59,085 nt of DNA from an uncultured Actinomycetes bacterium (GTDB lineage: Bacteria > Actinomycetota > Acidimicrobiia > Acidimicrobiales > Microtrichaceae): positions 1 to 59,085 of the forward strand of contig CAIQNH010000221.1 of the NCBI GenBank assembly GCA_903873135.1. The letters run 5' to 3'. The position numbers and the translations under genes were made by a program. Every line of letters begins with the position of its first letter. The stretch's first letter is position 1. The notes beneath the pieces were generated by a model. That model did no database searches and was not told the origin of the DNA. It saw nothing but the letters and a program-made list of their open reading frames with translations. Below, in pieces: positions 1-59,085 of the stretch.

Positions 1-118
<118 letters not shown>

Positions 119-128
119 TTTCTCCGAC

Positions 129-154
129 GTGGGAGGGGCTCAGGCCCCTCCCAC
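129..154 (+). terminator. Hairpin after 5S rRNA
   Basis: A perfect 10-bp inverted repeat (GTGGGAGGGG, six-base loop, CCCCTCCCAC) starts about 10 nt after the 5S gene. There is no T-tract after it, so it is either a T-less actinobacterial terminator or an rRNA processing stem. Its place at the end of the rRNA operon favours termination. Confidence 0.75.
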
Positions 155-210
155 GCTCGCGTCCGGACCCGGATCGCCGGGCCGGCTGGAATCCGACAGA
201 GTGGAGACCG

Positions 211-1794
211 ATGCACCCCGACGACGAGGAAGCGCCCCGCCCTGATTCGCCGCGACGCGGCGCTGGCGGCCGGAGCGGCGGTGGTCGCGACGCGGGCGGA
301 CGGCCGACTCGTGGCGGCGGCGCTGCTGGAGGCGGCCCCCGTGGCCGAGGCGGCGCCGGTGGTCGTGCCGGTAGCGGCTCCGGAGGGGCTCGTCGTGGTG
401 GCCCTCGGTCGTCCGGGCCAGCCGGTGGCCGCGGCGGGAGCGGGTCCGGATCCCGGACCGGCGGGTCCTCCGAGCGGCGGTCGGGTGGGTCCACTGCGCC
501 ACGTGACGGCCGCTCCCGACCCGGCGGAGGACGTGGGACCGGTGCTGCCGCGAGGCGGGGACAGGGCGCTCCGCCCGGCCGTGAGGACCGAGGCGGCGGA
601 GCTCGGAGCGGTGCCTCCAGGTCGGGTGGCTCCCGGAGCGGCGGTCGACCCGACAGCCGGGGTCGTGACGGCAGGGGTCGTGAGGACCGAGATGGTGGGT
701 CCCGTCGGGGTCCGGCTCGCACCGGCGGAGCTCGGAGTGGAGCCTCCAGGTCGGGTGGCTCCCGGAGCGGCGGTCGACCCGACGGCCGGGGTCGTGACGA
801 CCGGGGTCGTGACGACCGAGATGGTGGGTCCCGTCGGGGTCCGGCTCGCACCGGCGGAGCTCGGGGTGGTGCTCGGGGTGGTGCCTCCGGTTCGGGTGGC
901 TCCCGGAGCGGTGGTCGACCCGACAGCAGGCGACGCGACGACCGGGATCGTGGCGACCGGCGGGACGCTCGAGGTGGCGGCCGGCGTGACCGGGCCGACC
1001 GATCGGACCGGACCACCCGGCCCGGTCCGCCGGACTGGCCCGAGCGTCGCCCACCGGACCCCGATCGTCCACCGGCACGGCCCCCTCGGCCTGCTGAGGT
1101 CTGGATCGACGAGGGTGTCACCGGCGCGTCGGCGCCGACGCCCTCCGGAGCGGCCCACCACCGTGGACGCCCGGTCAAGGTCCAGGTCCCTGAGCTGAGC
1201 GGCCTCGTCGGTGCGTCACGGGCCGTGGTGCTCGAGCGCGAGCTCGGACAGGCCGCCCGTGAGTACGCGGACGAGCGCTACACCGACGCCCGTCGGAGGC
1301 TCAAGCGGGTGGTCGGCGAGGTGCCGGACCTCCCCGAGGCCCGGGAGCTGCTGGGGCTCTGCCAGTACCGGCTCGGTCGGTGGCGAGACGCCGTGCGCGA
1401 GCTGGAGTGGTTCGCAGAGCTGACGAGGTCGTGCGAGCAGTCCCCGGTGCTCGCCGACTGCTACCGGGCGCTCGGACGGCACCAGCGGGTGGACGAGCTC
1501 TGGGCCGAGCTGCTCGAGAGCGACCAGCCCCCCGAGGTCGTGACGGAGGGCAGGATCGTCGCCGCCGGCTCGCTCGCCGACCGAGGGGAGCTCAGCTCCG
1601 CCGTCAGGCTCCTCGGCAGCCGGTTCCGTTGGCCCAGGGCGCCGAAGGAGCACCACCTGCGGCGCGCCTACGCGCTGGCGGACCTGTACGAACGGGCCGC
1701 CGACGTCCCGAGCGCGCGGGTGTGGTTCACGAGGGTGGCATCCGCCGACCCGGACTACCTCGACGTGCTCGCCCGGATCGCCGCCCTGGACTGA
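211..1794 (+). CDS. RG/RS-rich disordered protein with C-terminal TPR domain
   Basis: Predicted 527 aa. Start chosen at ATG 211, with GTGGAG a few bases upstream; the same frame is open back into the 5S gene, but those upstream codons lie in rRNA and are not credible. Residues about 10-290 are Gly/Arg/Ser/Asp low complexity with a 43-residue unit repeated three times (see the repeat entry). Residues about 300-350 are Pro-rich. The last 180 residues look like tetratricopeptide helices (AREYADERYTDARRRL, LPEARELLGLCQYRLGRW, ADVPSARVWFTRVASADP). RGG-like tails often bind RNA and TPRs bind protein, so an RNA- or ribosome-associated scaffold is possible, given the rRNA operon just upstream. That role is inference; no enzyme motif is visible. 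Confidence 0.8.
   Translation: MHPDDEEAPRPDSPRRGAGGRSGGGRDAGGRPTRGGGAAGGGPRGRGGAGGRAGSGSGGARRGGPRSSGPAGGRGGSGSGSRTGGSSERRSGGSTAPRDGRSRPGGGRGTGAAARRGQGAPPGREDRGGGARSGASRSGGSRSGGRPDSRGRDGRGREDRDGGSRRGPARTGGARSGASRSGGSRSGGRPDGRGRDDRGRDDRDGGSRRGPARTGGARGGARGGASGSGGSRSGGRPDSRRRDDRDRGDRRDARGGGRRDRADRSDRTTRPGPPDWPERRPPDPDRPPARPPRPAEVWIDEGVTGASAPTPSGAAHHRGRPVKVQVPELSGLVGASRAVVLERELGQAAREYADERYTDARRRLKRVVGEVPDLPEARELLGLCQYRLGRWRDAVRELEWFAELTRSCEQSPVLADCYRALGRHQRVDELWAELLESDQPPEVVTEGRIVAAGSLADRGELSSAVRLLGSRFRWPRAPKEHHLRRAYALADLYERAADVPSARVWFTRVASADPDYLDVLARIAALD
597..980 (+). repeat. 129-bp in-frame tandem repeat, about three copies
   Basis: Copies begin at about 597, 726 and 855, exactly 129 bp (43 codons) apart. 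The first two are nearly identical; the third is diverged and carries a short insertion near its start (GGGGTGGTGCTC added). Each encodes an Arg/Gly/Ser/Asp-rich unit starting GGARSG and containing GGSRSGGRPD. Since 129 is divisible by 3, other frames also stay open through the array, producing false long ORFs. Confidence 0.9.
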
Positions 1795-1809
1795 GCGGAC
1801 CGGTCCGGA

Positions 1810-2697
1810 TCAGGTCGCCGAGGCGGCAGCGATGCTGGCGATCGTGGCGTCGAGGGTCGCGTCGAACTCCTCGTCGCTCTGTTGGGCCGAGAGCCCCTCG
1901 GTGAGCGCCCGGCTGAAGCTCGCGATCACGCCGTGGTTGGCGGCGAGTCGCTCGTTGGACTCCTCGCGGCTGTACCCGCCGGAGAGCGCGACGACCCGGA
2001 GCACCCGGTCGTCGGCGACCAGGTCGGCGTAGAAGTCCGGCTCGGTCGGGAGGGTGAGCTTCAACATGATGGGAGCGTCGGCGCTGACTCCGCCGAGACG
2101 CTCGGTGATCCGGTCCCGTAGCAGGGCCTCGGCCGCGGCCTTGTCCGGTGCGTTGATGTCGACCTCGGGTTCGATGATCGGGACGAGTCCGGCCCCGATG
2201 ATCTGGTCGGCCACCTCGAACTGCTGGTCGACGACTGCCGCCACGCCGGCCTCGTCGGCCCGCTTGATGACCGAGCGCATCTTGGTGCCGAAGACCCCGG
2301 CGGCGACGGCCCGGCCCAGCAGGTCGTCGAGTCCGGGATTGGGCTTCATGACCTGGGCGCCGTCGACCTCGTCCTCGAGGCCCTTGTCCACCTTGAGGAA
2401 GGGCACGACACCCTTCTCCTCCCACAGGTAGGTGGAGGTGGGGACCCCCTCGACCGATCGGTCCATCGTCTGCTCGAACAGGATGGCCCCCAGGACCCGG
2501 TCGCCCGTGAACGCCGGACTGGTGATGATCCGGGACCGCATCTGGTGGATCAGGTCGAACATCTCGTCCTCGGAGGAGTACGCCGACTCCTCCACGCCGT
2601 AGAGGCGCAGGGCCTTCGGGGTGCTGCCGCCGCTCTGGTCGAGCGCGGCGATGAAGCCCTGGCCGGTCCGGACCTTGTCGAGTTGTGCTCCGCTCAT
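1810..2697 (-). CDS. fda: Class I fructose-bisphosphate aldolase
   Basis: Predicted 295 aa, the normal length for the staphylococcal-type class I aldolase (EC 4.1.2.13), which splits fructose-1,6-bisphosphate through a lysine Schiff base and needs no metal. Visible signatures are [17 protein letters not shown] (about 15-31), FGTKMRS (about 136-142), [14 protein letters not shown] (about 170-183), the probable Schiff-base lysine in IMLKL (about K213) and [13 protein letters not shown]. Start taken at the codon before SGAQLDK; GAGGAG lies about 11 nt upstream on this strand. A longer in-frame start at 2733 would put that Shine-Dalgarno inside the gene. It is convergent with the TPR gene (15-bp gap) and divergent from the HAD gene. 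Confidence 0.95.
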
Positions 2698-2837
2698 CGG
2701 GGATCTCGCTCCTCGTTCGTGTGGACGGATCATGGTCGCACACGGCGCCGTCCGACCGCACGACCGGGGCCGCCGGCCGTGCGCTCCGCCCCGCTCCGGC
2801 GGAGTGCCCCGCCACGAGCCTGTGCGACCATGGGTGG

Positions 2838-3620
2838 GTGCCGGACTGGGTGGTGGACCTCGACGGGGTGGTCTGGCTGGGTCACCAGCCGGTGCCGGGG
2901 TCGGCCGACGCCCTGGCCGACCGCGTCGCCCTGGGCGAGCGAGTGGTGTTCTGCACCAACAACTCCTCGGAACGGGGCGTGGACAAGGCCGCGACCCTGG
3001 TCGACCACGGCCTGGCGCCCGGTGTGGAGGTGGTCACCTCGGCCGACGCCGTCGCGCGTCTCGTGGACCCCTCGTGGCGGGTGCTCTGCCTCGGAGGCAT
3101 CGGGCTGCGGGAGGTGCTCGCCGAGGTGGCTGCGGAGGTGGTCGACGCATCGGACGGACCGGGCTCGGTCGGCGTCGACGCCGTGGTGGTCGGGCTGGCG
3201 CGGGAGGTCGACTACGCACGGATCGACCACGCCGCCCGGGCGGTCCGGGACGGGGCCGTGTTCCTCGCGTCGAACGACGACGCGACCTTCCCCGCCGACG
3301 ACGGCCTGCACCCGGGGTGCGGCGCCATCGTCGCCGCCGTGCGCACCGCGGCCGGGGTGGATCCGGTCGTCGCCGGCAAGCCGCACCGGCCGATGGCCGA
3401 CCTGTTGCGGGAACGGTTGCCGGGGGGAGGGGTCGTCGTGGGGGACCGGCCCGACACCGACGGCCGCCTCGCTGCGGCGCTGGGGTGGCCGTTCGTGCTG
3501 GTCCTGAGCGGCGTCACCCGTCCGGACGACCTCCCGGTCGACGTGCCGACGGCGTGCGTGGCGCCGGACCTCGCCACGGCCGTCGCCGCGCTCGACGACT
3601 GGCTGCCCCGGGGGAGCTGA
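2838..3620 (+). CDS. NagD-type HAD-superfamily phosphatase
   Basis: Predicted 260 aa from GTG 2838. The four HAD motifs are present: DLDGV (D7, D9) at the start, CTNNSS (motif II plus substrate loop), the lysine in GKPHRPM, and [15 protein letters not shown]. The type II cap lies in the middle. The family dephosphorylates small phosphorylated metabolites; the substrate cannot be read from sequence. The start is placed so that motif I lies at the N-terminus as usual; a weak -10-like GACCAT sits 6 nt upstream. In mycobacteria a HAD protein (Rv1692) precedes tlyA in the same order, which supports this as the first gene of the conserved block. Confidence 0.88.
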
Positions 3621-3653
3621 CCTCCGGCCGGGCGGGTGTCGGAGTCACGTCGT

Positions 3654-3659
3654 TAGGCT
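3654..3659 (+). promoter_or_regulatory. Leaderless -10 element of tlyA
   Basis: TAGGCT lies exactly 6 nt before the GTG start of tlyA, in a 45-bp gap after the HAD gene. Transcription would begin at or next to the start codon. No clear -35 hexamer is visible. Confidence 0.6.
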
Positions 3660-3665
3660 CCGTCC

Positions 3666-4499
3666 GTGCGTCGACGCCTCGATCTCGAGCTCGTGCGGCG
3701 GGGCCTGGCCCCGTCCCGCTCCGCGGCGCAGGCGCTCGTCGACGCAGGGGTGGTGACGGTCTCGGGCGCTGCGGCGACCAAGGCGGCGCGTCTGGTGGAC
3801 CCGGGCGAGCCGGTGGTCGTGGCCGAGGTCCCACCCTTCGTCTCCCGCGGTGGGCTCAAGCTCCGGGCCGCGCTGGAGCGGGTGAGCCTCCCGCTCGCGG
3901 GTGCCGACGTCCTGGACGCGGGCGCCTCGACCGGAGGGTTCACCGACTGCCTCCTGCAAGGCGGTGTGGGTCGTGTCGTCGCCGTCGACGTCGGGCACGG
4001 ACAGCTCCACGAACGACTGCGTGGCGACCCCCGGGTGGTCGTCCGTGAGCGCACGAACGTGCGGGACCTCCCCCCGGCGTGGTGCCCCACCCCGGACGGA
4101 CTCGTCGACGGGGTGGTGGGGGACCTCTCGTTCATCTCGCTCCGGACGGTCCTGCCGGCGCTGCGGGCCCAGCTCCGCTCCGGGGGCTGGATGGTCCTGC
4201 TGGTCAAGCCGCAGTTCGAGGCCGGACGAGCCGTCGTGGACCGGGGGGCCGGCGTGGTGCGGGACCCGGCGGTGTGGGCGGAGGTCCTCTCGGACATCTC
4301 GGCTGCGGTGGAGGGCCTCGGAGGGAGCATCATGGACGTCGTGGACGCACCCATCCGCGGCGCCGCGGGCAACGTCGAGTTCCTGGTGGTCGCCTCGTTC
4401 GGGGGACGGCCGAGGGACGCGTCGGCGGTCGTCGGCGACCTGATCGCCCGGTCGGTGGCCGCCGCGAGCGAGCGGTGGTCGGGGGGCACGGAGCCGTGA
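3666..4499 (+). CDS. tlyA: TlyA-family rRNA 2'-O-methyltransferase
   Basis: Predicted 277 aa. An N-terminal S4 RNA-binding domain (about 2-60, starting RRRLDLELVRRGLAPSR) is followed by a Rossmann SAM-binding domain with DAGASTGGF (84-92), the KPQFEAGR motif and the linker lysine in SRGGLKL (about K65). In mycobacteria TlyA methylates 2'-OH of cytidines in 16S and 23S rRNA and sets capreomycin sensitivity; the older name is hemolysin A. The GTG start is fixed by the short N-terminus before the S4 domain and by the -10 six bases upstream. The stop overlaps the nadK start by 4 bp. Confidence 0.93.
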   Translation: MRRRLDLELVRRGLAPSRSAAQALVDAGVVTVSGAAATKAARLVDPGEPVVVAEVPPFVSRGGLKLRAALERVSLPLAGADVLDAGASTGGFTDCLLQGGVGRVVAVDVGHGQLHERLRGDPRVVVRERTNVRDLPPAWCPTPDGLVDGVVGDLSFISLRTVLPALRAQLRSGGWMVLLVKPQFEAGRAVVDRGAGVVRDPAVWAEVLSDISAAVEGLGGSIMDVVDAPIRGAAGNVEFLVVASFGGRPRDASAVVGDLIARSVAAASERWSGGTEP

Positions 4500-5335
4500 G
4501 CACCTTCGCCCTCTTCCTCCGCCCCGAGGGGGCCGACGAGGTGGCCCGGTCCGTCGCGGACTGGCTGAGCGACCGCGGCCACGAGGTGCGCCTCACCGAG
4601 CCCAGCGCCACCGCCGTCGGCCGGGCCGACCTGGCGGTCGGTCCCGACGAGCTGACCCGTGGTGCCGACCTGGTCGTCAGTCTCGGCGGTGACGGCACGA
4701 TGCTCCGGGCTGCCTCGCTCGCAGCCGTCGACGACGTCCCGGTGCTCGGCGTCAACCTCGGCGACCTCGGCTACCTGACGGTCGTGGAGCCGGGCGGTGC
4801 GATCGTCGCCCTCAAGCGTTTCCTCGCCGGGTCGTACTCGATCGAGGAGCGCATGCGGTTGTGGGTCGAGGCCAGCGGGCTCGACGGGCTCCCCACGGCG
4901 TTGAACGAGGTCGTGGTGGAGAAGGCCGGGACCGGGCAGACGGTGCGCCTCGACGTGAGCCTCGACGGTGAACCCTTCACGTCCTACGTGGCGGACGGCC
5001 TGATCCTGGCCACGCCGACCGGTTCGACGGCCTACTCGTTCTCGAGCCGCGGGCCGATCCTCGACCCGGAGCTCCGGGCGATCGTGACGACGCCCGTGGC
5101 GGCGCACATGCTCTTCGACCGCTCGATGGTGCTCGGGGCGGACTGCGTGGTGAGCGCCGTGGTCGCCGACGATCGACCGGCGCAGGTCAGCATCGACGGC
5201 CGGGCCGTGGGCGAGCTGGAACCCGGTGCGGGGGTGCGGTGCTCGGGCTCGCCCCGACCCACCCGGCTCGTCACCTTCGCCAGCCGCAACTTCCACAGCG
5301 TCCTGCGCTCCAAGCTGGCGCTGGAGGACCGCTGA
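4496..5335 (+). CDS. nadK: NAD kinase
   Basis: Predicted 279 aa; phosphorylates NAD to NADP (EC 2.7.1.23), usually with ATP or polyphosphate in actinobacteria. GGDGT at 64-68 is the catalytic/phosphate loop, NLGDLGYLT (88-95) the second conserved block, NEVVVEK (about 137-143) and TPTGSTAY (173-180) bind NAD. The GTG start overlaps the tlyA stop as GTGA, so the two are probably translationally coupled. tlyA-nadK-recN order is as in mycobacteria (Rv1694-Rv1696). Confidence 0.95.
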   Translation: MSTFALFLRPEGADEVARSVADWLSDRGHEVRLTEPSATAVGRADLAVGPDELTRGADLVVSLGGDGTMLRAASLAAVDDVPVLGVNLGDLGYLTVVEPGGAIVALKRFLAGSYSIEERMRLWVEASGLDGLPTALNEVVVEKAGTGQTVRLDVSLDGEPFTSYVADGLILATPTGSTAYSFSSRGPILDPELRAIVTTPVAAHMLFDRSMVLGADCVVSAVVADDRPAQVSIDGRAVGELEPGAGVRCSGSPRPTRLVTFASRNFHSVLRSKLALEDR

Positions 5336-5382
5336 TCGAGGCGGTCGTGGACGGGGGCCCCGGCCGTGACGGGGGAGTCCTC

Positions 5383-5388
5383 TACGCT
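5383..5388 (+). promoter_or_regulatory. Possible -10 element of recN
   Basis: TACGCT ends 9 nt before the recN ATG, in the 62-bp gap after nadK. The spacing is slightly longer than for the other leaderless promoters here, giving a transcript with at most a few untranslated bases. Confidence 0.45.
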
Positions 5389-5397
5389 TCGGGCACC

Positions 5398-7017
5398 ATG
5401 TTGGTCGAGCTCGCAGTCCGGGACCTCGGCGTGATCGAGTCCGCCCGGATCACCCTGGCCCCCGGCGCCACGGCGCTGACCGGGGAGACCGGTGCCGGGA
5501 AGACCATGGTCGTCGAGGCGCTCCAGCTGGTGTGCGGCTCCCGCGCTGATCCACAGCGGGTCCGGCCCGGCGCCGCCGAGTCGGTGGTCGAGGCCCTGTT
5601 CGTGGCGCCGCCCTCGGCGCCGGGGGAGCCCGAGACCGAGTTCGTGGTCCGACGCGTCGTGCCCGTGGACGGGAGGTCCCGTGCGTACGTCGACGACGCC
5701 CTCGTTCCCGTCGGTCGGCTCGCCGAGCTGACCGAGGGCCTCGTCGAGATCCACGGCCAGCACTCCCAGCAGGGGTTGCTCTCGACGGGAGCCCAGCGGG
5801 CGGCGCTCGACCGCTTCGGGGGAGTCGACACGACCGTCCTCGAGGAGTGCCGCGCCGAGGTCCGTCGACTCGAGGCCGATCTCGAGTCCCTCGGCGGCGA
5901 CCCGGACGCCCGCCAGCGTGAACTGGAGCTGCTCCGCCACCAGGTGGCCGAGCTCGACGGTGCGTCCCCCGAGGCGGGCGAGGACGAGCGGCTGGAGCTC
6001 GAGGAGGACCTGCTCGACGGTGCCGTCGAGCACCGGGCGGCCGGTGACGCCGCGATCGCCGCGCTCGTCGACGACGCAGGGGTCGCCGACCGGCTGGCAC
6101 AGGTCGTCGCTTCGGTCGCCGGCCGCTCGCCCTACGCCGACCTGACCGCTCGGCTCGACACACTGGCCGTGGAGTTGACCGAGGTGACGAGCGACCTCCG
6201 GAGGGTCGCCGAGTCGATCGAGGTGGACGACGCCCGGCTCGCCGCAGTCCGTGAGCGCCGTCAGCTCCTCGCCGACCTCCGTCGCCGACACGGCGTCGGC
6301 AGCACCGACGAGCTGGTGGAGTTCGCCGAGGAGCTCAGGGGTCGACTCGGTGACCTCGAGGGACTGCTCGGTCGCGCCGAGGCCCTCGACGAGGAGCTCC
6401 GACTCGCCCGGGCGCGGCTGGCCGACGAGGCCGGGATCGTCGGTGACGCCCGCAGGGAGGCGGCTCCTCGTCTGGCGGCAGCGGTGGAGGCGACGCTGCA
6501 GCGACTCGCCCTGCCGTCGTGCCGGGTCCGGGTGCAGGTCGACGACGACCCGGCCCTCCCCGGTGCCGGGGGGCGGGTGGAGGTCCTGCTCGCCGCCAAT
6601 CCCGGCGCCCCTCCCGCGCCGCTGGCCCGCGTGGCCTCGGGCGGCGAGCTGAGCCGGGTCATGCTGGCCCTCCGTCTGGTCGGCTCCGGCGGCCCGGCGA
6701 CGATGGTGTTCGACGAGGTCGACGCCGGGATCGGCGGCGAGGCGGCCAACGCCGTCGCAGCGGCGCTCAGCGAGGTGGCGGACGAACACCAGGTCCTGCT
6801 CGTGACGCACCTGGCCCAGATCGCCTCCGTCGCCGACGCCCAGGTGCTCGTGGAGAAGACCACGGACGGCTCGTCCACGACCACGGGCCTGCGGCCGCTC
6901 GACCGGGCGGGCCGGGTGGTCGAGCTGTCCCGCATGCTCTCGGGGAGTCCGGACTCGGAGGTGGCACGGCAGCACGCCGAGGAGCTGCTCGCCTCCCGAG
7001 AGGGTGTCGGTCGGTGA
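5398..7017 (+). CDS. recN: DNA repair protein RecN
   Basis: Predicted 539 aa, an SMC-like ATPase acting in double-strand break repair. Walker A GETGAGKT is at about 29-36, the ABC signature ASGGELSRVM at about 413-422 and Walker B MVFDEVDAGIGG at about 436-447. The middle 300 residues are Glu/Arg/Leu-rich coiled coil, as expected. ATG 5398 gives the canonical short N-terminus (LVELAVRDLGVIES). It is one of the few ATG starts in the window. The stop overlaps steA by 4 bp. SOS control is usual for recN; I did not find a convincing LexA box in the short upstream gap. Confidence 0.95.
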   Translation: MLVELAVRDLGVIESARITLAPGATALTGETGAGKTMVVEALQLVCGSRADPQRVRPGAAESVVEALFVAPPSAPGEPETEFVVRRVVPVDGRSRAYVDDALVPVGRLAELTEGLVEIHGQHSQQGLLSTGAQRAALDRFGGVDTTVLEECRAEVRRLEADLESLGGDPDARQRELELLRHQVAELDGASPEAGEDERLELEEDLLDGAVEHRAAGDAAIAALVDDAGVADRLAQVVASVAGRSPYADLTARLDTLAVELTEVTSDLRRVAESIEVDDARLAAVRERRQLLADLRRRHGVGSTDELVEFAEELRGRLGDLEGLLGRAEALDEELRLARARLADEAGIVGDARREAAPRLAAAVEATLQRLALPSCRVRVQVDDDPALPGAGGRVEVLLAANPGAPPAPLARVASGGELSRVMLALRLVGSGGPATMVFDEVDAGIGGEAANAVAAALSEVADEHQVLLVTHLAQIASVADAQVLVEKTTDGSSTTTGLRPLDRAGRVVELSRMLSGSPDSEVARQHAEELLASREGVGR

Positions 7018-8213
7018 CCGGGATCTTCCGTCGACGTCGCATCGACACGGTGACCGAGCCCTCGGGGCCGGGCGTCACCGGCGTCGCCCGCGTCGGGCGA
7101 CGCACCAAGGAGCTCGTGCTCGAACTCGCGCCCGGGGAGATCGCGGTGATCGACCACGAGGACATCGACCGCCTCGCGGCCGAGGCCCTGGTCCGGTGCG
7201 CTCCGGCGGCGGTGCTCAACGCCGCCGTGTCCTCGACCGGGCGGTACCCGAACGAGGGTCCGCTGGTGCTGTTGAGCGCCGGGATCCCGCTCATCGACGA
7301 CGTCGGCCCCGACCTCCTCGAGCGGGTCGACGACGGTGACGTCCTGCGCATCACCGGCGACCACGTCGCCCGGGCCGACTCGCCCGACGAGGTGCTCCTC
7401 ACCGGGACACGGTTGAGCACCGCGGCGGTCCGGGACGTCCACCTGCGCAGCCGGTCGAGCATGGGCGACGCCCTCAACGACTTCGTGGAGAACACCGTCG
7501 AGTTCATCGACGACAACCGGGACATCCTCGACGACGACATCGCAGTCCCGGACCTGGGCCTCGACTGGCACCAGCGCCAGGTGCTGCTCGTCGTGCGCGG
7601 CAACGACTACCGGGACGACCTGGGCCTCCTGCGCCAGAGCGGCTACGTGCGCGAGGTCCGTCCGGTCCTCCTCGCCGTCGACGGCGGCGCTGACGCGCTG
7701 CTCGAGCTGGGGATGCGACCCGACGTGATCGTGGGGGACATGGACTCCGTCTCCGACGAGGCGCTGCGCTGCGGGGCGCGTCTGGTCGTCCACGGCTACC
7801 GCGACGGCAGGGTGCCGGCGGCCGTCCGACTGGACCGGCTCGGCCTCCCGTACGACGTCTTCACGGCGTCGGGCACCAGCGAGGACATCGGGATGCTGCT
7901 GGCGTACGGGCTGGGCGCCGAGCTGATCGTGGCCGTGGGGACCCACTCGTCGATGGTCGACTTCCTCGACAAGGGGCGGGCGGGCATGGCGTCGACCATG
8001 CTGACGAGGATGAAGGTCGGTCCGGTGCTCGTGGACGCCAAGGGGGTGAGCCGGCTCTACCAGGGCCGGATCCGCAAGCGCGACCTGCTGGTCCTGGTGC
8101 TCGCGGCGCTCTTCGCCATGGCCGTCGTGATCGCGATCAGCGAACCGATCCGGCTGCTGATCCGGGCGAACTGGGTCCTGCTCACCGGTGCGACGACCGG
8201 GTGGGCGACGTGA
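7014..8213 (+). CDS. steA: SteA-like septal envelope protein (thiamin pyrophosphokinase-like fold)
   Basis: Predicted 399 aa. The central region has the thiamin-pyrophosphokinase-like GDMDSVSDEAL motif near residues 240-250 but is otherwise unlike true kinases. A single transmembrane helix lies near the C-terminus (LLVLVLAALFAMAVVIAI, about 363-380). This is the architecture of Rv1697 and corynebacterial SteA, which forms a membrane complex with SteB at the division septum and controls peptidoglycan hydrolysis. The GTG start overlaps recN by 4 bp and the stop overlaps steB by 4 bp. The name rests on architecture plus gene order (recN-steA-steB); function in this organism is inferred. Confidence 0.85.
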   Translation: MTGIFRRRRIDTVTEPSGPGVTGVARVGRRTKELVLELAPGEIAVIDHEDIDRLAAEALVRCAPAAVLNAAVSSTGRYPNEGPLVLLSAGIPLIDDVGPDLLERVDDGDVLRITGDHVARADSPDEVLLTGTRLSTAAVRDVHLRSRSSMGDALNDFVENTVEFIDDNRDILDDDIAVPDLGLDWHQRQVLLVVRGNDYRDDLGLLRQSGYVREVRPVLLAVDGGADALLELGMRPDVIVGDMDSVSDEALRCGARLVVHGYRDGRVPAAVRLDRLGLPYDVFTASGTSEDIGMLLAYGLGAELIVAVGTHSSMVDFLDKGRAGMASTMLTRMKVGPVLVDAKGVSRLYQGRIRKRDLLVLVLAALFAMAVVIAISEPIRLLIRANWVLLTGATTGWAT

Positions 8214-9271
8214 TCAACTTCCGGTTCCACCTGATCAGCCTCGTCGCCGTGTTCCTCGCGCTCGGCATCGGCGTCGCCGCCGGAGCGTCCTTCGTCGACC
8301 GGGCCACGGTCGAGTCGCTCCAGGGCCGTGTGGAGGACCTCGACTCGGCGTACCGGGATCGTGGCGTGGAGCTGGACCTGACCCGGGAGGAGCTGGCCGT
8401 GTCCGACCGGCAGGCGGCTGCGCTCGCCGGTGACGGGAGCGTCGCGCTCGACGGGAGCCTCGAGGGCCAGCCGGTGACCCTGTTGGTCAGCGACGGTGTC
8501 CCCGCCGAACTGCTGAACCAGGTCCGGACGTCCCTCGCCGCTGCGGGCGTCGTCGACCCGGCGATCGTCCGGGTGCTGCCGGCTGCGGCGGTTCCGGATG
8601 AGATCGCCGCCGAGCGGATCGCGGCGGCGATCGGCCTCACGGACGCCGACGTCTCCGCCGAGGGCGTCCGTGACGCCGTGGTGGCCACGCTCGCCGCGGC
8701 GCTGGCCCGGCTGTCGGGTCCCGCACCGACGACTACGGACCCGGAGACACCTGCGCCCCTCCCGGTGTCGGGCTCGGGAACCGACCTGCCCGCCGATGCC
8801 GCCGCCGCGGTCGCCCTGCTCGAGCGTCTCGACCAGCTGGGCGTGGTGTCGGTCGAGTCCCCGTCGGGGATCGCCCTGGCGTCGTTCGGAGGCGGCACGG
8901 GGACACGGTTCCTCGAGCTCCTGACTCCGACCGACGACGTGTCCTCGGAGTCCGTGATGGTCCCCCTCGCCGAGGAGCTGTCGGCAGCGGCCCCGGGCAC
9001 CCTCACGGTGGGTGTGGCCGGTCCGCCGCGTCCCGAGGGTGGGATCGCCACCACGTCGACCGTCGCCGGCGCTGCCCCGACGGACCCGCTGTCGGAGCTC
9101 CGGTCGCCGCCGAGCTCGGAACGGCTGTCGACCGTGGACGACGTGGGGGAGTCGTTCGGACGGATCGCGGCGGTGTACGCCGTGGCCGAGCAGCGTCGGT
9201 CGGGGAACGTCGGTGCCTACGGCACCGGCCCGGGGGTCGTCGGGCCGTTCCCGACCACTCCGTCGGGGTGA
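8210..9271 (+). CDS. steB: SteB/MctB-family membrane-anchored protein
   Basis: Predicted 353 aa. GTG 8210 overlaps the steA stop and gives the family-typical N-terminus INFRFHLISLVAVFLALGIG, one transmembrane segment at about 7-25, followed by a short coiled coil (about 32-75) and a large extracellular domain. In-frame GTG 8201 would add three residues and is less likely. Homologues are mycobacterial Rv1698 (MctB, reported in copper resistance) and corynebacterial SteB, partner of SteA at the septum. Here it is immediately followed by a MurJ-like gene rather than by pyrG, so an envelope-growth role fits better than copper transport. Confidence 0.83.
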   Translation: MINFRFHLISLVAVFLALGIGVAAGASFVDRATVESLQGRVEDLDSAYRDRGVELDLTREELAVSDRQAAALAGDGSVALDGSLEGQPVTLLVSDGVPAELLNQVRTSLAAAGVVDPAIVRVLPAAAVPDEIAAERIAAAIGLTDADVSAEGVRDAVVATLAAALARLSGPAPTTTDPETPAPLPVSGSGTDLPADAAAAVALLERLDQLGVVSVESPSGIALASFGGGTGTRFLELLTPTDDVSSESVMVPLAEELSAAAPGTLTVGVAGPPRPEGGIATTSTVAGAAPTDPLSELRSPPSSERLSTVDDVGESFGRIAAVYAVAEQRRSGNVGAYGTGPGVVGPFPTTPSG

Positions 9272-10689
9272 GCACGATCGGCGAGGCCGGCGAGGTCTCG
9301 CTCGACGTGGTGGGCGACCCGCTCGCCGGTGCGTCGGATCGCAACCGGGCGGCCGCCCGCATGGCTGCGGTCACCCTGGTCAGCCGTGGCAGCGGGTTCG
9401 TCAGGGTCGTCGTGGTGGCGGCGGTCCTCGGCGCGACGTTCCTCGGGAACACGTACCAGACGGCGAACTCCATCCCGAACCTCCTGTTCGAGCTCGTGGC
9501 CGCCGGAGCCCTGCAGGCCGTGCTCGTACCCGTCCTCGTCGCCCGGACCGACCCACGGGAGTCCGACGAGGCCGCCTCCGCCGTGCTCGGAGCCACCACC
9601 GCGCTGATGGCGGCGCTCGCCGTGGTGGGGATGCTGTGCGCGCCGTTGGTCGCCCGCGCCCTGTTCGTCGCCGTCGAGGACCCGACCGTGCGTGACCAGC
9701 AGGTCCGGCTGGCCACGGTGTTGCTGTGGTGCTTCCTGCCGCAGGTGGTGTTCTACGGGCTGAACCTCGTGTCGACGGCCACGCTGCACGCCCGGGGGAG
9801 GTTCTCGCTGCCGGCCTTCGCGCCGTTCGTCAACAACGTGGTCGTGATCGGCGTCTACCTCGCCTTCGGCCGGTCGCTGGACGGGAGCGCACCGACGATG
9901 GAGCTGACGACCGGGCAGGTGCTCCTCCTCGGTCTCGGCACCACGGTCGGTGTGGTGGCGTTCTGCCTCCTCCCGTACGTCGGGGCCCGGCGCGTCGGGG
10001 TCGACCTCCGACTCAGTTGGCGGCCCGACCACCCTGCGGTGCGGCGGGTGGTGCGCCAGGGCGCGTGGGCCGGCGGGTACCTGGCGGCGGGTCAGGCGGT
10101 CCTCGTGGCGATCCTGGTCCTCGCCAACAGCGTGGAGGGCGGGGTGGTGGTCCAGCAGCTCGCCTACGTGCTGTTCCTCCTGCCCGTGTCGCTCGTCGTG
10201 GTACCGGTCGTCACCACGGCGTTCCCGAAGCTCGCACGGGACGCTGACCGTGGTGAGTGGTCGCAGTACCGGGCTGAGGTCCGACGGTCGGGCCGGATCG
10301 TGGTGGCCGCGTCCGTGGGTGCGGCCACCGTCCTGATCCTGGCCCGGGTACCCCTCGCCCACGTGGTGGCCTTCGGCAACGCTGCGGTCGCGACCGACCA
10401 GGTCGCCGTGGCGGTCGCCGGGTTCGCCGTCGGCCTGCCCGGCTTCGCCGCTGCGCTCCTGCTGACCCGGGCGAGCTACGCCGTCGGCGACACCCGGAAC
10501 CCGACCCTGGTGGCCGTGGCCGTCGCCGCACTGGCGGTCGGCGCCATGGTCGCCGCAGCGGCCTGGGCCTCGGACGAGGTCCGAGTGGGCGCGCTCGGCG
10601 TGGCGCACGCGCTCGCGTGGACCGTGGGAGCGGTCGTGCTGTGGTTCCTGCTCCGCCGGAACGTGCGACTCCGGACCGTCACCCCGTGA
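9268..10689 (+). CDS. murJ: MurJ/MviN-like lipid II flippase
   Basis: Predicted 473 aa, polytopic, roughly 13-14 hydrophobic segments. The N-terminal part matches the MurJ signature: VTLVSRGSGFVRVVVVAAVLG then GNTYQTANSIPNLLFELVAAGAL, with the family arginines in SRGSGFVR. MurJ moves lipid-linked peptidoglycan precursors across the inner membrane (MOP superfamily). A 30-residue cytoplasmic N-terminus precedes the first helix. It overlaps steB and the next gene by 4 bp each. The location inside the steAB-pyrG block is unusual. It could instead flip another polyprenyl-linked sugar, given the glycosyltransferase and MraY/WecA-like genes downstream. Confidence 0.85.
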   Translation: MSTIGEAGEVSLDVVGDPLAGASDRNRAAARMAAVTLVSRGSGFVRVVVVAAVLGATFLGNTYQTANSIPNLLFELVAAGALQAVLVPVLVARTDPRESDEAASAVLGATTALMAALAVVGMLCAPLVARALFVAVEDPTVRDQQVRLATVLLWCFLPQVVFYGLNLVSTATLHARGRFSLPAFAPFVNNVVVIGVYLAFGRSLDGSAPTMELTTGQVLLLGLGTTVGVVAFCLLPYVGARRVGVDLRLSWRPDHPAVRRVVRQGAWAGGYLAAGQAVLVAILVLANSVEGGVVVQQLAYVLFLLPVSLVVVPVVTTAFPKLARDADRGEWSQYRAEVRRSGRIVVAASVGAATVLILARVPLAHVVAFGNAAVATDQVAVAVAGFAVGLPGFAAALLLTRASYAVGDTRNPTLVAVAVAALAVGAMVAAAAWASDEVRVGALGVAHALAWTVGAVVLWFLLRRNVRLRTVTP

Positions 10690-11765
10690 GCGAACCCGTG
10701 CTCGACGTCGCCCAGGTCGTGCCGCAGGCGGTCGGTGGGATCCGCTCGCACGTGCGCAGTCTCGTGCCCCGTCTCGAGTCCCTCGACGTCCGCTCGGTGG
10801 TGTTCGGCCCCGACGGCGACCTGCTCGACGGAGGTGCGGTGGTGCGGGTGCCGATCCCGGCCCGGATCCGCTCGACCGGCTGGGCGGCAGCCGTCCGGGT
10901 GCTGCGCGGCGACCTGGGCGAGGCGCGGGTCGTGCACGCCCACGGACTCAAGGCGGCCTGGGTGGCCGACCGCGCACGGGGCTCCCGGCCGCTCGTGGTC
11001 ACGGTGCACAACCTCCCCCTCCCGGCCGCCGACGGACGTCCTCGACGTCTCGCTGAACGGGTCGCCGCGAGCGTGCTGGCGCGCGCCGACCGGCTCGTCG
11101 CCCCGTCGGCCGCAGTGCTCGACGCCCTCCCCGCGGCGTTGCGCGTCCGGGCCGAGGTGGTCCTCCCCGTGGTCGACGTCGCGACGCCGACCAGGTCCGC
11201 CGCCGACGTCCGGTCGGAGCTCGGCGTGCCGGCAGCGGCACCACTCGTCGTCGTGGTCGCTCGGCTCCACCGTCAGAAGGGGCTCGACGTCCTCGCGCGA
11301 GCCTGGCCGACGATCCGTCGGTCGTCGTCCGAGTGTCGGCTCGTGGTGGTCGGAGACGGTCCGGAACGCGCCGTCGTGGAGCGGACGCTGGGCTCGCTCG
11401 ACGGTGTGCTCCTCGCAGGCGCCCGGTCACCAGCGACGGACGTGATCGCCGCCGCCGACCTGACCCTCGTGACGTCGCGGTGGGAGGCCGTGCCCCTGGT
11501 GCTCGTCGAGTCGGTCGTCCTCGGGACCCCGGCGGTGAGCACCGACGTGGGTGCGGCACGTGCGCTGCTCGGTGAGCCCGGTCTCGGCGCGATCGTCCCG
11601 GTGGGCGACGACGCTGCGGTCGCCGCTGCGGTGCTCGAGCAGCTGCGGGTCGGCGTGCGGGCGAGCAGACCGGCCGGACGACGGTCGCGGCCGGAGTGGC
11701 CGCGATCCCTCCGTCCGGAGCCGCTCGTGGAGCGGCTGGCCGAGATCTACCGGGAGCTGGCGTGA
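10686..11765 (+). CDS. GT4-family glycosyltransferase
   Basis: Predicted 359 aa, GT-B fold. The N-terminal half has the VPQAVGGIRSHVRSLVPRL start and VVHAHGLKAAW; the C-terminal half has VVVVARLHRQKGLDVLARAWP, VVGDGPERAV and the donor-binding SRWEAVPLVLVESVVLGTP (E-x7-E type). These are hallmarks of retaining GT4 enzymes that use nucleotide sugars. Donor and acceptor cannot be deduced. Coupled by GTGA overlaps to murJ before and to the membrane protein after, it probably adds a sugar to a lipid-linked or envelope acceptor on the cytoplasmic face. Confidence 0.88.
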   Translation: MSEPVLDVAQVVPQAVGGIRSHVRSLVPRLESLDVRSVVFGPDGDLLDGGAVVRVPIPARIRSTGWAAAVRVLRGDLGEARVVHAHGLKAAWVADRARGSRPLVVTVHNLPLPAADGRPRRLAERVAASVLARADRLVAPSAAVLDALPAALRVRAEVVLPVVDVATPTRSAADVRSELGVPAAAPLVVVVARLHRQKGLDVLARAWPTIRRSSSECRLVVVGDGPERAVVERTLGSLDGVLLAGARSPATDVIAAADLTLVTSRWEAVPLVLVESVVLGTPAVSTDVGAARALLGEPGLGAIVPVGDDAAVAAAVLEQLRVGVRASRPAGRRSRPEWPRSLRPEPLVERLAEIYRELA

Positions 11766-13945
11766 GGCGGATCGGGCTGCTCGCGCTCGCCGGGGTCGTG
11801 CTCCTCGTGGCCCCGGCATCGGGTGCCACGGCAGGGGAGACCGCATCGCCAGGACGCCCCCGCGTGCTCGTGCTGACGCTTCCCGACACGACGTGGTCCT
11901 CGTTCCTGGCCATCCCCGACGGATCCGTCCGGTCGGTGGCCGAGCAGTCGGCCGTCGCGTCGCTGGCCGTCCGGACTGCCGATCCGGTCGACACCGACGT
12001 GTCGGCCTACCTCACGTTGGGTGCGGGACGACGAGCGACTGCGGCAGATCCGGAGGTGGCGGGTTCCGCCCGACAGGAGGCCGACGGGTCCGTGACGTCG
12101 ACCGACTTCGCCGCCCAGGCCGAACTGAACGCACGGGGTCGCTACGGCGCGACTGCGGGAGCGCTCGGAACGGCACTCGCGGCGTCCGATCGCCGACCGG
12201 CGGTGGTCGGTGACGCCGGCCCACCGGGCACCACGGAGCAGCGCGCCGTGGCGCTCGCCACGGCGGACGGGTCCGGCACCACCCCCGTCGGTCGGGTCGA
12301 CGGACTGGTGGTCGCGGAACCCCTCGCTCCGGGTGGTTCCCGGCTCGACGAGGACGCCGTGGTGGCGGCGACCGGGGACGCCCTCGAGTCGGCGGACCTC
12401 GTGGTCGTCGAGCTGTCGGACGTACGCCGTGCCGTCGAGGCCGGGTCCGACGTGACGGCGGTGGCGTCGGCGACGGAGCGCACCGATCGGCTCGTGGGCC
12501 GGCTCGTCGAGCTGGCGACTCCGTCGGACACGGTGCTCCTGGTCTCACCCACGACTCCGGGCGAGGTTCGCCAGCTCGGCGTGTTCGCCCTCCGCGGCCC
12601 GGGCGTGGTGCCCGGGTGGGCGCAGTCGGCCACGACCAGGCGAGCCGGGTACGTGGCGCTGGAGGACGTCGCCGCCACGTTGCTGGGCACGCTCGGCGTC
12701 CCCGTGCCGGACACCGTCGGGGACACGCCGGTCTCGTCCGTCGAGGGGACGCCGGTCGGTGCACGACTCGCGGCGCTCGACCGGGCATCGGAGCGTGCGG
12801 AGGCCCGGGACCGGGCGGTGGGCCCCGTGGCGGTCGCCCTGGTCCTGCTGGCGATCCTCAGCGGGCTCGTGGCGGTGGTGCTGCTGCGCATCGGCCGTGA
12901 TGCGTCGGCCACCCACCGGTGGCTCGCGTGCACGACCTGTGCGGTGCCGGTGGCGGCGTTCCTGACCGGCTGGTGGCCCGGCGCAGCTGCCGGTCCGACC
13001 GCGATCACGGTGGTGGTGCTCGTCGGGGCGTCGGTCGTGGGAGCGGTGTCGGTGGCGCTCACGGAGCGTACGGTGCCGCCGTCCGCCACGCTCGTGCCCA
13101 CGGGCCTGACCGTGGCGGTCCTGCTGCTCGATGCCGTGACGGGCGGGCGACTCCAGCTCGACACGCCGCTCGGGTACTCGGCCACGGTCGGCGGTCGCTA
13201 CAGCGGGCTGGGCAACCAGGCGTCGGCCTACCTCGTGGCGGCGACGCTGGCCGTCCTGACCCTCGGGTGGTCGCTCGGACTCCGGCGCGGGGTTCCGCCC
13301 CGCCGGCTGCTCGCCGGTGGCGCAGCACTCGGTGTCGTCGTCGCCGCCGTGACGGCGTGGCCGAGGTTCGGATCCGACGTCGGCGGCACCGTCGCCGTGC
13401 TGGTCGGCGTCGCCGTGGCGCTCGCGCTCCTGGTGCGCCCGGACGCGACGCCGTGGCGGTTGCTGCTGGTGTTCCTCGGCGCCGGACTGGTCGCCTCGGC
13501 GCTGCTCGGCGTGCTCGGCTGGTGGGACCGGTCGCGACCGCCCGAACAGCGCACCCACCTCGGTCGGTTCGTCGACAGCGTCGTCGCAGGTGACGCGCCC
13601 CGGGTGCTGTCGAGGCGGTGGGCGGCGGCCACCGACGTGTTCACGTCCACGCCCTGGACGTTGTTCGTGCCCGTCCTGCTGCTGGCGCTCCTCCTGCTCG
13701 CCTGGCGTCCGGGCGGTCGTCCGTGGGCGGTCGTCGAACGTCACCCCGAGCTGGCCCCCTTCGGGGCGTCGGCGGCTGCTGCGGGAGCGGTGGGCTGGCT
13801 GGTCAACGACTCGGGGGTGGCGGTGGCGGCGTGCGTCGTGGCCGTCGCCGTCCCCGTCGTGGCCGCCGTGTCCGTGGCGCCGGTCCGGCCGGGTGTGGCG
13901 GCGTCGACCGCTGGTGACCGCACCACGCCGGTGGTGGTCGGGTGA
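11762..13945 (+). CDS. Large membrane protein with alkaline-phosphatase-like exported domain
   Basis: Predicted 727 aa, function unknown. A signal peptide or anchor (IGLLALAGVVLLVAPASG, about 4-21) is followed by an exported domain of about 330 residues that resembles degenerate alkaline-phosphatase/sulfatase folds: VLVLTLPDTTW, ADLVVVELSDV, SDTVLLVSPTTP, GVFALRGPGVVPGW and ALEDVAATLLGTLGVP, the last like the end of phosphoglyceromutase/arylsulfatase domains. About ten membrane helices follow, with a conserved-looking GYSATVGGRYSGLGNQASAY loop. Metal ligands are not all evident, so activity is uncertain. Its tight coupling to glycosyltransferase and MraY-like genes suggests transfer or hydrolysis of an envelope phosphate group, which is inference. 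Confidence 0.75.
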   Translation: MRRIGLLALAGVVLLVAPASGATAGETASPGRPRVLVLTLPDTTWSSFLAIPDGSVRSVAEQSAVASLAVRTADPVDTDVSAYLTLGAGRRATAADPEVAGSARQEADGSVTSTDFAAQAELNARGRYGATAGALGTALAASDRRPAVVGDAGPPGTTEQRAVALATADGSGTTPVGRVDGLVVAEPLAPGGSRLDEDAVVAATGDALESADLVVVELSDVRRAVEAGSDVTAVASATERTDRLVGRLVELATPSDTVLLVSPTTPGEVRQLGVFALRGPGVVPGWAQSATTRRAGYVALEDVAATLLGTLGVPVPDTVGDTPVSSVEGTPVGARLAALDRASERAEARDRAVGPVAVALVLLAILSGLVAVVLLRIGRDASATHRWLACTTCAVPVAAFLTGWWPGAAAGPTAITVVVLVGASVVGAVSVALTERTVPPSATLVPTGLTVAVLLLDAVTGGRLQLDTPLGYSATVGGRYSGLGNQASAYLVAATLAVLTLGWSLGLRRGVPPRRLLAGGAALGVVVAAVTAWPRFGSDVGGTVAVLVGVAVALALLVRPDATPWRLLLVFLGAGLVASALLGVLGWWDRSRPPEQRTHLGRFVDSVVAGDAPRVLSRRWAAATDVFTSTPWTLFVPVLLLALLLLAWRPGGRPWAVVERHPELAPFGASAAAAGAVGWLVNDSGVAVAACVVAVAVPVVAAVSVAPVRPGVAASTAGDRTTPVVVG

Positions 13946-14799
13946 CGGCCACGGCGCTCGGCCTCCTCGCCGGGCTCGTCGTCGGAGGGCTCCTCTGGGT
14001 CGTCCTCGAGCCGTCGCTCGACGTGCCGGCCCTCCGGCGGACGAACCACCGGGGGGTGGAGCTCACGACCGCTGCCGGCGTCGTGGTCCCGCTCACGCTG
14101 GTGGTCCTGGCGGCGCTCCTCCGGTTCCTGCAGATGGCCGCGTCGTGGCAACCCGGGTGGGACCAGCTGGTCGGGCCGTCGGTCACCGCCGCGCTCGGCT
14201 TCGCCCTGTTCGGCCTCGTGGACGACGTGGCCGGGGTGGGCGAGTCGGGCGGCTTCCGCCACCACCTCCGGACCCTGGCCGACGGTCGCATCACCACGGG
14301 GATGCTCAAGCTCCTCGGTGGTGCGGCAGTGGCGCTGCTGACCTCCGCGGCCCTGTCGCTCAGCGACGGCGGGGTGGTGGGCATGCTCCGCGACGCCGCG
14401 GTCGTGGCGCTCGCCGCCAACGCCGTCAACCTGCTCGACCGCCGGCCGGGTCGCTCCACCAAGGTGGCGCTGCTCGTCTTCGCAGGCCTGGCGCTGTGGT
14501 CGAGGTCGCCGTCGCTGACCGGACCGGCCCTGGGCGTGGGAGCCGCCGCAGCGCTGCTGCCGGCCGAGCTGCGTGAGCGGGCGATGCTCGGGGACACCGG
14601 CTCCAACGCGGTCGGTGCGCTCCTCGGTCTGGCGGCACTGGCCTCGTTCCCCTCGCCCGGTGGCCGGTGGGTCCTGCTCGCGGCGCTCCTCGCGTTCAAC
14701 CTGGGCAGCGAGTTCGTCTCCTACTCGCGGGTGATCGACGCGGTCGCTCCGCTCCGGTTCCTGGATCGGCTCGGACGCACCGACGAGGCGACGGACTGA
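13942..14799 (+). CDS. MraY/WecA-like polyprenyl-phosphate sugar-phosphate transferase, divergent
   Basis: Predicted 285 aa, about eight to ten membrane helices. It retains the acidic pair in LFGLVDDVAGVGE (about 90-102), the NAVNLLD motif and LGDTGSNAVG, which are MraY/WecA hallmarks for Mg-dependent transfer of a UDP-sugar phosphate to undecaprenyl phosphate. The usual DG after NLxDG is replaced by DRRPG and the histidine-rich HIHH loop is absent, being replaced by a region ending APLRFLDRLGR. The real MraY should be in the division cluster elsewhere, so this is a paralogue of uncertain activity. It ends the run of GTGA overlaps; pyrG follows after a 78-bp gap with its own promoter. Confidence 0.82.
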   Translation: MTATALGLLAGLVVGGLLWVVLEPSLDVPALRRTNHRGVELTTAAGVVVPLTLVVLAALLRFLQMAASWQPGWDQLVGPSVTAALGFALFGLVDDVAGVGESGGFRHHLRTLADGRITTGMLKLLGGAAVALLTSAALSLSDGGVVGMLRDAAVVALAANAVNLLDRRPGRSTKVALLVFAGLALWSRSPSLTGPALGVGAAAALLPAELRERAMLGDTGSNAVGALLGLAALASFPSPGGRWVLLAALLAFNLGSEFVSYSRVIDAVAPLRFLDRLGRTDEATD

Positions 14800-14846
14800 C
14801 CCGCCGGAGGGGTCCGAGGGTGCTCGGCCCGGAGGACCACGCGCGC

Positions 14847-14852
14847 TAGGGT
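14847..14852 (+). promoter_or_regulatory. Promoter -10 and leader of pyrG
   Basis: TAGGGT is followed by a short leader of about 20 nt containing GGGGAG (14867-14872), five bases before GTG 14878. This is a leadered promoter. It lets pyrG be transcribed apart from the envelope genes upstream. Confidence 0.5.
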
Positions 14853-14877
14853 CGACGGAGCTGACTGGGGAGCGTGA

Positions 14878-17122
<2,245 letters not shown>

Positions 17123-17126
<4 letters not shown>

Positions 17127-18103
17127 CCCCGGTCCGGGGAGGCGTCGACGACCTCCCCGTCGAGGCCGAGTCCTTCCTCACGTACCTGGCGGTCGAACGG
17201 GGACGGGCACCGCTGACGCTCAGCGCCTACCGGCGGGACCTGCGCCGCTGGGTGGCGCACCTCGACGCTCTCGGGCACACGGTCCGAGCCGCCACGGAGG
17301 ACGACGTCCTGTCGTTCTCGGCCGCGCTCGCCGCGGAGGAACTGGCACCGTCGAGTCGGGCCCGGATCCTCTCGACCGTGCGGGGCCTGTACCGGCACCT
17401 GGTGGTCGAGGGCGTGGTGTCCGACGACCCGACCGCGCACGTCGAGGCCCAGCGTCGTCCGGACGCCCTCCCGAGGGCGCTGGCGGTGGACGACGTCCTG
17501 GTGCTGCTCGACACCGTGCGGGACGGAGGCGAGCACGACGGTCCCCACCCGGTGGAGGCGGCGGTCCGACTGCGCGACTCGGCGCTGCTCGAGCTGCTCT
17601 ACGGCACCGGGATCCGGGTCTCGGAGGCGTGCGGGGTCGACCTCGGCGACCTCGACGTCGAGGCCGGTGTCGTCCGGGTGCTCGGCAAGCGTCGTCGCGA
17701 GCGGATCGTGCCGGTGATCGTCGAGGTGTGGAGCGCGCTCGCTCGCTACCTCGACGAGGGACGGCCGGTCCTGCTCGGTCACGTCGGAGTCACCCGCGCA
17801 CCGACGGGGGCGGTGTTCCTCGGGCGCCGAGGGGGTCGGATCTCCCGACAGGCGGTGTGGGAGGTGATCCGCCGGCGGGGCGTCGAGGCGGGACTCGACC
17901 CGACGAGCCTGAGTCCGCACGTGCTGCGCCACTCGTGCGCCACGCACCTGCTCGACGGGGGTGCCGACCTGCGTCTCGTGCAGGAGCTGCTCGGCCACGC
18001 CTCGATCAGCACCACGCAGCTCTACACGAAGGTGGCGAACGAACGACTGGTCGGCGCCTACCGGGCCGCGCACCCCCGGGCCGGGGCCGAGCTCCGTCGG
18101 TGA
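17123..18103 (+). CDS. xerD: Tyrosine recombinase XerD
   Basis: Predicted 326 aa; resolves chromosome dimers at dif with XerC. N-terminal core-binding SAM-like domain (about 12-105, FLTYLAVERGRAPLTLSAYRRDL) and catalytic domain with the RKHRH-Y set: R in GTGIRVSEA, K in LGKRRRERIVP, HVLRHSCATH, the second His in LLGHASISTTQLYT and the nucleophile Tyr in LYTKV. A 15-residue segment between the domains and the first catalytic Arg (RDGGEHDGPHPVEAA) is somewhat long. The position after pyrG-Nudix marks it as host XerD rather than a phage integrase. Confidence 0.93.
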
Positions 18104-18160
18104 TGGTGGTGCCGAACGACCGGGACCGGTGTGGTGAGCTGGTCCGGTGCGGGTGACCAC

Positions 18161-18703
18161 GTGAGACTCCAGGCGAGGCACCGGGTCCGGCGGTTCGTCG
18201 GAGCGCTCCGGCCGGTCGGTCCCTCCCCGGAGGACCTCGACTGGGCCGGAACCCTCCTCTCCGACCGGGAGGCCGAGCTGCTGGCGGCGATGGCGCCGGC
18301 CGACCAGGCGCACGTGCTCCGGGTCGCCCGATCGGTGGACACGGCGACGATCGACCCCGGGTCCGGGTTGCTCGACGAGCGTGACTGGATGCTGCCGGCC
18401 GCGCTGCTCCACGACGTCGGCAAGTCCGTGGCCCCGCTGCCCGTGGTGGGTCGGGCCGTCGTGACGGTGGTGCTGTGGATCGGGGGTGACCGGTGGGCGA
18501 CGGGTCGGACCGAGCGCGCGGGCTGGGTCGGGGCCTCGGCGCGCTACGCGTCCTACCCCGAGCTGGGCGCGACGCTCCTCCGATCGGCGGGGAGCGACGA
18601 GCGTGTCGTGGCCTGGGCCCGGGAGCACCACCTGCCGCCGGGTCGCTGGACGGTGCCCGACGCTGCCGGCGAGGTGCTCGCCGGTGCCGACGACCGGGAC
18701 TGA
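18161..18703 (+). CDS. HD-domain protein, small
   Basis: Predicted 180 aa from GTG 18161; an alternative start at 18131 would give 190 aa. I prefer 18161 because it places RLQARHRVRRFVGAL at the N-terminus. The HD metal pair is in PAALLHDVGKS (about residues 87-97) and a further histidine pair is in AREHHLPPGRW (about 157-167), but a full HD-hydrolase motif set is hard to trace. A hydrophobic stretch (VVGRAVVTVVLWIGG) follows the HD. Substrate unknown; phosphohydrolase activity on a nucleotide is the family default. It follows xerD after 57 bp (27 bp if 18131 is used) and is convergent with trpS with a single base between stop codons. Confidence 0.68.
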   Translation: MRLQARHRVRRFVGALRPVGPSPEDLDWAGTLLSDREAELLAAMAPADQAHVLRVARSVDTATIDPGSGLLDERDWMLPAALLHDVGKSVAPLPVVGRAVVTVVLWIGGDRWATGRTERAGWVGASARYASYPELGATLLRSAGSDERVVAWAREHHLPPGRWTVPDAAGEVLAGADDRD

Positions 18704-18704
18704 G

Positions 18705-19688
18705 TCAGCGCCGGGGGAGCAGCCCGATGCTGCGCTCGGCTCGCTCGAGCACCTCGGCGGCCACGCCGCCCGCCTTGTCGGCTCCCCGTCGGAGCGCCTC
18801 GGCGACGGCACCCGGGTCGGACCTGAGTTCGCCGAGTCGCTCCTGGATCGGTCGCAGCAGCTCGACCACCGCCTCGCCCGTGTCGGCCTTGAGCGGTCCG
18901 TACTGGTCGTAGGCCCCGGCGACCTCCTCGGGCGACCGTCCGGTCGATGCCGCCAGGATCGACAGGAGGTTGGTGACGCCCGGCTGGTGGTCGACGTCGA
19001 GCCGGACCTCGCCGAGGGAGTCGGTGACCGCCCGCTTGAACTTCTTCACCACGACGGCTGGGTCGTCGTCGAGACGGACGATGCCGGCGTCCCCGGAGGT
19101 GGACTTGGACATCTTCCGCTCGGGCTGCTGGAGGTCCATCACCCGGGCTCCGGCCCGGGGGATGGTCGCTGCGGGAACCACGAAGGTGTCGCCGTAGCGG
19201 GCGTTGAACCGCTCGGCCACGTCCCGGGTGAGCTCGATGTGCTGTCGCTGGTCCTCGCCCACGGGCACCTGGTCGGTGTCGTACAGCAGGATGTCGGCCG
19301 CCTGCAGGGCCGGGTAGCTGAACAGCCCGGCGGACACCGACTCCTGTCCCTGCGACTTGTCCTTGAACTGGGTCATCCGCCGCAGCTCGCCGAACGACGT
19401 GGTGCACTGCATGATCCAGCCGAGCGAGGTGTGCTCGGGGACGTGGCTCTGGACGAAGAGCGTGCACACCTCGGGGTCGAGTCCGCAGGCCAGCAGGGCG
19501 GCGGCGAGGTCGAGCGTCTGGCGGCCGAGGGCCCCCGGCTCGCCGGGCACGGTGAGTGCGTGCAGGTCGACCACGCAGTAGAAGCTGTCGGCACGGTGCT
19601 GGTCCTCGACCCAGTTGCGGACCGCTCCGAGCAGGTTGCCGAGGTGGAGCTCGCCGGTGGGCTGGATCCCTGAGAAGACGCGGGGCAC
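18705..19688 (-). CDS. trpS: Tryptophanyl-tRNA synthetase
   Basis: Predicted 327 aa, class Ic synthetase (EC 6.1.1.2). FSGIQPTGELHLGN carries the HIGH equivalent HLGN (15-18), and KMSKS starts at about residue 192. DLHALTVPG, IMQCTTSFGELRRMTQFKDK and DQVPVGEDQRQHIELTRD are characteristic. The GTG start gives the canonical short N-terminus, and a TAGCAT -10 lies 8 nt upstream. It is a monocistronic, oppositely oriented insertion in the xerD-scpA stretch; in mycobacteria the parA-like gene Rv1708 lies near this place. Confidence 0.96.
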   Translation of the reverse strand: MPRVFSGIQPTGELHLGNLLGAVRNWVEDQHRADSFYCVVDLHALTVPGEPGALGRQTLDLAAALLACGLDPEVCTLFVQSHVPEHTSLGWIMQCTTSFGELRRMTQFKDKSQGQESVSAGLFSYPALQAADILLYDTDQVPVGEDQRQHIELTRDVAERFNARYGDTFVVPAATIPRAGARVMDLQQPERKMSKSTSGDAGIVRLDDDPAVVVKKFKRAVTDSLGEVRLDVDHQPGVTNLLSILAASTGRSPEEVAGAYDQYGPLKADTGEAVVELLRPIQERLGELRSDPGAVAEALRRGADKAGGVAAEVLERAERSIGLLPRR

Positions 19689-19696
19689 GGCGCCCG

Positions 19697-19702
19697 ATGC
19701 TA
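19697..19702 (-). promoter_or_regulatory. Leaderless -10 element of trpS
   Basis: On the minus strand TAGCAT lies 8 nt before the trpS GTG. No -35 is obvious. The 108-bp gap to the divergent scpA start holds both promoters. Confidence 0.55.
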
Positions 19703-19761
19703 CCGGCGGGCGGCCCCGGGGCCGGGACCGGTTCGATCGGTCGGATCGAAATGACATTCGT

Positions 19762-19790
19762 GTGACTTGGCGCCGGCGAGGCGCTACGGT
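19762..19790 (+). promoter_or_regulatory. Promoter of the scpA-scpB-rluB operon
   Basis: A -35-like GTGACT (19762-19767) and -10 TACGGT (19785-19790) are 17 bp apart, the best-formed sigma-70 pair in the window. The -10 ends 6 nt before the scpA GTG, so the mRNA is probably leaderless. Confidence 0.6.
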
Positions 19791-19796
19791 GGGGTC

Positions 19797-20627
19797 GTGG
19801 CCTACGAGGTGCAGACCGAGGTCTTCGAGGGACCGTTCGATCTCCTCCTGCACCTGATCCTGCGGGACCAGCTCGAGATCTACGAGGTCTCGCTCACCTC
19901 GATCGTGGACGCCTACCTCCAGGAGCTCACCCGGATGGAGTCGCTCGACCTCGAGGTGGCGACCGAATTCCTCCTGATCGCCGCCACGCTCGTCGAGCTC
20001 AAGGCCCGGCGGTTGCTCCCCGACGACCACGAGGTCGACCTCGACGAGGACCTGTCGTTGTGGGAGGAGCGGGATCTCCTCCTCGCCCGCCTGCTCGAGT
20101 GCAAGACGTTCAAGGATGCGGCCGTGGCCCTCGCCCGCCGACAGGCCAGTGCGGCCCGTTCGGTGCCGAGGAGCGTCGGCCCGGACGAGCGGTACCTGGA
20201 CCTGGCCCCGGACCTGCTCGCCGGGGTCACGCCTGCGGACCTCCACGCCGCCTACCGCCGTGCGGTGACGCCCAAGCCCGAGGCGGTGATCGACCTGTTC
20301 CACGTGGCCCCGATCCGGGCCAGCGTCGTGGACGCCGTGGCCGAGCTGTGCGCCGAGCTCCCCGGCACCGGCCGCCAGTCGTTCCGGGAGCTGACCGGAG
20401 CGCTCGTCGAGCGCCTCGAGGTGGTCGTCCGGTTCCTCGCCCTGCTGGAGTTGTTCAAGCAGGGGCTCGTCGACCTCCACCAGGCCGTGACCTTCGGTGA
20501 CATCGAGGTCGAGTGGATCGGTGTCGGCGACGTCACCGCCGACGTGCTCGCCGGCGTCGACGACTACGAGTCGGACCCGCGGGACGATCCGGCCGAGCTG
20601 GTCGGCTCCGACACGGCCGACTCGTGA
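19797..20627 (+). CDS. scpA: Segregation and condensation protein A
   Basis: Predicted 276 aa, kleisin subunit of the SMC condensin. The N-terminus VAYEVQTEVFEGPFDLLLHLILRDQ is cut here to its core EVFEGPFDLLLHLI, which is diagnostic, followed by EFLLIAATLVELKARRLLP; the C-terminal winged-helix that binds SMC includes TFGDIEVEWIG. A helical, charged middle links them. GTG 19797 is favoured by the family N-terminus and promoter spacing. It overlaps scpB by 4 bp. Acts with ScpB and SMC in chromosome segregation. Confidence 0.95.
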   Translation: MAYEVQTEVFEGPFDLLLHLILRDQLEIYEVSLTSIVDAYLQELTRMESLDLEVATEFLLIAATLVELKARRLLPDDHEVDLDEDLSLWEERDLLLARLLECKTFKDAAVALARRQASAARSVPRSVGPDERYLDLAPDLLAGVTPADLHAAYRRAVTPKPEAVIDLFHVAPIRASVVDAVAELCAELPGTGRQSFRELTGALVERLEVVVRFLALLELFKQGLVDLHQAVTFGDIEVEWIGVGDVTADVLAGVDDYESDPRDDPAELVGSDTADS

Positions 20628-21346
20628 GCGACGACGCCCCGGACCCGGACGAGGGTCCCGCACCGGCGAGGTTGCAGGAGGCCAGGCGGGCCCTCGAGGC
20701 CGTCCTGATGGTGGTCGATGCGCCCGCCGAGGCGTCGATGCTGGCCCAGCTCATCGAGCTCCCGACCGACACGGTCGAGCAGGTGCTGGTGGACCTGTCG
20801 GCGTCCTACGAGTCGGAGGACCGTGGGTTCCAGCTCGTGCGGGTCGCCGGCGGCTGGAGGTTCCAGAGTCACCCGGACTGCGCGCCGTGGGTGGAGCGGT
20901 TCGTCCTGAGCGGCCAGAGCAGCCGGCTGTCGGCCGCTGCGCTCGAGACGCTGGCGATCGTGGCCTACAAGCAGCCGATCTCCCGGGCGCAGATCGCAGC
21001 GATCCGGGGTGTCAACGTGGACGGCGTGGTCCGCACCCTGCAACAGCGCGGCTACATCGACGAGATCGGGCGTGACGACGGCCCGGGTCTCGCGATCATG
21101 TACGGGACCACCCGGGAGTTCCTCGAGCGACTCGGGATCGACGGGCTCGGTGAGCTCCCGTCCCTCGGCGACTTCATCCCGGGTGCCGAGGTGGTCGAGG
21201 CCCTCGAGCTCGGGTTGCGGCCTGGCGACGTGGACGACGTCCTCGACGACGACTCGGCGTCGTCGGGCGACTCTGCCGACTCTGCCGACTCGGAGGACTC
21301 GCCCGACTCGCTCGACGGGGCCGACGGGCCACCCGTCGGTGACTGA
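20624..21346 (+). CDS. scpB: Segregation and condensation protein B
   Basis: Predicted 240 aa. Two winged-helix domains, with ALEAVLMVVDAPA near the start and ALETLAIVAYKQPISRAQI and IRGVNVDGVVRTLQQRGYI as the family signatures. GTTREFLERLGIDGLGELP is the usual C-terminal end of the core. It then carries a non-conserved acidic Asp/Ser-rich tail of about 35 residues (DDDSASSGDSADSADSED). Partner of ScpA in the SMC complex. GTGA overlap with scpA; overlaps rluB by 8 bp. Confidence 0.94.
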   Translation: MSDDAPDPDEGPAPARLQEARRALEAVLMVVDAPAEASMLAQLIELPTDTVEQVLVDLSASYESEDRGFQLVRVAGGWRFQSHPDCAPWVERFVLSGQSSRLSAAALETLAIVAYKQPISRAQIAAIRGVNVDGVVRTLQQRGYIDEIGRDDGPGLAIMYGTTREFLERLGIDGLGELPSLGDFIPGAEVVEALELGLRPGDVDDVLDDDSASSGDSADSADSEDSPDSLDGADGPPVGD

Positions 21347-22118
21347 GCCGACGCCGGACACCGATCGGGAGCGGGTCCAGAAGGTCCTCGCCCGGGCCGG
21401 CTTCGGGAGTCGGCGCCGTTGCGAGGAACTCGTCGAGGAGGGTCGGGTGCGGGTCGACGGGCGGGTGGTCGTGCTCGGCGACCGGGTCGACGTGGTCCGC
21501 TCGGTGCTCGAGGTGGACGGCGTACCGGTCTCGGTGGACCCGACCACGGTCCACTACCTCCTCAACAAGCCGGCCGGCGTGGTGACGACGGCAGCAGACA
21601 CCCACGGGCGTCCGACGGTGCTGGAACTCGTCCCGTCCGAACCCCGTGTGCACCCGGTGGGCCGCCTGGACCTCGAGACCGAGGGCCTGCTGCTGCTCAC
21701 GAACGACGGCACCCTCACGCACCGGCTGACCCACCCGAGCTTCGGGGTCGACAAGGAGTACCTCGTCGAGGTGGAGGGCTCGCCGAGTCGGGGAGCGTTG
21801 CGGACGCTCCGGGAGGGCGTCGAACTCGAGGACGGTCGGACCGCACCTGCCTCGGTCTCGCTGGTGGACCGTGGGGTCCTGCGGATCGTGATCCACGAGG
21901 GTCGCAACCGTCAGGTCCGGCGCATGTGCGCGGCGGTCGGCCACCCGGTGGTCCGGCTCGTGCGGACCCGCATCGGGCCGCTCCGGGACCCGAACCTCCG
22001 TCCCGGGGCGTGGCGCCCGCTCGAGCTGGCCGAGCTCCGGGAGCTGGAGCAGGCCGTGCAGGTGGTTCCGACGGGGGACGGGCCGGTCGGCGAACCGGCT
22101 GCGGACGAGGGCGTCTGA
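21339..22118 (+). CDS. rluB: RluB-family 23S rRNA pseudouridine synthase
   Basis: Predicted 259 aa. S4 domain at about 11-60 (RVQKVLARAGFGSRRRCEELV), then the RsuA/RluB catalytic domain with the aspartate in VGRLDLETEGLLLLTNDG and the EGRNRQVRRMCAAVGHPV block. Predicted to make a pseudouridine near the peptidyl-transferase centre (E. coli Psi2605). Start GTG 21339 lies inside the scpB end, as expected for translational coupling. The C-terminal 25 residues are non-conserved. Confidence 0.92.
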   Translation: MTEPTPDTDRERVQKVLARAGFGSRRRCEELVEEGRVRVDGRVVVLGDRVDVVRSVLEVDGVPVSVDPTTVHYLLNKPAGVVTTAADTHGRPTVLELVPSEPRVHPVGRLDLETEGLLLLTNDGTLTHRLTHPSFGVDKEYLVEVEGSPSRGALRTLREGVELEDGRTAPASVSLVDRGVLRIVIHEGRNRQVRRMCAAVGHPVVRLVRTRIGPLRDPNLRPGAWRPLELAELRELEQAVQVVPTGDGPVGEPAADEGV

Positions 22119-22123
22119 GCCCG

Positions 22124-22129
22124 TAGGAT
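22124..22129 (+). promoter_or_regulatory. Leaderless -10 element of aroH
   Basis: TAGGAT lies 8 nt before GTG 22138, in the 19-bp gap after rluB. It would separate the aromatic amino-acid genes from the scp operon. Confidence 0.55.
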
Positions 22130-22137
22130 CCACGATC

Positions 22138-22506
22138 GTGTCCAAGTCGGTGCTGGGTCTGCGGGGTGCGACGACGGTCGACGTCGACGAGCGTCCGCAC
22201 GTGGTCGAGCGTGTGCAGGAGTTGCTCGGCGAGATGCTCGCCCGCAACGAGATCGACCACGACGATCTGATCTCGATCATCTTCACCGCCACCGACGACA
22301 TCCACAGCTGCTTCCCGGCCCTCGGGGCCCGGGAGATGGGCCTCGGTGACGTCCCGCTGCTGTGCGCCCGTGAGCTCGACGTGGTCGACGGCACCGCGCG
22401 CTGCATCCGGGTGCTGGTGCACTTCAACTCCTCACGCACCCGCGCCGAGGTCCGTCACGTCTACCTGGAGGGTGCGAGCAACCTCCGGGACGACCTCCCG
22501 CAGTGA
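22138..22506 (+). CDS. aroH: Chorismate mutase, AroH class
   Basis: Predicted 122 aa, the trimeric monofunctional type (EC 5.4.99.5) converting chorismate to prephenate. LGLRGATTV at the N-terminus, DDLISIIFTATDDIHSCFPA (a segment of 20 residues), and CIRVLVHFNSS are family blocks including the active-site Arg, Glu/Asp and Cys-Ile-Arg strand. It is directly coupled (GTGA) to prephenate dehydrogenase, which uses its product. Confidence 0.94.
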   Translation: MSKSVLGLRGATTVDVDERPHVVERVQELLGEMLARNEIDHDDLISIIFTATDDIHSCFPALGAREMGLGDVPLLCARELDVVDGTARCIRVLVHFNSSRTRAEVRHVYLEGASNLRDDLPQ

Positions 22507-23567
22507 GCCCCGACGCACGCCGACGAGCGGCGGTCGTCGGCGCCGGCGTGGTGGGCGGGTCCGTGGGACTGGCGCTGCGCCGGGCGGGCTGGACGGTGAG
22601 CATCGTCGACACCGACCCCGACGCTGCGGCGGCCGCCGTGGTCGCCGGTGCGGCCGACCGGGAGGGCGAGGACCCGGAGGCCGAGATCACGTTCGTCGCC
22701 GTACCCGTCGGGTCCGTCCCCGAGGTCGCCGTTCGGGCGCTGCAGGGGACCGGTGTGGTCACCGACGTCGGCAGCGTGAAGGCGCCCCTCGTCGCCGCGG
22801 TCGACTCGCCGAGGTTCGTCGGTGGCCACCCCATGGCCGGATCCGAGGCGACCGGACTCGACGGAGCCCGGGCCGACCTGTTCGAGGGTGCCGTGTGGGT
22901 GCTCACACCGGGTGGCACGACCGATCCGGCCGCGCTCGCGCTGGTCCACAACGTCGTCCGCTCGTTCGGTGCGGACGTGGTGAACCTGTCACCGGCTGAT
23001 CACGACCGTGTGGTGGCGCTCGTCTCGCACGTCCCCCACCTGACCGCTGCGGGACTCATGTCGCTCGCCGCCGACCGGGCCAGCGACGACGCCGCCGTGC
23101 TCCGGCTGGCGGCAGGCGGGTTCCGGGACATGACCCGCATCGCAGCGGGGGAGCCGGGGATCTGGCTCGACATCTGCGAGGACAACCGCGCGGCGATCCT
23201 GGCCGTGCTCGACGACCTCCTCTCGACGCTCGGCGAGGTCCGTGGGCTGGTCGCCGAGGGGGACCGGGCCGGGCTCGAGCGCCGCCTGACGACGGCCCAG
23301 CGGGCCCGACGGAACCTGCCCGCCGGTGCCGAGCGGCCGACGGGGCTCGCCGAGGTGCGGGTCGCCGTGCCCGACCGACCGGGTGAGCTGGCCGCCGTGA
23401 CGACGATGGCCACCGACCTCGGGGTCAACGTGGAGGACATCGAGGTGGCGCACGCCGCCGGTGAGGGGCGTGGTCGCTTGATCATGGTCGTGGCGAGCGA
23501 CCGGGCCGAGGAGTTCGCCGACGCCCTGGTGGCGTCGGGCCGTGCCGCCTCGGTGCACGTGCTGTGA
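22503..23567 (+). CDS. tyrA: Prephenate dehydrogenase with C-terminal ACT domain
   Basis: Predicted 354 aa (EC 1.3.1.12); oxidative decarboxylation of prephenate on the way to tyrosine. NAD-binding GAGVVGGSVGLALRRAGW near residues 13-30, DVGSVKAPL, GGHPMAGSEATG (active-site His) and LVSHVPHLTAAGLM are all present. Residues about 280-354 form an ACT domain (EVRVAVPDRPGELAAVTTMA), suggesting amino-acid feedback. GTGA overlaps with aroH and aroA make a three-gene aromatic unit. Confidence 0.95.
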   Translation: MSPDARRRAAVVGAGVVGGSVGLALRRAGWTVSIVDTDPDAAAAAVVAGAADREGEDPEAEITFVAVPVGSVPEVAVRALQGTGVVTDVGSVKAPLVAAVDSPRFVGGHPMAGSEATGLDGARADLFEGAVWVLTPGGTTDPAALALVHNVVRSFGADVVNLSPADHDRVVALVSHVPHLTAAGLMSLAADRASDDAAVLRLAAGGFRDMTRIAAGEPGIWLDICEDNRAAILAVLDDLLSTLGEVRGLVAEGDRAGLERRLTTAQRARRNLPAGAERPTGLAEVRVAVPDRPGELAAVTTMATDLGVNVEDIEVAHAAGEGRGRLIMVVASDRAEEFADALVASGRAASVHVL

Positions 23568-24910
23568 GCGCACCGCCGAGACGGCTCGGCCTGATCCCTG
23601 CTGCGTCACCCCTCGACGCGGTGGTCCGTCCGCCCGGTTCCAAGAGCGAGACCAACCGGGCGCTGGTGTGCGCCGCGCTGGCGCCGGGGACGTCCGTGGT
23701 CGACGGCGTGCTCCACGCCGACGACACGGCCGCCATGGTCGACTGCCTCCGGGGACTGGGTGCGGTGATCCGCTCCGAGGAGCAGGACCACGCCACCGTG
23801 GACACGGGTCGGCTCGTGGTCGAGGGCGTCGCCGGCCGCCCGCACCCGGTCGCCGCGACGCTCGACGCCCGGTTGTCGGGGACCACCGCACGGTTCGTGA
23901 CCCCCGTGGCCTCCCTGGGGCCGGCCCAGGTCACGGTGGACGGAGCACCCGGTCTCGTGGCTCGACCGATGGACGACCTGATCGACGCGCTCGTGGAGCT
24001 GGGCGCCGGGGTACGTGAGCTGGGTGCTGCCGGCCGACTCCCCCTGCGCGTGGGCGATCCTCCACTGCGAGGTGGTGCCGTCTCGTTGCGAGGGGACGTG
24101 TCGAGCCAGTTCCTCTCCGGTCTCCTCCTGGCAGCTCCGTGCACCCCCGAGGGCGTGGAGGTCACCCTCACCTCCGAGCTCGTCTCGGTCCCGTACGTCG
24201 AGCTCACGGTGTCGGTGATGCGCCGCTTCGGCGCCGAGGTCGAGGGCGACCCCGCCTCGGGCTACCGGGTGGCGCCCACCGGCTACCGGGCCACCGAGGT
24301 GGAGGTCGAGCCCGACGCCACGGCGGCCACCTACCTCATGGCCGCACCGCTCCTCGCCGGCGGGCGGGTCCGGGTGCTCGGGATCGGCACACGGACCCGA
24401 CAGGGCGACGCGGCCTTCGCCGAGGTGCTGGCCCGGATGGGGGCCTCCGTGGAGCAGGGACCCGACTGGACCGAGGTGGCCTCGACGGGCGGGCTCCGGG
24501 GGATCGACGTCGACCTGTCCGACACCTCGGACACCGCCCAGACGCTCGCGGTGGTGGCCGCCGTCGCGTCGGGGACGACGACCGTCCGGGGCATCGGCTT
24601 CATCCGGGGCAAGGAGACCGACCGGATCGCGGCGGTCGTGACCGAGCTCACCCGCTTGGGGGTGGAGGCCGAGGAGCGACCCGACGGGTTCACCGTCCAC
24701 GGTGGCCGGCCTCGCGGGGGCGTCGTGCGCACCTACGGGGACCACCGCATGGCCATGAGCTTCGCCCTGCTGGGACTCCGCGTCCCCGGCGTGGTGATCG
24801 AGGATCCGGACTGCGTCGACAAGACCTTCCCCGGGTACTTCGGAGTGCTCGACCGCCTGACGCACGGGTCGCAGGTCGTCGGTGACGACCGGCCGTGGCC
24901 TGATACCTAG
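23564..24910 (+). CDS. aroA: 3-phosphoshikimate 1-carboxyvinyltransferase (EPSP synthase)
   Basis: Predicted 448 aa (EC 2.5.1.19). PGSKSETNRALVCAA near residue 25 binds shikimate-3-phosphate and PEP; DARLSGTTARFV replaces the more usual LGNAGTAMR block but keeps its Gly, Thr and Arg. The second domain has GDVSSQFLSGLLLAAP, DATAATYLMAAPLLAG, IRGKETDRIAAV and TYGDHRMAMSFALLG. Coupled by GTGA to tyrA. Its TAG stop codon is also the first three bases of the cmk -10 element. Confidence 0.95.
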   Translation: MSAPPRRLGLIPAASPLDAVVRPPGSKSETNRALVCAALAPGTSVVDGVLHADDTAAMVDCLRGLGAVIRSEEQDHATVDTGRLVVEGVAGRPHPVAATLDARLSGTTARFVTPVASLGPAQVTVDGAPGLVARPMDDLIDALVELGAGVRELGAAGRLPLRVGDPPLRGGAVSLRGDVSSQFLSGLLLAAPCTPEGVEVTLTSELVSVPYVELTVSVMRRFGAEVEGDPASGYRVAPTGYRATEVEVEPDATAATYLMAAPLLAGGRVRVLGIGTRTRQGDAAFAEVLARMGASVEQGPDWTEVASTGGLRGIDVDLSDTSDTAQTLAVVAAVASGTTTVRGIGFIRGKETDRIAAVVTELTRLGVEAEERPDGFTVHGGRPRGGVVRTYGDHRMAMSFALLGLRVPGVVIEDPDCVDKTFPGYFGVLDRLTHGSQVVGDDRPWPDT

Positions 24911-24913
24911 GAT
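24908..24913 (+). promoter_or_regulatory. Leaderless -10 of cmk overlapping the aroA stop
   Basis: TAGGAT begins with the TAG stop codon of aroA and ends 8 nt before the cmk GTG. The same spacing and hexamer are used by aroH. Confidence 0.55.
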
Positions 24914-24921
24914 GCACGGGC

Positions 24922-25599
24922 GTGGCTGACGAGATCGAGCGGAACCAGTTGAGGGGACTGCGGGTGGTGGCCATCGACGGCCCGGCCGGCTCGGGGAAGT
25001 CGACGATCGCCCGGGCGCTCGCCGCCCGACTCGGACTCGAGTACCTCGACACCGGCGCCATGTACCGGGCGGTCGCGTACGCGGTGATCCGGGCACAGGT
25101 CGACGTGGACGACGTCGACCGGGTGGCCGAGATCGCCGGTCGGCTCGAGCTCGAGGTGGGGGCGCGCGGGGTGTTCGTCGACGGCGAGGACGCCACGTCG
25201 GCCATCCGGAACCAGGAGGTGACCCGTGCGGTCACCGAGGTGGCCGCGCTCCCCGAGGTTCGCCAGGAGATGAAACGGCGCCAGCGGGCGTGGGCGCTCG
25301 AGCGGGGCGGCGGTGTCGTCGAGGGTCGGGACATCGGCAGCGTGGTGTTCCCGGCGGCCCAGCTCAAGGTCTACCTGACGGCCTCCCCCGAGGAGCGGGC
25401 CCGACGCCGTGCCCTGGAGCTGGCCGAGCTCGACTTCGACCGCGTCGCCCAGGACATGGCCCGGCGCGACGAGCGGGACAGCAGCCGGGCCGACAGCCCG
25501 CTCGTCGTCCCCGACGACTCCTACCTGTGCGACACGACCGACGTGAGCGTCGAGGACGTGGTCGAGGACCTCGCCGCACGTTTCGAGGCGGCCGTGTGA
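24922..25599 (+). CDS. cmk: Cytidylate kinase
   Basis: Predicted 225 aa (EC 2.7.4.25), phosphorylates CMP and dCMP. P-loop GPAGSGKST at 20-28, then LGLEYLDTGAMYRAV, GVVEGRDIGSVVFP, RRALELAELD and the lid RRDERDSSR. A cmk gene next to der and rluB/scpB is typical of actinobacteria. It overlaps the acyltransferase gene by 4 bp. Confidence 0.95.
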   Translation: MADEIERNQLRGLRVVAIDGPAGSGKSTIARALAARLGLEYLDTGAMYRAVAYAVIRAQVDVDDVDRVAEIAGRLELEVGARGVFVDGEDATSAIRNQEVTRAVTEVAALPEVRQEMKRRQRAWALERGGGVVEGRDIGSVVFPAAQLKVYLTASPEERARRRALELAELDFDRVAQDMARRDERDSSRADSPLVVPDDSYLCDTTDVSVEDVVEDLAARFEAAV

Positions 25600-26270
25600 G
25601 CACGCCGGGCCGGGACCGACCCCCGGTCGGACCGGTGTCGCGGGGAGGGCGGCTCCTCTACCGATGCTTCCGGGCCGTGGGGGTGCTGGTGTGCCGGCTC
25701 CTGTGGCGGATGCAGGTGGAGGGTCGTGACCGCCTGCCGACGGGCGTGCCGTACGTGGTGGCACCCGTCCATCGGTCGTACGTCGACTTCGTGGTGATCG
25801 GCGTGGCCGTCCCGCGACTGTGTCGCTACATGGTGAAGGGGACCGTGTGGCGTTCGGCGCTCGCCGGCCGGTTGGCCGAGTTCGTCGGCTCGTTCCCGGT
25901 CGACCGCGACCGTGCCGATCGCACCTCGTTGCGCATCGCTCTCCAGGCGCTCGAGCAGGGCGACCCGCTGGTGATGTTCCCCGAGGGTCGCCGCAAGGAG
26001 GGGCCGTTCGTGGAGGAACTGTTCGACGGCCCCGTCTGGGTGGCGAGTCGGGCCCGGTGCCCGATCGTGCCGGTGGCGCTCATCGGGACCGAGGAGGCCA
26101 TGCCGATCGACCGCCCCCGCCCACGACCGGCGCGCGTGCGTGTCGTGTTCGGCGAGCCGATCTACCCCGACGTCCCCGTGGACGGCCGGATCGCCAGGGC
26201 GTCCATCACCACGGGGACCGCCGAGCTCCAGCGATCGCTGCAGGAGCTCTACGACCTCCGGCTCCGCTGA
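25596..26270 (+). CDS. plsC: PlsC-like 1-acyl-glycerol-3-phosphate acyltransferase
   Basis: Predicted 224 aa. The HX4D motif reads HRSYVD (about residues 60-65) and the acyl-acceptor motif is MFPEGRRKEG; PVALIGTEEAMP is a third family block. A hydrophobic region VGVLVCRLLW near 28-37 may anchor it to the membrane. Acylates lysophosphatidate in phospholipid synthesis, as the family normally does; other acceptors are possible. Translationally coupled to cmk. Only 3 bp separate its stop from that of convergent ispH. Confidence 0.88.
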   Translation: MSTPGRDRPPVGPVSRGGRLLYRCFRAVGVLVCRLLWRMQVEGRDRLPTGVPYVVAPVHRSYVDFVVIGVAVPRLCRYMVKGTVWRSALAGRLAEFVGSFPVDRDRADRTSLRIALQALEQGDPLVMFPEGRRKEGPFVEELFDGPVWVASRARCPIVPVALIGTEEAMPIDRPRPRPARVRVVFGEPIYPDVPVDGRIARASITTGTAELQRSLQELYDLRLR

Positions 26271-26273
26271 GCC

Positions 26274-27368
26274 TCAGGCGAGCGCCTCGAGCGCCTCGCC
26301 CGCGGCGACCGAACGGTCACCGGCGGTCGCGCTCCCGGTCGGGGGCGCTCCGAGTCCCAGGGACGCGAACCGGTCGACCGCAGCCACGAGCTCCCGCAGG
26401 TTCCGGGGTGGCGGGAAGTACTCGTCCTCGTCGACGACCCGCAGCGGCTCGACCCCGAACTGCGGGGCGAGCGCAGCGATCACCGCCTCGACCAGTTCCT
26501 CGGGTGCGGAGGCCCCGGCCGTCACTCCGACGGTGCCGCTCAGGTCGACGGACCCGTCGTCCCGTCGCGGCAGCTCCGCTGCGGAGTCGACCCGCAGGAC
26601 CGTCTCGCATCCGGACTCCCGGGCGAGACGCTCCAGGGCCAGGGTGTTGGACGAGTTCGACGAGCCGATCACGACGACGGCGTCACACCGGGGCGCCAGC
26701 TCGACGAGGGCGGCCTGCCGGTTGGTGGTGGCGAAGCAGAGGTCGGAGCGACCCGGTGTCCAGATGTCGGGGAAGCGCTCGTGTGCGGCCTCGGCGACCG
26801 ACTCCCACTCCCGGTGCGACAGCGTCGTCTGGGCGAGGAGCGCCACCTGGTCACCCAGGTCGGGGAGCGCCTCGACCTCCTCGACCGACTCGACCCGGTG
26901 GATCGCGTCCGGGGCCACCGCCATGGTGCCCACGGCCTCCTCGTGTCCCTCGTGGCCGATGTAGACGATGGTGTAGCCCTTGTCGGCCCGGGAGCGGACC
27001 TCGTGGTGCACCTTCGTGACGAGGGGGCACACGGCGTCCACCACGAAGCTGCCCCGCTCACGGGCCGTGGCCACCACCTCGGGGGCTGAGCCGTGCGCCG
27101 AGAGCATGATGGGCCGGCCCTCGGGCACCTCGGCCACGTCGTCGACGAACACCACGCCCAGCGCCTCGAAGCGCTCGACGACGATCTGGTTGTGGACGAT
27201 CTCGTGGTAGCAGTACACCGGCGCCTCGAACGACCGGACCATCCACGTCAGGGCCTTGATGGCCATCTCGACCCCGGCGCAGAACCCCCGGGGCTCGGCG
27301 AGCAGCACCCGTTCGACCGTGCCGTCGCCCGGTCGGTCGGGTGCGGTCCCGGCGTCACGGTCGTTCAC
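26274..27368 (-). CDS. ispH: 4-hydroxy-3-methylbut-2-enyl diphosphate reductase
   Basis: Predicted 364 aa (EC 1.17.7.4), last step of the MEP isoprenoid pathway, an Fe-S enzyme. The three cluster cysteines are in PRGFCAGVEMAI, VDAVCPLVTKVH and SDLCFATTNRQ; EIVHN and SAHGSAPEV carry active-site His residues and SSNSSNT binds diphosphate. An extra C-terminal tail of about 45 residues is Ala/Gly-rich. The GTG start is supported by a -10 six bases upstream. Isoprenoids feed the polyprenyl lipids used by the envelope genes elsewhere in this window. Confidence 0.96.
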   Translation of the reverse strand: MNDRDAGTAPDRPGDGTVERVLLAEPRGFCAGVEMAIKALTWMVRSFEAPVYCYHEIVHNQIVVERFEALGVVFVDDVAEVPEGRPIMLSAHGSAPEVVATARERGSFVVDAVCPLVTKVHHEVRSRADKGYTIVYIGHEGHEEAVGTMAVAPDAIHRVESVEEVEALPDLGDQVALLAQTTLSHREWESVAEAAHERFPDIWTPGRSDLCFATTNRQAALVELAPRCDAVVVIGSSNSSNTLALERLARESGCETVLRVDSAAELPRRDDGSVDLSGTVGVTAGASAPEELVEAVIAALAPQFGVEPLRVVDEDEYFPPPRNLRELVAAVDRFASLGLGAPPTGSATAGDRSVAAGEALEALA

Positions 27369-27374
27369 GCCGTC

Positions 27375-27380
27375 AGACTA
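27375..27380 (-). promoter_or_regulatory. Leaderless -10 element of ispH
   Basis: Minus-strand TAGTCT lies exactly 6 nt before the ispH GTG, between ispH and the lipoprotein hydrolase stop. Confidence 0.6.
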
Positions 27381-27412
27381 CGTCCGCCGGGTCGGTGGGA
27401 CCGTTCGGCGAC

Positions 27413-28573
27413 TCACGGTGCGTGGTCGTAGCGGGCCACGTCGTCGAACGACGCCAGGACGGCGTCACCCAGCCCGACCGGTTCGGCGTCCAGCCCGGAG
27501 CGGTACCGCATCTCGGCCGTGAGGAAGTGCTGCACCTCGTCCCAGAGCTCGGGTGAGTCCCGGAACGGCGGGACGGCGCAGCCGTCGTCACCGAGGGCGA
27601 GCAGCGAGGGCGGGATCGGCAGCCCGGTCGCGAGCGCCAGCTGCGCCACGCCTCCCTCGCCGATCTCGCAGATGTCCGTGAAGGCGTTGTTGTGGCCGGC
27701 ACCGCTGAGCTCGACGATCCGCTTCTCGCCGGGCGTGTAGTCGTAGCCGACCCGGACGCCGTCGATCGCGGCGATCCCGTCCTGACGGCCGGCGATCCAC
27801 GTGATCGCCTTCCCCGGCGGGAGCACCGTCGTGCCGTTCAGCAGGTTGAGCGGGAGGACGCCGCTCGCCAGCGGGATCGCGTTGACCACGTCCGGACGGT
27901 CCAGGAGCCGGATCGACGTCCCACCCCCGGCGGAGTGACCGAACGGGTACACGCCCGACGGGTCGACCGTTCCGGACAGCACCGACGATCCGTCAGCGCT
28001 CGCTGCTCGCACGGCGTCGATGGCCAGGGTCGCCACCGCGGTGTCGGACCTCGGCGACGCCGGCGGTGCCCCGAGGACGCTCCCGAGCCCCCGTTCGAGG
28101 TAGTCGGGCGAGGCGACCACGAAGCCCCACGAGGCGAGGTGGGTGGTGAGCTCGGTCGACTGGAGACGGAAGCTCGCAGCGCCGTGCGAGAACAGCGACA
28201 ACGGGAACGGCCCGTCGCCTGCCGCCGGCACGTCCCGGTGTGCCGCGGTGAGGTAGGGCGGGTTCACCTCGGGCGGGATGAGGGCGTCGAACCCCGGCGG
28301 GATGAAGTCACGGATGAAGTACGACTCGGCGGGAGTGCTGCCGATGCCTGCCGGGTCGGCCGGGTACCACACCTCGACCGATCGGTCGCCGAGCGAGAGG
28401 GTGGTCACACCGACGGGGTGGGGCCCCGGGGCCACGTAGGCGGCGTCGCCGGCACGCGGTGCGGTGTTCGGATCGGTCCCGGTGGCGGGGGGTGGCGGCA
28501 TCACGCACGCAGTGGCCACGACGGCCAGGGTGCCGAGTGCCACCGCCAGCACGCGGAGTCGGTTCACGTTCAC
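27413..28573 (-). CDS. Exported alpha/beta-hydrolase lipoprotein
   Basis: Predicted 386 aa. N-terminal lipoprotein signal with hydrophobic core LAVALGTLAVVATAC; the lipobox cysteine is about residue 23 and a Pro-rich linker follows. The hydrolase domain resembles platelet-activating-factor acetylhydrolase/chlorophyllase folds: VEVWYPADP, LFSHGAASFR (oxyanion), GHSAGGGTS nucleophile elbow, ITWIAGRQDG with the probable acid, and GAGHNNAFTD with the probable His. Five or more Cys near the end may form disulfides. GTG start with GAGGGGG five bases upstream. Substrate unknown; anchored outside the membrane. Confidence 0.82.
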   Translation of the reverse strand: MNVNRLRVLAVALGTLAVVATACVMPPPPATGTDPNTAPRAGDAAYVAPGPHPVGVTTLSLGDRSVEVWYPADPAGIGSTPAESYFIRDFIPPGFDALIPPEVNPPYLTAAHRDVPAAGDGPFPLSLFSHGAASFRLQSTELTTHLASWGFVVASPDYLERGLGSVLGAPPASPRSDTAVATLAIDAVRAASADGSSVLSGTVDPSGVYPFGHSAGGGTSIRLLDRPDVVNAIPLASGVLPLNLLNGTTVLPPGKAITWIAGRQDGIAAIDGVRVGYDYTPGEKRIVELSGAGHNNAFTDICEIGEGGVAQLALATGLPIPPSLLALGDDGCAVPPFRDSPELWDEVQHFLTAEMRYRSGLDAEPVGLGDAVLASFDDVARYDHAP

Positions 28574-28683
28574 GTCGCCCCCTCAGGTCGATCCATCGCC
28601 TCGCAGAGTGTGCCACGGTCGGCTGCGGGCGGGCACGGCACGCCCCGATCGGCCGGCGCTGCGGGCGGCACCTGAGCGGACGG

Positions 28684-28689
28684 TAGGGT
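28684..28689 (+). promoter_or_regulatory. Leaderless -10 element of the DUF512-der operon
   Basis: TAGGGT lies 6 nt before GTG 28696 in the divergent gap with the lipoprotein gene. Confidence 0.6.
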
Positions 28690-28695
28690 CTGGTC

Positions 28696-30099
28696 GTGTC
28701 GAGCGCCGTCGTCGTCGCCGTCGCTCCTGGATCCCCGGCGGAGCGTGCCGGAGTGCTGGTGGGGGACCAACTCCTGGCCATCTCCGGGCGTCCCGTCCGT
28801 GACGTGATCGAGTACCGGGTGCTCGGCGACGAGGCGGAGGTGGAGCTGGAGCTCGTCCGGAGCGGGTCCGGCATCACCGTCGAGGTCCGCAAGGACGCCG
28901 GGGTGCCCCTCGGACTCGAGGTCGACTCCCCGGTGTTCGACGGGGTCCGGACCTGCGACAACCACTGCGAGTTCTGCTTCATCCACCAGCTGCCACCGGG
29001 GATGCGTCGCAGCCTCTACCTGAAGGACGACGACTACCGGTTGTCGTTCCTCTACGGGAACTTCACCACGCTCACCCGGTTCACCGAGGCCGACCTGGAG
29101 CGGGTGCTCGTCGAGGGGTTGGCCCCGCTCTACGTCTCCATCCACGCCACGGATCCGCACCTGCGGACCGAACTGCTCCGCAACCGGCGTGGGGCGACCA
29201 GCCTGCGGTGGCTGCGGTCGCTGCTCGACGCCGGCGTCGAGGTGCACGGGCAGATCGTCGTGTGTCCAGGTCTCAACGACGGCGACGCCCTGGCGGGGAC
29301 GCTCTGCGGGATCCTCGAGGACTTCCCGGAGCTCGCGAGCGTCGCAGTCGTGCCGCTCGGGGTCTCGGACCACAACGACGAGCCCCGGATGCGACCCCAC
29401 ACCGTCGCAGAGGCCCGGGCGGTCGTCGACACCGTGACGGCGGCGAGGTCGGTGTTCACGGAGCTCCTCGGTCGCCCGGTCGTGGCCGCGGCCGACGAGT
29501 ACTACCTGCTGGCCGGTCGTCCCTTCCCGTCGGCCGAGGAGTACGGGTCGTTCGAGATGCACGAGGACGGCATCGGGATGGCCCGGGCGTTCGAGCTCGA
29601 GTTCACCGGGGCCACCGAGCAGGTCGTCGGCGTGCAGCCCGGGTTCTTCGCGTCGGTCGACGGGGCGCCGGCGGCGGGGTACCGGGCACCCCGTGGGGAG
29701 CCCGGCGCACTCGTGGGCGGAACGCTGGCGTCCGGCTCCGTCGGACCGTCGGGTCCACAGGTGGCGGCCGGTGCCGACGTGGCCGTCCTGACGGGGACCC
29801 TCGGCGCCCAGGTCCTCGAGCCCCTCCTGGCCGGGCTCGGCCGGAGCGACGTGCGGATCCTGCCGGTGCCGAACCGTTGGTTCGGCGGGAACATCGGGGT
29901 GACCGGCCTCATGGTGGGGGCCGACGTCGCCGCCGTCCTCCGGGACCAGCCGGAGGGTGACCGCTACCTGCTGCCCGACGTCTGCCTCTCCGGGGGCCGG
30001 TTCCTCGACGGCGTGGTCCCCGAGGAGCTGCCACGACCGGTCGAGGTCGTCCCGACCGACGGTCGGGCGCTCCGTGCGGCGCTGGAGGTGGGGCGGTGA
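28696..30099 (+). CDS. DUF512 protein: PDZ domain plus radical-SAM-like domain
   Basis: Predicted 467 aa. Residues about 1-65 form a PDZ domain (VAPGSPAERAGVLVGDQLLAI). A Cys triplet CDNHCEFCF (C-x3-C-x2-C, about 92-100) begins a radical-SAM-like barrel, with YLKDDDYRLSFLYGNF and HATDPHLRTELL following, and the DUF512 domain fills the C-terminal half (AADEYYLLAGRPFP, FGGNIGVTGLMVG). The biochemical role is not established. It overlaps der by 4 bp; association of this family with der is seen in distant phyla, which suggests a ribosome-assembly or translation link. Confidence 0.87.
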   Translation: MSSAVVVAVAPGSPAERAGVLVGDQLLAISGRPVRDVIEYRVLGDEAEVELELVRSGSGITVEVRKDAGVPLGLEVDSPVFDGVRTCDNHCEFCFIHQLPPGMRRSLYLKDDDYRLSFLYGNFTTLTRFTEADLERVLVEGLAPLYVSIHATDPHLRTELLRNRRGATSLRWLRSLLDAGVEVHGQIVVCPGLNDGDALAGTLCGILEDFPELASVAVVPLGVSDHNDEPRMRPHTVAEARAVVDTVTAARSVFTELLGRPVVAAADEYYLLAGRPFPSAEEYGSFEMHEDGIGMARAFELEFTGATEQVVGVQPGFFASVDGAPAAGYRAPRGEPGALVGGTLASGSVGPSGPQVAAGADVAVLTGTLGAQVLEPLLAGLGRSDVRILPVPNRWFGGNIGVTGLMVGADVAAVLRDQPEGDRYLLPDVCLSGGRFLDGVVPEELPRPVEVVPTDGRALRAALEVGR

Positions 30100-31427
30100 G
30101 CGACGTGCCCGTGGTCGTGATCGCCGGACGTCCCAACGTGGGCAAGTCCACGCTGTTGAACCGGATCGTCGGGGAGCGGGTGGCGATCGTCGAGGAGCGA
30201 CCCGGGGTGACGCGGGACCGGGTCGAGGTGGAGGCGGAGTGGACGGGTCGTCGGTTCCGGCTGGTGGACACGGGCGGATGGCTCACCGGCGGCAGCGACC
30301 TGGACCGCAAGGTCTCGGCGCAGTCGGTCGTCGCGGTCGACGAGGCGGACCTGGTGCTGTTCGTCGTCGACGCGATCCTCGGCGTGACGGAGGAGGACGC
30401 CGCCGTGGCCGACCTGCTGCGCCGGCGGGGCGTCCCGGTGGTGCTGGTCGCCAACAAGGTCGACGACGCCGTGCACGAGTCGGCGATCTGGGATCTCATG
30501 TCGCTCGGCCTCGGTGATCCGGTGCCGGTCTCCGCCCAGCACGGTCGGGGGAGTGGCGACCTGCTCGACCGTGTGGTCGCGGCGCTCCCTCCGGCGGACG
30601 AGGACCTCGACGGTGACGACGCACCGGTCGTCGAGGAACCGGCCGGATCCGACGACCGGACGGTCGCCGTGGCCCTGGTCGGACGCCCCAACGTGGGGAA
30701 GTCCACCCTGTTCAACCGTCTCATCGGCGAGGAGCGGTCGGTCGTCCACGACATGCCGGGGACGACCCGGGACTCGGTCGACACCGTGGTCGAGACGCCG
30801 TCGGGTCCCATCCGCTTCGTCGACACGGCCGGGATGCGGCGCCGGGCCCGGATCGACGAGGACACCGAGTACTTCTCGATGGTCCGCGCCCTGCGTTCGA
30901 TCGACGCCGCCGACGTCGCCCTACTGGTGATCGACTCGACCGAGGGGGTGACGCACCAGGACCAGCGGCTCGCCGAACGCATCGACGCAGCCGGCTGTCC
31001 GATCGTCGTCCTCCTCAACAAGTGGGACCTGCTCGACGCCGAGCGCCGGGAGGAGGTCCTGTACCAGATGGGTCAGCGGCTCCACTTCCTGGGTGACGCC
31101 CCGGTGCTTCGGATCTCGGCGCTGACCGGGCGGGGCGTGCACCGGCTCCTGCCGGCGCTCGGGGTGACGCTGGAGCAGTACCACACGCGGATTCCGACCC
31201 GGAAGGTCGTGGACGTGCTGCGTGCCGCCCAGCAGGCGCAGCCGGCCCCGCACGGCGCCCGTGTCCTCTACGCCACGCAGGGGGCCACGGACCCGCCGAC
31301 CTTCACGCTGTTCGCCAACAAGGAGCTCCCCGCGTCCTACCTCCGGTACCTCGAGCGGAGTCTGCGTGAGGCGTTCGACCTCGGGGCCGTGCCGGTGAAG
31401 CTGCGGGTGCGACGGCGGAGCGGGTGA
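30096..31427 (+). CDS. der: Ribosome-assembly GTPase Der (EngA)
   Basis: Predicted 443 aa with two tandem G domains and a C-terminal KH-like domain. GRPNVGKS occurs at about 11-18 and again at 196-203; DTGG and DTAGMRR are the G3 motifs, NKVD and NKWD the G4 motifs. The KH-like end is RVLYATQGATDPPTFTLFAN. Essential for 50S subunit maturation. GTGA overlap with DUF512. In mycobacteria der (Rv1713) ends the same conserved block. Confidence 0.96.
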   Translation: MSDVPVVVIAGRPNVGKSTLLNRIVGERVAIVEERPGVTRDRVEVEAEWTGRRFRLVDTGGWLTGGSDLDRKVSAQSVVAVDEADLVLFVVDAILGVTEEDAAVADLLRRRGVPVVLVANKVDDAVHESAIWDLMSLGLGDPVPVSAQHGRGSGDLLDRVVAALPPADEDLDGDDAPVVEEPAGSDDRTVAVALVGRPNVGKSTLFNRLIGEERSVVHDMPGTTRDSVDTVVETPSGPIRFVDTAGMRRRARIDEDTEYFSMVRALRSIDAADVALLVIDSTEGVTHQDQRLAERIDAAGCPIVVLLNKWDLLDAERREEVLYQMGQRLHFLGDAPVLRISALTGRGVHRLLPALGVTLEQYHTRIPTRKVVDVLRAAQQAQPAPHGARVLYATQGATDPPTFTLFANKELPASYLRYLERSLREAFDLGAVPVKLRVRRRSG

Positions 31428-31433
31428 GCCACC

Positions 31434-31439
31434 TAGGCT
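31434..31439 (+). promoter_or_regulatory. -10 element of the FKBP lipoprotein gene
   Basis: TAGGCT lies just after der. The transcript would have a leader of about 50 nt ending in CCAGGAGGAAC (31485-31495), four bases before ATG 31499. Confidence 0.5.
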
Positions 31440-31498
31440 CGGCTCCGCCGGGCCGGACGAGCGTCGCCCGGGTGGACGTGAGACCCAGGAGGAACCGC

Positions 31499-32050
31499 AT
31501 GTCAGTCCCGCAGGACCCCAGCCAGCGTCGGAGGCGCCCGCTCGTGGGTGGACTCGTGGTCGCCGCCCTCCTCGGGGGCGGATTCGCCGTGGTCGGCTGC
31601 GGCGGCGAAGATGCGGCGAAGGTCACGACGACCGTCTCACCCGGAGGCGGCGGTGAGGAGGGTTCGAGCGTGCTGCAGGAGATCGAGGCGAGGGGCAAGC
31701 CCCAGCTGGGTGCGACCGACGAGGTCCAGGAGCTCGTGGTCACCGACGAGGTGGAGGGGACCGGTGCCGAGGTGCAGCCCGGCGACACGGTGACCGCGCA
31801 CTACGTCGGGGTGCAGGCGGCCGACGGCGTGGAGTTCGACTCCTCCTGGAGCCGGGGCTCTCCGACGCAGTTCCCGCTGAACGGCGTCATCCAGGGGTGG
31901 AGCGAGGGTCTGGTGGGCATGAAGGAGGGCGGGCGTCGGACGCTCGTGATCCCCGCCGACATGGCCTACGGGAGCAACCCGCCCCCGGGCTCGGGGATCG
32001 CCCCGGGTGCGACCCTGGTGTTCACGGTCGACCTGGTCTCGGTCGACTGA
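31499..32050 (+). CDS. FKBP-type peptidyl-prolyl isomerase lipoprotein
   Basis: Predicted 183 aa. Lipoprotein signal: RRRR then hydrophobic LVGGLVVAALLGGGFAVVGC with the lipobox Cys at about 34, then a Gly/Ser/Thr linker. The FKBP domain (about 85-183) has VTAHYVGV, FDSSWSRG, VIQGWSEGLVGMKEGG and YGSNPPPGSGIAPGATLVFTV, covering the active-site Tyr, Phe, Trp and Ile positions. A folding helper for exported proteins. ATG chosen over upstream in-frame GTG 31424 because the AGGAGG Shine-Dalgarno is 6 nt before it and the lipoprotein n-region is then normal. Confidence 0.93.
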   Translation: MSVPQDPSQRRRRPLVGGLVVAALLGGGFAVVGCGGEDAAKVTTTVSPGGGGEEGSSVLQEIEARGKPQLGATDEVQELVVTDEVEGTGAEVQPGDTVTAHYVGVQAADGVEFDSSWSRGSPTQFPLNGVIQGWSEGLVGMKEGGRRTLVIPADMAYGSNPPPGSGIAPGATLVFTVDLVSVD

Positions 32051-32061
32051 GGCCCGCCGAG

Positions 32062-33603
32062 GTGGAGCCGCCCCGTCGTCTGCAGGGGGCGGTCGAGCGC
32101 GCCGTCGCCGGCAACCAGGAGGCGGGGGGAGCCAAGCTCGCCGCCCAGCACAAGCTCCCGGTGCGCGAGCGCATCGCCGTGCTGTGCGATCCGGATTCGT
32201 TCGTCGAGGACCAGCTGCTCGCCAACGCCCCGTACCGCGAGGGGATGGCCGAGGACCTGCCGGCCGACGGCGTCGTGACCGGGGTCGGGACGGTCGACGG
32301 TCGTCCCGTCTGCGTGGTGGCGAACGACCCGACCGTCAAGGCCGGGTCGTGGGGTGCCAGGACGGTCGAGAAGATCGTCCGTCTCACCGAGACGGCCATG
32401 CGCGACGTGCTCCCGATCGTGTGGCTGATCGACTCGGCCGGCGCGCGCATCACCGACCAGGTCGAGCTGTTCCCCGGACGGCGGGGTGCCGGGCGGATCT
32501 TCTACAACCAGGTGCGACTGTCGGGTCGGGTGCCCCAGGTCTGCTGCCTGTTCGGACCGTCGGCTGCGGGTGGCGCCTACATCCCGAGCTTCTGCGACCT
32601 CGTCGTCATGGTGGAGCGCAACGCCTCGATGTACCTCGGCTCTCCACGGATGGCCGAGATGGTGATCGGCGAGCACGTGACCCTCGAGGAGATGGGCGGT
32701 GCCCGCATGCACGCCACGGTCTCCGGTTGCGGCGACAACCTGGCCACCGACGACGAGGACGCCATCGCCCAGGCCCGCGCCTACCTGACCTACCTCCCGA
32801 CGAGGTGGTCCGACCCGCTGCCGACCTACGCCGTCCGTCCTCCGACCCGGCCGTTGCACGCCGGGATCGTCCCCGAGGAGGACGCCCGGGGCTACGACGT
32901 CCACGAGGTCGTCGACGGGCTCCTCGACGGCGAGTCGTTCTTCGAGATCAAGCCGTTGTTCGCCCCGGAGCTGGTCGTGGGGCTCGGTCTCCTCGAGGGT
33001 CGCCCCGTCGGAGTGGTCGCCAACAACCCGATGCACAAGGGTGGCGTCCTCTTCGGCGACTCCGCCGACAAGGCGGCCCGGTTCATCTGGCTGTGCGACG
33101 CCTTCGGCGTCCCGCTCGTGTTCCTCGCCGACGTGCCGGGATTCATGATCGGCAGCCAGGTCGAGCGCGAGGGGATCATCCGACACGGGGCCAAGATGAT
33201 CACGGCGGTGTCCGAGGCCACGGTGCCGAAGGTGTCGGTGGTCCTGCGCAAGGCCTACGGCGCGGGCCTGTACGCCATGTCGGGGCCGGCGTTCGACCCG
33301 GTGGCCACGCTCGCGCTCCCGACCGCCAAGATCGCCGTCATGGGGCCCGAGGCCGCGGTGAACGCCGTGTTCGCCAACCGCATCGCCGCGATCGAGGATC
33401 CGGCGGAGCGGGAGGCGTTCGTGGCCGAGCAGCGGCGGATCTACGAGGAGGACGTCGACCTGCTCCGGCTCGCCTCGGAGCTCGTCGTCGACGCCGTGGT
33501 GGAGTTCGAGGAACTGCGCGAGCAGGTGGCACGCCGGATCGAGCGGGCGGCCGACCGGGACCGGCACTTCTCCGACCGTCGACACGGCGTCCCGCCGGTG
33601 TGA
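32062..33603 (+). CDS. Acyl-CoA carboxylase beta (carboxyltransferase) subunit
   Basis: Predicted 513 aa, biotin-dependent carboxyltransferase of the AccD/PccB/MccB family. N-domain LIDSAGARITDQ and FGPSAAGGAYIPSFCD form one oxyanion pocket, and C-domain DVPGFMIGSQVEREGIIRHG with VLRKAYGAGLYAMSG the other. The PSAAGGAY and GAGLYAM motifs are intact, so it should be active. Substrate (acetyl-, propionyl-, methylcrotonyl- or long-chain acyl-CoA) cannot be fixed; the alpha subunit with biotin carboxylase is not in the window. GTG 32062 is the first plausible start, 11 bp after the FKBP gene; a TTG or other start a few codons away is possible. Confidence 0.9.
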   Translation: MEPPRRLQGAVERAVAGNQEAGGAKLAAQHKLPVRERIAVLCDPDSFVEDQLLANAPYREGMAEDLPADGVVTGVGTVDGRPVCVVANDPTVKAGSWGARTVEKIVRLTETAMRDVLPIVWLIDSAGARITDQVELFPGRRGAGRIFYNQVRLSGRVPQVCCLFGPSAAGGAYIPSFCDLVVMVERNASMYLGSPRMAEMVIGEHVTLEEMGGARMHATVSGCGDNLATDDEDAIAQARAYLTYLPTRWSDPLPTYAVRPPTRPLHAGIVPEEDARGYDVHEVVDGLLDGESFFEIKPLFAPELVVGLGLLEGRPVGVVANNPMHKGGVLFGDSADKAARFIWLCDAFGVPLVFLADVPGFMIGSQVEREGIIRHGAKMITAVSEATVPKVSVVLRKAYGAGLYAMSGPAFDPVATLALPTAKIAVMGPEAAVNAVFANRIAAIEDPAEREAFVAEQRRIYEEDVDLLRLASELVVDAVVEFEELREQVARRIERAADRDRHFSDRRHGVPPV

Positions 33604-33624
33604 CCAGCACTGCGAGGTCGGACC

Positions 33625-33867
33625 GTGCCGTGGTGTGAGGACTGCAGTCGCTTCTACACGCCGTCGACCCTCACGGCGGGTGGCGACTGTCCGCAGGGGC
33701 ACCACGTGGCCGACCCTCCGGCCGGCCTGACCCAGTCCGCCGAGGAACCCGACGGAGCAGCGGAGACCCCGCTCCGGGTGCCGTGGCACTTCTGGCTGCT
33801 GGTGGCCGCGCTCGTGGCGTACCTGGGTTGGCGGCTCGTGCAGGGGGTCCAGTGGGTGCTGGGGTGA
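33625..33867 (+). CDS. Small zinc-ribbon membrane protein
   Basis: Predicted 80 aa. The N-terminus has CEDC (residues 4-7) and CPQGHH about 22 residues in, a plausible half zinc-ribbon (C-x2-C ... C-x3-H or H). A flexible acidic linker is followed by one transmembrane helix (FWLLVAALVAYLGWRLV, about 56-72). GAGG lies about 8 nt before the GTG. It follows the carboxylase gene by 21 bp. No known function. Confidence 0.72.
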   Translation: MPWCEDCSRFYTPSTLTAGGDCPQGHHVADPPAGLTQSAEEPDGAAETPLRVPWHFWLLVAALVAYLGWRLVQGVQWVLG

Positions 33868-33875
33868 TCGCCGAC

Positions 33876-33881
33876 TAGGGT
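33876..33881 (+). promoter_or_regulatory. -10 element of tRNA-Pro
   Basis: TAGGGT ends 9 nt before the first base of the tRNA, so the primary transcript would carry only two or three extra 5' bases. Confidence 0.5.
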
Positions 33882-33890
33882 GACCCGCTC

Positions 33891-33965
33891 CGGGCTGTGG
33901 CGCAGTTTGGTTAGCGCGCTTGACTGGGGGTCAAGAGGTCGGGAGTTCAAATCTCCCCAGCCCGA
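33891..33965 (+). tRNA. tRNA-Pro (GGG anticodon)
   Basis: A 75-nt cloverleaf: acceptor CGGGCTG pairs with CAGCCCG, D-arm GCGC/GCGC, anticodon arm CTTGA-CTGGGGG-TCAAG with anticodon GGG (reads CCC and CCT proline codons), T-arm GGGAG/CTCCC with TTCAAAT loop, and discriminator A. The 3' CCA is not encoded, so it must be added. Confidence 0.96.
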
Positions 33966-33978
33966 CTGATCGGACCGG

Positions 33979-34007
33979 CGCTCGTCCACCGTGGGTGGTG
34001 GCGAGCG
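33979..34007 (+). terminator. Hairpin terminator after tRNA-Pro
   Basis: CGCTCG-T-CCACC pairs with GGTGG-CGAGCG around the loop GTGGGT: 11 bp with one bulged T, beginning 14 nt after the tRNA. No T-tract. It ends 10 nt before the -10 of the next gene. Confidence 0.65.
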
Positions 34008-34016
34008 GACCGCCGG

Positions 34017-34022
34017 TAGCAT
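34017..34022 (+). promoter_or_regulatory. -10 element of the GGDEF-EAL gene
   Basis: TAGCAT lies 7 nt before GTG 34030. The ATG formed at 34021 overlaps this element, so if the -10 is real the GTG is the true start. Confidence 0.5.
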
Positions 34023-34029
34023 GACCTCG

Positions 34030-36450
34030 GTGAGGACGTCCGGGGCAGAGGTCGGCCACGTCGAGTGGCCGGTGGGGGACCGTCGAGCTCGACGGGTGTC
34101 CCGGTACCTGGTCCTCGTCGTCGGAGCGGTGGTGGTGGCCTGGGAGGTCGCGGTCGTCGCGGTCCCCGTCGAGGGTGGCGCGCTCCTCGACTTCGACCCG
34201 CTGAACCTGCTCCTGATCGTCACGGTGCTCGGGGTGACCATCGCGACGGCACGTCGGTCGCCGCGTGACAGTCGTCGTGCCTGGTACGTCCTCGCTGCGG
34301 TCGTCGCCAGCGGGGCTGGCGGCGACCTGGTCTACTCGGCGCTCGACGCCGTGGGTGCCGCCCCCACGGTCTCGTTCGCCGACCTGATCTACCTGGCCGG
34401 CTACCCGGTGCTCCTGGTCGCGCTGTGGTGGGTCGCCCGGTGTCGCGGCGGCAACGCAGGCGTGCAGGCGACCTTCGACGGACTGCTGCTCGCGGCCGGG
34501 CTGCTCCTGCTCGTCTGGGAGCTCCTGACCTCGGCGCTGGGCATCGAGGACATCGCCGGGAGTCTCGACACCGTGATCCTGGTGGCGTACCCCTTCCTGG
34601 ACCTCCTGCTCCTCGGAGCGGCCGTCGGGGTGGTCCTCTCGTCCCGGCGACTCGACGCCGCCGTGGTCTGGATCTGCGGGTACCTGGTGATCGTGATCGT
34701 CGGCGACGTCGTGTTCCTCGTCGGCTCCGTCAGGGACGAGTCGCTCACCGGCTGGTCCACGGTCCTCTACGCGCTGGCGTTCGTGTGCCTGGGCCTGTCG
34801 GCGTCCTCCCGGGACGCCACCTCGCTCGCCAGCCCCTCGGCGGATCCCGTGCGGATCGGCAGGACCCGCTACCTCCTGCTCGGGGCCTCGATGGCCGCCC
34901 CGGCCATCACCGCCGGCATCGTGCTCGCCCGGGGGCAGGCGGTGTCGGTCCCGGTCCTGCTCGGCTCGACGGCGGTGATCGCACTGCTGGTCTCGTGGCG
35001 GGTCGCCGACGCCCTCCGCAGCGAGCGGGACGCCCGGCTCGCCAGCGAACGGGCGCACCTCGAACTCTGGGAGCAGTCCCGTCACGACCCGCTCACGGGG
35101 CTGGGCAACCGGCTGGCACTGCTGGAGGATCTCCGCGTCGCCGAGCGTGACGTGGCCGTGCTGTTCGTGGACCTCGACCGGTTCAAGCAGGTGAACGACA
35201 CCTCCGGACACGCTGCCGGTGACCTGGTGCTCTGCGAGGTGACCGAACGGCTCTGCGGAGCGCTCGAGGACGGGGAGCGGGTCTACCGCCTGAGCGGCGA
35301 CGAGTTCGTCGTGGTGCGTCAGCTCACCACCCAGGCCACCGACGATCCGAAGGACCCGCGGTCGGCCGGACACCGCCCCGGAGTCGGCCTCGCCGCAGCC
35401 CGCGCCTCCGACGAGGTCGAGGGCCGCGGCAGGGTGTTCGTCGACGTCCTCGGACGTCCGTACTTCCCCTCGGGGATGGAGTGGCACCTCACGGCCAGCG
35501 TCGGCTGCGCCATCTCGACGGTCGCCTCCCGGCTCGTCGAGGCGCCGGAGTCGGTGCTGCAGCGTGCCGACATCGCCATGTACCAGTCGAAGCGTCAGCA
35601 GCACGGGGCGGTCCGGGTCTTCGACGGCGACATGCAGCGGGCGCTCGACGAGCGGCACGAGACCGAGCTGGAGCTCCGGCGCGCCGTCACCTCGTCGGGG
35701 TTCGTCCCGGCGTTCCAACCCATCGTCGACCTGCACGACGGCACCATCGTCGGCTTCGAGGCGCTCGCCCGGTGGGCGCGCTCCGACGGGTCCGTCGTCC
35801 CTGCGGGAGCGTTCATCGACGTGGCCGAGCGGGCCGGCATCCTCCCCGACATCCAGGCGCAGGTGGTGGACAAGGCGCTGACGTTCCTCTGGAACTGGCA
35901 GCGCAGCGCACCGGAGCGGCGCGGCGCCTACCTGTCGGTCAACGCCTCGGCCACCGAACTGGTCGTACCCGGGTACGTCGAGGCCCTCCTCGGTCGACTC
36001 GCCGGGGCCGGGGTCGGGCCCGAGTCGATCGTGGTGGAGCTGACCGAGGGAGCGCTGGTCGCTGCGCCCGAGGTGGTCGCCGCCCGTCTGAACCACCTGC
36101 GGCGGCTCGGGTTCCGGGTCGCGCTGGACGACTTCGGCACGGGTTTCTCCTCGTTGTCGCACCTGCTCGACTTCTCGGTCGACGTCGTGAAGATCGACCG
36201 GAGCTTCGTGTCCCAGCTCACGCCCGAGCTGGGACCGAACAGCGTCGTGGCCGCCACCTACCGGATGGCCGAGACCCTGGGGCTCGACGTCGTCGCCGAG
36301 GGGGTCGAGACGACCGAGCAGCTGACGCTGCTCCGCCGGATCGGGGTGTCGGGGGCGCAGGGGTTCCTGCTCGCACGGCCGGTGCTCGCCGACGAGGCCC
36401 TGGGATTCCCGACCCGGCTGACACTCCCGAGACCCGCGCCGGTCGACTGA
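34030..36450 (+). CDS. Membrane GGDEF-EAL cyclic-di-GMP protein
   Basis: Predicted 806 aa (in-frame ATG 34021 would add 3). About eight or nine membrane helices fill residues 20-335. The GGDEF domain follows HDPLTGLGNRLAL, has VLFVDLDRFKQVND, and the signature SGDEF at about 422-426; there is no RxxD inhibitory site before it and a roughly 40-residue insertion (Asp/Arg/Gly-rich) follows. The EAL domain has E577-A-L, VNASATEL, VELTEGAL, DDFGTGFSSLSHL, KIDRSFV, AEGVET and QGFLLARP, so all metal and catalytic positions look intact. Probably a phosphodiesterase with possible residual cyclase activity or GTP regulation. Confidence 0.92.
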   Translation: MRTSGAEVGHVEWPVGDRRARRVSRYLVLVVGAVVVAWEVAVVAVPVEGGALLDFDPLNLLLIVTVLGVTIATARRSPRDSRRAWYVLAAVVASGAGGDLVYSALDAVGAAPTVSFADLIYLAGYPVLLVALWWVARCRGGNAGVQATFDGLLLAAGLLLLVWELLTSALGIEDIAGSLDTVILVAYPFLDLLLLGAAVGVVLSSRRLDAAVVWICGYLVIVIVGDVVFLVGSVRDESLTGWSTVLYALAFVCLGLSASSRDATSLASPSADPVRIGRTRYLLLGASMAAPAITAGIVLARGQAVSVPVLLGSTAVIALLVSWRVADALRSERDARLASERAHLELWEQSRHDPLTGLGNRLALLEDLRVAERDVAVLFVDLDRFKQVNDTSGHAAGDLVLCEVTERLCGALEDGERVYRLSGDEFVVVRQLTTQATDDPKDPRSAGHRPGVGLAAARASDEVEGRGRVFVDVLGRPYFPSGMEWHLTASVGCAISTVASRLVEAPESVLQRADIAMYQSKRQQHGAVRVFDGDMQRALDERHETELELRRAVTSSGFVPAFQPIVDLHDGTIVGFEALARWARSDGSVVPAGAFIDVAERAGILPDIQAQVVDKALTFLWNWQRSAPERRGAYLSVNASATELVVPGYVEALLGRLAGAGVGPESIVVELTEGALVAAPEVVAARLNHLRRLGFRVALDDFGTGFSSLSHLLDFSVDVVKIDRSFVSQLTPELGPNSVVAATYRMAETLGLDVVAEGVETTEQLTLLRRIGVSGAQGFLLARPVLADEALGFPTRLTLPRPAPVD

Positions 36451-36459
36451 CGTCGTCGG

Positions 36460-37503
36460 CTACGTCGTCGGGGTCCGGTGGCGCTGGAAGAACGCCCACG
36501 CCAGCTCGTTGGCGTCGATCGACGTCGTCGTCCGCCCGATGACGGAGGCGAGCGACGCGGACATCTCGCTGCCCGGCCAGGAGTGGCCGCCGCCCTCGAC
36601 GACGTACGAGACCACCTCGGCGTCCTGAGGGCAGGTGTAGGAGCGACGGAGGACGTCGGGGGCGACCCGATCGTCCGTGGGCGCCGCCTCGCAGCCGTTC
36701 CTGGCCGCCCACGCCGCCGCGGCTGCCGGGATGCCCGCGCCGTCGAGATCGGCGACGTAGCCCTCGGGCATCGACGGGGAGCCGCCCTCGAGGGCGGTCC
36801 CCAGGTCGCCGACGCCGCCGTTGAACAGGAGGATCGCGTCGTCGGTCCCGTGGAAGCTGATCACCGGCACCGCCCGGTCGGGTGCGCACGCAGGTGGGTC
36901 GGTGAGTCCGGCGACGGTGGCGATGGCGGCGATCCGGTCGCTCGATGCGCACGCCAGGGTGGAGCTGAGCATGGCGCCGTTGGACAGCCCGATGGCGTAG
37001 ACACGACGGAGGTCCACGCAGTCACGGAGCCCGATCTCGTCGATCAACGCGTCGACGAAACGCAGGTCAGGGTTGGACGCGTCGGTCGACACCCCCCAGG
37101 CGACGGGCTCGCCCGTCCCGCTCGGGGTGGCCAGGGCGAACCCCTCCCTGGTGGCGAGTGCGTCGAGCCGTGACACGACCCGGTGGAGGTCGGCGCCCTC
37201 AGCGAGGCCGTGGAAGTCGATCACCAGGGGCGCCGGGCCGTCGCCCGGTGCGCGCTCCGGGCCGAGGTACAGGTAGGTCCGCTCGGTGCCGTCGACGACC
37301 AGCGTCCGCGGCTCGTCGACCGGGCCACCGGCGACGTCGCTCGAGCACCCGGCGGACGGTGCGGGGACGTCGGACGCGGCCTCGGTGGTCGTCGTCGCCG
37401 GAGTGCTCGACGTCGGGGCGGCGTCGCCACCGCCGCCGCAGGCGCCGAGGACCACCAGCACCACGGTGGTCGCAGCCACACGGATCGTTGCGGACCTCTC
37501 CAC
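36460..37503 (-). CDS. Lipoprotein esterase of the PHB-depolymerase/LpqC type
   Basis: Predicted 347 aa. Signal VAATTVVLVVLGAC with lipobox Cys at about 22, then a Gly/Thr/Pro linker. Alpha/beta hydrolase core: LVIDFHGLAEG oxyanion, YAIGLSNGAM nucleophile elbow (GLSNG), ISFHGTDDAI with the probable Asp, and GGGHSWPGSEM with the His. Several cysteines may pair in the exported fold. Family members cleave polyhydroxyalkanoate or feruloyl/acetyl esters; the substrate is unknown. GGAGGAGGG (37509-37517, minus strand) gives a strong Shine-Dalgarno. Convergent with the GGDEF-EAL gene with a 9-bp gap. Confidence 0.87.
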   Translation of the reverse strand: MERSATIRVAATTVVLVVLGACGGGGDAAPTSSTPATTTTEAASDVPAPSAGCSSDVAGGPVDEPRTLVVDGTERTYLYLGPERAPGDGPAPLVIDFHGLAEGADLHRVVSRLDALATREGFALATPSGTGEPVAWGVSTDASNPDLRFVDALIDEIGLRDCVDLRRVYAIGLSNGAMLSSTLACASSDRIAAIATVAGLTDPPACAPDRAVPVISFHGTDDAILLFNGGVGDLGTALEGGSPSMPEGYVADLDGAGIPAAAAAWAARNGCEAAPTDDRVAPDVLRRSYTCPQDAEVVSYVVEGGGHSWPGSEMSASLASVIGRTTTSIDANELAWAFFQRHRTPTT

Positions 37504-37632
37504 GAGGACCCTCCTCCTGCTGGGCGGATCCACCCGGTGGTGGGTGGTGTCGCAGCGTGCCACACTGAGCGGGCCGAGGTGTGGCGTGGTGGCGAGCGAC
37601 GAGGGCGGTGAGCCCCGTGCGGGGAGGTCGAC

Positions 37633-39270
37633 GTGGGCCGAGCGAGCGGTGGTGATCCAGGGGACGTCCGGGTCGTCGGACCCCGGCTGAGTCGGCGCGA
37701 GCTCCTCGCTGCGCTGGGATTCGGTGCGGGCGCTGCGGTGGTGGTCGGCGGGTGCGTGGTCCCGGCTCCCGCACCGGTTCCGCCCGGCCCTCCTCCGGGT
37801 GCTCCGGAGGCCGGGGTGTTCCCCGACGGCGTGGCGGCGGGGGACCCGCGACCGGGTGCGTCCACGATCTGGACGCGCGTGCTCCCGGATGCCGGAGGTG
37901 CGCCCGTTCCCCTGCTGTGGTCGGTCGCCGAGGACCCGTCCTTCGCCAGCGTGGTCGCCGGCGGGCTCGTGGTCGCCGACGCCGGCCGCGGACACGCCGT
38001 GACCGTCGCCGTCGACGGTCTCGATGCGGACCGCTGGTACCACTACCGTTTCGAGACCACCGGCGACGTGGCCGAGTCGAGTCGGACGGGTCGCCTGCGT
38101 ACGGCACCGGCGGTCGGGTCCTCGCCCGATCACCTCCGGTTCGCGTTCGGTTCGTGCCAGCAGATCACCAGCACGTGGTTCAACGCGCACCGGGCACTCG
38201 TGGAGGAACCCGGCCTCGACTTCTTCCTCCACCTCGGCGACTACGTCTACGTGAGCGACACGGGGACCCTCACCGTCGAGGACTACCGGGAGGTCTACCG
38301 GCGCTGGCGGCGCGAGCCGCTCCTGCGCGACCTGCACGCGCAGCTCCCGGTCGTCGCGATGTGGGACGACGGCGAGTTCTACAACGGCGTCGACGCCTTC
38401 GGGCCGGCGGAGCGACTCGTCGCCGCCAAGCAGGCGTGGTTCGAGAACTTCCCCCAGGTGGACCCGGGGGACCAGCGGCTGTACCGGTCGTTGCAGTGGG
38501 GCGGCCTGGCCGACCTGCCGGTGATCGACGTCCGGTCCTACCGGGACCCGGCCGTCGACGACCTCGTGCTCACTGCTCCGGGCGGCGTCGCCGAGCCGAC
38601 CCGGACCACGCTCGGTGAGGAGCAGCTGGGCTGGCTCAAGGGTGTCCTCGGCGGCTCCACCGCAGCGTGGCGGCTGATCGGCAACCCCTACAACATCAAC
38701 CCGTGGCGACTGGTGAACCTCGAGTTCCTGCGGTTCTTCCGGCCGGACCTCCCCACGAACCCCGGTGTGTACGCGCCCAACGAGGCCTGGGACGACTACA
38801 TGGTGGAGCGGCGGGACCTGCTGCAGTTCCTGGCCGACGAGCAGGTGGGTCCGACGGCCTTCTGCTCGGGTCACACCCACGTCCACCTGACCACCGAGCT
38901 GAAGCCCGACGTGGACCGACCCGGATCGCCCATCGTGGCCTACGACTTCTGCGCCGGCTCGCTGACGACCGACCCCGACCCGCGGAACCTGCTGGGCGAC
39001 CTGCCCCGGGACGCGGCCGAGGAGGTGCTGCGGGTCGCCGAGCGGTGGGTGCTCACGCAGAACGCGCCCCTGTTGCGCTACATGAACCTGGTGGACCAGG
39101 GCTACCTGGTGGTCGACGTCACCCCGGAGGAGGTCGTCGTCACGACCAGGCTGATCGACACCTACGACCCGGACGCCGAGCCCTACGACGCGGCCCGCTA
39201 CCGGATCCGTCCGGGTGTCGACCGGCTCGAGAAGCTCCCCGTCGCCCGACCGACGGGGACCAGCAACTGA
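37633..39270 (+). CDS. PhoD-like alkaline phosphatase, exported
   Basis: Predicted 545 aa. N-terminus has a twin-arginine-like signal (LSRRELLAALGFGAGAAVV) ending in a lipobox-like VVGGC and a Pro-rich linker. A PhoD N-terminal Ig-like domain (FPDGVAAGDPRPGASTIWTR, 20 residues) precedes the metallophosphatase: FGSCQQ, LGDYVYV, MWDDGEFYN and FCSGHTHVH. The usual WDDHDF motif reads WDDGEF, replacing His-Asp by Gly-Glu, which may change metal binding. GGGGAGG lies 5 nt before GTG 37633, supporting this start. Likely a secreted, phosphate- or phospholipid-cleaving phosphodiesterase. Divergent from the esterase; 7 bp from the convergent GT2. Confidence 0.88.
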   Translation: MGRASGGDPGDVRVVGPRLSRRELLAALGFGAGAAVVVGGCVVPAPAPVPPGPPPGAPEAGVFPDGVAAGDPRPGASTIWTRVLPDAGGAPVPLLWSVAEDPSFASVVAGGLVVADAGRGHAVTVAVDGLDADRWYHYRFETTGDVAESSRTGRLRTAPAVGSSPDHLRFAFGSCQQITSTWFNAHRALVEEPGLDFFLHLGDYVYVSDTGTLTVEDYREVYRRWRREPLLRDLHAQLPVVAMWDDGEFYNGVDAFGPAERLVAAKQAWFENFPQVDPGDQRLYRSLQWGGLADLPVIDVRSYRDPAVDDLVLTAPGGVAEPTRTTLGEEQLGWLKGVLGGSTAAWRLIGNPYNINPWRLVNLEFLRFFRPDLPTNPGVYAPNEAWDDYMVERRDLLQFLADEQVGPTAFCSGHTHVHLTTELKPDVDRPGSPIVAYDFCAGSLTTDPDPRNLLGDLPRDAAEEVLRVAERWVLTQNAPLLRYMNLVDQGYLVVDVTPEEVVVTTRLIDTYDPDAEPYDAARYRIRPGVDRLEKLPVARPTGTSN

Positions 39271-39277
39271 GCCGCCC

Positions 39278-40486
39278 TCAGCGGACCCGACGTCGCCACA
39301 GGTACGTGGTGTTCAGGTACCAGTTGACGACGAGCGCCACCACGGCTCCCACCAGGTTGTGCAGCGTGCGGGCCCCGGTGTCGCCGAGGACCGAGAGTCC
39401 CAGTCCGATGTTCTGCAGGTACGTGAACACCCCGACGTGCACGAGCGTGCCCACGACGGTCATGCCGACGAACACCACGAACGCAGGCAGCAGTTTCCAG
39501 CCCGAGTACCGCTGCTCCCAGAACGTGAACTCGTTGTTGAGGACGAACACCACGGCGGTGGAGACGGCCACGCTGAGCAGGAAGGACCCGTAGACCGGGT
39601 CCAGGGCGTCGTTGAGCCCGGTGTCGAACTGGGGGACGCCGAGCGCCTCCCCGACGGAGAAGACCAGGGAGTTGACCGCCAGGCCGACGATGCCGACCAG
39701 CACGTACAGCAGGAACGCCGGATCGATCTGCCGGCCGAGCCGGAGCTCGGCGACGGCGAGCAGGTAGGAGCGGATCACCGAGCGGTTGAGCTTGGTCTCA
39801 CCGTGCACGCGGTTGCGGAACTCGTAGGGGACCTCGACGACCCGGAGGTTCCGGTCCCGGCCGATGAACTCGAGCATGATCTTGAAGCCACGGGGGTTGA
39901 TCCGCGGGGCGTCCCGCTCGTAGACGTCCCGTCTGACGGCGAAGAACCCGCTCATGGGGTCCGACACCCGCACCCGGAGGATCACCCGGGCGATGAAGGT
40001 GGCCACCCAGCTCACGAACCGACGGGAAGCTGCCCAGTCGCCGTACCCGCCGCCCTCGGTCGCCCTCGAGCCGACCACCAGGTCGGCCTCGTCGTCCTCG
40101 ATGAGGCGGACCATCTCCGGCAGGATCGTCGGGTCGTGCTGCAGGTCGGCGTCGATCACGGCCAGGATGGACCCTCTCGCCACCGACATGCCGTCGAGCA
40201 CCGCCGCCGACAGACCGTGGTCGTGGAACCGCCGGACGACGACGACGGTGTCGTCGTCGTCCGCCAGTCGCTCGCCGACCTCCCAGGTGCGGTCGGGGCT
40301 GTCGTCGTCGGCCACGATCACCTCGTGGGGGACCTCGGCGAGCGCCGATCCGAGGTCGGCCACGAGCAACGGCAGGTTGTCGGCCTCGTTGTAGGTCGGG
40401 GTCACCACCGACAGGACGGGGTGCGTCGACGACCGCCCCGGCGGGGTGTCGTCCCGACCGACCTCCGGATCCTGATCGAGCGGCAC
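39278..40486 (-). CDS. GT2 glycosyltransferase with C-terminal GtrA membrane domain
   Basis: Predicted 402 aa. GT-A domain of the dolichol-phosphate mannosyltransferase type at about 20-250: SVVTPTYNEADNLPLLVADL, VADDDSPD, IDADLQHDP (DxD) and SDPMSGFFAVRR. Four transmembrane helices follow (about 265-395) in a GtrA-like domain. DPM1-like enzymes load mannose or glucose on polyprenyl phosphate, and GtrA proteins are proposed to flip or present it; the fusion is common in actinobacteria. Start GTG is supported by TAGATT 7 nt upstream. It may supply lipid-linked sugar to envelope glycosylation. Confidence 0.9.
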   Translation of the reverse strand: MPLDQDPEVGRDDTPPGRSSTHPVLSVVTPTYNEADNLPLLVADLGSALAEVPHEVIVADDDSPDRTWEVGERLADDDDTVVVVRRFHDHGLSAAVLDGMSVARGSILAVIDADLQHDPTILPEMVRLIEDDEADLVVGSRATEGGGYGDWAASRRFVSWVATFIARVILRVRVSDPMSGFFAVRRDVYERDAPRINPRGFKIMLEFIGRDRNLRVVEVPYEFRNRVHGETKLNRSVIRSYLLAVAELRLGRQIDPAFLLYVLVGIVGLAVNSLVFSVGEALGVPQFDTGLNDALDPVYGSFLLSVAVSTAVVFVLNNEFTFWEQRYSGWKLLPAFVVFVGMTVVGTLVHVGVFTYLQNIGLGLSVLGDTGARTLHNLVGAVVALVVNWYLNTTYLWRRRVR

Positions 40487-40493
40487 GCGGACG

Positions 40494-40499
40494 AATCTA
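40494..40499 (-). promoter_or_regulatory. Leaderless -10 element of the GT2-GtrA gene
   Basis: Minus-strand TAGATT, 7 nt before the GTG. Shares a 55-bp divergent intergenic region with the SRAP promoter. Confidence 0.5.
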
Positions 40500-40528
40500 A
40501 CGGGGCGGCGTCGGTGCCCTGCGGCACC

Positions 40529-40534
40529 TAACCT
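40529..40534 (+). promoter_or_regulatory. Leaderless -10 element of the SRAP gene
   Basis: TAACCT, 7 nt before GTG 40542. Its -35 region would overlap that of the divergent GT2 promoter. Confidence 0.5.
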
Positions 40535-40541
40535 CGCGGGG

Positions 40542-41276
40542 GTGTGCGGCCGGATCGTCTCGACGAGCCCACCCCAGGACGTGGCGCTGCACCTCGACGT
40601 GGACCGGGTGGACGCGTCCACCGAGCCCTGGCGACCCGACACCAACCTGCCGCCGGGCGGACCGTTGCTCGTCGCCGTCGACGACGGCGACGGGGTCCGG
40701 GCGCTCACCGTGATGCGCTGGGGTCTGGTCCCGTCGTGGGCGGACGACCCGGCGATCGGCTACCGGATGATCAACGCCAGGTCCGAGACCGCTGCGACCA
40801 AGCCGTCGTTCCGTCGTTCCGTCCGCACGCGTCGGGCGCTGGTCTCGGCAGATGCCTTCTACGAGTGGTTCCGGCCTGCGAGCGGGCAGAAGCAGCCCTA
40901 CCTCATCCACCGGGCAGACGGGGAACCGCTCGCGTTCGGGGCCCTCTGGGAGCGCTGGGAGGCCCCGGACGGCGAGCCGCTCCGCACCGTGGCCGTGCTG
41001 ACGACGGCGGCCAACGACGACGTCTCGCCGCTCCACGACCGCATGCCCGTGGTCGTCGAGCGGGGCGACTGGGACGAGTGGCTCCGCCCCGAGCCGCTGG
41101 AGACCGGCCGCTTCGAGAACCTGTGCGCCCCGGCCCCACGTGGTGTCGTCGTCCACCGGGCCGTGTCCACCCGGGTCAACGACGCACGCCACAAGGGTTC
41201 GGACCTGCTCGATGCCGTGACGCCCGCAGACGGCGCTCCACCGGGCACCGACGGCACGGAGCCGCTCGCCCGTTGA
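40542..41276 (+). CDS. SRAP (HMCES/YedK) abasic-site crosslinking protein
   Basis: Predicted 244 aa. After removal of Met, Cys2 of CGR becomes the N-terminal nucleophile that forms a thiazolidine with abasic sites in single-stranded DNA. NARSETAATKPSF, ADAFYEW and LHDRMPVVV are the conserved active-site blocks, including the Asn, Glu and His. The C-terminal 25 residues are non-conserved. Protects the genome at stalled forks. GTG start is fixed by the required Cys2. Six bp separate its stop from the HIT gene. Confidence 0.94.
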   Translation: MCGRIVSTSPPQDVALHLDVDRVDASTEPWRPDTNLPPGGPLLVAVDDGDGVRALTVMRWGLVPSWADDPAIGYRMINARSETAATKPSFRRSVRTRRALVSADAFYEWFRPASGQKQPYLIHRADGEPLAFGALWERWEAPDGEPLRTVAVLTTAANDDVSPLHDRMPVVVERGDWDEWLRPEPLETGRFENLCAPAPRGVVVHRAVSTRVNDARHKGSDLLDAVTPADGAPPGTDGTEPLAR

Positions 41277-41282
41277 GCGGCC

Positions 41283-41723
41283 TCAGGCGTCGGGGACGGA
41301 GGCGCCGTGGCCGGAGCGTCGCAGCTCCGCCCTGATCCGCTCGGCCGCGTCGTCGAGGTCCTCGCCGCTGGCCGACGTGTCGGCCAGGGCGAAGCTGAGC
41401 TGCTGCTCGGAGTCGATCGGGATCAGGTGGACGTGGCAGTGCGGCACCTCCATGCCGGCGATGATCGAGCCCACCCTCGTGGGGTCGAACGCCGTCTGGA
41501 TCGCCCGGCCGACCTCCAGGCTGACGCGGTTCACCTCCAGCCACGACGCCTCGTCCAGGTCGGTCCACCGGTCGACCTCGTCCACCGGCACCACCAGCGT
41601 GTGGCCCGGCCGGACGGGGGCGATGGTCAAGAAGGCCACCACCCGGTCGTCCCGCCAGACGAACCGGCCCGGGAGCTCGCCCCGGATGATCCTCGTGAAC
41701 AGGGTCCCTTCGGCGTCGGTCAT
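41283..41723 (-). CDS. HIT-family hydrolase/transferase
   Basis: Predicted 146 aa. Histidine triad HCHVHL at 95-100 (H95, H97, H99) with the upstream RPGHTLVVPV strand. The family hydrolyses nucleotide phosphoramidates or dinucleoside polyphosphates (HINT or Fhit branch); the short length favours HINT. Start taken at ATG 41723; no clear promoter motif is seen. Divergent from the phosphatidyltransferase gene with 45 bp between starts. Confidence 0.9.
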   Translation of the reverse strand: MTDAEGTLFTRIIRGELPGRFVWRDDRVVAFLTIAPVRPGHTLVVPVDEVDRWTDLDEASWLEVNRVSLEVGRAIQTAFDPTRVGSIIAGMEVPHCHVHLIPIDSEQQLSFALADTSASGEDLDDAAERIRAELRRSGHGASVPDA

Positions 41724-41756
41724 CCGCAGAGCATCGCAGATGCGCCGCTGCGCTCC

Positions 41757-41762
41757 TAGAGT
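41757..41762 (+). promoter_or_regulatory. Leaderless -10 element of the CDP-alcohol phosphatidyltransferase gene
   Basis: TAGAGT lies exactly 6 nt before GTG 41769. Confidence 0.6.
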
Positions 41763-41768
41763 GCGGAG

Positions 41769-42386
41769 GTGAGCGCACCGACGGAGCGCGGGACGGGGGG
41801 ACGTGGGGTCCTGACGGTCCCCAACCTCATCACCACCGTCCGCCTCCTGTGCATCCCGTTGTTCGTGTGGCTGCTGTTCGGCCGGGACGCTCCCGCCGCC
41901 GCAGCACTCCTGCTCGCCGTGCTCGGGGCCACCGACTGGGTGGACGGCTGGGTGGCGCGTCGATTCGACCAGGTGTCCGAGCTCGGCAAGGCCTTCGACC
42001 CCACGGTCGATCGGTTGCTGCTCATCATCGGCGTCGGCTCGATCATCGTGGTCGGTGCCGTCCCGCTGTGGTTCGGGTTGATCGTCGTGGTCCGGGAGGT
42101 CCTCCTCTCGATCTGGGTGGTCGGACTGCTGGCCATGGGTGGGGCCCGGATGGACGTGACCTTCGTCGGCAAGACCGGGACCCTCCTGCTCATGGTCGCC
42201 TTCCCCGCCTTCCTGGCGGCCTCGGACGAGCGGCTGCCCGAGTGGGCGACCGATGTCCTGACCCTGGTGGCGTGGGGTGCCGGTCTGCCCGGCCTGGTCT
42301 GCTCGATCGCCGCCTTCGTCGGCTACATCCCGAGGGGCCTGGAGTCGCTCCGCGCCGGTCGGGACGGCGACACGCCGCCGGTCTGA
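41769..42386 (+). CDS. CDP-alcohol phosphatidyltransferase
   Basis: Predicted 205 aa, five to six membrane helices. The full signature D-x2-DG-x2-AR-x8-G-x3-D-x3-D is present (D56, D59, G60, A63, R64, G73, D77, D81). This class makes phosphatidylglycerophosphate, cardiolipin or phosphatidylinositol(phosphate) from CDP-diacylglycerol. N-terminal TVPNLITTVRLLCIPLFVW favours the PgsA branch; in mycobacteria pgsA2 (Rv1822) lies a few genes before gcvH-garA as here. Headgroup specificity is not certain. Confidence 0.9.
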   Translation: MSAPTERGTGGRGVLTVPNLITTVRLLCIPLFVWLLFGRDAPAAAALLLAVLGATDWVDGWVARRFDQVSELGKAFDPTVDRLLLIIGVGSIIVVGAVPLWFGLIVVVREVLLSIWVVGLLAMGGARMDVTFVGKTGTLLLMVAFPAFLAASDERLPEWATDVLTLVAWGAGLPGLVCSIAAFVGYIPRGLESLRAGRDGDTPPV

Positions 42387-42429
42387 GCGCGCAGCACCGG
42401 TCCCCGGCGGGAGCGGCGTCGTGCGCCGG

Positions 42430-42435
42430 TAGCGT
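42430..42435 (+). promoter_or_regulatory. -10 element of the ManC-like gene
   Basis: TAGCGT, followed by a leader of roughly 20 nt with CCAGGAGGAAC (42445-42455) ahead of GTG 42462. Confidence 0.5.
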
Positions 42436-42461
42436 GTGAGCTGACCAGGAGGAACGCTGCA

Positions 42462-44948
42462 GTGAAGGCCGTGATCATGGCGGGTGGTGAGGGGACGCGT
42501 CTGCGCCCGCTCACCTCGAACGTCCCCAAGCCCATGCTGCCGCTGGTGAACCGGCCGATGATGGAGCACATCGTCGAGCTCCTCCGGCGGCACGAGATCA
42601 CCGAGGTGGTGGTCACCCTCGCGTTCATGCCGAACGTCATCCGCAACTACTTCGGCGACGGGTCCGAGTTCGGCGTCCAGATGGTGTACGCGACCGAGGA
42701 GTCGCCGCTCGGCACCGCGGGGTCGGTCCGCAACGCCATGGACGAGCTCGACGACACGTTCCTCGTCATCTCCGGGGACGTCCTCACCGACATCGACCTG
42801 GGCGCGGTGATCGCCGACCACCGCTCGAGTGGCGCCACGGCGACCATCGGCCTCGTCCGGGTGGAGAACCCCCTCGAGTACGGGATCGTCACCACCGACG
42901 ACAGCGGCGCCATCGACCGGTTCCTCGAGAAGCCGACCTGGGGCGAGGTGTTCTCCGACACGATCAACTCGGGCATCTACGTCCTGGAGCCCTCGGTGTT
43001 CGACGCCATCCCGGAGGGAGTGGCGGTCGACTTCTCCTCCGACGTCTTCCCGAAGCTGCTCGAGCAGGGCCACCGGGTCAGCGGGTTCGTCGCCGACGGC
43101 TACTGGGAGGACCTGGGCACGCTCGAGGCGTACGTCCGGGCGCACAAGGACATCCTCGACGGACGGGTCCACGTGGACATCCCCGGCTTCGAGGTCGCCC
43201 CGGGCGTCTACGTGGGGGAGGGGGCCGACATCCACACGGACGCGGCGCTGGAGGGTCCGGCGGTCGTCGGGCCCAACTGCACCGTCGACGCCGGCGTCCA
43301 GCTCCGGGAGTACGTGGTGCTCGGGACGGGCGTGCGGGTGCGCTCCGACGCCGAGCTCGAGCGGTCGGTGGTGCACGACAACGCCTACCTGGGCGAGCGG
43401 GTGAAGCTCCGCGGCGCCGTGGTGGGCCGGGCGGCCGACCTGCGCCGGGGAGCCCGGTGCGAGGACGGCTCCGTGATCGGCGACGAGGTCTTCATCGGCG
43501 AGGACGCGCTCGTGTCGTCCGACGTCAAGGTGTACCCGTTCAAGACGGTGGAGGCGGGGGCGGTCGTCAACTCCTCGCTCATCTGGGAGTCCCGTGGGGC
43601 GAGGAGCCTCTTCGGTCGCGGTGGCGTGAGCGGGCTCGCGAACGTGGACGTCACCCCGGAACTGGCGGCGAGACTGTCGATGGCCTTCGCCACGTCGTTG
43701 CGACGCAGCGAGACCGTCGTGGTGTCCCGGGACTCCTCACGCTCGGCTCGCATGCTCAAGCGTGCCGTGATCGCAGGTCTGAACGCCGGCGGGGTCAACG
43801 TGATGGACCTCGAGGTGGCGAGCGTCCCGCTCACGAGGTTCCACTGCCGCAGCGCCGCTGCCGTGGCGGGGATCACGGTCCGCCTGGACACGGACGATCC
43901 CGACACCGTCGAGGTGCGGTTCTTCGACTCCGACGGGGACGACATCCTCGAGGACCGTCAGCGGAAGATCGAGCGGCTGTTCTCGAGGGAGGACTTCCGT
44001 CGGGTCCGGCCAGCGGAGATCGGCGACATCGACCTGGTCCCGCGAGCGATCGAGCAGTACGCCGTCGCCCTCGAGTCCACCATCGACGTCCGGGCCATCG
44101 CCGAGCGACGCTTCAAGGTGGTGATCGACTACGCCTACGGGTCGACGAGCTTCGCCATGCCCAGCGTGCTGGCGAAGCTGCGCGGCGAGGTGCTGGCTCT
44201 CAACCCGTTCGCGTCGACCGCCGGGGTGATCGGCTTCGACCGGGGCGAGCACGCGGCGGAGGTGGCGTCGCTGGTGACCGCGTCCCGGGCCGACCTCGGT
44301 GCGGTGATCGACCCCAGCGGCGACCAGCTGACCCTCGTCGACGACCGAGGTCACGTCCTGAGCGACGTCGAGCTCCTGCTGTCGTTCCTCGAGCTGGTCT
44401 GCGACCGCATGGTGGGCGACACCGTGGCGCTGCCGATCGTGGCGCCCTCGGCAGCGGAGCGGATCGTGCGGGACCACGGGTTCGACGTGGTGTGGACCAA
44501 GACGTCGGCCGCCGCGCTCATGGACTCGGCGACGGCCCCCGGGGTCGGCTTCGCCGCGAACATGGAGGGCGGGGTCATCCTGCCCGGGTTCCTCCCGGCG
44601 TTCGACGGCGCGGGCGGCCTGCTGAAGATGCTCGACCTGTTGGCGGCACGAGGCACTCGGCTCTCCGAGGTCGTCGCCTCGCTCCCGTCGGTGCACCTCG
44701 AGCACGACGTGGTGGTCACGCCGTGGGACCAGAAGGGGACCGTCATGCGCACCCTGGTCGAGCAGACCCAGGGCCGTGACGTCGACCTGGTCGACGGCGT
44801 GAAGGTCCACCACGACCGGGGCTGGGTGCTGGTGCTGCCCGACCCGGAGGAGATGTCGACCCACGTCTGGGCCGAGGGGGCCACGCCGGACGAGGCCCGC
44901 ACGCTGCTCCAGGAGTACCTCCGGCGGATCCGCCAGATCGTCCGGTGA
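42462..44948 (+). CDS. Sugar-1-phosphate nucleotidyltransferase fused to a degenerate phosphomannomutase domain
   Basis: Predicted 828 aa. Residues about 1-235 form an intact nucleotidyltransferase ([21 protein letters not shown], its G-rich loop [10 protein letters not shown], plus [11 protein letters not shown] and [13 protein letters not shown]); about 250-375 are left-handed beta-helix hexapeptide repeats ([22 protein letters not shown]). The last 450 residues have the phosphohexomutase fold, but the phosphoserine loop TASHNP is replaced by RLDTDDPD, the metal loop DxDxDR by DPSGDQ, and the sugar loop GExSGH by ANMEGGVI. The second half is thus probably inactive and regulatory. Streptomyces have long proteins of this type annotated as mannose-1-phosphate guanylyltransferase. 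Likely makes GDP-mannose or a related donor for envelope glycans. Confidence 0.88.
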
Positions 44949-44989
44949 GCGGCCTCCGGGCCACCGGGCGTCACGTGCCGGATGTCGGG

Positions 44990-44995
44990 TAGCGT
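44990..44995 (+). promoter_or_regulatory. Leaderless -10 element of gcvH
   Basis: TAGCGT lies 8 nt before GTG 45004, in the 55-bp gap after the ManC-like gene. No glycine riboswitch precedes gcvH. Confidence 0.55.
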
Positions 44996-45003
44996 TCAGG
45001 CCC

Positions 45004-45384
45004 GTGAACGTTCCTGAACAACTCTTCTACACCGACCAGCACGAGTGGGTCCGAGACGAGGACGGCCGCTTCCGTGTCGGCATCACCGACTACGCCCAGG
45101 ATGCGCTCGGCGACATCGTCTTCGTCGCCCTCCCCGAGGTGGGCGCCGAGCTCCACCAGGGGGCCTCGTTCGGTGAGGTCGAGTCCACCAAGTCGGTGTC
45201 CGAGATCTACGCGCCGGTGCAGGGTGTCGTGGTCGAGGTGAACGCAGAGCTCGAGACGGCGCCGGAGCTGGTGAACAGCGACCCCTACGGTGCCGGGTGG
45301 CTGCTCGTCCTGCAGCCGATCGACCTGCGCGCCACCGAGACGATGCTCGACGCCGAGGCCTACCGGGCGCTCACCGAGGGCTGA
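45004..45384 (+). CDS. gcvH: Glycine cleavage system H protein
   Basis: Predicted 126 aa, lipoyl carrier of the glycine cleavage system. Lipoylation lysine is K63 in VESTKSVSE; HEWVRDEDG, GITDYAQDALGDIVFVALP and LVNSDPYGAGWL are family blocks. It shuttles the aminomethyl group between GcvP and GcvT, both nearby (gcvT 2.7 kb downstream, gcvP on the opposite strand). First gene of a run gcvH-FHA-merR in the mycobacterial order Rv1826-Rv1828. Confidence 0.97.
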   Translation: MNVPEQLFYTDQHEWVRDEDGRFRVGITDYAQDALGDIVFVALPEVGAELHQGASFGEVESTKSVSEIYAPVQGVVVEVNAELETAPELVNSDPYGAGWLLVLQPIDLRATETMLDAEAYRALTEG

Positions 45385-45389
45385 GGCCG

Positions 45390-45869
45390 GTGACCGTCCA
45401 CCCGGCCGAGTGTCCGGTCTGTCAGTTCCAGAACGCGCCGGGCTCGAACTTCTGCTCGGCGTGCGGGACGGAGCTGCCGGCGCACGACGAGCCCACCACC
45501 TCGACGGTCCCGGTGGTCGGCGTCGACACGGTGGGGGAGGGCGAGCAGGCCCAACTGATCGTGATCCGGGGCGAGCAGGCCGGGGCGCGCTTCGACGTGC
45601 GGGGCCCCGGGGAGGACCGGACGCCCACGACCATCGGACGCCATCCCGACAGCGACGTCTTCCTGGATGACATCACGGTCTCCCGACGTCACGCAGAGGT
45701 GACCGTGGGAGCCGACGGGATCTTCCGGCTCCGGGACGTGGGCTCCATGAACGGGACGTACCTCGACGGCGAGCGGGTGCAGGACGCTGCGCTCCGCGAG
45801 GGCGCCCACCTGCAGGTGGGTCGCTTCCGGCTGATCTTCGTCATCGGCGCCCACGGAGCGGCGACGTGA
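45390..45869 (+). CDS. garA: GarA-like FHA protein with N-terminal zinc ribbon
   Basis: Predicted 159 aa. Residues 1-26 form a zinc ribbon (C8, C11, C22, C25). Then EPTTSTV (34-40) resembles the ETTS phosphorylation motif of GarA/OdhI. The FHA domain (about 52-155) has [20 protein letters not shown] and VGSMNGTYL with the phosphothreonine-binding Arg, Ser, and Asn. GarA inhibits 2-oxoglutarate dehydrogenase and acts on glutamate dehydrogenase, and is switched off by PknB/PknG phosphorylation. Gene order gcvH-garA-merR matches Rv1826-Rv1828. The zinc ribbon is not found in mycobacterial GarA, so binding partners may differ. GTG start is 5 bp after gcvH. Confidence 0.88.
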
Positions 45870-46921
45870 GCTCGGAGGTCGCCGACGAGGCGGTGGAGCT
45901 CTCGATCGGGGAGGTCCTCGAGCTCCTCGTGGAGGAGTTCCCCGACGTCACCATCTCGAAGATCCGGTTCCTCGAGAGCCAGGGCCTGATCCAACCCGGG
46001 CGGACCCCGTCGGGCTACCGGCGGTTCAACGGCCCCGACGTGGATCGACTCCGCTGGATCCTGCACCAGCAGCGGGACCACTTCCTGCCCCTGAAGATCA
46101 TCCGCCAGATGCTCGACGACGGGGTCGACCGGTACGTCGACGCCAACCCGGCCCAACCGACGCTCTGGAGCCGGAGCGAGTCGGATGCCGACACGGGCGC
46201 CGAGCCCGCTGACGTCGGCGACCCGGACGTGGACGAGCTCCGACGGGCCCGGTCCGAGCCCCAGCGTTCCTCGGTCTCCCCGGGGCCGACGACGAGCAGC
46301 CACCCCGCCGCCACGACCGATCCTGCCCCCGTTCCGTCGGTGGGCCACGAGCCGTCCACCCCGGCGAGCGAGCCCGGGGGCGCGGCGCCGGTGGAGGAAC
46401 CTCCGACGCGACGCCGTCCGCTCGAGACCCCGGCGGATCTGGTGGCCGCGCTGCAGGAGGACCCCAGGCCCCGCTCCCGGCCGGCGCCACCGCGGGCGCC
46501 GCTGTGGGCGGACCGTCCGGAGCACGACCAGCCGACGATGACCGCCGAGGAGCTCTGCGCTGCTGCAGGCGTCGACGCCGACCTCCTGGCCGACCTGGAG
46601 CGCTTCGGTCTGGTGCGAGCCGCACAGCGAGCGGGGGAGACCTTCTACGGCTCCTCGGCGCTCGAGGTGGCGGTTCTGGCGGGCCGGGCATCGGTCCACG
46701 GGATCACCGCCCGGCACCTCCGGATGTACCTCGTCTCGGCCGAGCGGGAGGCGGGGTTCATCGAGCAGCTCGCCGTCCCGCTCCTCAAGCAGCGCAACCC
46801 GACGTCACGAGCTGCAGCGGTGGAGCTCAGTTCGGAGCTCGCCGCCCTCGGCGCCGACCTGCACGCGGCGCTGCTGCGTCGGGAGCTGGGTCCGGCCCTC
46901 GGCGAGACCCCGGGAACCTGA
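45866..46921 (+). CDS. MerR-family regulator (Rv1828-like)
   Basis: Predicted 351 aa. N-terminal winged helix-turn-helix (about 11-85: [43 protein letters not shown] cut to its core [10 protein letters not shown]). A Pro/Ser/Thr-rich linker of about 110 residues is much longer than usual and is followed by a helical C-terminal domain ([20 protein letters not shown]) that resembles a second MerR-like recognition unit. Overlaps the FHA gene by GTGA. Target genes unknown; the glycine cleavage and central-metabolism genes around it are candidates. Confidence 0.88.
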
Positions 46922-46945
46922 TCGCCGGGTCCCTCCCGGGACACC

Positions 46946-46951
46946 TAAGCT
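46946..46951 (+). promoter_or_regulatory. Leaderless -10 element of the DUF151 gene
   Basis: TAAGCT lies 6 nt before GTG 46958. A small GTCCC-TCCC-GGGAC hairpin (46929-46942) sits just upstream and may end the preceding transcript. Confidence 0.6.
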
Positions 46952-46957
46952 CTCGTC

Positions 46958-47467
46958 GTGGTCCCGGTCGAGCTGCTCGGGGTGAGGTTCGCCCCACCGT
47001 CCAACGCCCCGTTCGTGGTGCTGCGTGAGCTGCGGGCGCCGCGTCGATCGGTGATGATCTTCATCGGTGAGCCGGAGGCGATGGCGATCCGCATGGCGCT
47101 CGCCGGGGAGCTCACGCCGCGGCCGATGACGCACGACCTCATGGTCACGGTGATCGAGGAGCTGGGGGCCGAGCTCGTGCGGGTGGTGGTGACCCACCTC
47201 GAGGAGACGACGTTCTTCGCCGAGCTGCACCTGGATCTGGACGACGAGGTGGTCGAGGTCTCCTCACGGCCGTCGGACTCGTTCGCCCTGGCCGCCCGGA
47301 CGGGCTGTCCCATCTACGTCGCCGAGGACGTCCTCGACACGGCCGGGATGGTCGAGGCCGAGGAGCGCACCTCCGAGATCCCCGAGGTCCCTGCCGAGGA
47401 GATGGTGGAGGAGTTCCGCCAGTTCATCGACTCGGTGTCGCCCGAGGACTTCGGTCCCGGATCCTGA
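46958..47467 (+). CDS. DUF151 bifunctional-nuclease-family protein
   Basis: Predicted 169 aa. The DUF151 core spans about 5-130 with VMIFIGEPEAMAI, RPMTHDLMVTVIEELGAEL and the SRPSDSFALAARTGCPIYV block carrying conserved Asp and Arg. C-terminal 40 residues are acidic and resemble a UVR-like tail seen in relatives. Plant and some bacterial members are called bifunctional nucleases; the physiological role in actinobacteria (Rv1829) is not settled. Sits between the two MerR genes as in mycobacteria. Confidence 0.9.
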   Translation: MVPVELLGVRFAPPSNAPFVVLRELRAPRRSVMIFIGEPEAMAIRMALAGELTPRPMTHDLMVTVIEELGAELVRVVVTHLEETTFFAELHLDLDDEVVEVSSRPSDSFALAARTGCPIYVAEDVLDTAGMVEAEERTSEIPEVPAEEMVEEFRQFIDSVSPEDFGPGS

Positions 47468-47484
47468 GCCGGCCGCCCCAGCTC

Positions 47485-47505
47485 GGCCGCTGAGGGCGAG
47501 CGGCC
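47485..47505 (+). terminator. Hairpin after the DUF151 gene
   Basis: GGCCGCT pairs with AGCGGCC around a 7-base loop, 18 nt after the stop codon. No T-tract. Confidence 0.6.
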
Positions 47506-47558
47506 CGTGCTGGGACAGTGATCGCGCGAAAACCCTTCCCTCCGGAATGACGTTGGAG

Positions 47559-47564
47559 TAGTTT
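47559..47564 (+). promoter_or_regulatory. -10 element of the second merR gene
   Basis: TAGTTT sits in a noticeably AT-richer stretch (47525-47565). Expected transcription start near 47571, giving a leader of about 44 nt with CCAGGAGGAAC (47603-47613) just before ATG 47615. Confidence 0.6.
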
Positions 47565-47594
47565 CACCCGGCGCATTCGGACCCCAGCCGGGTG
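47565..47594 (+). repeat. 8-bp inverted repeat at the merR promoter
   Basis: CACCCGGC (47565-47572) and GCCGGGTG (47587-47594), perfect arms with 14 bases between, begin directly after the -10. Could be an operator covering the start site or a stem in the 5' leader. Confidence 0.7.
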
Positions 47595-47614
47595 CACGGC
47601 CACCAGGAGGAACC

Positions 47615-48109
47615 ATGGACGACCTGCGAGGGGCGACCACCGAGGACGACCCGTCGAGGGCGACGGGCTACAGCGGAGCGAGGGCCGCGGAGATCGTGGG
47701 GATCACGTACCGCCAGCTGGACTACTGGGCCCGCACCGACCTGATCCGTCCCTCGATCGCCGATGCGTCGGGGAGTGGCTCCCGTCGGGCCTACTCCTAC
47801 CGGGATCTGCTCGAGCTCAAGGTGGTCAAGTCGCTGCTCGACTCGGGCATCAAGCTCGAACTCGTCCGCAAGCTCTTCGCGTACGTGCGCGACCAGCTCG
47901 GCGGTGACGTCACGACGGCCAACCTGGTGATCAACGGATCCCGGTCGGTCCTGGTCAAGGACGGCGACGAGTTGATCGACGTCCTGCAGCACGGCCAGGG
48001 CGTGCTCAGCGTGCTGCCCCTCGCCGGGGTGGTCGACGAGCTCGACGCCAGGATCGTCGAGTTGTTCCCGCAGGTCGAGGACGAGTCCGTTCGTTCCGAC
48101 GCCGTCTGA
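47615..48109 (+). CDS. MerR-family regulator (Rv1830-like)
   Basis: Predicted 164 aa. Winged helix-turn-helix at about 18-95 (ARAAEIVGITYRQLDYWART, RRAYSYRDLLELKVVKSLLD). C-terminal half (LVKDGDELIDVLQHGQGVLSV) is family-specific. ATG start with AGGAGG five bases upstream. The mycobacterial homologue Rv1830 has been linked to cell-division control. The leader with an inverted repeat suggests autoregulation. gcvT follows after 17 bp, so the two may be cotranscribed. Confidence 0.92.
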   Translation: MDDLRGATTEDDPSRATGYSGARAAEIVGITYRQLDYWARTDLIRPSIADASGSGSRRAYSYRDLLELKVVKSLLDSGIKLELVRKLFAYVRDQLGGDVTTANLVINGSRSVLVKDGDELIDVLQHGQGVLSVLPLAGVVDELDARIVELFPQVEDESVRSDAV

Positions 48110-48126
48110 GTCCGCCGTCGACCAGC

Positions 48127-49179
48127 GTGCGCCACTCGCCCCTCGACAGCGCCCACCGCGGGCTCGACGCCCGCATGGTTCCCTTCGGCGGCTGGGAGAT
48201 GCCGTTGTCGTACCCGGCGGGCACCCTCTCGGAGCACCGGGCCTGCCGTGACGACGCGGTGGTGTTCGACGTCAGCCACCTCGGCACCGTGCGGGTCGAG
48301 GGACCGGGTGCCCTCGACCGGCTGCAGTCGTCGCTCACGAACGACCTGCGGAGGATCGGTCCCGGTCGGGCGCAGTACACGCACCTCCTCGACGACGACG
48401 GTTCCGTGCTCGACGACATCATCGTGTGGTGGGTCGACGACGATGCGTTCGACGTCATGCCCAACGCCTCGAACACCGAGCGGGTGGTCGCGGCGTTCGA
48501 GGGTGACGACGACTGCAGGTCCGCCGACACCACCGCCACCAGGGCCGTGCTGGCCGTGCAGGGTCCGAACGCCCGGGAGCGCCTGGCCCGGATCGCACCT
48601 GAGGCGGCCGCCGTGGGGCGGTTCCGGGTCGAGCGGTGCACCTGGGGTGCGGTCGAGTGCGTGGTGGCCGGGACGGGTTACACGGGTGGCGACGGCGTCG
48701 AGGTGGCCGTCCCGGCGGATGCCGCCGGGGACCTCTGGGCTGCGCTGCTCGACGTCGGGGTGTCCCCGGCGGGACTCGGCGCCAGGGACACGCTCCGGCT
48801 CGAGGCCGGCCTACCGCTCCACGGCCACGAACTGGGACCCGGGATCACCCCACTCAACGCCGGTCTGGGGTGGGTCGTCGGCTGGGACAAGCCGTCCTTC
48901 CGTGGCCGGTCGGCCCTGGAGCGGCAGCGGGAGGCCGGCGTGGACCCCGTGCTGCGGGGCTTCCGCAGCGAGGGGCGGCGTCCGCCGCGGGAGGGCTTCG
49001 AGGTGGTGGCCGGCGGTGCGACGGTCGGCCGGCTGACCTCGGGGAACTTCTCGCCCACCCTCGGTTGCGGGATCGCCCTCGGGTTCACTCCGCCCACCGT
49101 GGCGCCCGGTGACCCCGTGGAGCTCGTCGGGCCCAACGGCTCGCTCGACGCCGTGTGCGTCGAGACCCCGTTCACCTGA
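48127..49179 (+). CDS. gcvT: Glycine cleavage system T protein (aminomethyltransferase)
   Basis: Predicted 350 aa (EC 2.1.2.10). Moves the methylene group from GcvH to tetrahydrofolate. VPFGGWEMPLSY, VFDVSHLGTVRVEGPGA, SLTNDLRRIGPGRAQYTHLL with the folate Asp in TNDL, TGYTGGDGVEV and LGARDTLRLEAGLPLHGHEL are the family blocks. It starts with RHSPLDSAHRGLDARM, close to standard. The stop is 18 bp from the convergent gcvP stop. Confidence 0.95.
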   Translation: MRHSPLDSAHRGLDARMVPFGGWEMPLSYPAGTLSEHRACRDDAVVFDVSHLGTVRVEGPGALDRLQSSLTNDLRRIGPGRAQYTHLLDDDGSVLDDIIVWWVDDDAFDVMPNASNTERVVAAFEGDDDCRSADTTATRAVLAVQGPNARERLARIAPEAAAVGRFRVERCTWGAVECVVAGTGYTGGDGVEVAVPADAAGDLWAALLDVGVSPAGLGARDTLRLEAGLPLHGHELGPGITPLNAGLGWVVGWDKPSFRGRSALERQREAGVDPVLRGFRSEGRRPPREGFEVVAGGATVGRLTSGNFSPTLGCGIALGFTPPTVAPGDPVELVGPNGSLDAVCVETPFT

Positions 49180-49197
49180 GCGCAGCCGACCCCGAGG

Positions 49198-52053
49198 TCA
49201 GGTCAGCTCGCTCATCGGCGGGCAGCTGCACACCAGGTTGCGGTCGCCGTGGCCCCCGTCGATCCGCCGCACCGGGGGCCAGTACTTGCTCCGGCCGGCC
49301 ACCCCTTCCGGCCACCCTGCGAGCTGTCGTGGGTACGGGTGCGTCCACTCGTCGGCGCCCACGGCAGCGGCCGTGTGCGGCGCATTGACGAGGGGGTTGT
49401 CGTCGGCGGGCCACACGCCCCGGGCGACCTGGTCGATCTCCTGGCGGATGGACACCATGGCGTCGCAGAAGCGGTCGAGCTCGGCCAGCGACTCCGACTC
49501 GGTGGGTTCGACCATGAGCGTTCCCGGCACGGGGAACGACATGGTCGGCGCGTGGAAGCCGTGGTCGACGAGCCGCTTGGCCACGTCCTCGTTGGTGATC
49601 CCCGTCTCCTGGGCGATGCCGCGCAGGTCGAGGATGCACTCGTGGGCCACCATGCCGTTCCGTCCCCGGTAGAGCACCGGGTAGTGCTCCCCGAGGCGGT
49701 GGGCGACGTAGTTCGCCCCGAGGATCGCCACCGCCGTCGCCCGGGTGAGCTGGTCGCCCATCATGGTCACGTACATCCACGGAATCGGGAGGATGCCCGC
49801 CGATCCGAACGGAGCACCGGACACGGCGCCGACGCCCCGCTGCTCCGGAGCGCGCTCCAGGGAACCGTGGGTCGGGAGGAACTCCGCCAGGTGGGCGGCG
49901 ACAGCCACCGGTCCGACACCCGGACCGCCACCCCCGTGGGGGATGCAGAAGGTCTTGTGGAGGTTCAGGTGGCTGACGTCGGCCCCGAACCGTCCGGGTC
50001 CGGCGACCCCCACCAGGGCGTTCAGGTTGGCACCGTCCACGTAGACCTGCCCGCCGCGGTCGTGCACGATCCGGCACAGGTCGGTGATCCCCTCCTCGAA
50101 GACCCCGTGGGTGGACGGGTAGGTGACCATCACCGCGGCGAGTCGGTCGCCCGCCTCGTCGGCTCGTCGCTCGAGGTCGGCCAGGTCGACGTCGCCCTGC
50201 TCGTCGGTCCCCACCACCACGACCTGCATGCCGGCCATGACGGCGCTGGCGGCGTTGGTGCCGTGGGCGGAGTCGGGGATGAGGCAGACGTCCCGCTGCA
50301 GGTCGCCCCGGCTCCGGTGGTAGGCGCGGATGGCCAGCAGTCCGGCGAACTCGCCCTGACTCCCGGCGTTCGGCTGGAACGACACGGCGGCGTAGCCGGT
50401 CACCCGGCACAGGGCCGCCTCGAGCTCGTCGACGAGCTGCCGGTACCCGGCGGCGTCCTCCTCGGGGGCGAACGGGTGCAGGTCGGAGAACTCAGGCCAC
50501 GTGATCGGCAGCATCTCCGAGGCAGCGTTCAGCTTCATGGTGCAGGAGCCGAGGGGGATCATGGTGCGGTCCAGCGCCAGGTCGAGGTCGGCGAGACGTC
50601 GCAGGTACCGCATCATCTCGGTCTCCGACCGGTACCGGGAGAACACCTCGTGCTCGAGGTAGGGCGACGTGCGCCGCTGGGGCTCCGGCAGTCCGGGCAG
50701 CGCAGCGGCGGCCGCCTCGGCCGCTGCGACGACCTCGGACTCGTCGGTGTCGATCCCGAACGAGGCGAGGACACCGACCACGGTGGTGGCCGTGGAGGTC
50801 TCGTCGAGGCTGATCCCGACGAGGCCGTCGGGACCGGAACGGAGCAGGAGCCCGCGCTCCCGGGCCTCGGCCACCACCTCGGCCGCCCGGTCGGTCCGCA
50901 CGCTGACCGTGTCGAACCAGGTGGCTCCCACGTCCAGCCCCGTCGCGGCCAGTCGGTCGGCCACCACGCTGGTCAGTCCGTGGGTCCGGGCGGCGATGCG
51001 CCGGAGGCCGGCCGGTCCGTGCCAGGCGGCGTACAACCCGGCGATCACGGCGAGCAGCACCTGGGCGGTGCAGATGTTCGAGGTGGCCTTCTCCCGGCGG
51101 ATGTGCTGCTCGCGTGTCTGGAGGGCCAGGCGCAGCGCCGGCGCGCCGTCCGCGTCGACCGACACCCCCACGAGGCGGCCGGGGAGCGACCGCTTCTGGG
51201 CGTCACGGACCGCCATGAACCCGGCGTGGGGACCTCCGTAACCCATGGGCACCCCGAAGCGCTGTGCGGAACCGACCACCACGTCGGCGCCCACCTCACC
51301 GGGAGGCTGGAGCAGGCAGCAGGCGAGGAGGTCGGTCGTGACGGCGACGAGCGCTCCACGGTCGTGCGCCCGTCCGACCACGGCGGCGAGGTCCCGGACC
51401 CGTCCGCTGGAACCCGGGTGGGCGACGAGGACGCCGAAGGCGTCGTGCGCCTCGAGGTCGGCCTCCGGGTCGCCCACGACGACCTTGAGCCCCAGCGGCT
51501 CGGCCCGGGTGGCGACGACCTCGACCACCTGGGGGTGGCAGTCGGCGTCGACCAGGAACACCTCGCCGGTCGACCGGGACGCCCGACGGAGCAGGGTCAT
51601 CGCCTCGGCTGCGGCGGTGGCCTCGTCGAGCAGGGAGGCGTTCGCCATGTCCATGCCGGTGAGGTCCGCCACCATCGTCTGGAAGTTGAGCAGCGCCTCG
51701 AGTCGACCCTGGGAGATCTCCGGCTGGTACGGGGTGTACGCGGTGTACCAGGCGGGGTTCTCGAGCACGTTGCGGAGGATGACCGGTGGCGTGACGGTGC
51801 CGTGGTAGCCGCAGCCGATCAGCGAGGTGTGCACCCGGTTGCGGGCAGCGATGCCCCGGAGCCGATCCAGGGCGGCCTGCTCGTCCAGGCCTGGGAGTCC
51901 CAGGGGTTCACGCTCCCGGATGTGCGAGGGCACCACGGCGTCGAGGAGCTCGTCGAGGGAGTCGAGCCCGAGGGCGGCCAGCATGGTGCCGACCTCGTCG
52001 GAATCCGGCCCGATGTGACGGTCGGGGAAGTCGCTCGCTGGGTGCTCGGTCAC
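49198..52053 (-). CDS. gcvP: Glycine dehydrogenase (decarboxylating), P protein
   Basis: Predicted 951 aa, single-chain type (EC 1.4.4.2). N-half with [10 protein letters not shown] and [21 protein letters not shown]-half with the PLP lysine K700 in [15 protein letters not shown]. Start taken at GTG 52053 with GGAGGA five bases upstream (52058-52063); an upstream TTG at 52065 would place the Shine-Dalgarno inside the gene. Controlled by a tandem glycine riboswitch. Decarboxylates glycine and loads GcvH. L protein (dihydrolipoamide dehydrogenase) is not in the window. Confidence 0.97.
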
Positions 52054-52090
52054 GGGGTCCTCCAAGGCGCGGGTGGTGGTGGGTCACCCC

Positions 52091-52268
52091 CCGCTGTCGT
52101 GGGACCTGAGAGTTTCGAACGGCCCGAGCCGGTCTTTCCCCGTCGGTGAGTCCCCGAGGGGACTGCTCTCCAGCGTGTCCTGTCCTGCCCGGTACCGGTG
52201 CCTGAGAGATTCCGGGGCGGTTGCTCCTTCGGCGGCCGTCCCGACGCTGCGACGACGCTCTCCCGAGC
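52091..52268 (-). promoter_or_regulatory. Tandem glycine riboswitch upstream of gcvP
   Basis: Read on the minus strand there are two glycine aptamers. The first holds GGGAGAGC, GCCGAAGGAGCAA and AATCTCTCAGGCACC; a linker with GGCAGGACAGGAC follows; the second holds TGGAGAGC, CACCGACGGGGAAAG and GAAACTCTCAGGTCCC. These are the conserved elements of class gcvT riboswitches, known to bind glycine cooperatively and switch on gcv genes. No rho-independent terminator with T-run is seen between aptamer 2 and the gcvP start, so control may be translational: GGTCC at the end of aptamer 2 can pair with GGACC next to the Shine-Dalgarno. Confidence 0.93.
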
Positions 52269-52293
52269 AGGCTGAGGTTCAGTTGTGGACGGA

Positions 52294-52299
52294 AGCGTA
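52294..52299 (-). promoter_or_regulatory. -10 element for the riboswitch-gcvP transcript
   Basis: Minus-strand TACGCT. A start near 52287 would place about 20 nt before the first aptamer and give a leader of roughly 235 nt. Confidence 0.5.
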
Positions 52300-52326
52300 C
52301 CCCGACGGCCGGGAGCGGGGTGCCGC

Positions 52327-53382
52327 TCAGGACTCGGGAGCCGGTCCGAAGCAGTCGACCACCTCGTCGAGGAACGCCCACAGGTTGCTCCGGAGGTCCA
52401 CCGGGGTGCGGCCGAGCCGGACCACGACGAGGTCCAGGGCGGGCACGCAGAGGATCACCTGCCCGTCGTAGCCGTTGGCCCAGAACGTCCCGTGGGCGTC
52501 GTCCCGCACCCACCAGTGCTCGCCGTAGCCCCAGCCGAGCTCCGGGTCGACCGACCGACGGGTCCGGGCCCGGTCCATCCAGCCCTCCGGGACGAGCGGT
52601 CCGGTGCTCCAGCGACCGCCGCGCAGGCAGCACAGCCCGAACCGCGCGTAGTCCCGAGCGGTGGCGTACAGGTACGACGAGCCGACCCACGTGCCCGCGG
52701 CGTCGAAGCGGAGGGAGGCGCTGTGCATCCCCAGCGGGTGGAGGACACGCTCGGTCAGGAACCGCTCGGTGTCGGTCCGGTTGCTCCGGCACGACCCGCC
52801 GGCCACGGCGTCACCGAGGAGACGGCTGAGGACGTTGGTCGTGCCGCTCGAGTAGTTGAAGTGGGTGCCCGGCGGGTGCTCCGCCCGGCGGGTGGCGGCG
52901 TACCCCGCCACGTCGTCGGCTCCCGTGCCCCAGAGCATCTCGAGGCAGTCCGAGACGGAGTCGTCGACGTAGTCCTCCACGAACGCCAGGCCCGAGCGCA
53001 TCCGGAGCAGGTCCGTCACCGTGATGGCCGAGCGTGGGTCCTCCGACCACTCCGGCACCGCCGCGGCTGCGTCCGGATCCAGGAGACCGTCGGCCACGAG
53101 CACCCCCAGCGCCAGCTGGGTCACGCTCTTGGCGACGGACCAGGACAGCAGGGTGGTGGTGGGTCGGGTGTCGGGGCCGTAGCGCTCCGAGACGATCCGG
53201 CCGGAGCGGACCGCGACGAAGGCGAGCGAGGCGCCCAGTTCCGGGGTCTCGGCCCGGGAGAACCACCGGTCCAGCTCGGCCTCGAGTCGATCGGTGTCGC
53301 ACTCGGGAGCGTCGGCGACCGTCCACTCGCCGCCGGGCCAGACGCTGTCGGGCCCGACCGGCGGCAGCGGGACGAGGCTCAC
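52327..53382 (-). CDS. Beta-lactamase-family serine hydrolase (class C type)
   Basis: Predicted 351 aa. SxxK motif SVAK at 82-85 and the Tyr motif in FNYSSGTTN, with LLRMRSGLAF and HPLGMHSASLRFDAAG typical of class C/esterase-like PBPs; the third motif is likely in GYDGQVI rather than KTG. No signal peptide is apparent, so it is probably cytoplasmic and more likely an esterase, amidase or D-aminopeptidase than a resistance enzyme. GTGA overlap with the upstream dehydrogenase-like gene means they are coexpressed. Confidence 0.85.
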   Translation of the reverse strand: MSLVPLPPVGPDSVWPGGEWTVADAPECDTDRLEAELDRWFSRAETPELGASLAFVAVRSGRIVSERYGPDTRPTTTLLSWSVAKSVTQLALGVLVADGLLDPDAAAAVPEWSEDPRSAITVTDLLRMRSGLAFVEDYVDDSVSDCLEMLWGTGADDVAGYAATRRAEHPPGTHFNYSSGTTNVLSRLLGDAVAGGSCRSNRTDTERFLTERVLHPLGMHSASLRFDAAGTWVGSSYLYATARDYARFGLCCLRGGRWSTGPLVPEGWMDRARTRRSVDPELGWGYGEHWWVRDDAHGTFWANGYDGQVILCVPALDLVVVRLGRTPVDLRSNLWAFLDEVVDCFGPAPES

Positions 53383-54287
53383 GCGATCGGACGGCCGAAC
53401 GGGAGCTCCTCCCGCCAACTGGACAGGAACGCCTCCGCCCGGACGCAGGCACCCACGAGCGGACCCTCGTCGTGGTCGCGGACCTCGGCCACGATGGCGG
53501 CGACCCGCTCCCGGGTGGCTGCGACCGCTCCGTCCAGCCCACCGTTCGTGCCCACGGCCGCCAGCAGCGGACCGGCGGTCGTCACGAAGTCCGGCAGGAC
53601 CTCGACGCCCCGGCGTCGGGCCACAGCGAGCCCGCGGGTGGTCACCGGCATCGGACCCCACGGCACCACGACCGAGCACTCGAGCGAACCTGCGGCCGCG
53701 TGGTCGACCAGCCCGACGGCGGAGCCACAGACGAGCAGGTCGGCCCCCGCGGATGCAGCGGACGCGATGGTGTGGTCCGCCTGGGTGGCCGGTGACGCAC
53801 CGACCGCGTCGAACGCCTCGAGGATCGTCGACGTCACCTCCGAGGGGCCCTCCACCGCGACCGTCCGGCCCGCGAGGTCGCCGAGTTGGGCCTGTGCCGC
53901 GGCGACCACTCCCGCCGCCACGAGTCGGTCCCGAGCGGCGGGGTCGTCGAGCAGCACCGGGTCGCGCCAGTCCCGGGAGCGCCTGGCAGCGAGGTCGTCC
54001 CACCCGACCCCCTTGCCCGGGTCCAGCCCCAGCTGCACGTCGGGGATCTCGGCCACGGCGAAGGCCGCCAGGGCGGCATCACGTTCCTCGGGTGGAGCGC
54101 TGATGCCGACCGACGCACCGCTCACACGCTCGCCGATGCTGGCCCAGCCGTAGGTCCTGGATCTGGCCAGCCACCGGGCCCCGTCGAGGAGGATCTTCTT
54201 GGCCCAGCGCGCCACGCCGTCGGCTCGCTCTGCGCCGTCGAGGTCGACGACGACGAATGACTCGGGAGTGGGACGCACGACGCTCAC
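53379..54287 (-). CDS. Glu/Leu/Phe/Val dehydrogenase-like protein, probably inactive
   Basis: Predicted 302 aa from GTG 54287; GTG 54278 is an alternative. Residues about 150-285 resemble the NAD-binding domain of leucine/glutamate dehydrogenases: GRTVAVEGPSEVTSTILEAF, LVCGSAVGLVDHAAAGSLE and GVEVLPDFVTTAGPLLAAVG, the last matching the usual PDFVANAGGVI. The catalytic glycine-lysine segment (GGxKGGI) appears as SGASVGI, with the lysine gone, and the protein is shorter than the 350-plus of active enzymes. It may sense an amino acid or be a remnant. Coupled to the serine hydrolase. This identification is by motif resemblance only. Confidence 0.65.
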   Translation of the reverse strand: MSVVRPTPESFVVVDLDGAERADGVARWAKKILLDGARWLARSRTYGWASIGERVSGASVGISAPPEERDAALAAFAVAEIPDVQLGLDPGKGVGWDDLAARRSRDWRDPVLLDDPAARDRLVAAGVVAAAQAQLGDLAGRTVAVEGPSEVTSTILEAFDAVGASPATQADHTIASAASAGADLLVCGSAVGLVDHAAAGSLECSVVVPWGPMPVTTRGLAVARRRGVEVLPDFVTTAGPLLAAVGTNGGLDGAVAATRERVAAIVAEVRDHDEGPLVGACVRAEAFLSSWREELPFGRPIA

Positions 54288-54335
54288 CGACGCAGTCTGG
54301 CTCAACGAGGCGGACCGATCACACCTCCGGCTGGC

Positions 54336-54377
54336 GGTCGTGTGGGACGGAACCCCCCGACCCCGTCCCACACGACC
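54336..54377. repeat. 15-bp perfect inverted repeat in an intergenic gap
   Basis: Arms 54336-54350 (GGTCGTGTGGGACGG) and 54363-54377 (CCGTCCCACACGACC) with a 12-base C-rich loop. It is the strongest hairpin in the 206-bp gap between the Dabb gene and the dehydrogenase-like gene. Either a terminator for the Dabb transcript or an operator for the downstream pair. The remainder of the gap shows nothing else beyond the shorter hairpin at 54464-54479. Confidence 0.75.
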
Positions 54378-54463
54378 TGCCGGTATCCGGGAGCCGGAGC
54401 TCGACCGGAGATCGTGCTGCGCAGACTACCGGTCGGAGTGCCACCTGTCACGCGGGACCGGCC

Positions 54464-54479
54464 GGGGCCCGGAGGCCCC
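54464..54479 (-). terminator. Hairpin after the Dabb gene
   Basis: GGGGCC and GGCCCC arms around a 4-base loop, 14 nt past the Dabb stop codon on the minus strand. No T-tract. Confidence 0.6.
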
Positions 54480-54493
54480 CGCAGACGTGCTGG

Positions 54494-54793
54494 TCAACCC
54501 CGGTCCAGGTGGTGCTGGACGGCCGTCCGGGCCACGAGCACGGGGCTGATGAGCTCCTCGATCACCGCCCGGTGGGCCGGGTGGTCGCGGTAGGTCGTGT
54601 AGCCGTCGACGTCGTCGAAGTCGGCCACCACGGCGACGGTGGCGTTCCCGTCGGCGAGTCCGAGGTCGACGCCCACCTCGTAGGAGCGGAGCTCGGGGAT
54701 CGCTGCCGGGAGCTCCCGGAGCGCCTCGACGATGACCTGGGGAGCCGTCGGGGCGCTCGGGTCGATCGTGAGGAGCACCACGTGGCGGATCAC
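54494..54793 (-). CDS. Dabb-domain (stress-responsive alpha/beta-barrel) protein
   Basis: Predicted 99 aa, the standard size of this dimeric ferredoxin-like fold. IRHVVLLTIDPSAP at the start, ELRSYEVGVDLGLADGN and YRDHPAHRAVIEELI are its blocks, including the conserved HVVLL strand and DHPAH. Members include small-molecule cyclases and stress proteins; function here is unknown. GTG start with TAGCCT 6 nt upstream. Confidence 0.88.
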   Translation of the reverse strand: MIRHVVLLTIDPSAPTAPQVIVEALRELPAAIPELRSYEVGVDLGLADGNATVAVVADFDDVDGYTTYRDHPAHRAVIEELISPVLVARTAVQHHLDRG

Positions 54794-54799
54794 GCCCCG

Positions 54800-54805
54800 A
54801 GGCTA
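54800..54805 (-). promoter_or_regulatory. Leaderless -10 element of the Dabb gene
   Basis: Minus-strand TAGCCT, 6 nt before the GTG at 54793. It lies in the 51-bp divergent gap shared with the hydrolase-LLM fusion gene. Confidence 0.55.
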
Positions 54806-54844
54806 CCGGTTGCGGCCCGGTCCGGCAGCGGGGGAGCATGCGGC

Positions 54845-56359
54845 GTGCAGCACTACGACCGTGGCCACGGCGTCCTGGTGGTCCTCCACGGCCACGACGC
54901 CGAGCCCGATGGCGCCCGGAGGTGGGGACGGCTGGTCGCACCCCCGGGGTGGGAGGTGGTCGCTCCGGGAGGGCCCCGTGACGACTCCGGCGTCCGGACC
55001 TGGTTCGACACCACCGACCGTGGTGTGACTGCCGGGTCCCTCGAGGCCTCGTCGGCGAGGATCGGCGACCTCGTGTCGGACCTCCGCGGCGCCACCGGGC
55101 GTCCGGTGGTCGTGGCTGGGCACTCGCAGGGTGGGGCACTGGCGCTGCGGATGGCGCTGTCCGACGCCGCCCCGGACGCCGTGGTCGCGGTGTCGGGGTT
55201 CTGGCCCGAGCGCGACGACGGACGGACGCCGGAACCCCCGGCGACACCCCCGGAGGTCCTCGTGGTGACCCGGCGGGACGACGAGGTGGTCCCTGCGTTC
55301 CTCGGCGTGGACGCCGGGGCGCTGCTCGACGGGTTCGGGTGCCAGGTGGAGGTGGTCGAGCAGGCCGGAGGGCACGAGCTCGACGCCGCCACGGTCGTCG
55401 CCGTGCGGTCGTGGTTGGCGTCGCTCGGCGCACCACCGCGGCGGGTGTCGCTCGGCCTCCCCGTCGATCGAGTGGCAGCGGCAGGGGAGTTCCAGACCGC
55501 CGGGGCCATCGCCGACCTGGCTGCGTCCTGGGAGCGGCTGGGGTTCGCCGCCGCCTACGTCACCGACCACCCCGCACCCGACGACCGGTGGGTGGCGGGC
55601 GGTGGGCACCACGCGCTCGAACCGACCGTCGCGCTGGCTGCGGCTGCGACGGCGACCTCGACGCTGCGACTGCACACCAACGTCTACGTGCTCGGCTACC
55701 GCAACCCGTTCCTGGCGGCCAAGGCCCTGACCTCGCTCGACGTCCTCAGCGGCGGTCGGCTCCTGCTGGGCGTGGCCGCGGGCTACCTCCGCACCGAGTT
55801 CGAGGCGCTCGAGGTGCCCTACGCCGGTCGGGGTGCGCTGCTCGAGGACCACCTGCGACGGCTGCTCTCCATCATGTCCGGCGAGACCCAGACGGTCGGC
55901 AGTCGGACGGTCACCCCGGAACCGCGACCGGTCCAGCGGCCGCATCCGCCCGTCTGGATGGGTGGGAACTCGGCAGCGGCACGTCGACGGGCGGTGGAGT
56001 TCGCCGACGTGTGGGCACCGTTCCCGACACCGGGTGGGCTCGACGCCGTCACCGGGACCGAGGCGATCCGCGACCACGACGACCTGGCCAGCGCCATCTC
56101 GGATCTCCACCGTCGTTCGGAGGAGCACGGTCGCGCCGATCCTCCGGAGGTGGCGTTCGGGCCGTGCGCCACGTGGAGGTACCTGGAGGACCCCGACGGC
56201 GGACTGGACGAGCTCGTCGACGAGGTCGCGGCACTGGCGGACCTCGGCGTCGGCTGGACCTGCCTGTCGGTGCCGGGCGCAGGGCGGGCCGAGGTCGTCG
56301 AGCGCGCCACCGACCTGGCCGAGGCGCTCGGGCTGCGGGCCGACGTGGCCCGCCGGTAG
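54845..56359 (+). CDS. Alpha/beta hydrolase fused to a luciferase-like (LLM) F420-type oxidoreductase
   Basis: Predicted 504 aa. Residues 1 to about 195 form an alpha/beta hydrolase of the phospholipase/carboxylesterase type: VLVVLHGHDAEP, AGHSQGGALAL, VVTRRDDEVVP and GGHELDAATV supply oxyanion loop, Ser, Asp and His. From about 201 an LLM domain begins (RRVSLGLPVD) with LHTNVYVLGYRNPFLAAK, VLSGGRLLLGVAAGYL and PPVWMGGNS, typical of F420-dependent monooxygenases or reductases. No stop codon separates them; an in-frame GTG at 55445 could make the LLM domain alone as well. GGGGGAG lies about 8 nt before GTG 54845. Two enzymes in one chain suggest sequential hydrolysis and oxidation of one substrate; substrate unknown. 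Confidence 0.82.
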   Translation: MQHYDRGHGVLVVLHGHDAEPDGARRWGRLVAPPGWEVVAPGGPRDDSGVRTWFDTTDRGVTAGSLEASSARIGDLVSDLRGATGRPVVVAGHSQGGALALRMALSDAAPDAVVAVSGFWPERDDGRTPEPPATPPEVLVVTRRDDEVVPAFLGVDAGALLDGFGCQVEVVEQAGGHELDAATVVAVRSWLASLGAPPRRVSLGLPVDRVAAAGEFQTAGAIADLAASWERLGFAAAYVTDHPAPDDRWVAGGGHHALEPTVALAAAATATSTLRLHTNVYVLGYRNPFLAAKALTSLDVLSGGRLLLGVAAGYLRTEFEALEVPYAGRGALLEDHLRRLLSIMSGETQTVGSRTVTPEPRPVQRPHPPVWMGGNSAAARRRAVEFADVWAPFPTPGGLDAVTGTEAIRDHDDLASAISDLHRRSEEHGRADPPEVAFGPCATWRYLEDPDGGLDELVDEVAALADLGVGWTCLSVPGAGRAEVVERATDLAEALGLRADVARR

Positions 56360-56995
56360 TCAGCCGCCGGGATCGCCCACCGCACCCCAGACGGCGAGCA
56401 GCGCGTCGACGTCGGTGAGGGTCGCGACGGGAGCGAGGGAGTGGCGCACGACGGCGTCGCCGTACTCGACGGGGACACCCACCACGGCGTCACGGGGCAC
56501 GACGACCTCGAAGCCGAGGTCGGCTGCGCACAGGCACAGGTCGAGCACGCCCACGTTGAGCGACACGCCGCAGGCGACGACCGTGTCGACCGCCGATGCC
56601 CGCAGGAGCTCCTCGAGGTCGGTGCCCGTGAAGGGTCCCAGACCGTGGTGACGGATGCTGCGGAGGTCGCCCGAGCAGTCGCCGAGCTCCGGGATTAGAT
56701 CCACGGCTGCGGTGCCGGCGAGGATCTGTCCGGGGACGTCCCGCAGCGCCCGCAGCAGCGGCGTGTTGAACGTGGTCCCGGCTCGATCGGCGCGCCACTC
56801 GGCGACGGCGTGCACCACGCCGACGCCTGCGGCTCGGGCACCGGCGACGAGTCGACCGCACGCGGCGAGCGTGCCCCGGGAGGCTGCGGCGTCAGCCAGT
56901 GCCGGGATGCCGGCGAGGTCGCCCACCACGCCCCGTTCGAGCTCCATGGTCACCACGGCGGTGCGGTGCGCTGCCACGAGCTCGCCGAGGTCCAC
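56360..56995 (-). CDS. Isochorismatase-like protein lacking the catalytic cysteine
   Basis: Predicted 211 aa. The fold is clear: AVVTMELERGVVGDLA, VVHAVAEWRADRAG, FTGTDLEELLRA and VVACGVSLNVGVLDL followed by LGFEVVVPRDAVVGVP. The nucleophile position that is Cys in true isochorismatases and nicotinamidases (GVxTDxCV) reads LNVGV here, and the usual Asp in the first strand is missing. A family of such proteins is known in actinobacteria, so this is probably not a sequencing error. Function unknown. Its stop codon abuts that of the convergent LLM fusion with no base between. Confidence 0.83.
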   Translation of the reverse strand: MDLGELVAAHRTAVVTMELERGVVGDLAGIPALADAAASRGTLAACGRLVAGARAAGVGVVHAVAEWRADRAGTTFNTPLLRALRDVPGQILAGTAAVDLIPELGDCSGDLRSIRHHGLGPFTGTDLEELLRASAVDTVVACGVSLNVGVLDLCLCAADLGFEVVVPRDAVVGVPVEYGDAVVRHSLAPVATLTDVDALLAVWGAVGDPGG

Positions 56996-57001
56996 GGAGC
57001 G

Positions 57002-57007
57002 AGCGTA
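57002..57007 (-). promoter_or_regulatory. Leaderless -10 element of the isochorismatase-like gene
   Basis: Minus-strand TACGCT, 6 nt before GTG 56995, in a 31-bp divergent gap with maf. Confidence 0.55.
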
Positions 57008-57014
57008 CCGATGC

Positions 57015-57020
57015 GAGAGT
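57015..57020 (+). promoter_or_regulatory. Possible weak -10 of maf
   Basis: GAGAGT, one mismatch from TANNNT, is placed exactly 6 nt before GTG 57027, the spacing used by other genes here. GGGGAG also lies just before the start, so this is weak evidence. Confidence 0.3.
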
Positions 57021-57026
57021 GGGGAG

Positions 57027-57638
57027 GTGGACCTGCTGCTGGCCTCCTCGTCGCGGTACCGGGCGGAGGTGCTCGCCGCCGCCGGGTTCCGGGTCACGTC
57101 CGAGGCGCCCGACGTCGACGAGCGGAGTCTCGACCACTGGCTGGCGGAGCGGGGTGCCGAGGCACTGGCGCTCGAGCTCGCTCGCCGGAAGCTGGCCTCG
57201 GTCCAGCGTCGGGTGACCACGACGTCCCCGATCCTCGCCGCCGACCAGGTCGGGGTGCTGCCGACAGGGCGCGGTCCGGTCCTGCTGACCAAGTCCGACG
57301 GGGTCGAGGCCGCGGTCGCCCAGCTGCGGGCGCTGTCCGGCACCACCCACCGCCTGGTCAACGGGCTCGTCCTCGCCCACGGATCCCGTGTCGCGAGCGG
57401 CGTGGACGTCGTCGAGGTCACGTTCCGCGACCTCGACGAGGAGGAGGTCAGGGCCTACGTCGAACGGTTCGAACCGTTCGACACGGCGGGCTCGTACCGA
57501 CTCGAGGACGACGACCGGGCGGAGCGTCCACCGTTCGTGGTCGCGGTGCGGGGGGAGGACCCCTCGGGGGTGCTCGGTCTGCCGCTGCCGCTGCTGCGTC
57601 GACTGCTCCGGGAGCTCGGGTTCGAACCGCCCCCGTGA
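57027..57638 (+). CDS. maf: Maf-family nucleoside triphosphate pyrophosphatase
   Basis: Predicted 203 aa. LLLASSSRYRAEVLAAAGF at the N-terminus, LALELARRKLASV, ADQVG, and FDTAGSYRLED match the Maf fold; the catalytic Asp is in AADQVG and the conserved Ser-Tyr-Arg in GSYRLE. Hydrolyses non-canonical or dTTP/UTP nucleotides to monophosphates. Maf genes can affect division when overexpressed. Thirteen bp separate its stop from the GH3 stop. Confidence 0.9.
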   Translation: MDLLLASSSRYRAEVLAAAGFRVTSEAPDVDERSLDHWLAERGAEALALELARRKLASVQRRVTTTSPILAADQVGVLPTGRGPVLLTKSDGVEAAVAQLRALSGTTHRLVNGLVLAHGSRVASGVDVVEVTFRDLDEEEVRAYVERFEPFDTAGSYRLEDDDRAERPPFVVAVRGEDPSGVLGLPLPLLRRLLRELGFEPPP

Positions 57639-57651
57639 GCCGCCGCAGGAC

Positions 57652-59085
57652 TCAGTCGATCCGCACCTCGACGGCCTCGTGGTGGTCCCTGGACGAGCGG
57701 GACACCCGCACGGTGTAGACGCCGGGAGCGACCTCCCACGCAGCGGACCCGGTGTCCCAGCGTGCGAACGCACGGGCCGGGAGCTCGACGCCCACCGTGT
57801 GGGCCCCGCCCGGGTCGAGCTCCACGGAGGCGAACCCGGCGAGTTCGAGCGGTGGGCGACCGTCACCGCCGGGGTGGCTCACGTACACCTGCACGACCTC
57901 CCGTTGCGCCAGGTCCCCCCGGTTGCGGATCCCGACGGTCGCCACCAGCGGTCGTCGCTCGAGGTCGGACACGGTCACCGAGGTCGGGTCCAGCGACACC
58001 TCGCCCCACTCGGTGGGGGAGTAGCCGAGTCCGTGGCCGAAGCAGAAGTCCGGCTCCACTCCCGTGGCGTCGAGCCCGCGGTAGCCGACGAGGAGCTCCT
58101 CGTCGTAGCGGACCGCGCCCTCGCTGCCCGGGTAGGTGGCGAACGCCGGGTGGTCCTCGCAGCGACGGGTGAGCGAGGTCGGGAGGCGCCCCGACGGTGC
58201 GGTGTCGCCGAGCAGCAGCGACGCCACGGCGTCGCCGGCCTCCTGGCCCGGGTACCAGATCCACAGGAGCGACGGGGCCTCGAGCAGGTCGCCGAGGTCC
58301 ACCGGCGCGCCGGCGTTCACCAGGACGATCGTGCGCGGGTTGGCCTCGACCACGGCCCGCACCAACGCCCCCTGTCCCCCCGGCAGCTCCGTGGAGTCCC
58401 GGTCCCGACCCTCGGTCTCCCAGTCCGCGTTCAGCCCCACGACGACCACGGCGGCGTCGCAGGACGCCGCCAGCGCTGCGGCCCGCTCGACGCCGTCGGC
58501 GGATACCGGACGCAGGACACCGATCTGGACGCCGCCCGCGGCGAGGTCTCGGTAGCTCCGGTAGTCGCACCGGAGCTCGTGGACCGAGCCGGCCTCGAGC
58601 TCGACCGTCGTCCGGATCTCCTCGGTGCCCATGCCGAAGAAGGAGGTCCCGGGCACCGGGTCCTCGGTGTTGTCGAGCAGGAGCTCGCCGTCGAGCCAGC
58701 ACCGTGCCGTACCGGCGGACGTCAGGCCGAAGGTGTGCGGACCGTCCTCGTCGACGACGAAGGATCCCGTGATCCGGACGGAGAAGTTCGATCCCGGCAC
58801 GGTGTCGTCGTCGATCCAGGTGAGGCGGGTCGAGGTGGTGACCTCCGTGTGGACCGGATCGCCCCCGAAGTCGCGTCCGTCGAAGTACTCGACCCGGAGG
58901 CCGTGCGCCCCCTGGGCCGTCCGCAACAGACGGCCGGGGACGGGTGGGCACGTCAGACTGCTGTCGACGCCCCGTTCGTGGTGGACGGCCACGTCGGGCA
59001 GGCGTTCCCTGAGCGCCTCGAGCACCGAGACGTGCCGGTGGGCGTTGACCCACGCGGAGCCGCCGCCGAGGATCGCCGTGTCCGC
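57652..59085 (-). CDS. GH3 beta-glucosidase with PA14 domain, C-terminal part
   Basis: Partial: the frame is open to the window end, so the N-terminal catalytic (beta/alpha)8 barrel lies beyond 59085. The visible 477 codons begin in the GH3 C-terminal domain (AILGGGSAWVNAH), interrupted by a PA14 carbohydrate-binding domain (about 40-190 of the visible part: FGLTSAGTARCWLDGELLLD), then VVVVGLNADWETEGRDRDS with the acid/base region, GQEAGDAVASLLLGDTAPSGRLP, and a C-terminal fibronectin-like domain (LATVGIRNRGDLAQREVVQVY; the first 20 residues are VATVGIRNRGDLAQREVVQV). No signal peptide can be judged. Cleaves beta-glucosidic ends of plant or microbial glycans. Confidence 0.9.
   Translation of the reverse strand, partial: ADTAILGGGSAWVNAHRHVSVLEALRERLPDVAVHHERGVDSSLTCPPVPGRLLRTAQGAHGLRVEYFDGRDFGGDPVHTEVTTSTRLTWIDDDTVPGSNFSVRITGSFVVDEDGPHTFGLTSAGTARCWLDGELLLDNTEDPVPGTSFFGMGTEEIRTTVELEAGSVHELRCDYRSYRDLAAGGVQIGVLRPVSADGVERAAALAASCDAAVVVVGLNADWETEGRDRDSTELPGGQGALVRAVVEANPRTIVLVNAGAPVDLGDLLEAPSLLWIWYPGQEAGDAVASLLLGDTAPSGRLPTSLTRRCEDHPAFATYPGSEGAVRYDEELLVGYRGLDATGVEPDFCFGHGLGYSPTEWGEVSLDPTSVTVSDLERRPLVATVGIRNRGDLAQREVVQVYVSHPGGDGRPPLELAGFASVELDPGGAHTVGVELPARAFARWDTGSAAWEVAPGVYTVRVSRSSRDHHEAVEVRID

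Follow-up and report, generated by a model that had tools for sequence, protein, structure and literature searches.

A gene for a putative MraY-like transferase as the most constant partner of the cell-separation gene steA in Actinomycetota and Bacillota

Our comparison of steAB loci and genomes showed that the most constant partner of SteA is an MraY-like protein, whose gene (mraYL) belongs to an old partner set rather than to an insertion, and that SteA itself differs where mraYL is absent. In corynebacteria and mycobacteria, the final step of cell separation involves SteA and SteB. Our preferred reading, held with moderate confidence, is that SteA would function as a nucleotide- or nucleotide-sugar-binding partner of a lipid-linked glycan route that is started by mraYL and coordinated with cell separation.

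The window (the whole stretch of 59,085 nt that was analysed) contains a run of genes from recN to pyrG whose content, lengths and order, checked by open reading frames and sequence, all match the original prediction (Table 1). As that prediction had it, four genes between steB and pyrG overlap by GTGA and are coupled to recN-steA-steB; reading the sequence directly placed the overlap at six successive junctions, joining recN, steA, steB, the MurJ-like gene, the GT4 gene, the 727-aa gene and mraYL. A gap of 78 nt separates mraYL from pyrG.

Table 1. Features of the recN-pyrG region of the window
Feature	Position	Strand	Evidence
recN, opens the overlapping run (context)	5398..7017	+	ORF and sequence; name by eye and position
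steA, membrane-anchored TPK-like septal protein	7014..8213	+	NF040608, 440.4 bits (cut-off 150)
SteA signature span: T31 K32 H48 R195 G196 D223 G224 S245 H260 S289 E290 H311 K320 G324	7104..7985	+	Row alignments
steB (MctB family)	8210..9271	+	PF11382, 119.1 bits (gathering score 25.6)
MurJ-family (MOP) flippase paralogue	9268..10689	+	PF03023, 195.1 bits (cut-off 27.4)
GT4 glycosyltransferase	10686..11765	+	PF13692, 92.5 bits (cut-off 27); also PF13439
727-aa protein: signal, predicted AlkP-fold domain without metal ligands (~32-328), then ~11 membrane helices	11762..13945	+	Model
mraYL, putative MraY/WecA-fold sugar-1-phosphate transferase	13942..14799	+	PF00953, 29.0 bits (cut-off 27); model
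pyrG, right-hand border (context)	14878..16557	+	ORF and sequence; name by eye and position

It is usual for further genes to lie between steB and pyrG, and they are not an insertion. Among the 77 Actinomycetota loci in which both steA and pyrG were visible, 65 contained mraYL, and the 12 that did not all came from two families; steB was present in 11 of these, followed by pyrG, and none of the 12 held any of the other envelope genes. The block had originally been described as inserted, a description that fails because carrying mraYL, whether or not the other genes accompany it, is the prevailing condition in the samples of both Actinomycetota and the clostridial class, the Actinomycetota exceptions being those two families. 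Block insertion or horizontal gain was rejected on the same locus comparisons. Nor do the four genes form one fixed unit as had been supposed: the 727-aa gene was found in 28 of the 77 loci, GT4 in 26, the MurJ-like gene in 23 and a GT2 glycosyltransferase gene in 40, the presence of the first three varying by lineage. The named Bacillota loci usually show the order steA-steB-GT2-mraYL, and pyrG was not a neighbour in those displayed, except in L117, the name of which is doubtful. Trees of SteA and mraYL, which covered the window together with 62 named loci (the names of L107 and L117 being doubtful) and were built by a quick method only, kept Actinomycetota and Bacillota largely apart, with 3 and 4 label changes, respectively. 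We infer that this locus preserves the arrangement that the steAB operon had ancestrally, in the strict sense of ancestry. Most of the loci displayed also had tlyA, nadK, recN and pyrG in position, recN-pyrG being a conserved neighbourhood in any case. Greedy ORF lists, which are poor in high-GC loci, served for orientation only.

The partnership extends to whole genomes. In the 296 genomes of the phylum, SteA and mraYL occurred together in 98, SteA alone in 14, mraYL alone in 5 (all from one family, f83) and neither in 179; the two genes lay less than 12 kb apart in 88 of the 98, always on the same strand. In the class of Clostridioides mangenotii (293 genomes), SteA and mraYL were found in the identical 47 genomes and in 0 of the 246 others, with the mraYL score falling from an E-value of 3.4e-58 to 2.1e-13 past the 47th genome; they shared one contig in 46 of the 47, mraYL lying 0.7-1.8 kb downstream. 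SteA is shortened in five loci of this class (G460, G483, G505, G525 and G544). Genome G034 carries mraYL 1.8 Mb from SteA. The 727-aa family was found in at least 89 of the 112 SteA genomes, a lower bound because G250 is unlisted although the gene is present in its locus, and in all six named genomes tested. The original prediction had proposed scoring all four genes for co-occurrence with and adjacency to steAB: mraYL and the 727-aa family do co-occur with SteA, and mraYL mostly lies within 12 kb of it, but the MurJ-like and GT4 genes are lineage-variable. SteA is accompanied by mraYL nearly everywhere sampled, save in what seems to be the mycobacteria-type lineage from which the studied SteA proteins come, an exception that may point to the role or the signal of SteA. 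The absence of mraYL from M. tuberculosis and C. glutamicum is presumed from their gene order and from family f88, which we take to be mycobacterial.

A new observation, made on aligned sequences, is that SteA is changed at 15 of the 51 columns that are near-invariant where mraYL is present, when rows in which mraYL is missing are compared. The same comparison of control neighbours gave 1 changed column in a total of 221 (pyrG, 1/148; recN, 0/29; nadK, 0/17; tlyA, 0/27). The changed columns include the TPK-like pocket and the N-domain His. A signature of 14 SteA residues was kept at 12-14 positions in the 124 mraYL-bearing rows and at 0-3 positions in the 12 rows without mraYL; it was chosen after both groups had been seen, a choice of which the 15/51 count is free. 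Nine SteA rows with no mraYL in their stretch, which were unused in choosing the signature, keep 13-14 of the 14 residues, and eight of those nine genomes, G034 included, carry mraYL elsewhere. The solved proteins of M. tuberculosis (MtSteA) and C. glutamicum (CgSteA) align with the altered form and have lost most of the signature. Because the 12 mraYL-less rows span two families and perhaps one or two losses, the pocket change and the loss of mraYL represent few independent events.

The predicted structure and motifs of mraYL suggest a divergent polyprenyl-phosphate sugar-1-phosphate transferase. The best fold match of its model (pLDDT 93.5) was MraY (VIA Z 21.8, rmsd 3.4, 242 aligned), the first unrelated row having a Z of 4.1. 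The Asp motifs DD, NxxNLxD and GDxG are present, with D94, D95, N160, N163, D166 and D218 invariant in 43 rows, and line up with the MraY motifs of 8g01. The protein scored 9.6 bits against the MraY equivalog TIGR00445 (cut-off 192.05). A C-terminal histidine cluster is a feature of the PNPT superfamily; none was seen by eye in mraYL, the profile alignments stopping short of that region. The genome encodes two other PF00953 proteins.

The MurJ-like protein likewise scored under the MurJ equivalog TIGR01695 (201.9 versus a cut-off of 235.55), and a search of the same genome located a second MurJ on contig C95. Taking R18, R24, D39, R52 and R270 to be the cavity residues of E. coli MurJ, we found the R18 site kept in 86 of 86 rows and the R24 site in 84 (some loci being counted twice), the R52 site occupied by E or D in all 86, and the R270 site by T, V, A or another residue. 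The cavity differs from that of E. coli MurJ, but these residues were rejected as evidence of a changed cargo, since the second MurJ also has E and A at the R52 and R270 sites, but D at the D39 site.

The 727-aa protein exceeded no Pfam or NCBIfam cut-off. In its model (pLDDT 89.2), residues ~32-328 match iPGM (VIA Z 24.6, rmsd 2.7, 247 aligned), and Foldseek also returned an AlkP-superfamily fold (E 1.3e-4). With the strand-1 Asp and DH sites placed by alignment and the DxxxH site by eye, the 24 rows of A3 had the first-site Asp in 7 (P in the window), no DxxxH His and no Asp or His at either DH-site column; the 30 rows of A5 had the first-site Asp in 0, the DxxxH His in 1, and Asp in 0 and 1 at the two DH-site columns. 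Terminal processing by a phosphatase, as originally envisaged, is thus unsupported, the domain having the fold without the metal ligands. Conservation is strongest in the membrane half, the conserved clusters lie on the outer side in the model, and a positive-inside topology check gave an outer 42-residue loop with seven K/R. The membrane half gave no PDB profile match below an E-value of 0.6, and no sequence or fold match of the whole protein to an O-antigen-type ligase or polymerase was obtained.

We infer the following catalytic and signalling steps for the SteA-mraYL route. mraYL would use a nucleotide sugar at the inner membrane face to start a lipid-linked glycan, GT4 (GT2 instead in Bacillota and many Actinomycetota) would add a sugar, the MurJ-family protein would flip the product, and the 727-aa protein may transfer or polymerise it outside. 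The TPK-like pocket of SteA would bind the nucleotide sugar or the nucleotide product of the route, and SteAB would thereby couple nucleotide-sugar supply to septal wall cutting; once mraYL is lost, the pocket would decay and a scaffold role alone would remain. The lipid-linked glycan route tied to SteAB that was first proposed remains reasonable, given the uninterrupted series of overlaps and the shared occurrence of SteA with both mraYL and the 727-aa family; the insertion, the fixed unit and the phosphatase step are unsupported. Against the preferred reading stand the few independent events behind the pocket change, the five f83 genomes with mraYL and no SteA, the 1.8-Mb separation in G034 and the conservation of the recN-pyrG neighbourhood. 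A preprint reports that in mycobacteria Rv1697 acts via the kinase MtrB and not SteB (PMC12338722), which also counts against it.

SteA might itself be an enzyme, although we consider this rather unlikely: its TPK-like domain and mobile N-domain (T31, K32, H48) would together build a composite active site at which a phosphorylated substrate of mraYL is made or broken down, and the mycobacterial and corynebacterial proteins would be degenerate descendants. Across the 124 mraYL-bearing rows, 12 of the 14 signature residues never vary and the other two, E290 and H311, are kept in 120 and 118; the N-domain His is invariant, and SteA has a GDxDS motif and a weak sequence match to the 6-hydroxymethyl-dihydropterin pyrophosphokinase 8sd5 (E 6.5e-4). 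PMC12977500 compares the N-domain with phosphohistidine swivelling domains and describes SteA as having no catalytic His, whereas the mraYL-bearing rows carry their invariant His there. However, the placement of H48 at the phosphohistidine position is presumed, and TPK and MptE-type activities use ATP. CgSteA, by contrast, responded to GDP and UDP, but not to ADP or triphosphates (PMC12977500).

It is very improbable that the genes have no functional tie and merely share a stable recN-pyrG neighbourhood. The flanking genes noted above are indeed in place in most loci; however, presence and absence are shared, not order alone (47/47 versus 0/246 in the clostridial class), pyrG is no neighbour in the named Bacillota loci displayed save the doubtfully named L117, the change where mraYL is gone is specific to SteA, and G034 keeps the full signature despite its distant mraYL. 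A septum-specific second lipid II route built of MraY, MurG and MurJ paralogues is scarcely credible: MraY-type and MurJ-type paralogues (the latter at 195 bits for PF03023) do adjoin the cell-separation pair, but both score below their equivalog cut-offs, the transferase is GT4 or GT2 and not MurG-type, and the genome encodes a second MurJ as well as two further PF00953 proteins.

According to the 2026 structural paper, SteA has a TPK-like pocket and either GDP or UDP stabilises CgSteA, the ligand being left open (PMC12977500). Our literature search, with most subscription papers outside its reach, found no link between steAB and MraY or glycosyltransferases; in the accessible text, 'glycosyl', 'MraY' and 'neighbor' are absent from the main text of PMC12977500, 'glycosyl' from PMC12338722 and 'glycosyltransferase' from PMC6705760. 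A near-constant partner that is a nucleotide-sugar user by family suggests a candidate class of SteA ligand. It is possible, though we would put it slightly below an even chance, that SteA was at root an enzyme or a closed-pocket nucleotide-sugar sensor paired with mraYL in Bacillota and Actinomycetota, and that the SteA proteins studied so far are decayed scaffolds from an mraYL-losing lineage; the sought ligand would then be the mraYL substrate. Informative test species would be ones that carry mraYL and have kept the SteA signature whole, rather than those used for crystallisation; non-pathogenic bearers of mraYL include Desulforamulus aeronauticus, Kineosporia and Actinoplanes. A putative glycan route without prior description and the 727-aa family are now linked to the cell-separation pair in two phyla.

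Among known systems, the alkaline-phosphatase superfamily (iPGM, NPP and LtaS type) shares the fold of residues ~32-328 of the 727-aa protein, but the metal-ligand columns of the latter are not conserved and its conservation peaks in the membrane half. Glycan routes started by a PNPT (MraY or WecA/TagO with glycosyltransferases, a MOP flippase and an outer-face polymerase or ligase) resemble the mraYL set in the PNPT fold, the Asp motifs, the glycosyltransferase, the MOP flippase and a polytopic protein with an outer domain; the mraYL set differs in being operonic with steAB, and no described product was found for it. The mraYL subfamily has DDxxG and NxxNLxDxxPGR instead of the motifs usual in PNPTs. 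The SteAB-RipA system of Corynebacterium and Mycobacterium, the known function of which is septal cell separation, has both steA and steB and the SteA pocket region in common with the locus studied here, whereas little of the signature survives in MtSteA and CgSteA, and the 12 mraYL-less loci are taken to belong to this lineage or near it.

The genes of the window are ordered tlyA-nadK-recN-steA-steB-murJ-GT4-PPTM-mraYL-pyrG, where PPTM denotes the 727-aa membrane protein and mraYL the MraY-like protein. The overlapping gene arrangement that we originally described was borne out by the reading frames and by six GTGA overlaps running from recN through mraYL; the genome assembly consists of 257 contigs and is 98.3% complete. 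The original prediction also regarded the envelope genes as an insert between steB and pyrG. The block recurs within the window's order, and SteA scored above the cut-off in 112 of 296 sampled Actinomycetota genomes. Stretches centered on steA were obtained for 91 of the 111 such genomes other than the window's own, and gene content was counted in the 77 with a visible pyrG (the 14 without one were left out), from steA to pyrG or just upstream of steA, on either strand. An occupied steB-pyrG interval is the common state, as the count for mraYL in the table indicates, and the notion of an insert gains no support. The 12 loci lacking mraYL came from families f88 (11 loci) and f112 (one locus); we assume f88 to be mycobacterial, an assignment aided by the resemblance of its SteA letters (e.g., G237) to those of the solved Mycobacterium tuberculosis protein, MtSteA.

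Genes found in the steA-pyrG interval or just upstream of steA in Actinomycetota loci with a visible pyrG
Gene	Loci
steB	76/77
mraYL	65/77
GT2	40/77
PPTM	28/77
GT4	26/77
murJ	23/77

The most constant partner of SteA is mraYL. At E <=1e-25, mraYL was detected in 103 of the 296 genomes, 98 of which also carried SteA; the remaining five all belong to family f83. SteA alone was found in 14 genomes, namely the 12 with mraYL-less loci, G244 (contig edge), and G300 (two fragments). The two genes lay within 12 kb of each other on one strand in 88 of the 98 genomes with both; in the other 10, they were on different contigs (eight genomes), 14 kb apart (G214), or 1.8 Mb apart (G034). In the class of Clostridioides mangenotii (293 genomes sampled), SteA exceeded the cut-off in 47, mraYL scored E 3.4e-58 or better in 47 before falling to 2.1e-13, and the two sets comprised the same 47 genomes; Fisher values for co-occurrence are only descriptive because genomes are not independent samples. 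In 46 of the 47, mraYL was located 0.7-1.8 kb downstream of SteA on the same strand, and in G485 it was on a separate contig.

Several loci depart from this arrangement. Stretches from four large f83 genomes (L277-L280) read recN-mraYL-GT4, with neither steA nor steB found in the stretch. Loci L091 and L264 (G034) hold a recN-pyrG block with murJ, GT2, PPTM, and mraYL but without steAB; the SteA of G034, 1.8 Mb from that block, is accompanied by steB. In five clostridial-class genomes (G460, G483, G505, G525, and G544), the SteA match runs only to position 320-340 of 369, with mraYL just 0.7-0.8 kb away. This leaves scant space for steB plus GT2, and these genomes perhaps carry SteA and mraYL without steB.

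Gene orders were also read in named loci, selected by mraYL as the top 80 among at least 584 relatives. The order was steA-steB-GT2-mraYL in the Bacillota and steA-steB-mraYL-murJ-GT4 in Kineosporia, Kribbella, Actinoplanes, and Catellatospora, the last two of which additionally contain PPTM. In L215, L218, and L220, GT2 and murJ are inverted relative to steAB, while PPTM and mraYL keep its direction. A DUF3866 gene (PF12982) follows mraYL in L162 (10594-11685), and ORFs that look similar by eye are located downstream of pyrG in L189 and L213. The titles of L107, L109, L113, L117, and L122 (Acidobacteria, Bifidobacterium breve, and Thermoanaerobacterales) disagree with their gene content, and these are probably misnamed metagenome bins.

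The modeled mraYL protein (pLDDT 93.5) has the MraY fold (Z 21.8). It retains the Asp motifs with altered usual partners (DDxxG; NxxNLxDxxPGR), and D94, D95, N160, N163, D166, P169-G170-R171, and D218 do not vary across the 43 rows, which represent both phyla. The MurJ-like protein represents a paralogue, and its cavity residues point to no particular cargo. GT2 belongs to PF00535, and its nearest NCBIfam models, AglJ and glucosyl-3-phosphoglycerate synthase, are both far under their cut-offs.

PPTM accompanies the SteA-mraYL system, though not always inside the locus. It was detected at E 1e-15 in at least 92 of the 296 genomes, at least 89 of them with SteA. In the 98 family and order genomes common to both searches, PPTM was present in 55 (at E 1e-3, with some partial matches), mraYL in 54, and both in 52. 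All six named genomes tested, three of them Bacillota, contain PPTM, which adjoins a GT4 in Desulforamulus aeronauticus. Two copies occur in each of L096, L099, L117, L136, and L138. In L072, L074, and L076, from phylum members with genomes of about 1.4-1.6 Mb, PPTM stands by eye beside a parB-like gene, in a stretch without steAB. Residues ~32-328 of the PPTM model (pLDDT 89.2) superpose on iPGM (Z 24.6, rmsd 2.7, 247 aligned). The strand-1 Asp occurs in 7/24 rows of alignment A3 and 0/30 of A5, the DxxxH site has His in 0/24 and 1/30 rows, and the DH site has no Asp or His in the 24 rows of A3 and one Asp, in the second column, in the 30 rows of A5; the earlier phosphatase reading gains no support. 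Conserved residues include D457, R479, G482, G537, and R618 (24/24 rows) and H599 and D683 (23/24) in A3, and R479, G482, G537, and D589 (30/30) and H599 and D683 (25/30 each) in A5. If the domain is outside, clusters 457-485, 534-542, 589-602, and 682-685 would lie on that side too, in a topology taken solely from the model, and PPTM may face outward as a transferase, ligase, or polymerase.

The SteA pocket follows the presence of mraYL. We compared 124 different SteA rows from mraYL-bearing loci with 12 rows from loci without it. Of 51 columns at least 98% invariant in the former, 15 (29%) had a changed majority letter in the latter, including 10 of the 25 polar invariant columns; the corresponding changes in neighboring genes were 1/148 for pyrG, 0/29 for recN, 0/17 for nadK, and 0/27 for tlyA (101, 99, 91, and 86 rows with mraYL and 12, 12, 12, and 9 without, respectively). 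This count is a fairer measure than a 14-residue signature (T31, K32, H48, R195, G196, D223, G224, S245, H260, S289, E290, H311, K320, and G324), of which 14 residues were kept in 116, 13 in six, and 12 in two of the mraYL-bearing rows and 0-3 in the mraYL-less rows, a split partly by construction because the residues were picked after both groups had been seen. The weakest discriminators, T31 and G196, were kept in 5/12 and 7/12 mraYL-less rows. Nine further rows with no mraYL in the stretch kept 13 or 14 residues; eight of these genomes carry mraYL elsewhere (1.8 Mb away in G034), and the ninth stretch, from G244, runs into a contig edge. The replacements differ from row to row, as expected under relaxed constraint, and the change may be one event since the mraYL-less rows come from two families.

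These findings lend support to the predicted tie between an envelope route and SteAB. In the simplest account, SteA would read a nucleotide, or a nucleotide sugar, belonging to the mraYL route, and SteB would relay this to a wall hydrolase; a bolder possibility is that SteA may itself be an enzyme of that route. Among the open-access papers searched, figures and supplements aside, none connected steAB with a partner of the MraY-like or glycosyltransferase kind, and the words 'glycosyl', 'MraY', and 'neighbor' are absent from the main text of the SteAB study (PMC12977500). That text describes the signature region as a TPK-like pocket that is conserved in the homologues of SteA compared there, and reports that the Corynebacterium glutamicum protein, CgSteA, was stabilized by GDP and UDP, the MtSteA result being inconclusive and the ligand unknown. 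In alignments read by eye, MtSteA (9HMY) has all 14 signature residues replaced and keeps D227, D242, D244, and D291; CgSteA (9HMZ) retains G196, D223, G224, and S289, has lost T31, K32, H48, R195, S245, H260, E290, H311, and K320, and is likewise changed at D242 and D244. The same text reports a fusion of steA and steB and the co-occurrence of SteAB directly downstream of Spo0A in some Clostridia; in our L179, the one locus scanned with Pfam, the gene preceding steA is Spo0A, and the gene at this place looks similar in three more loci.
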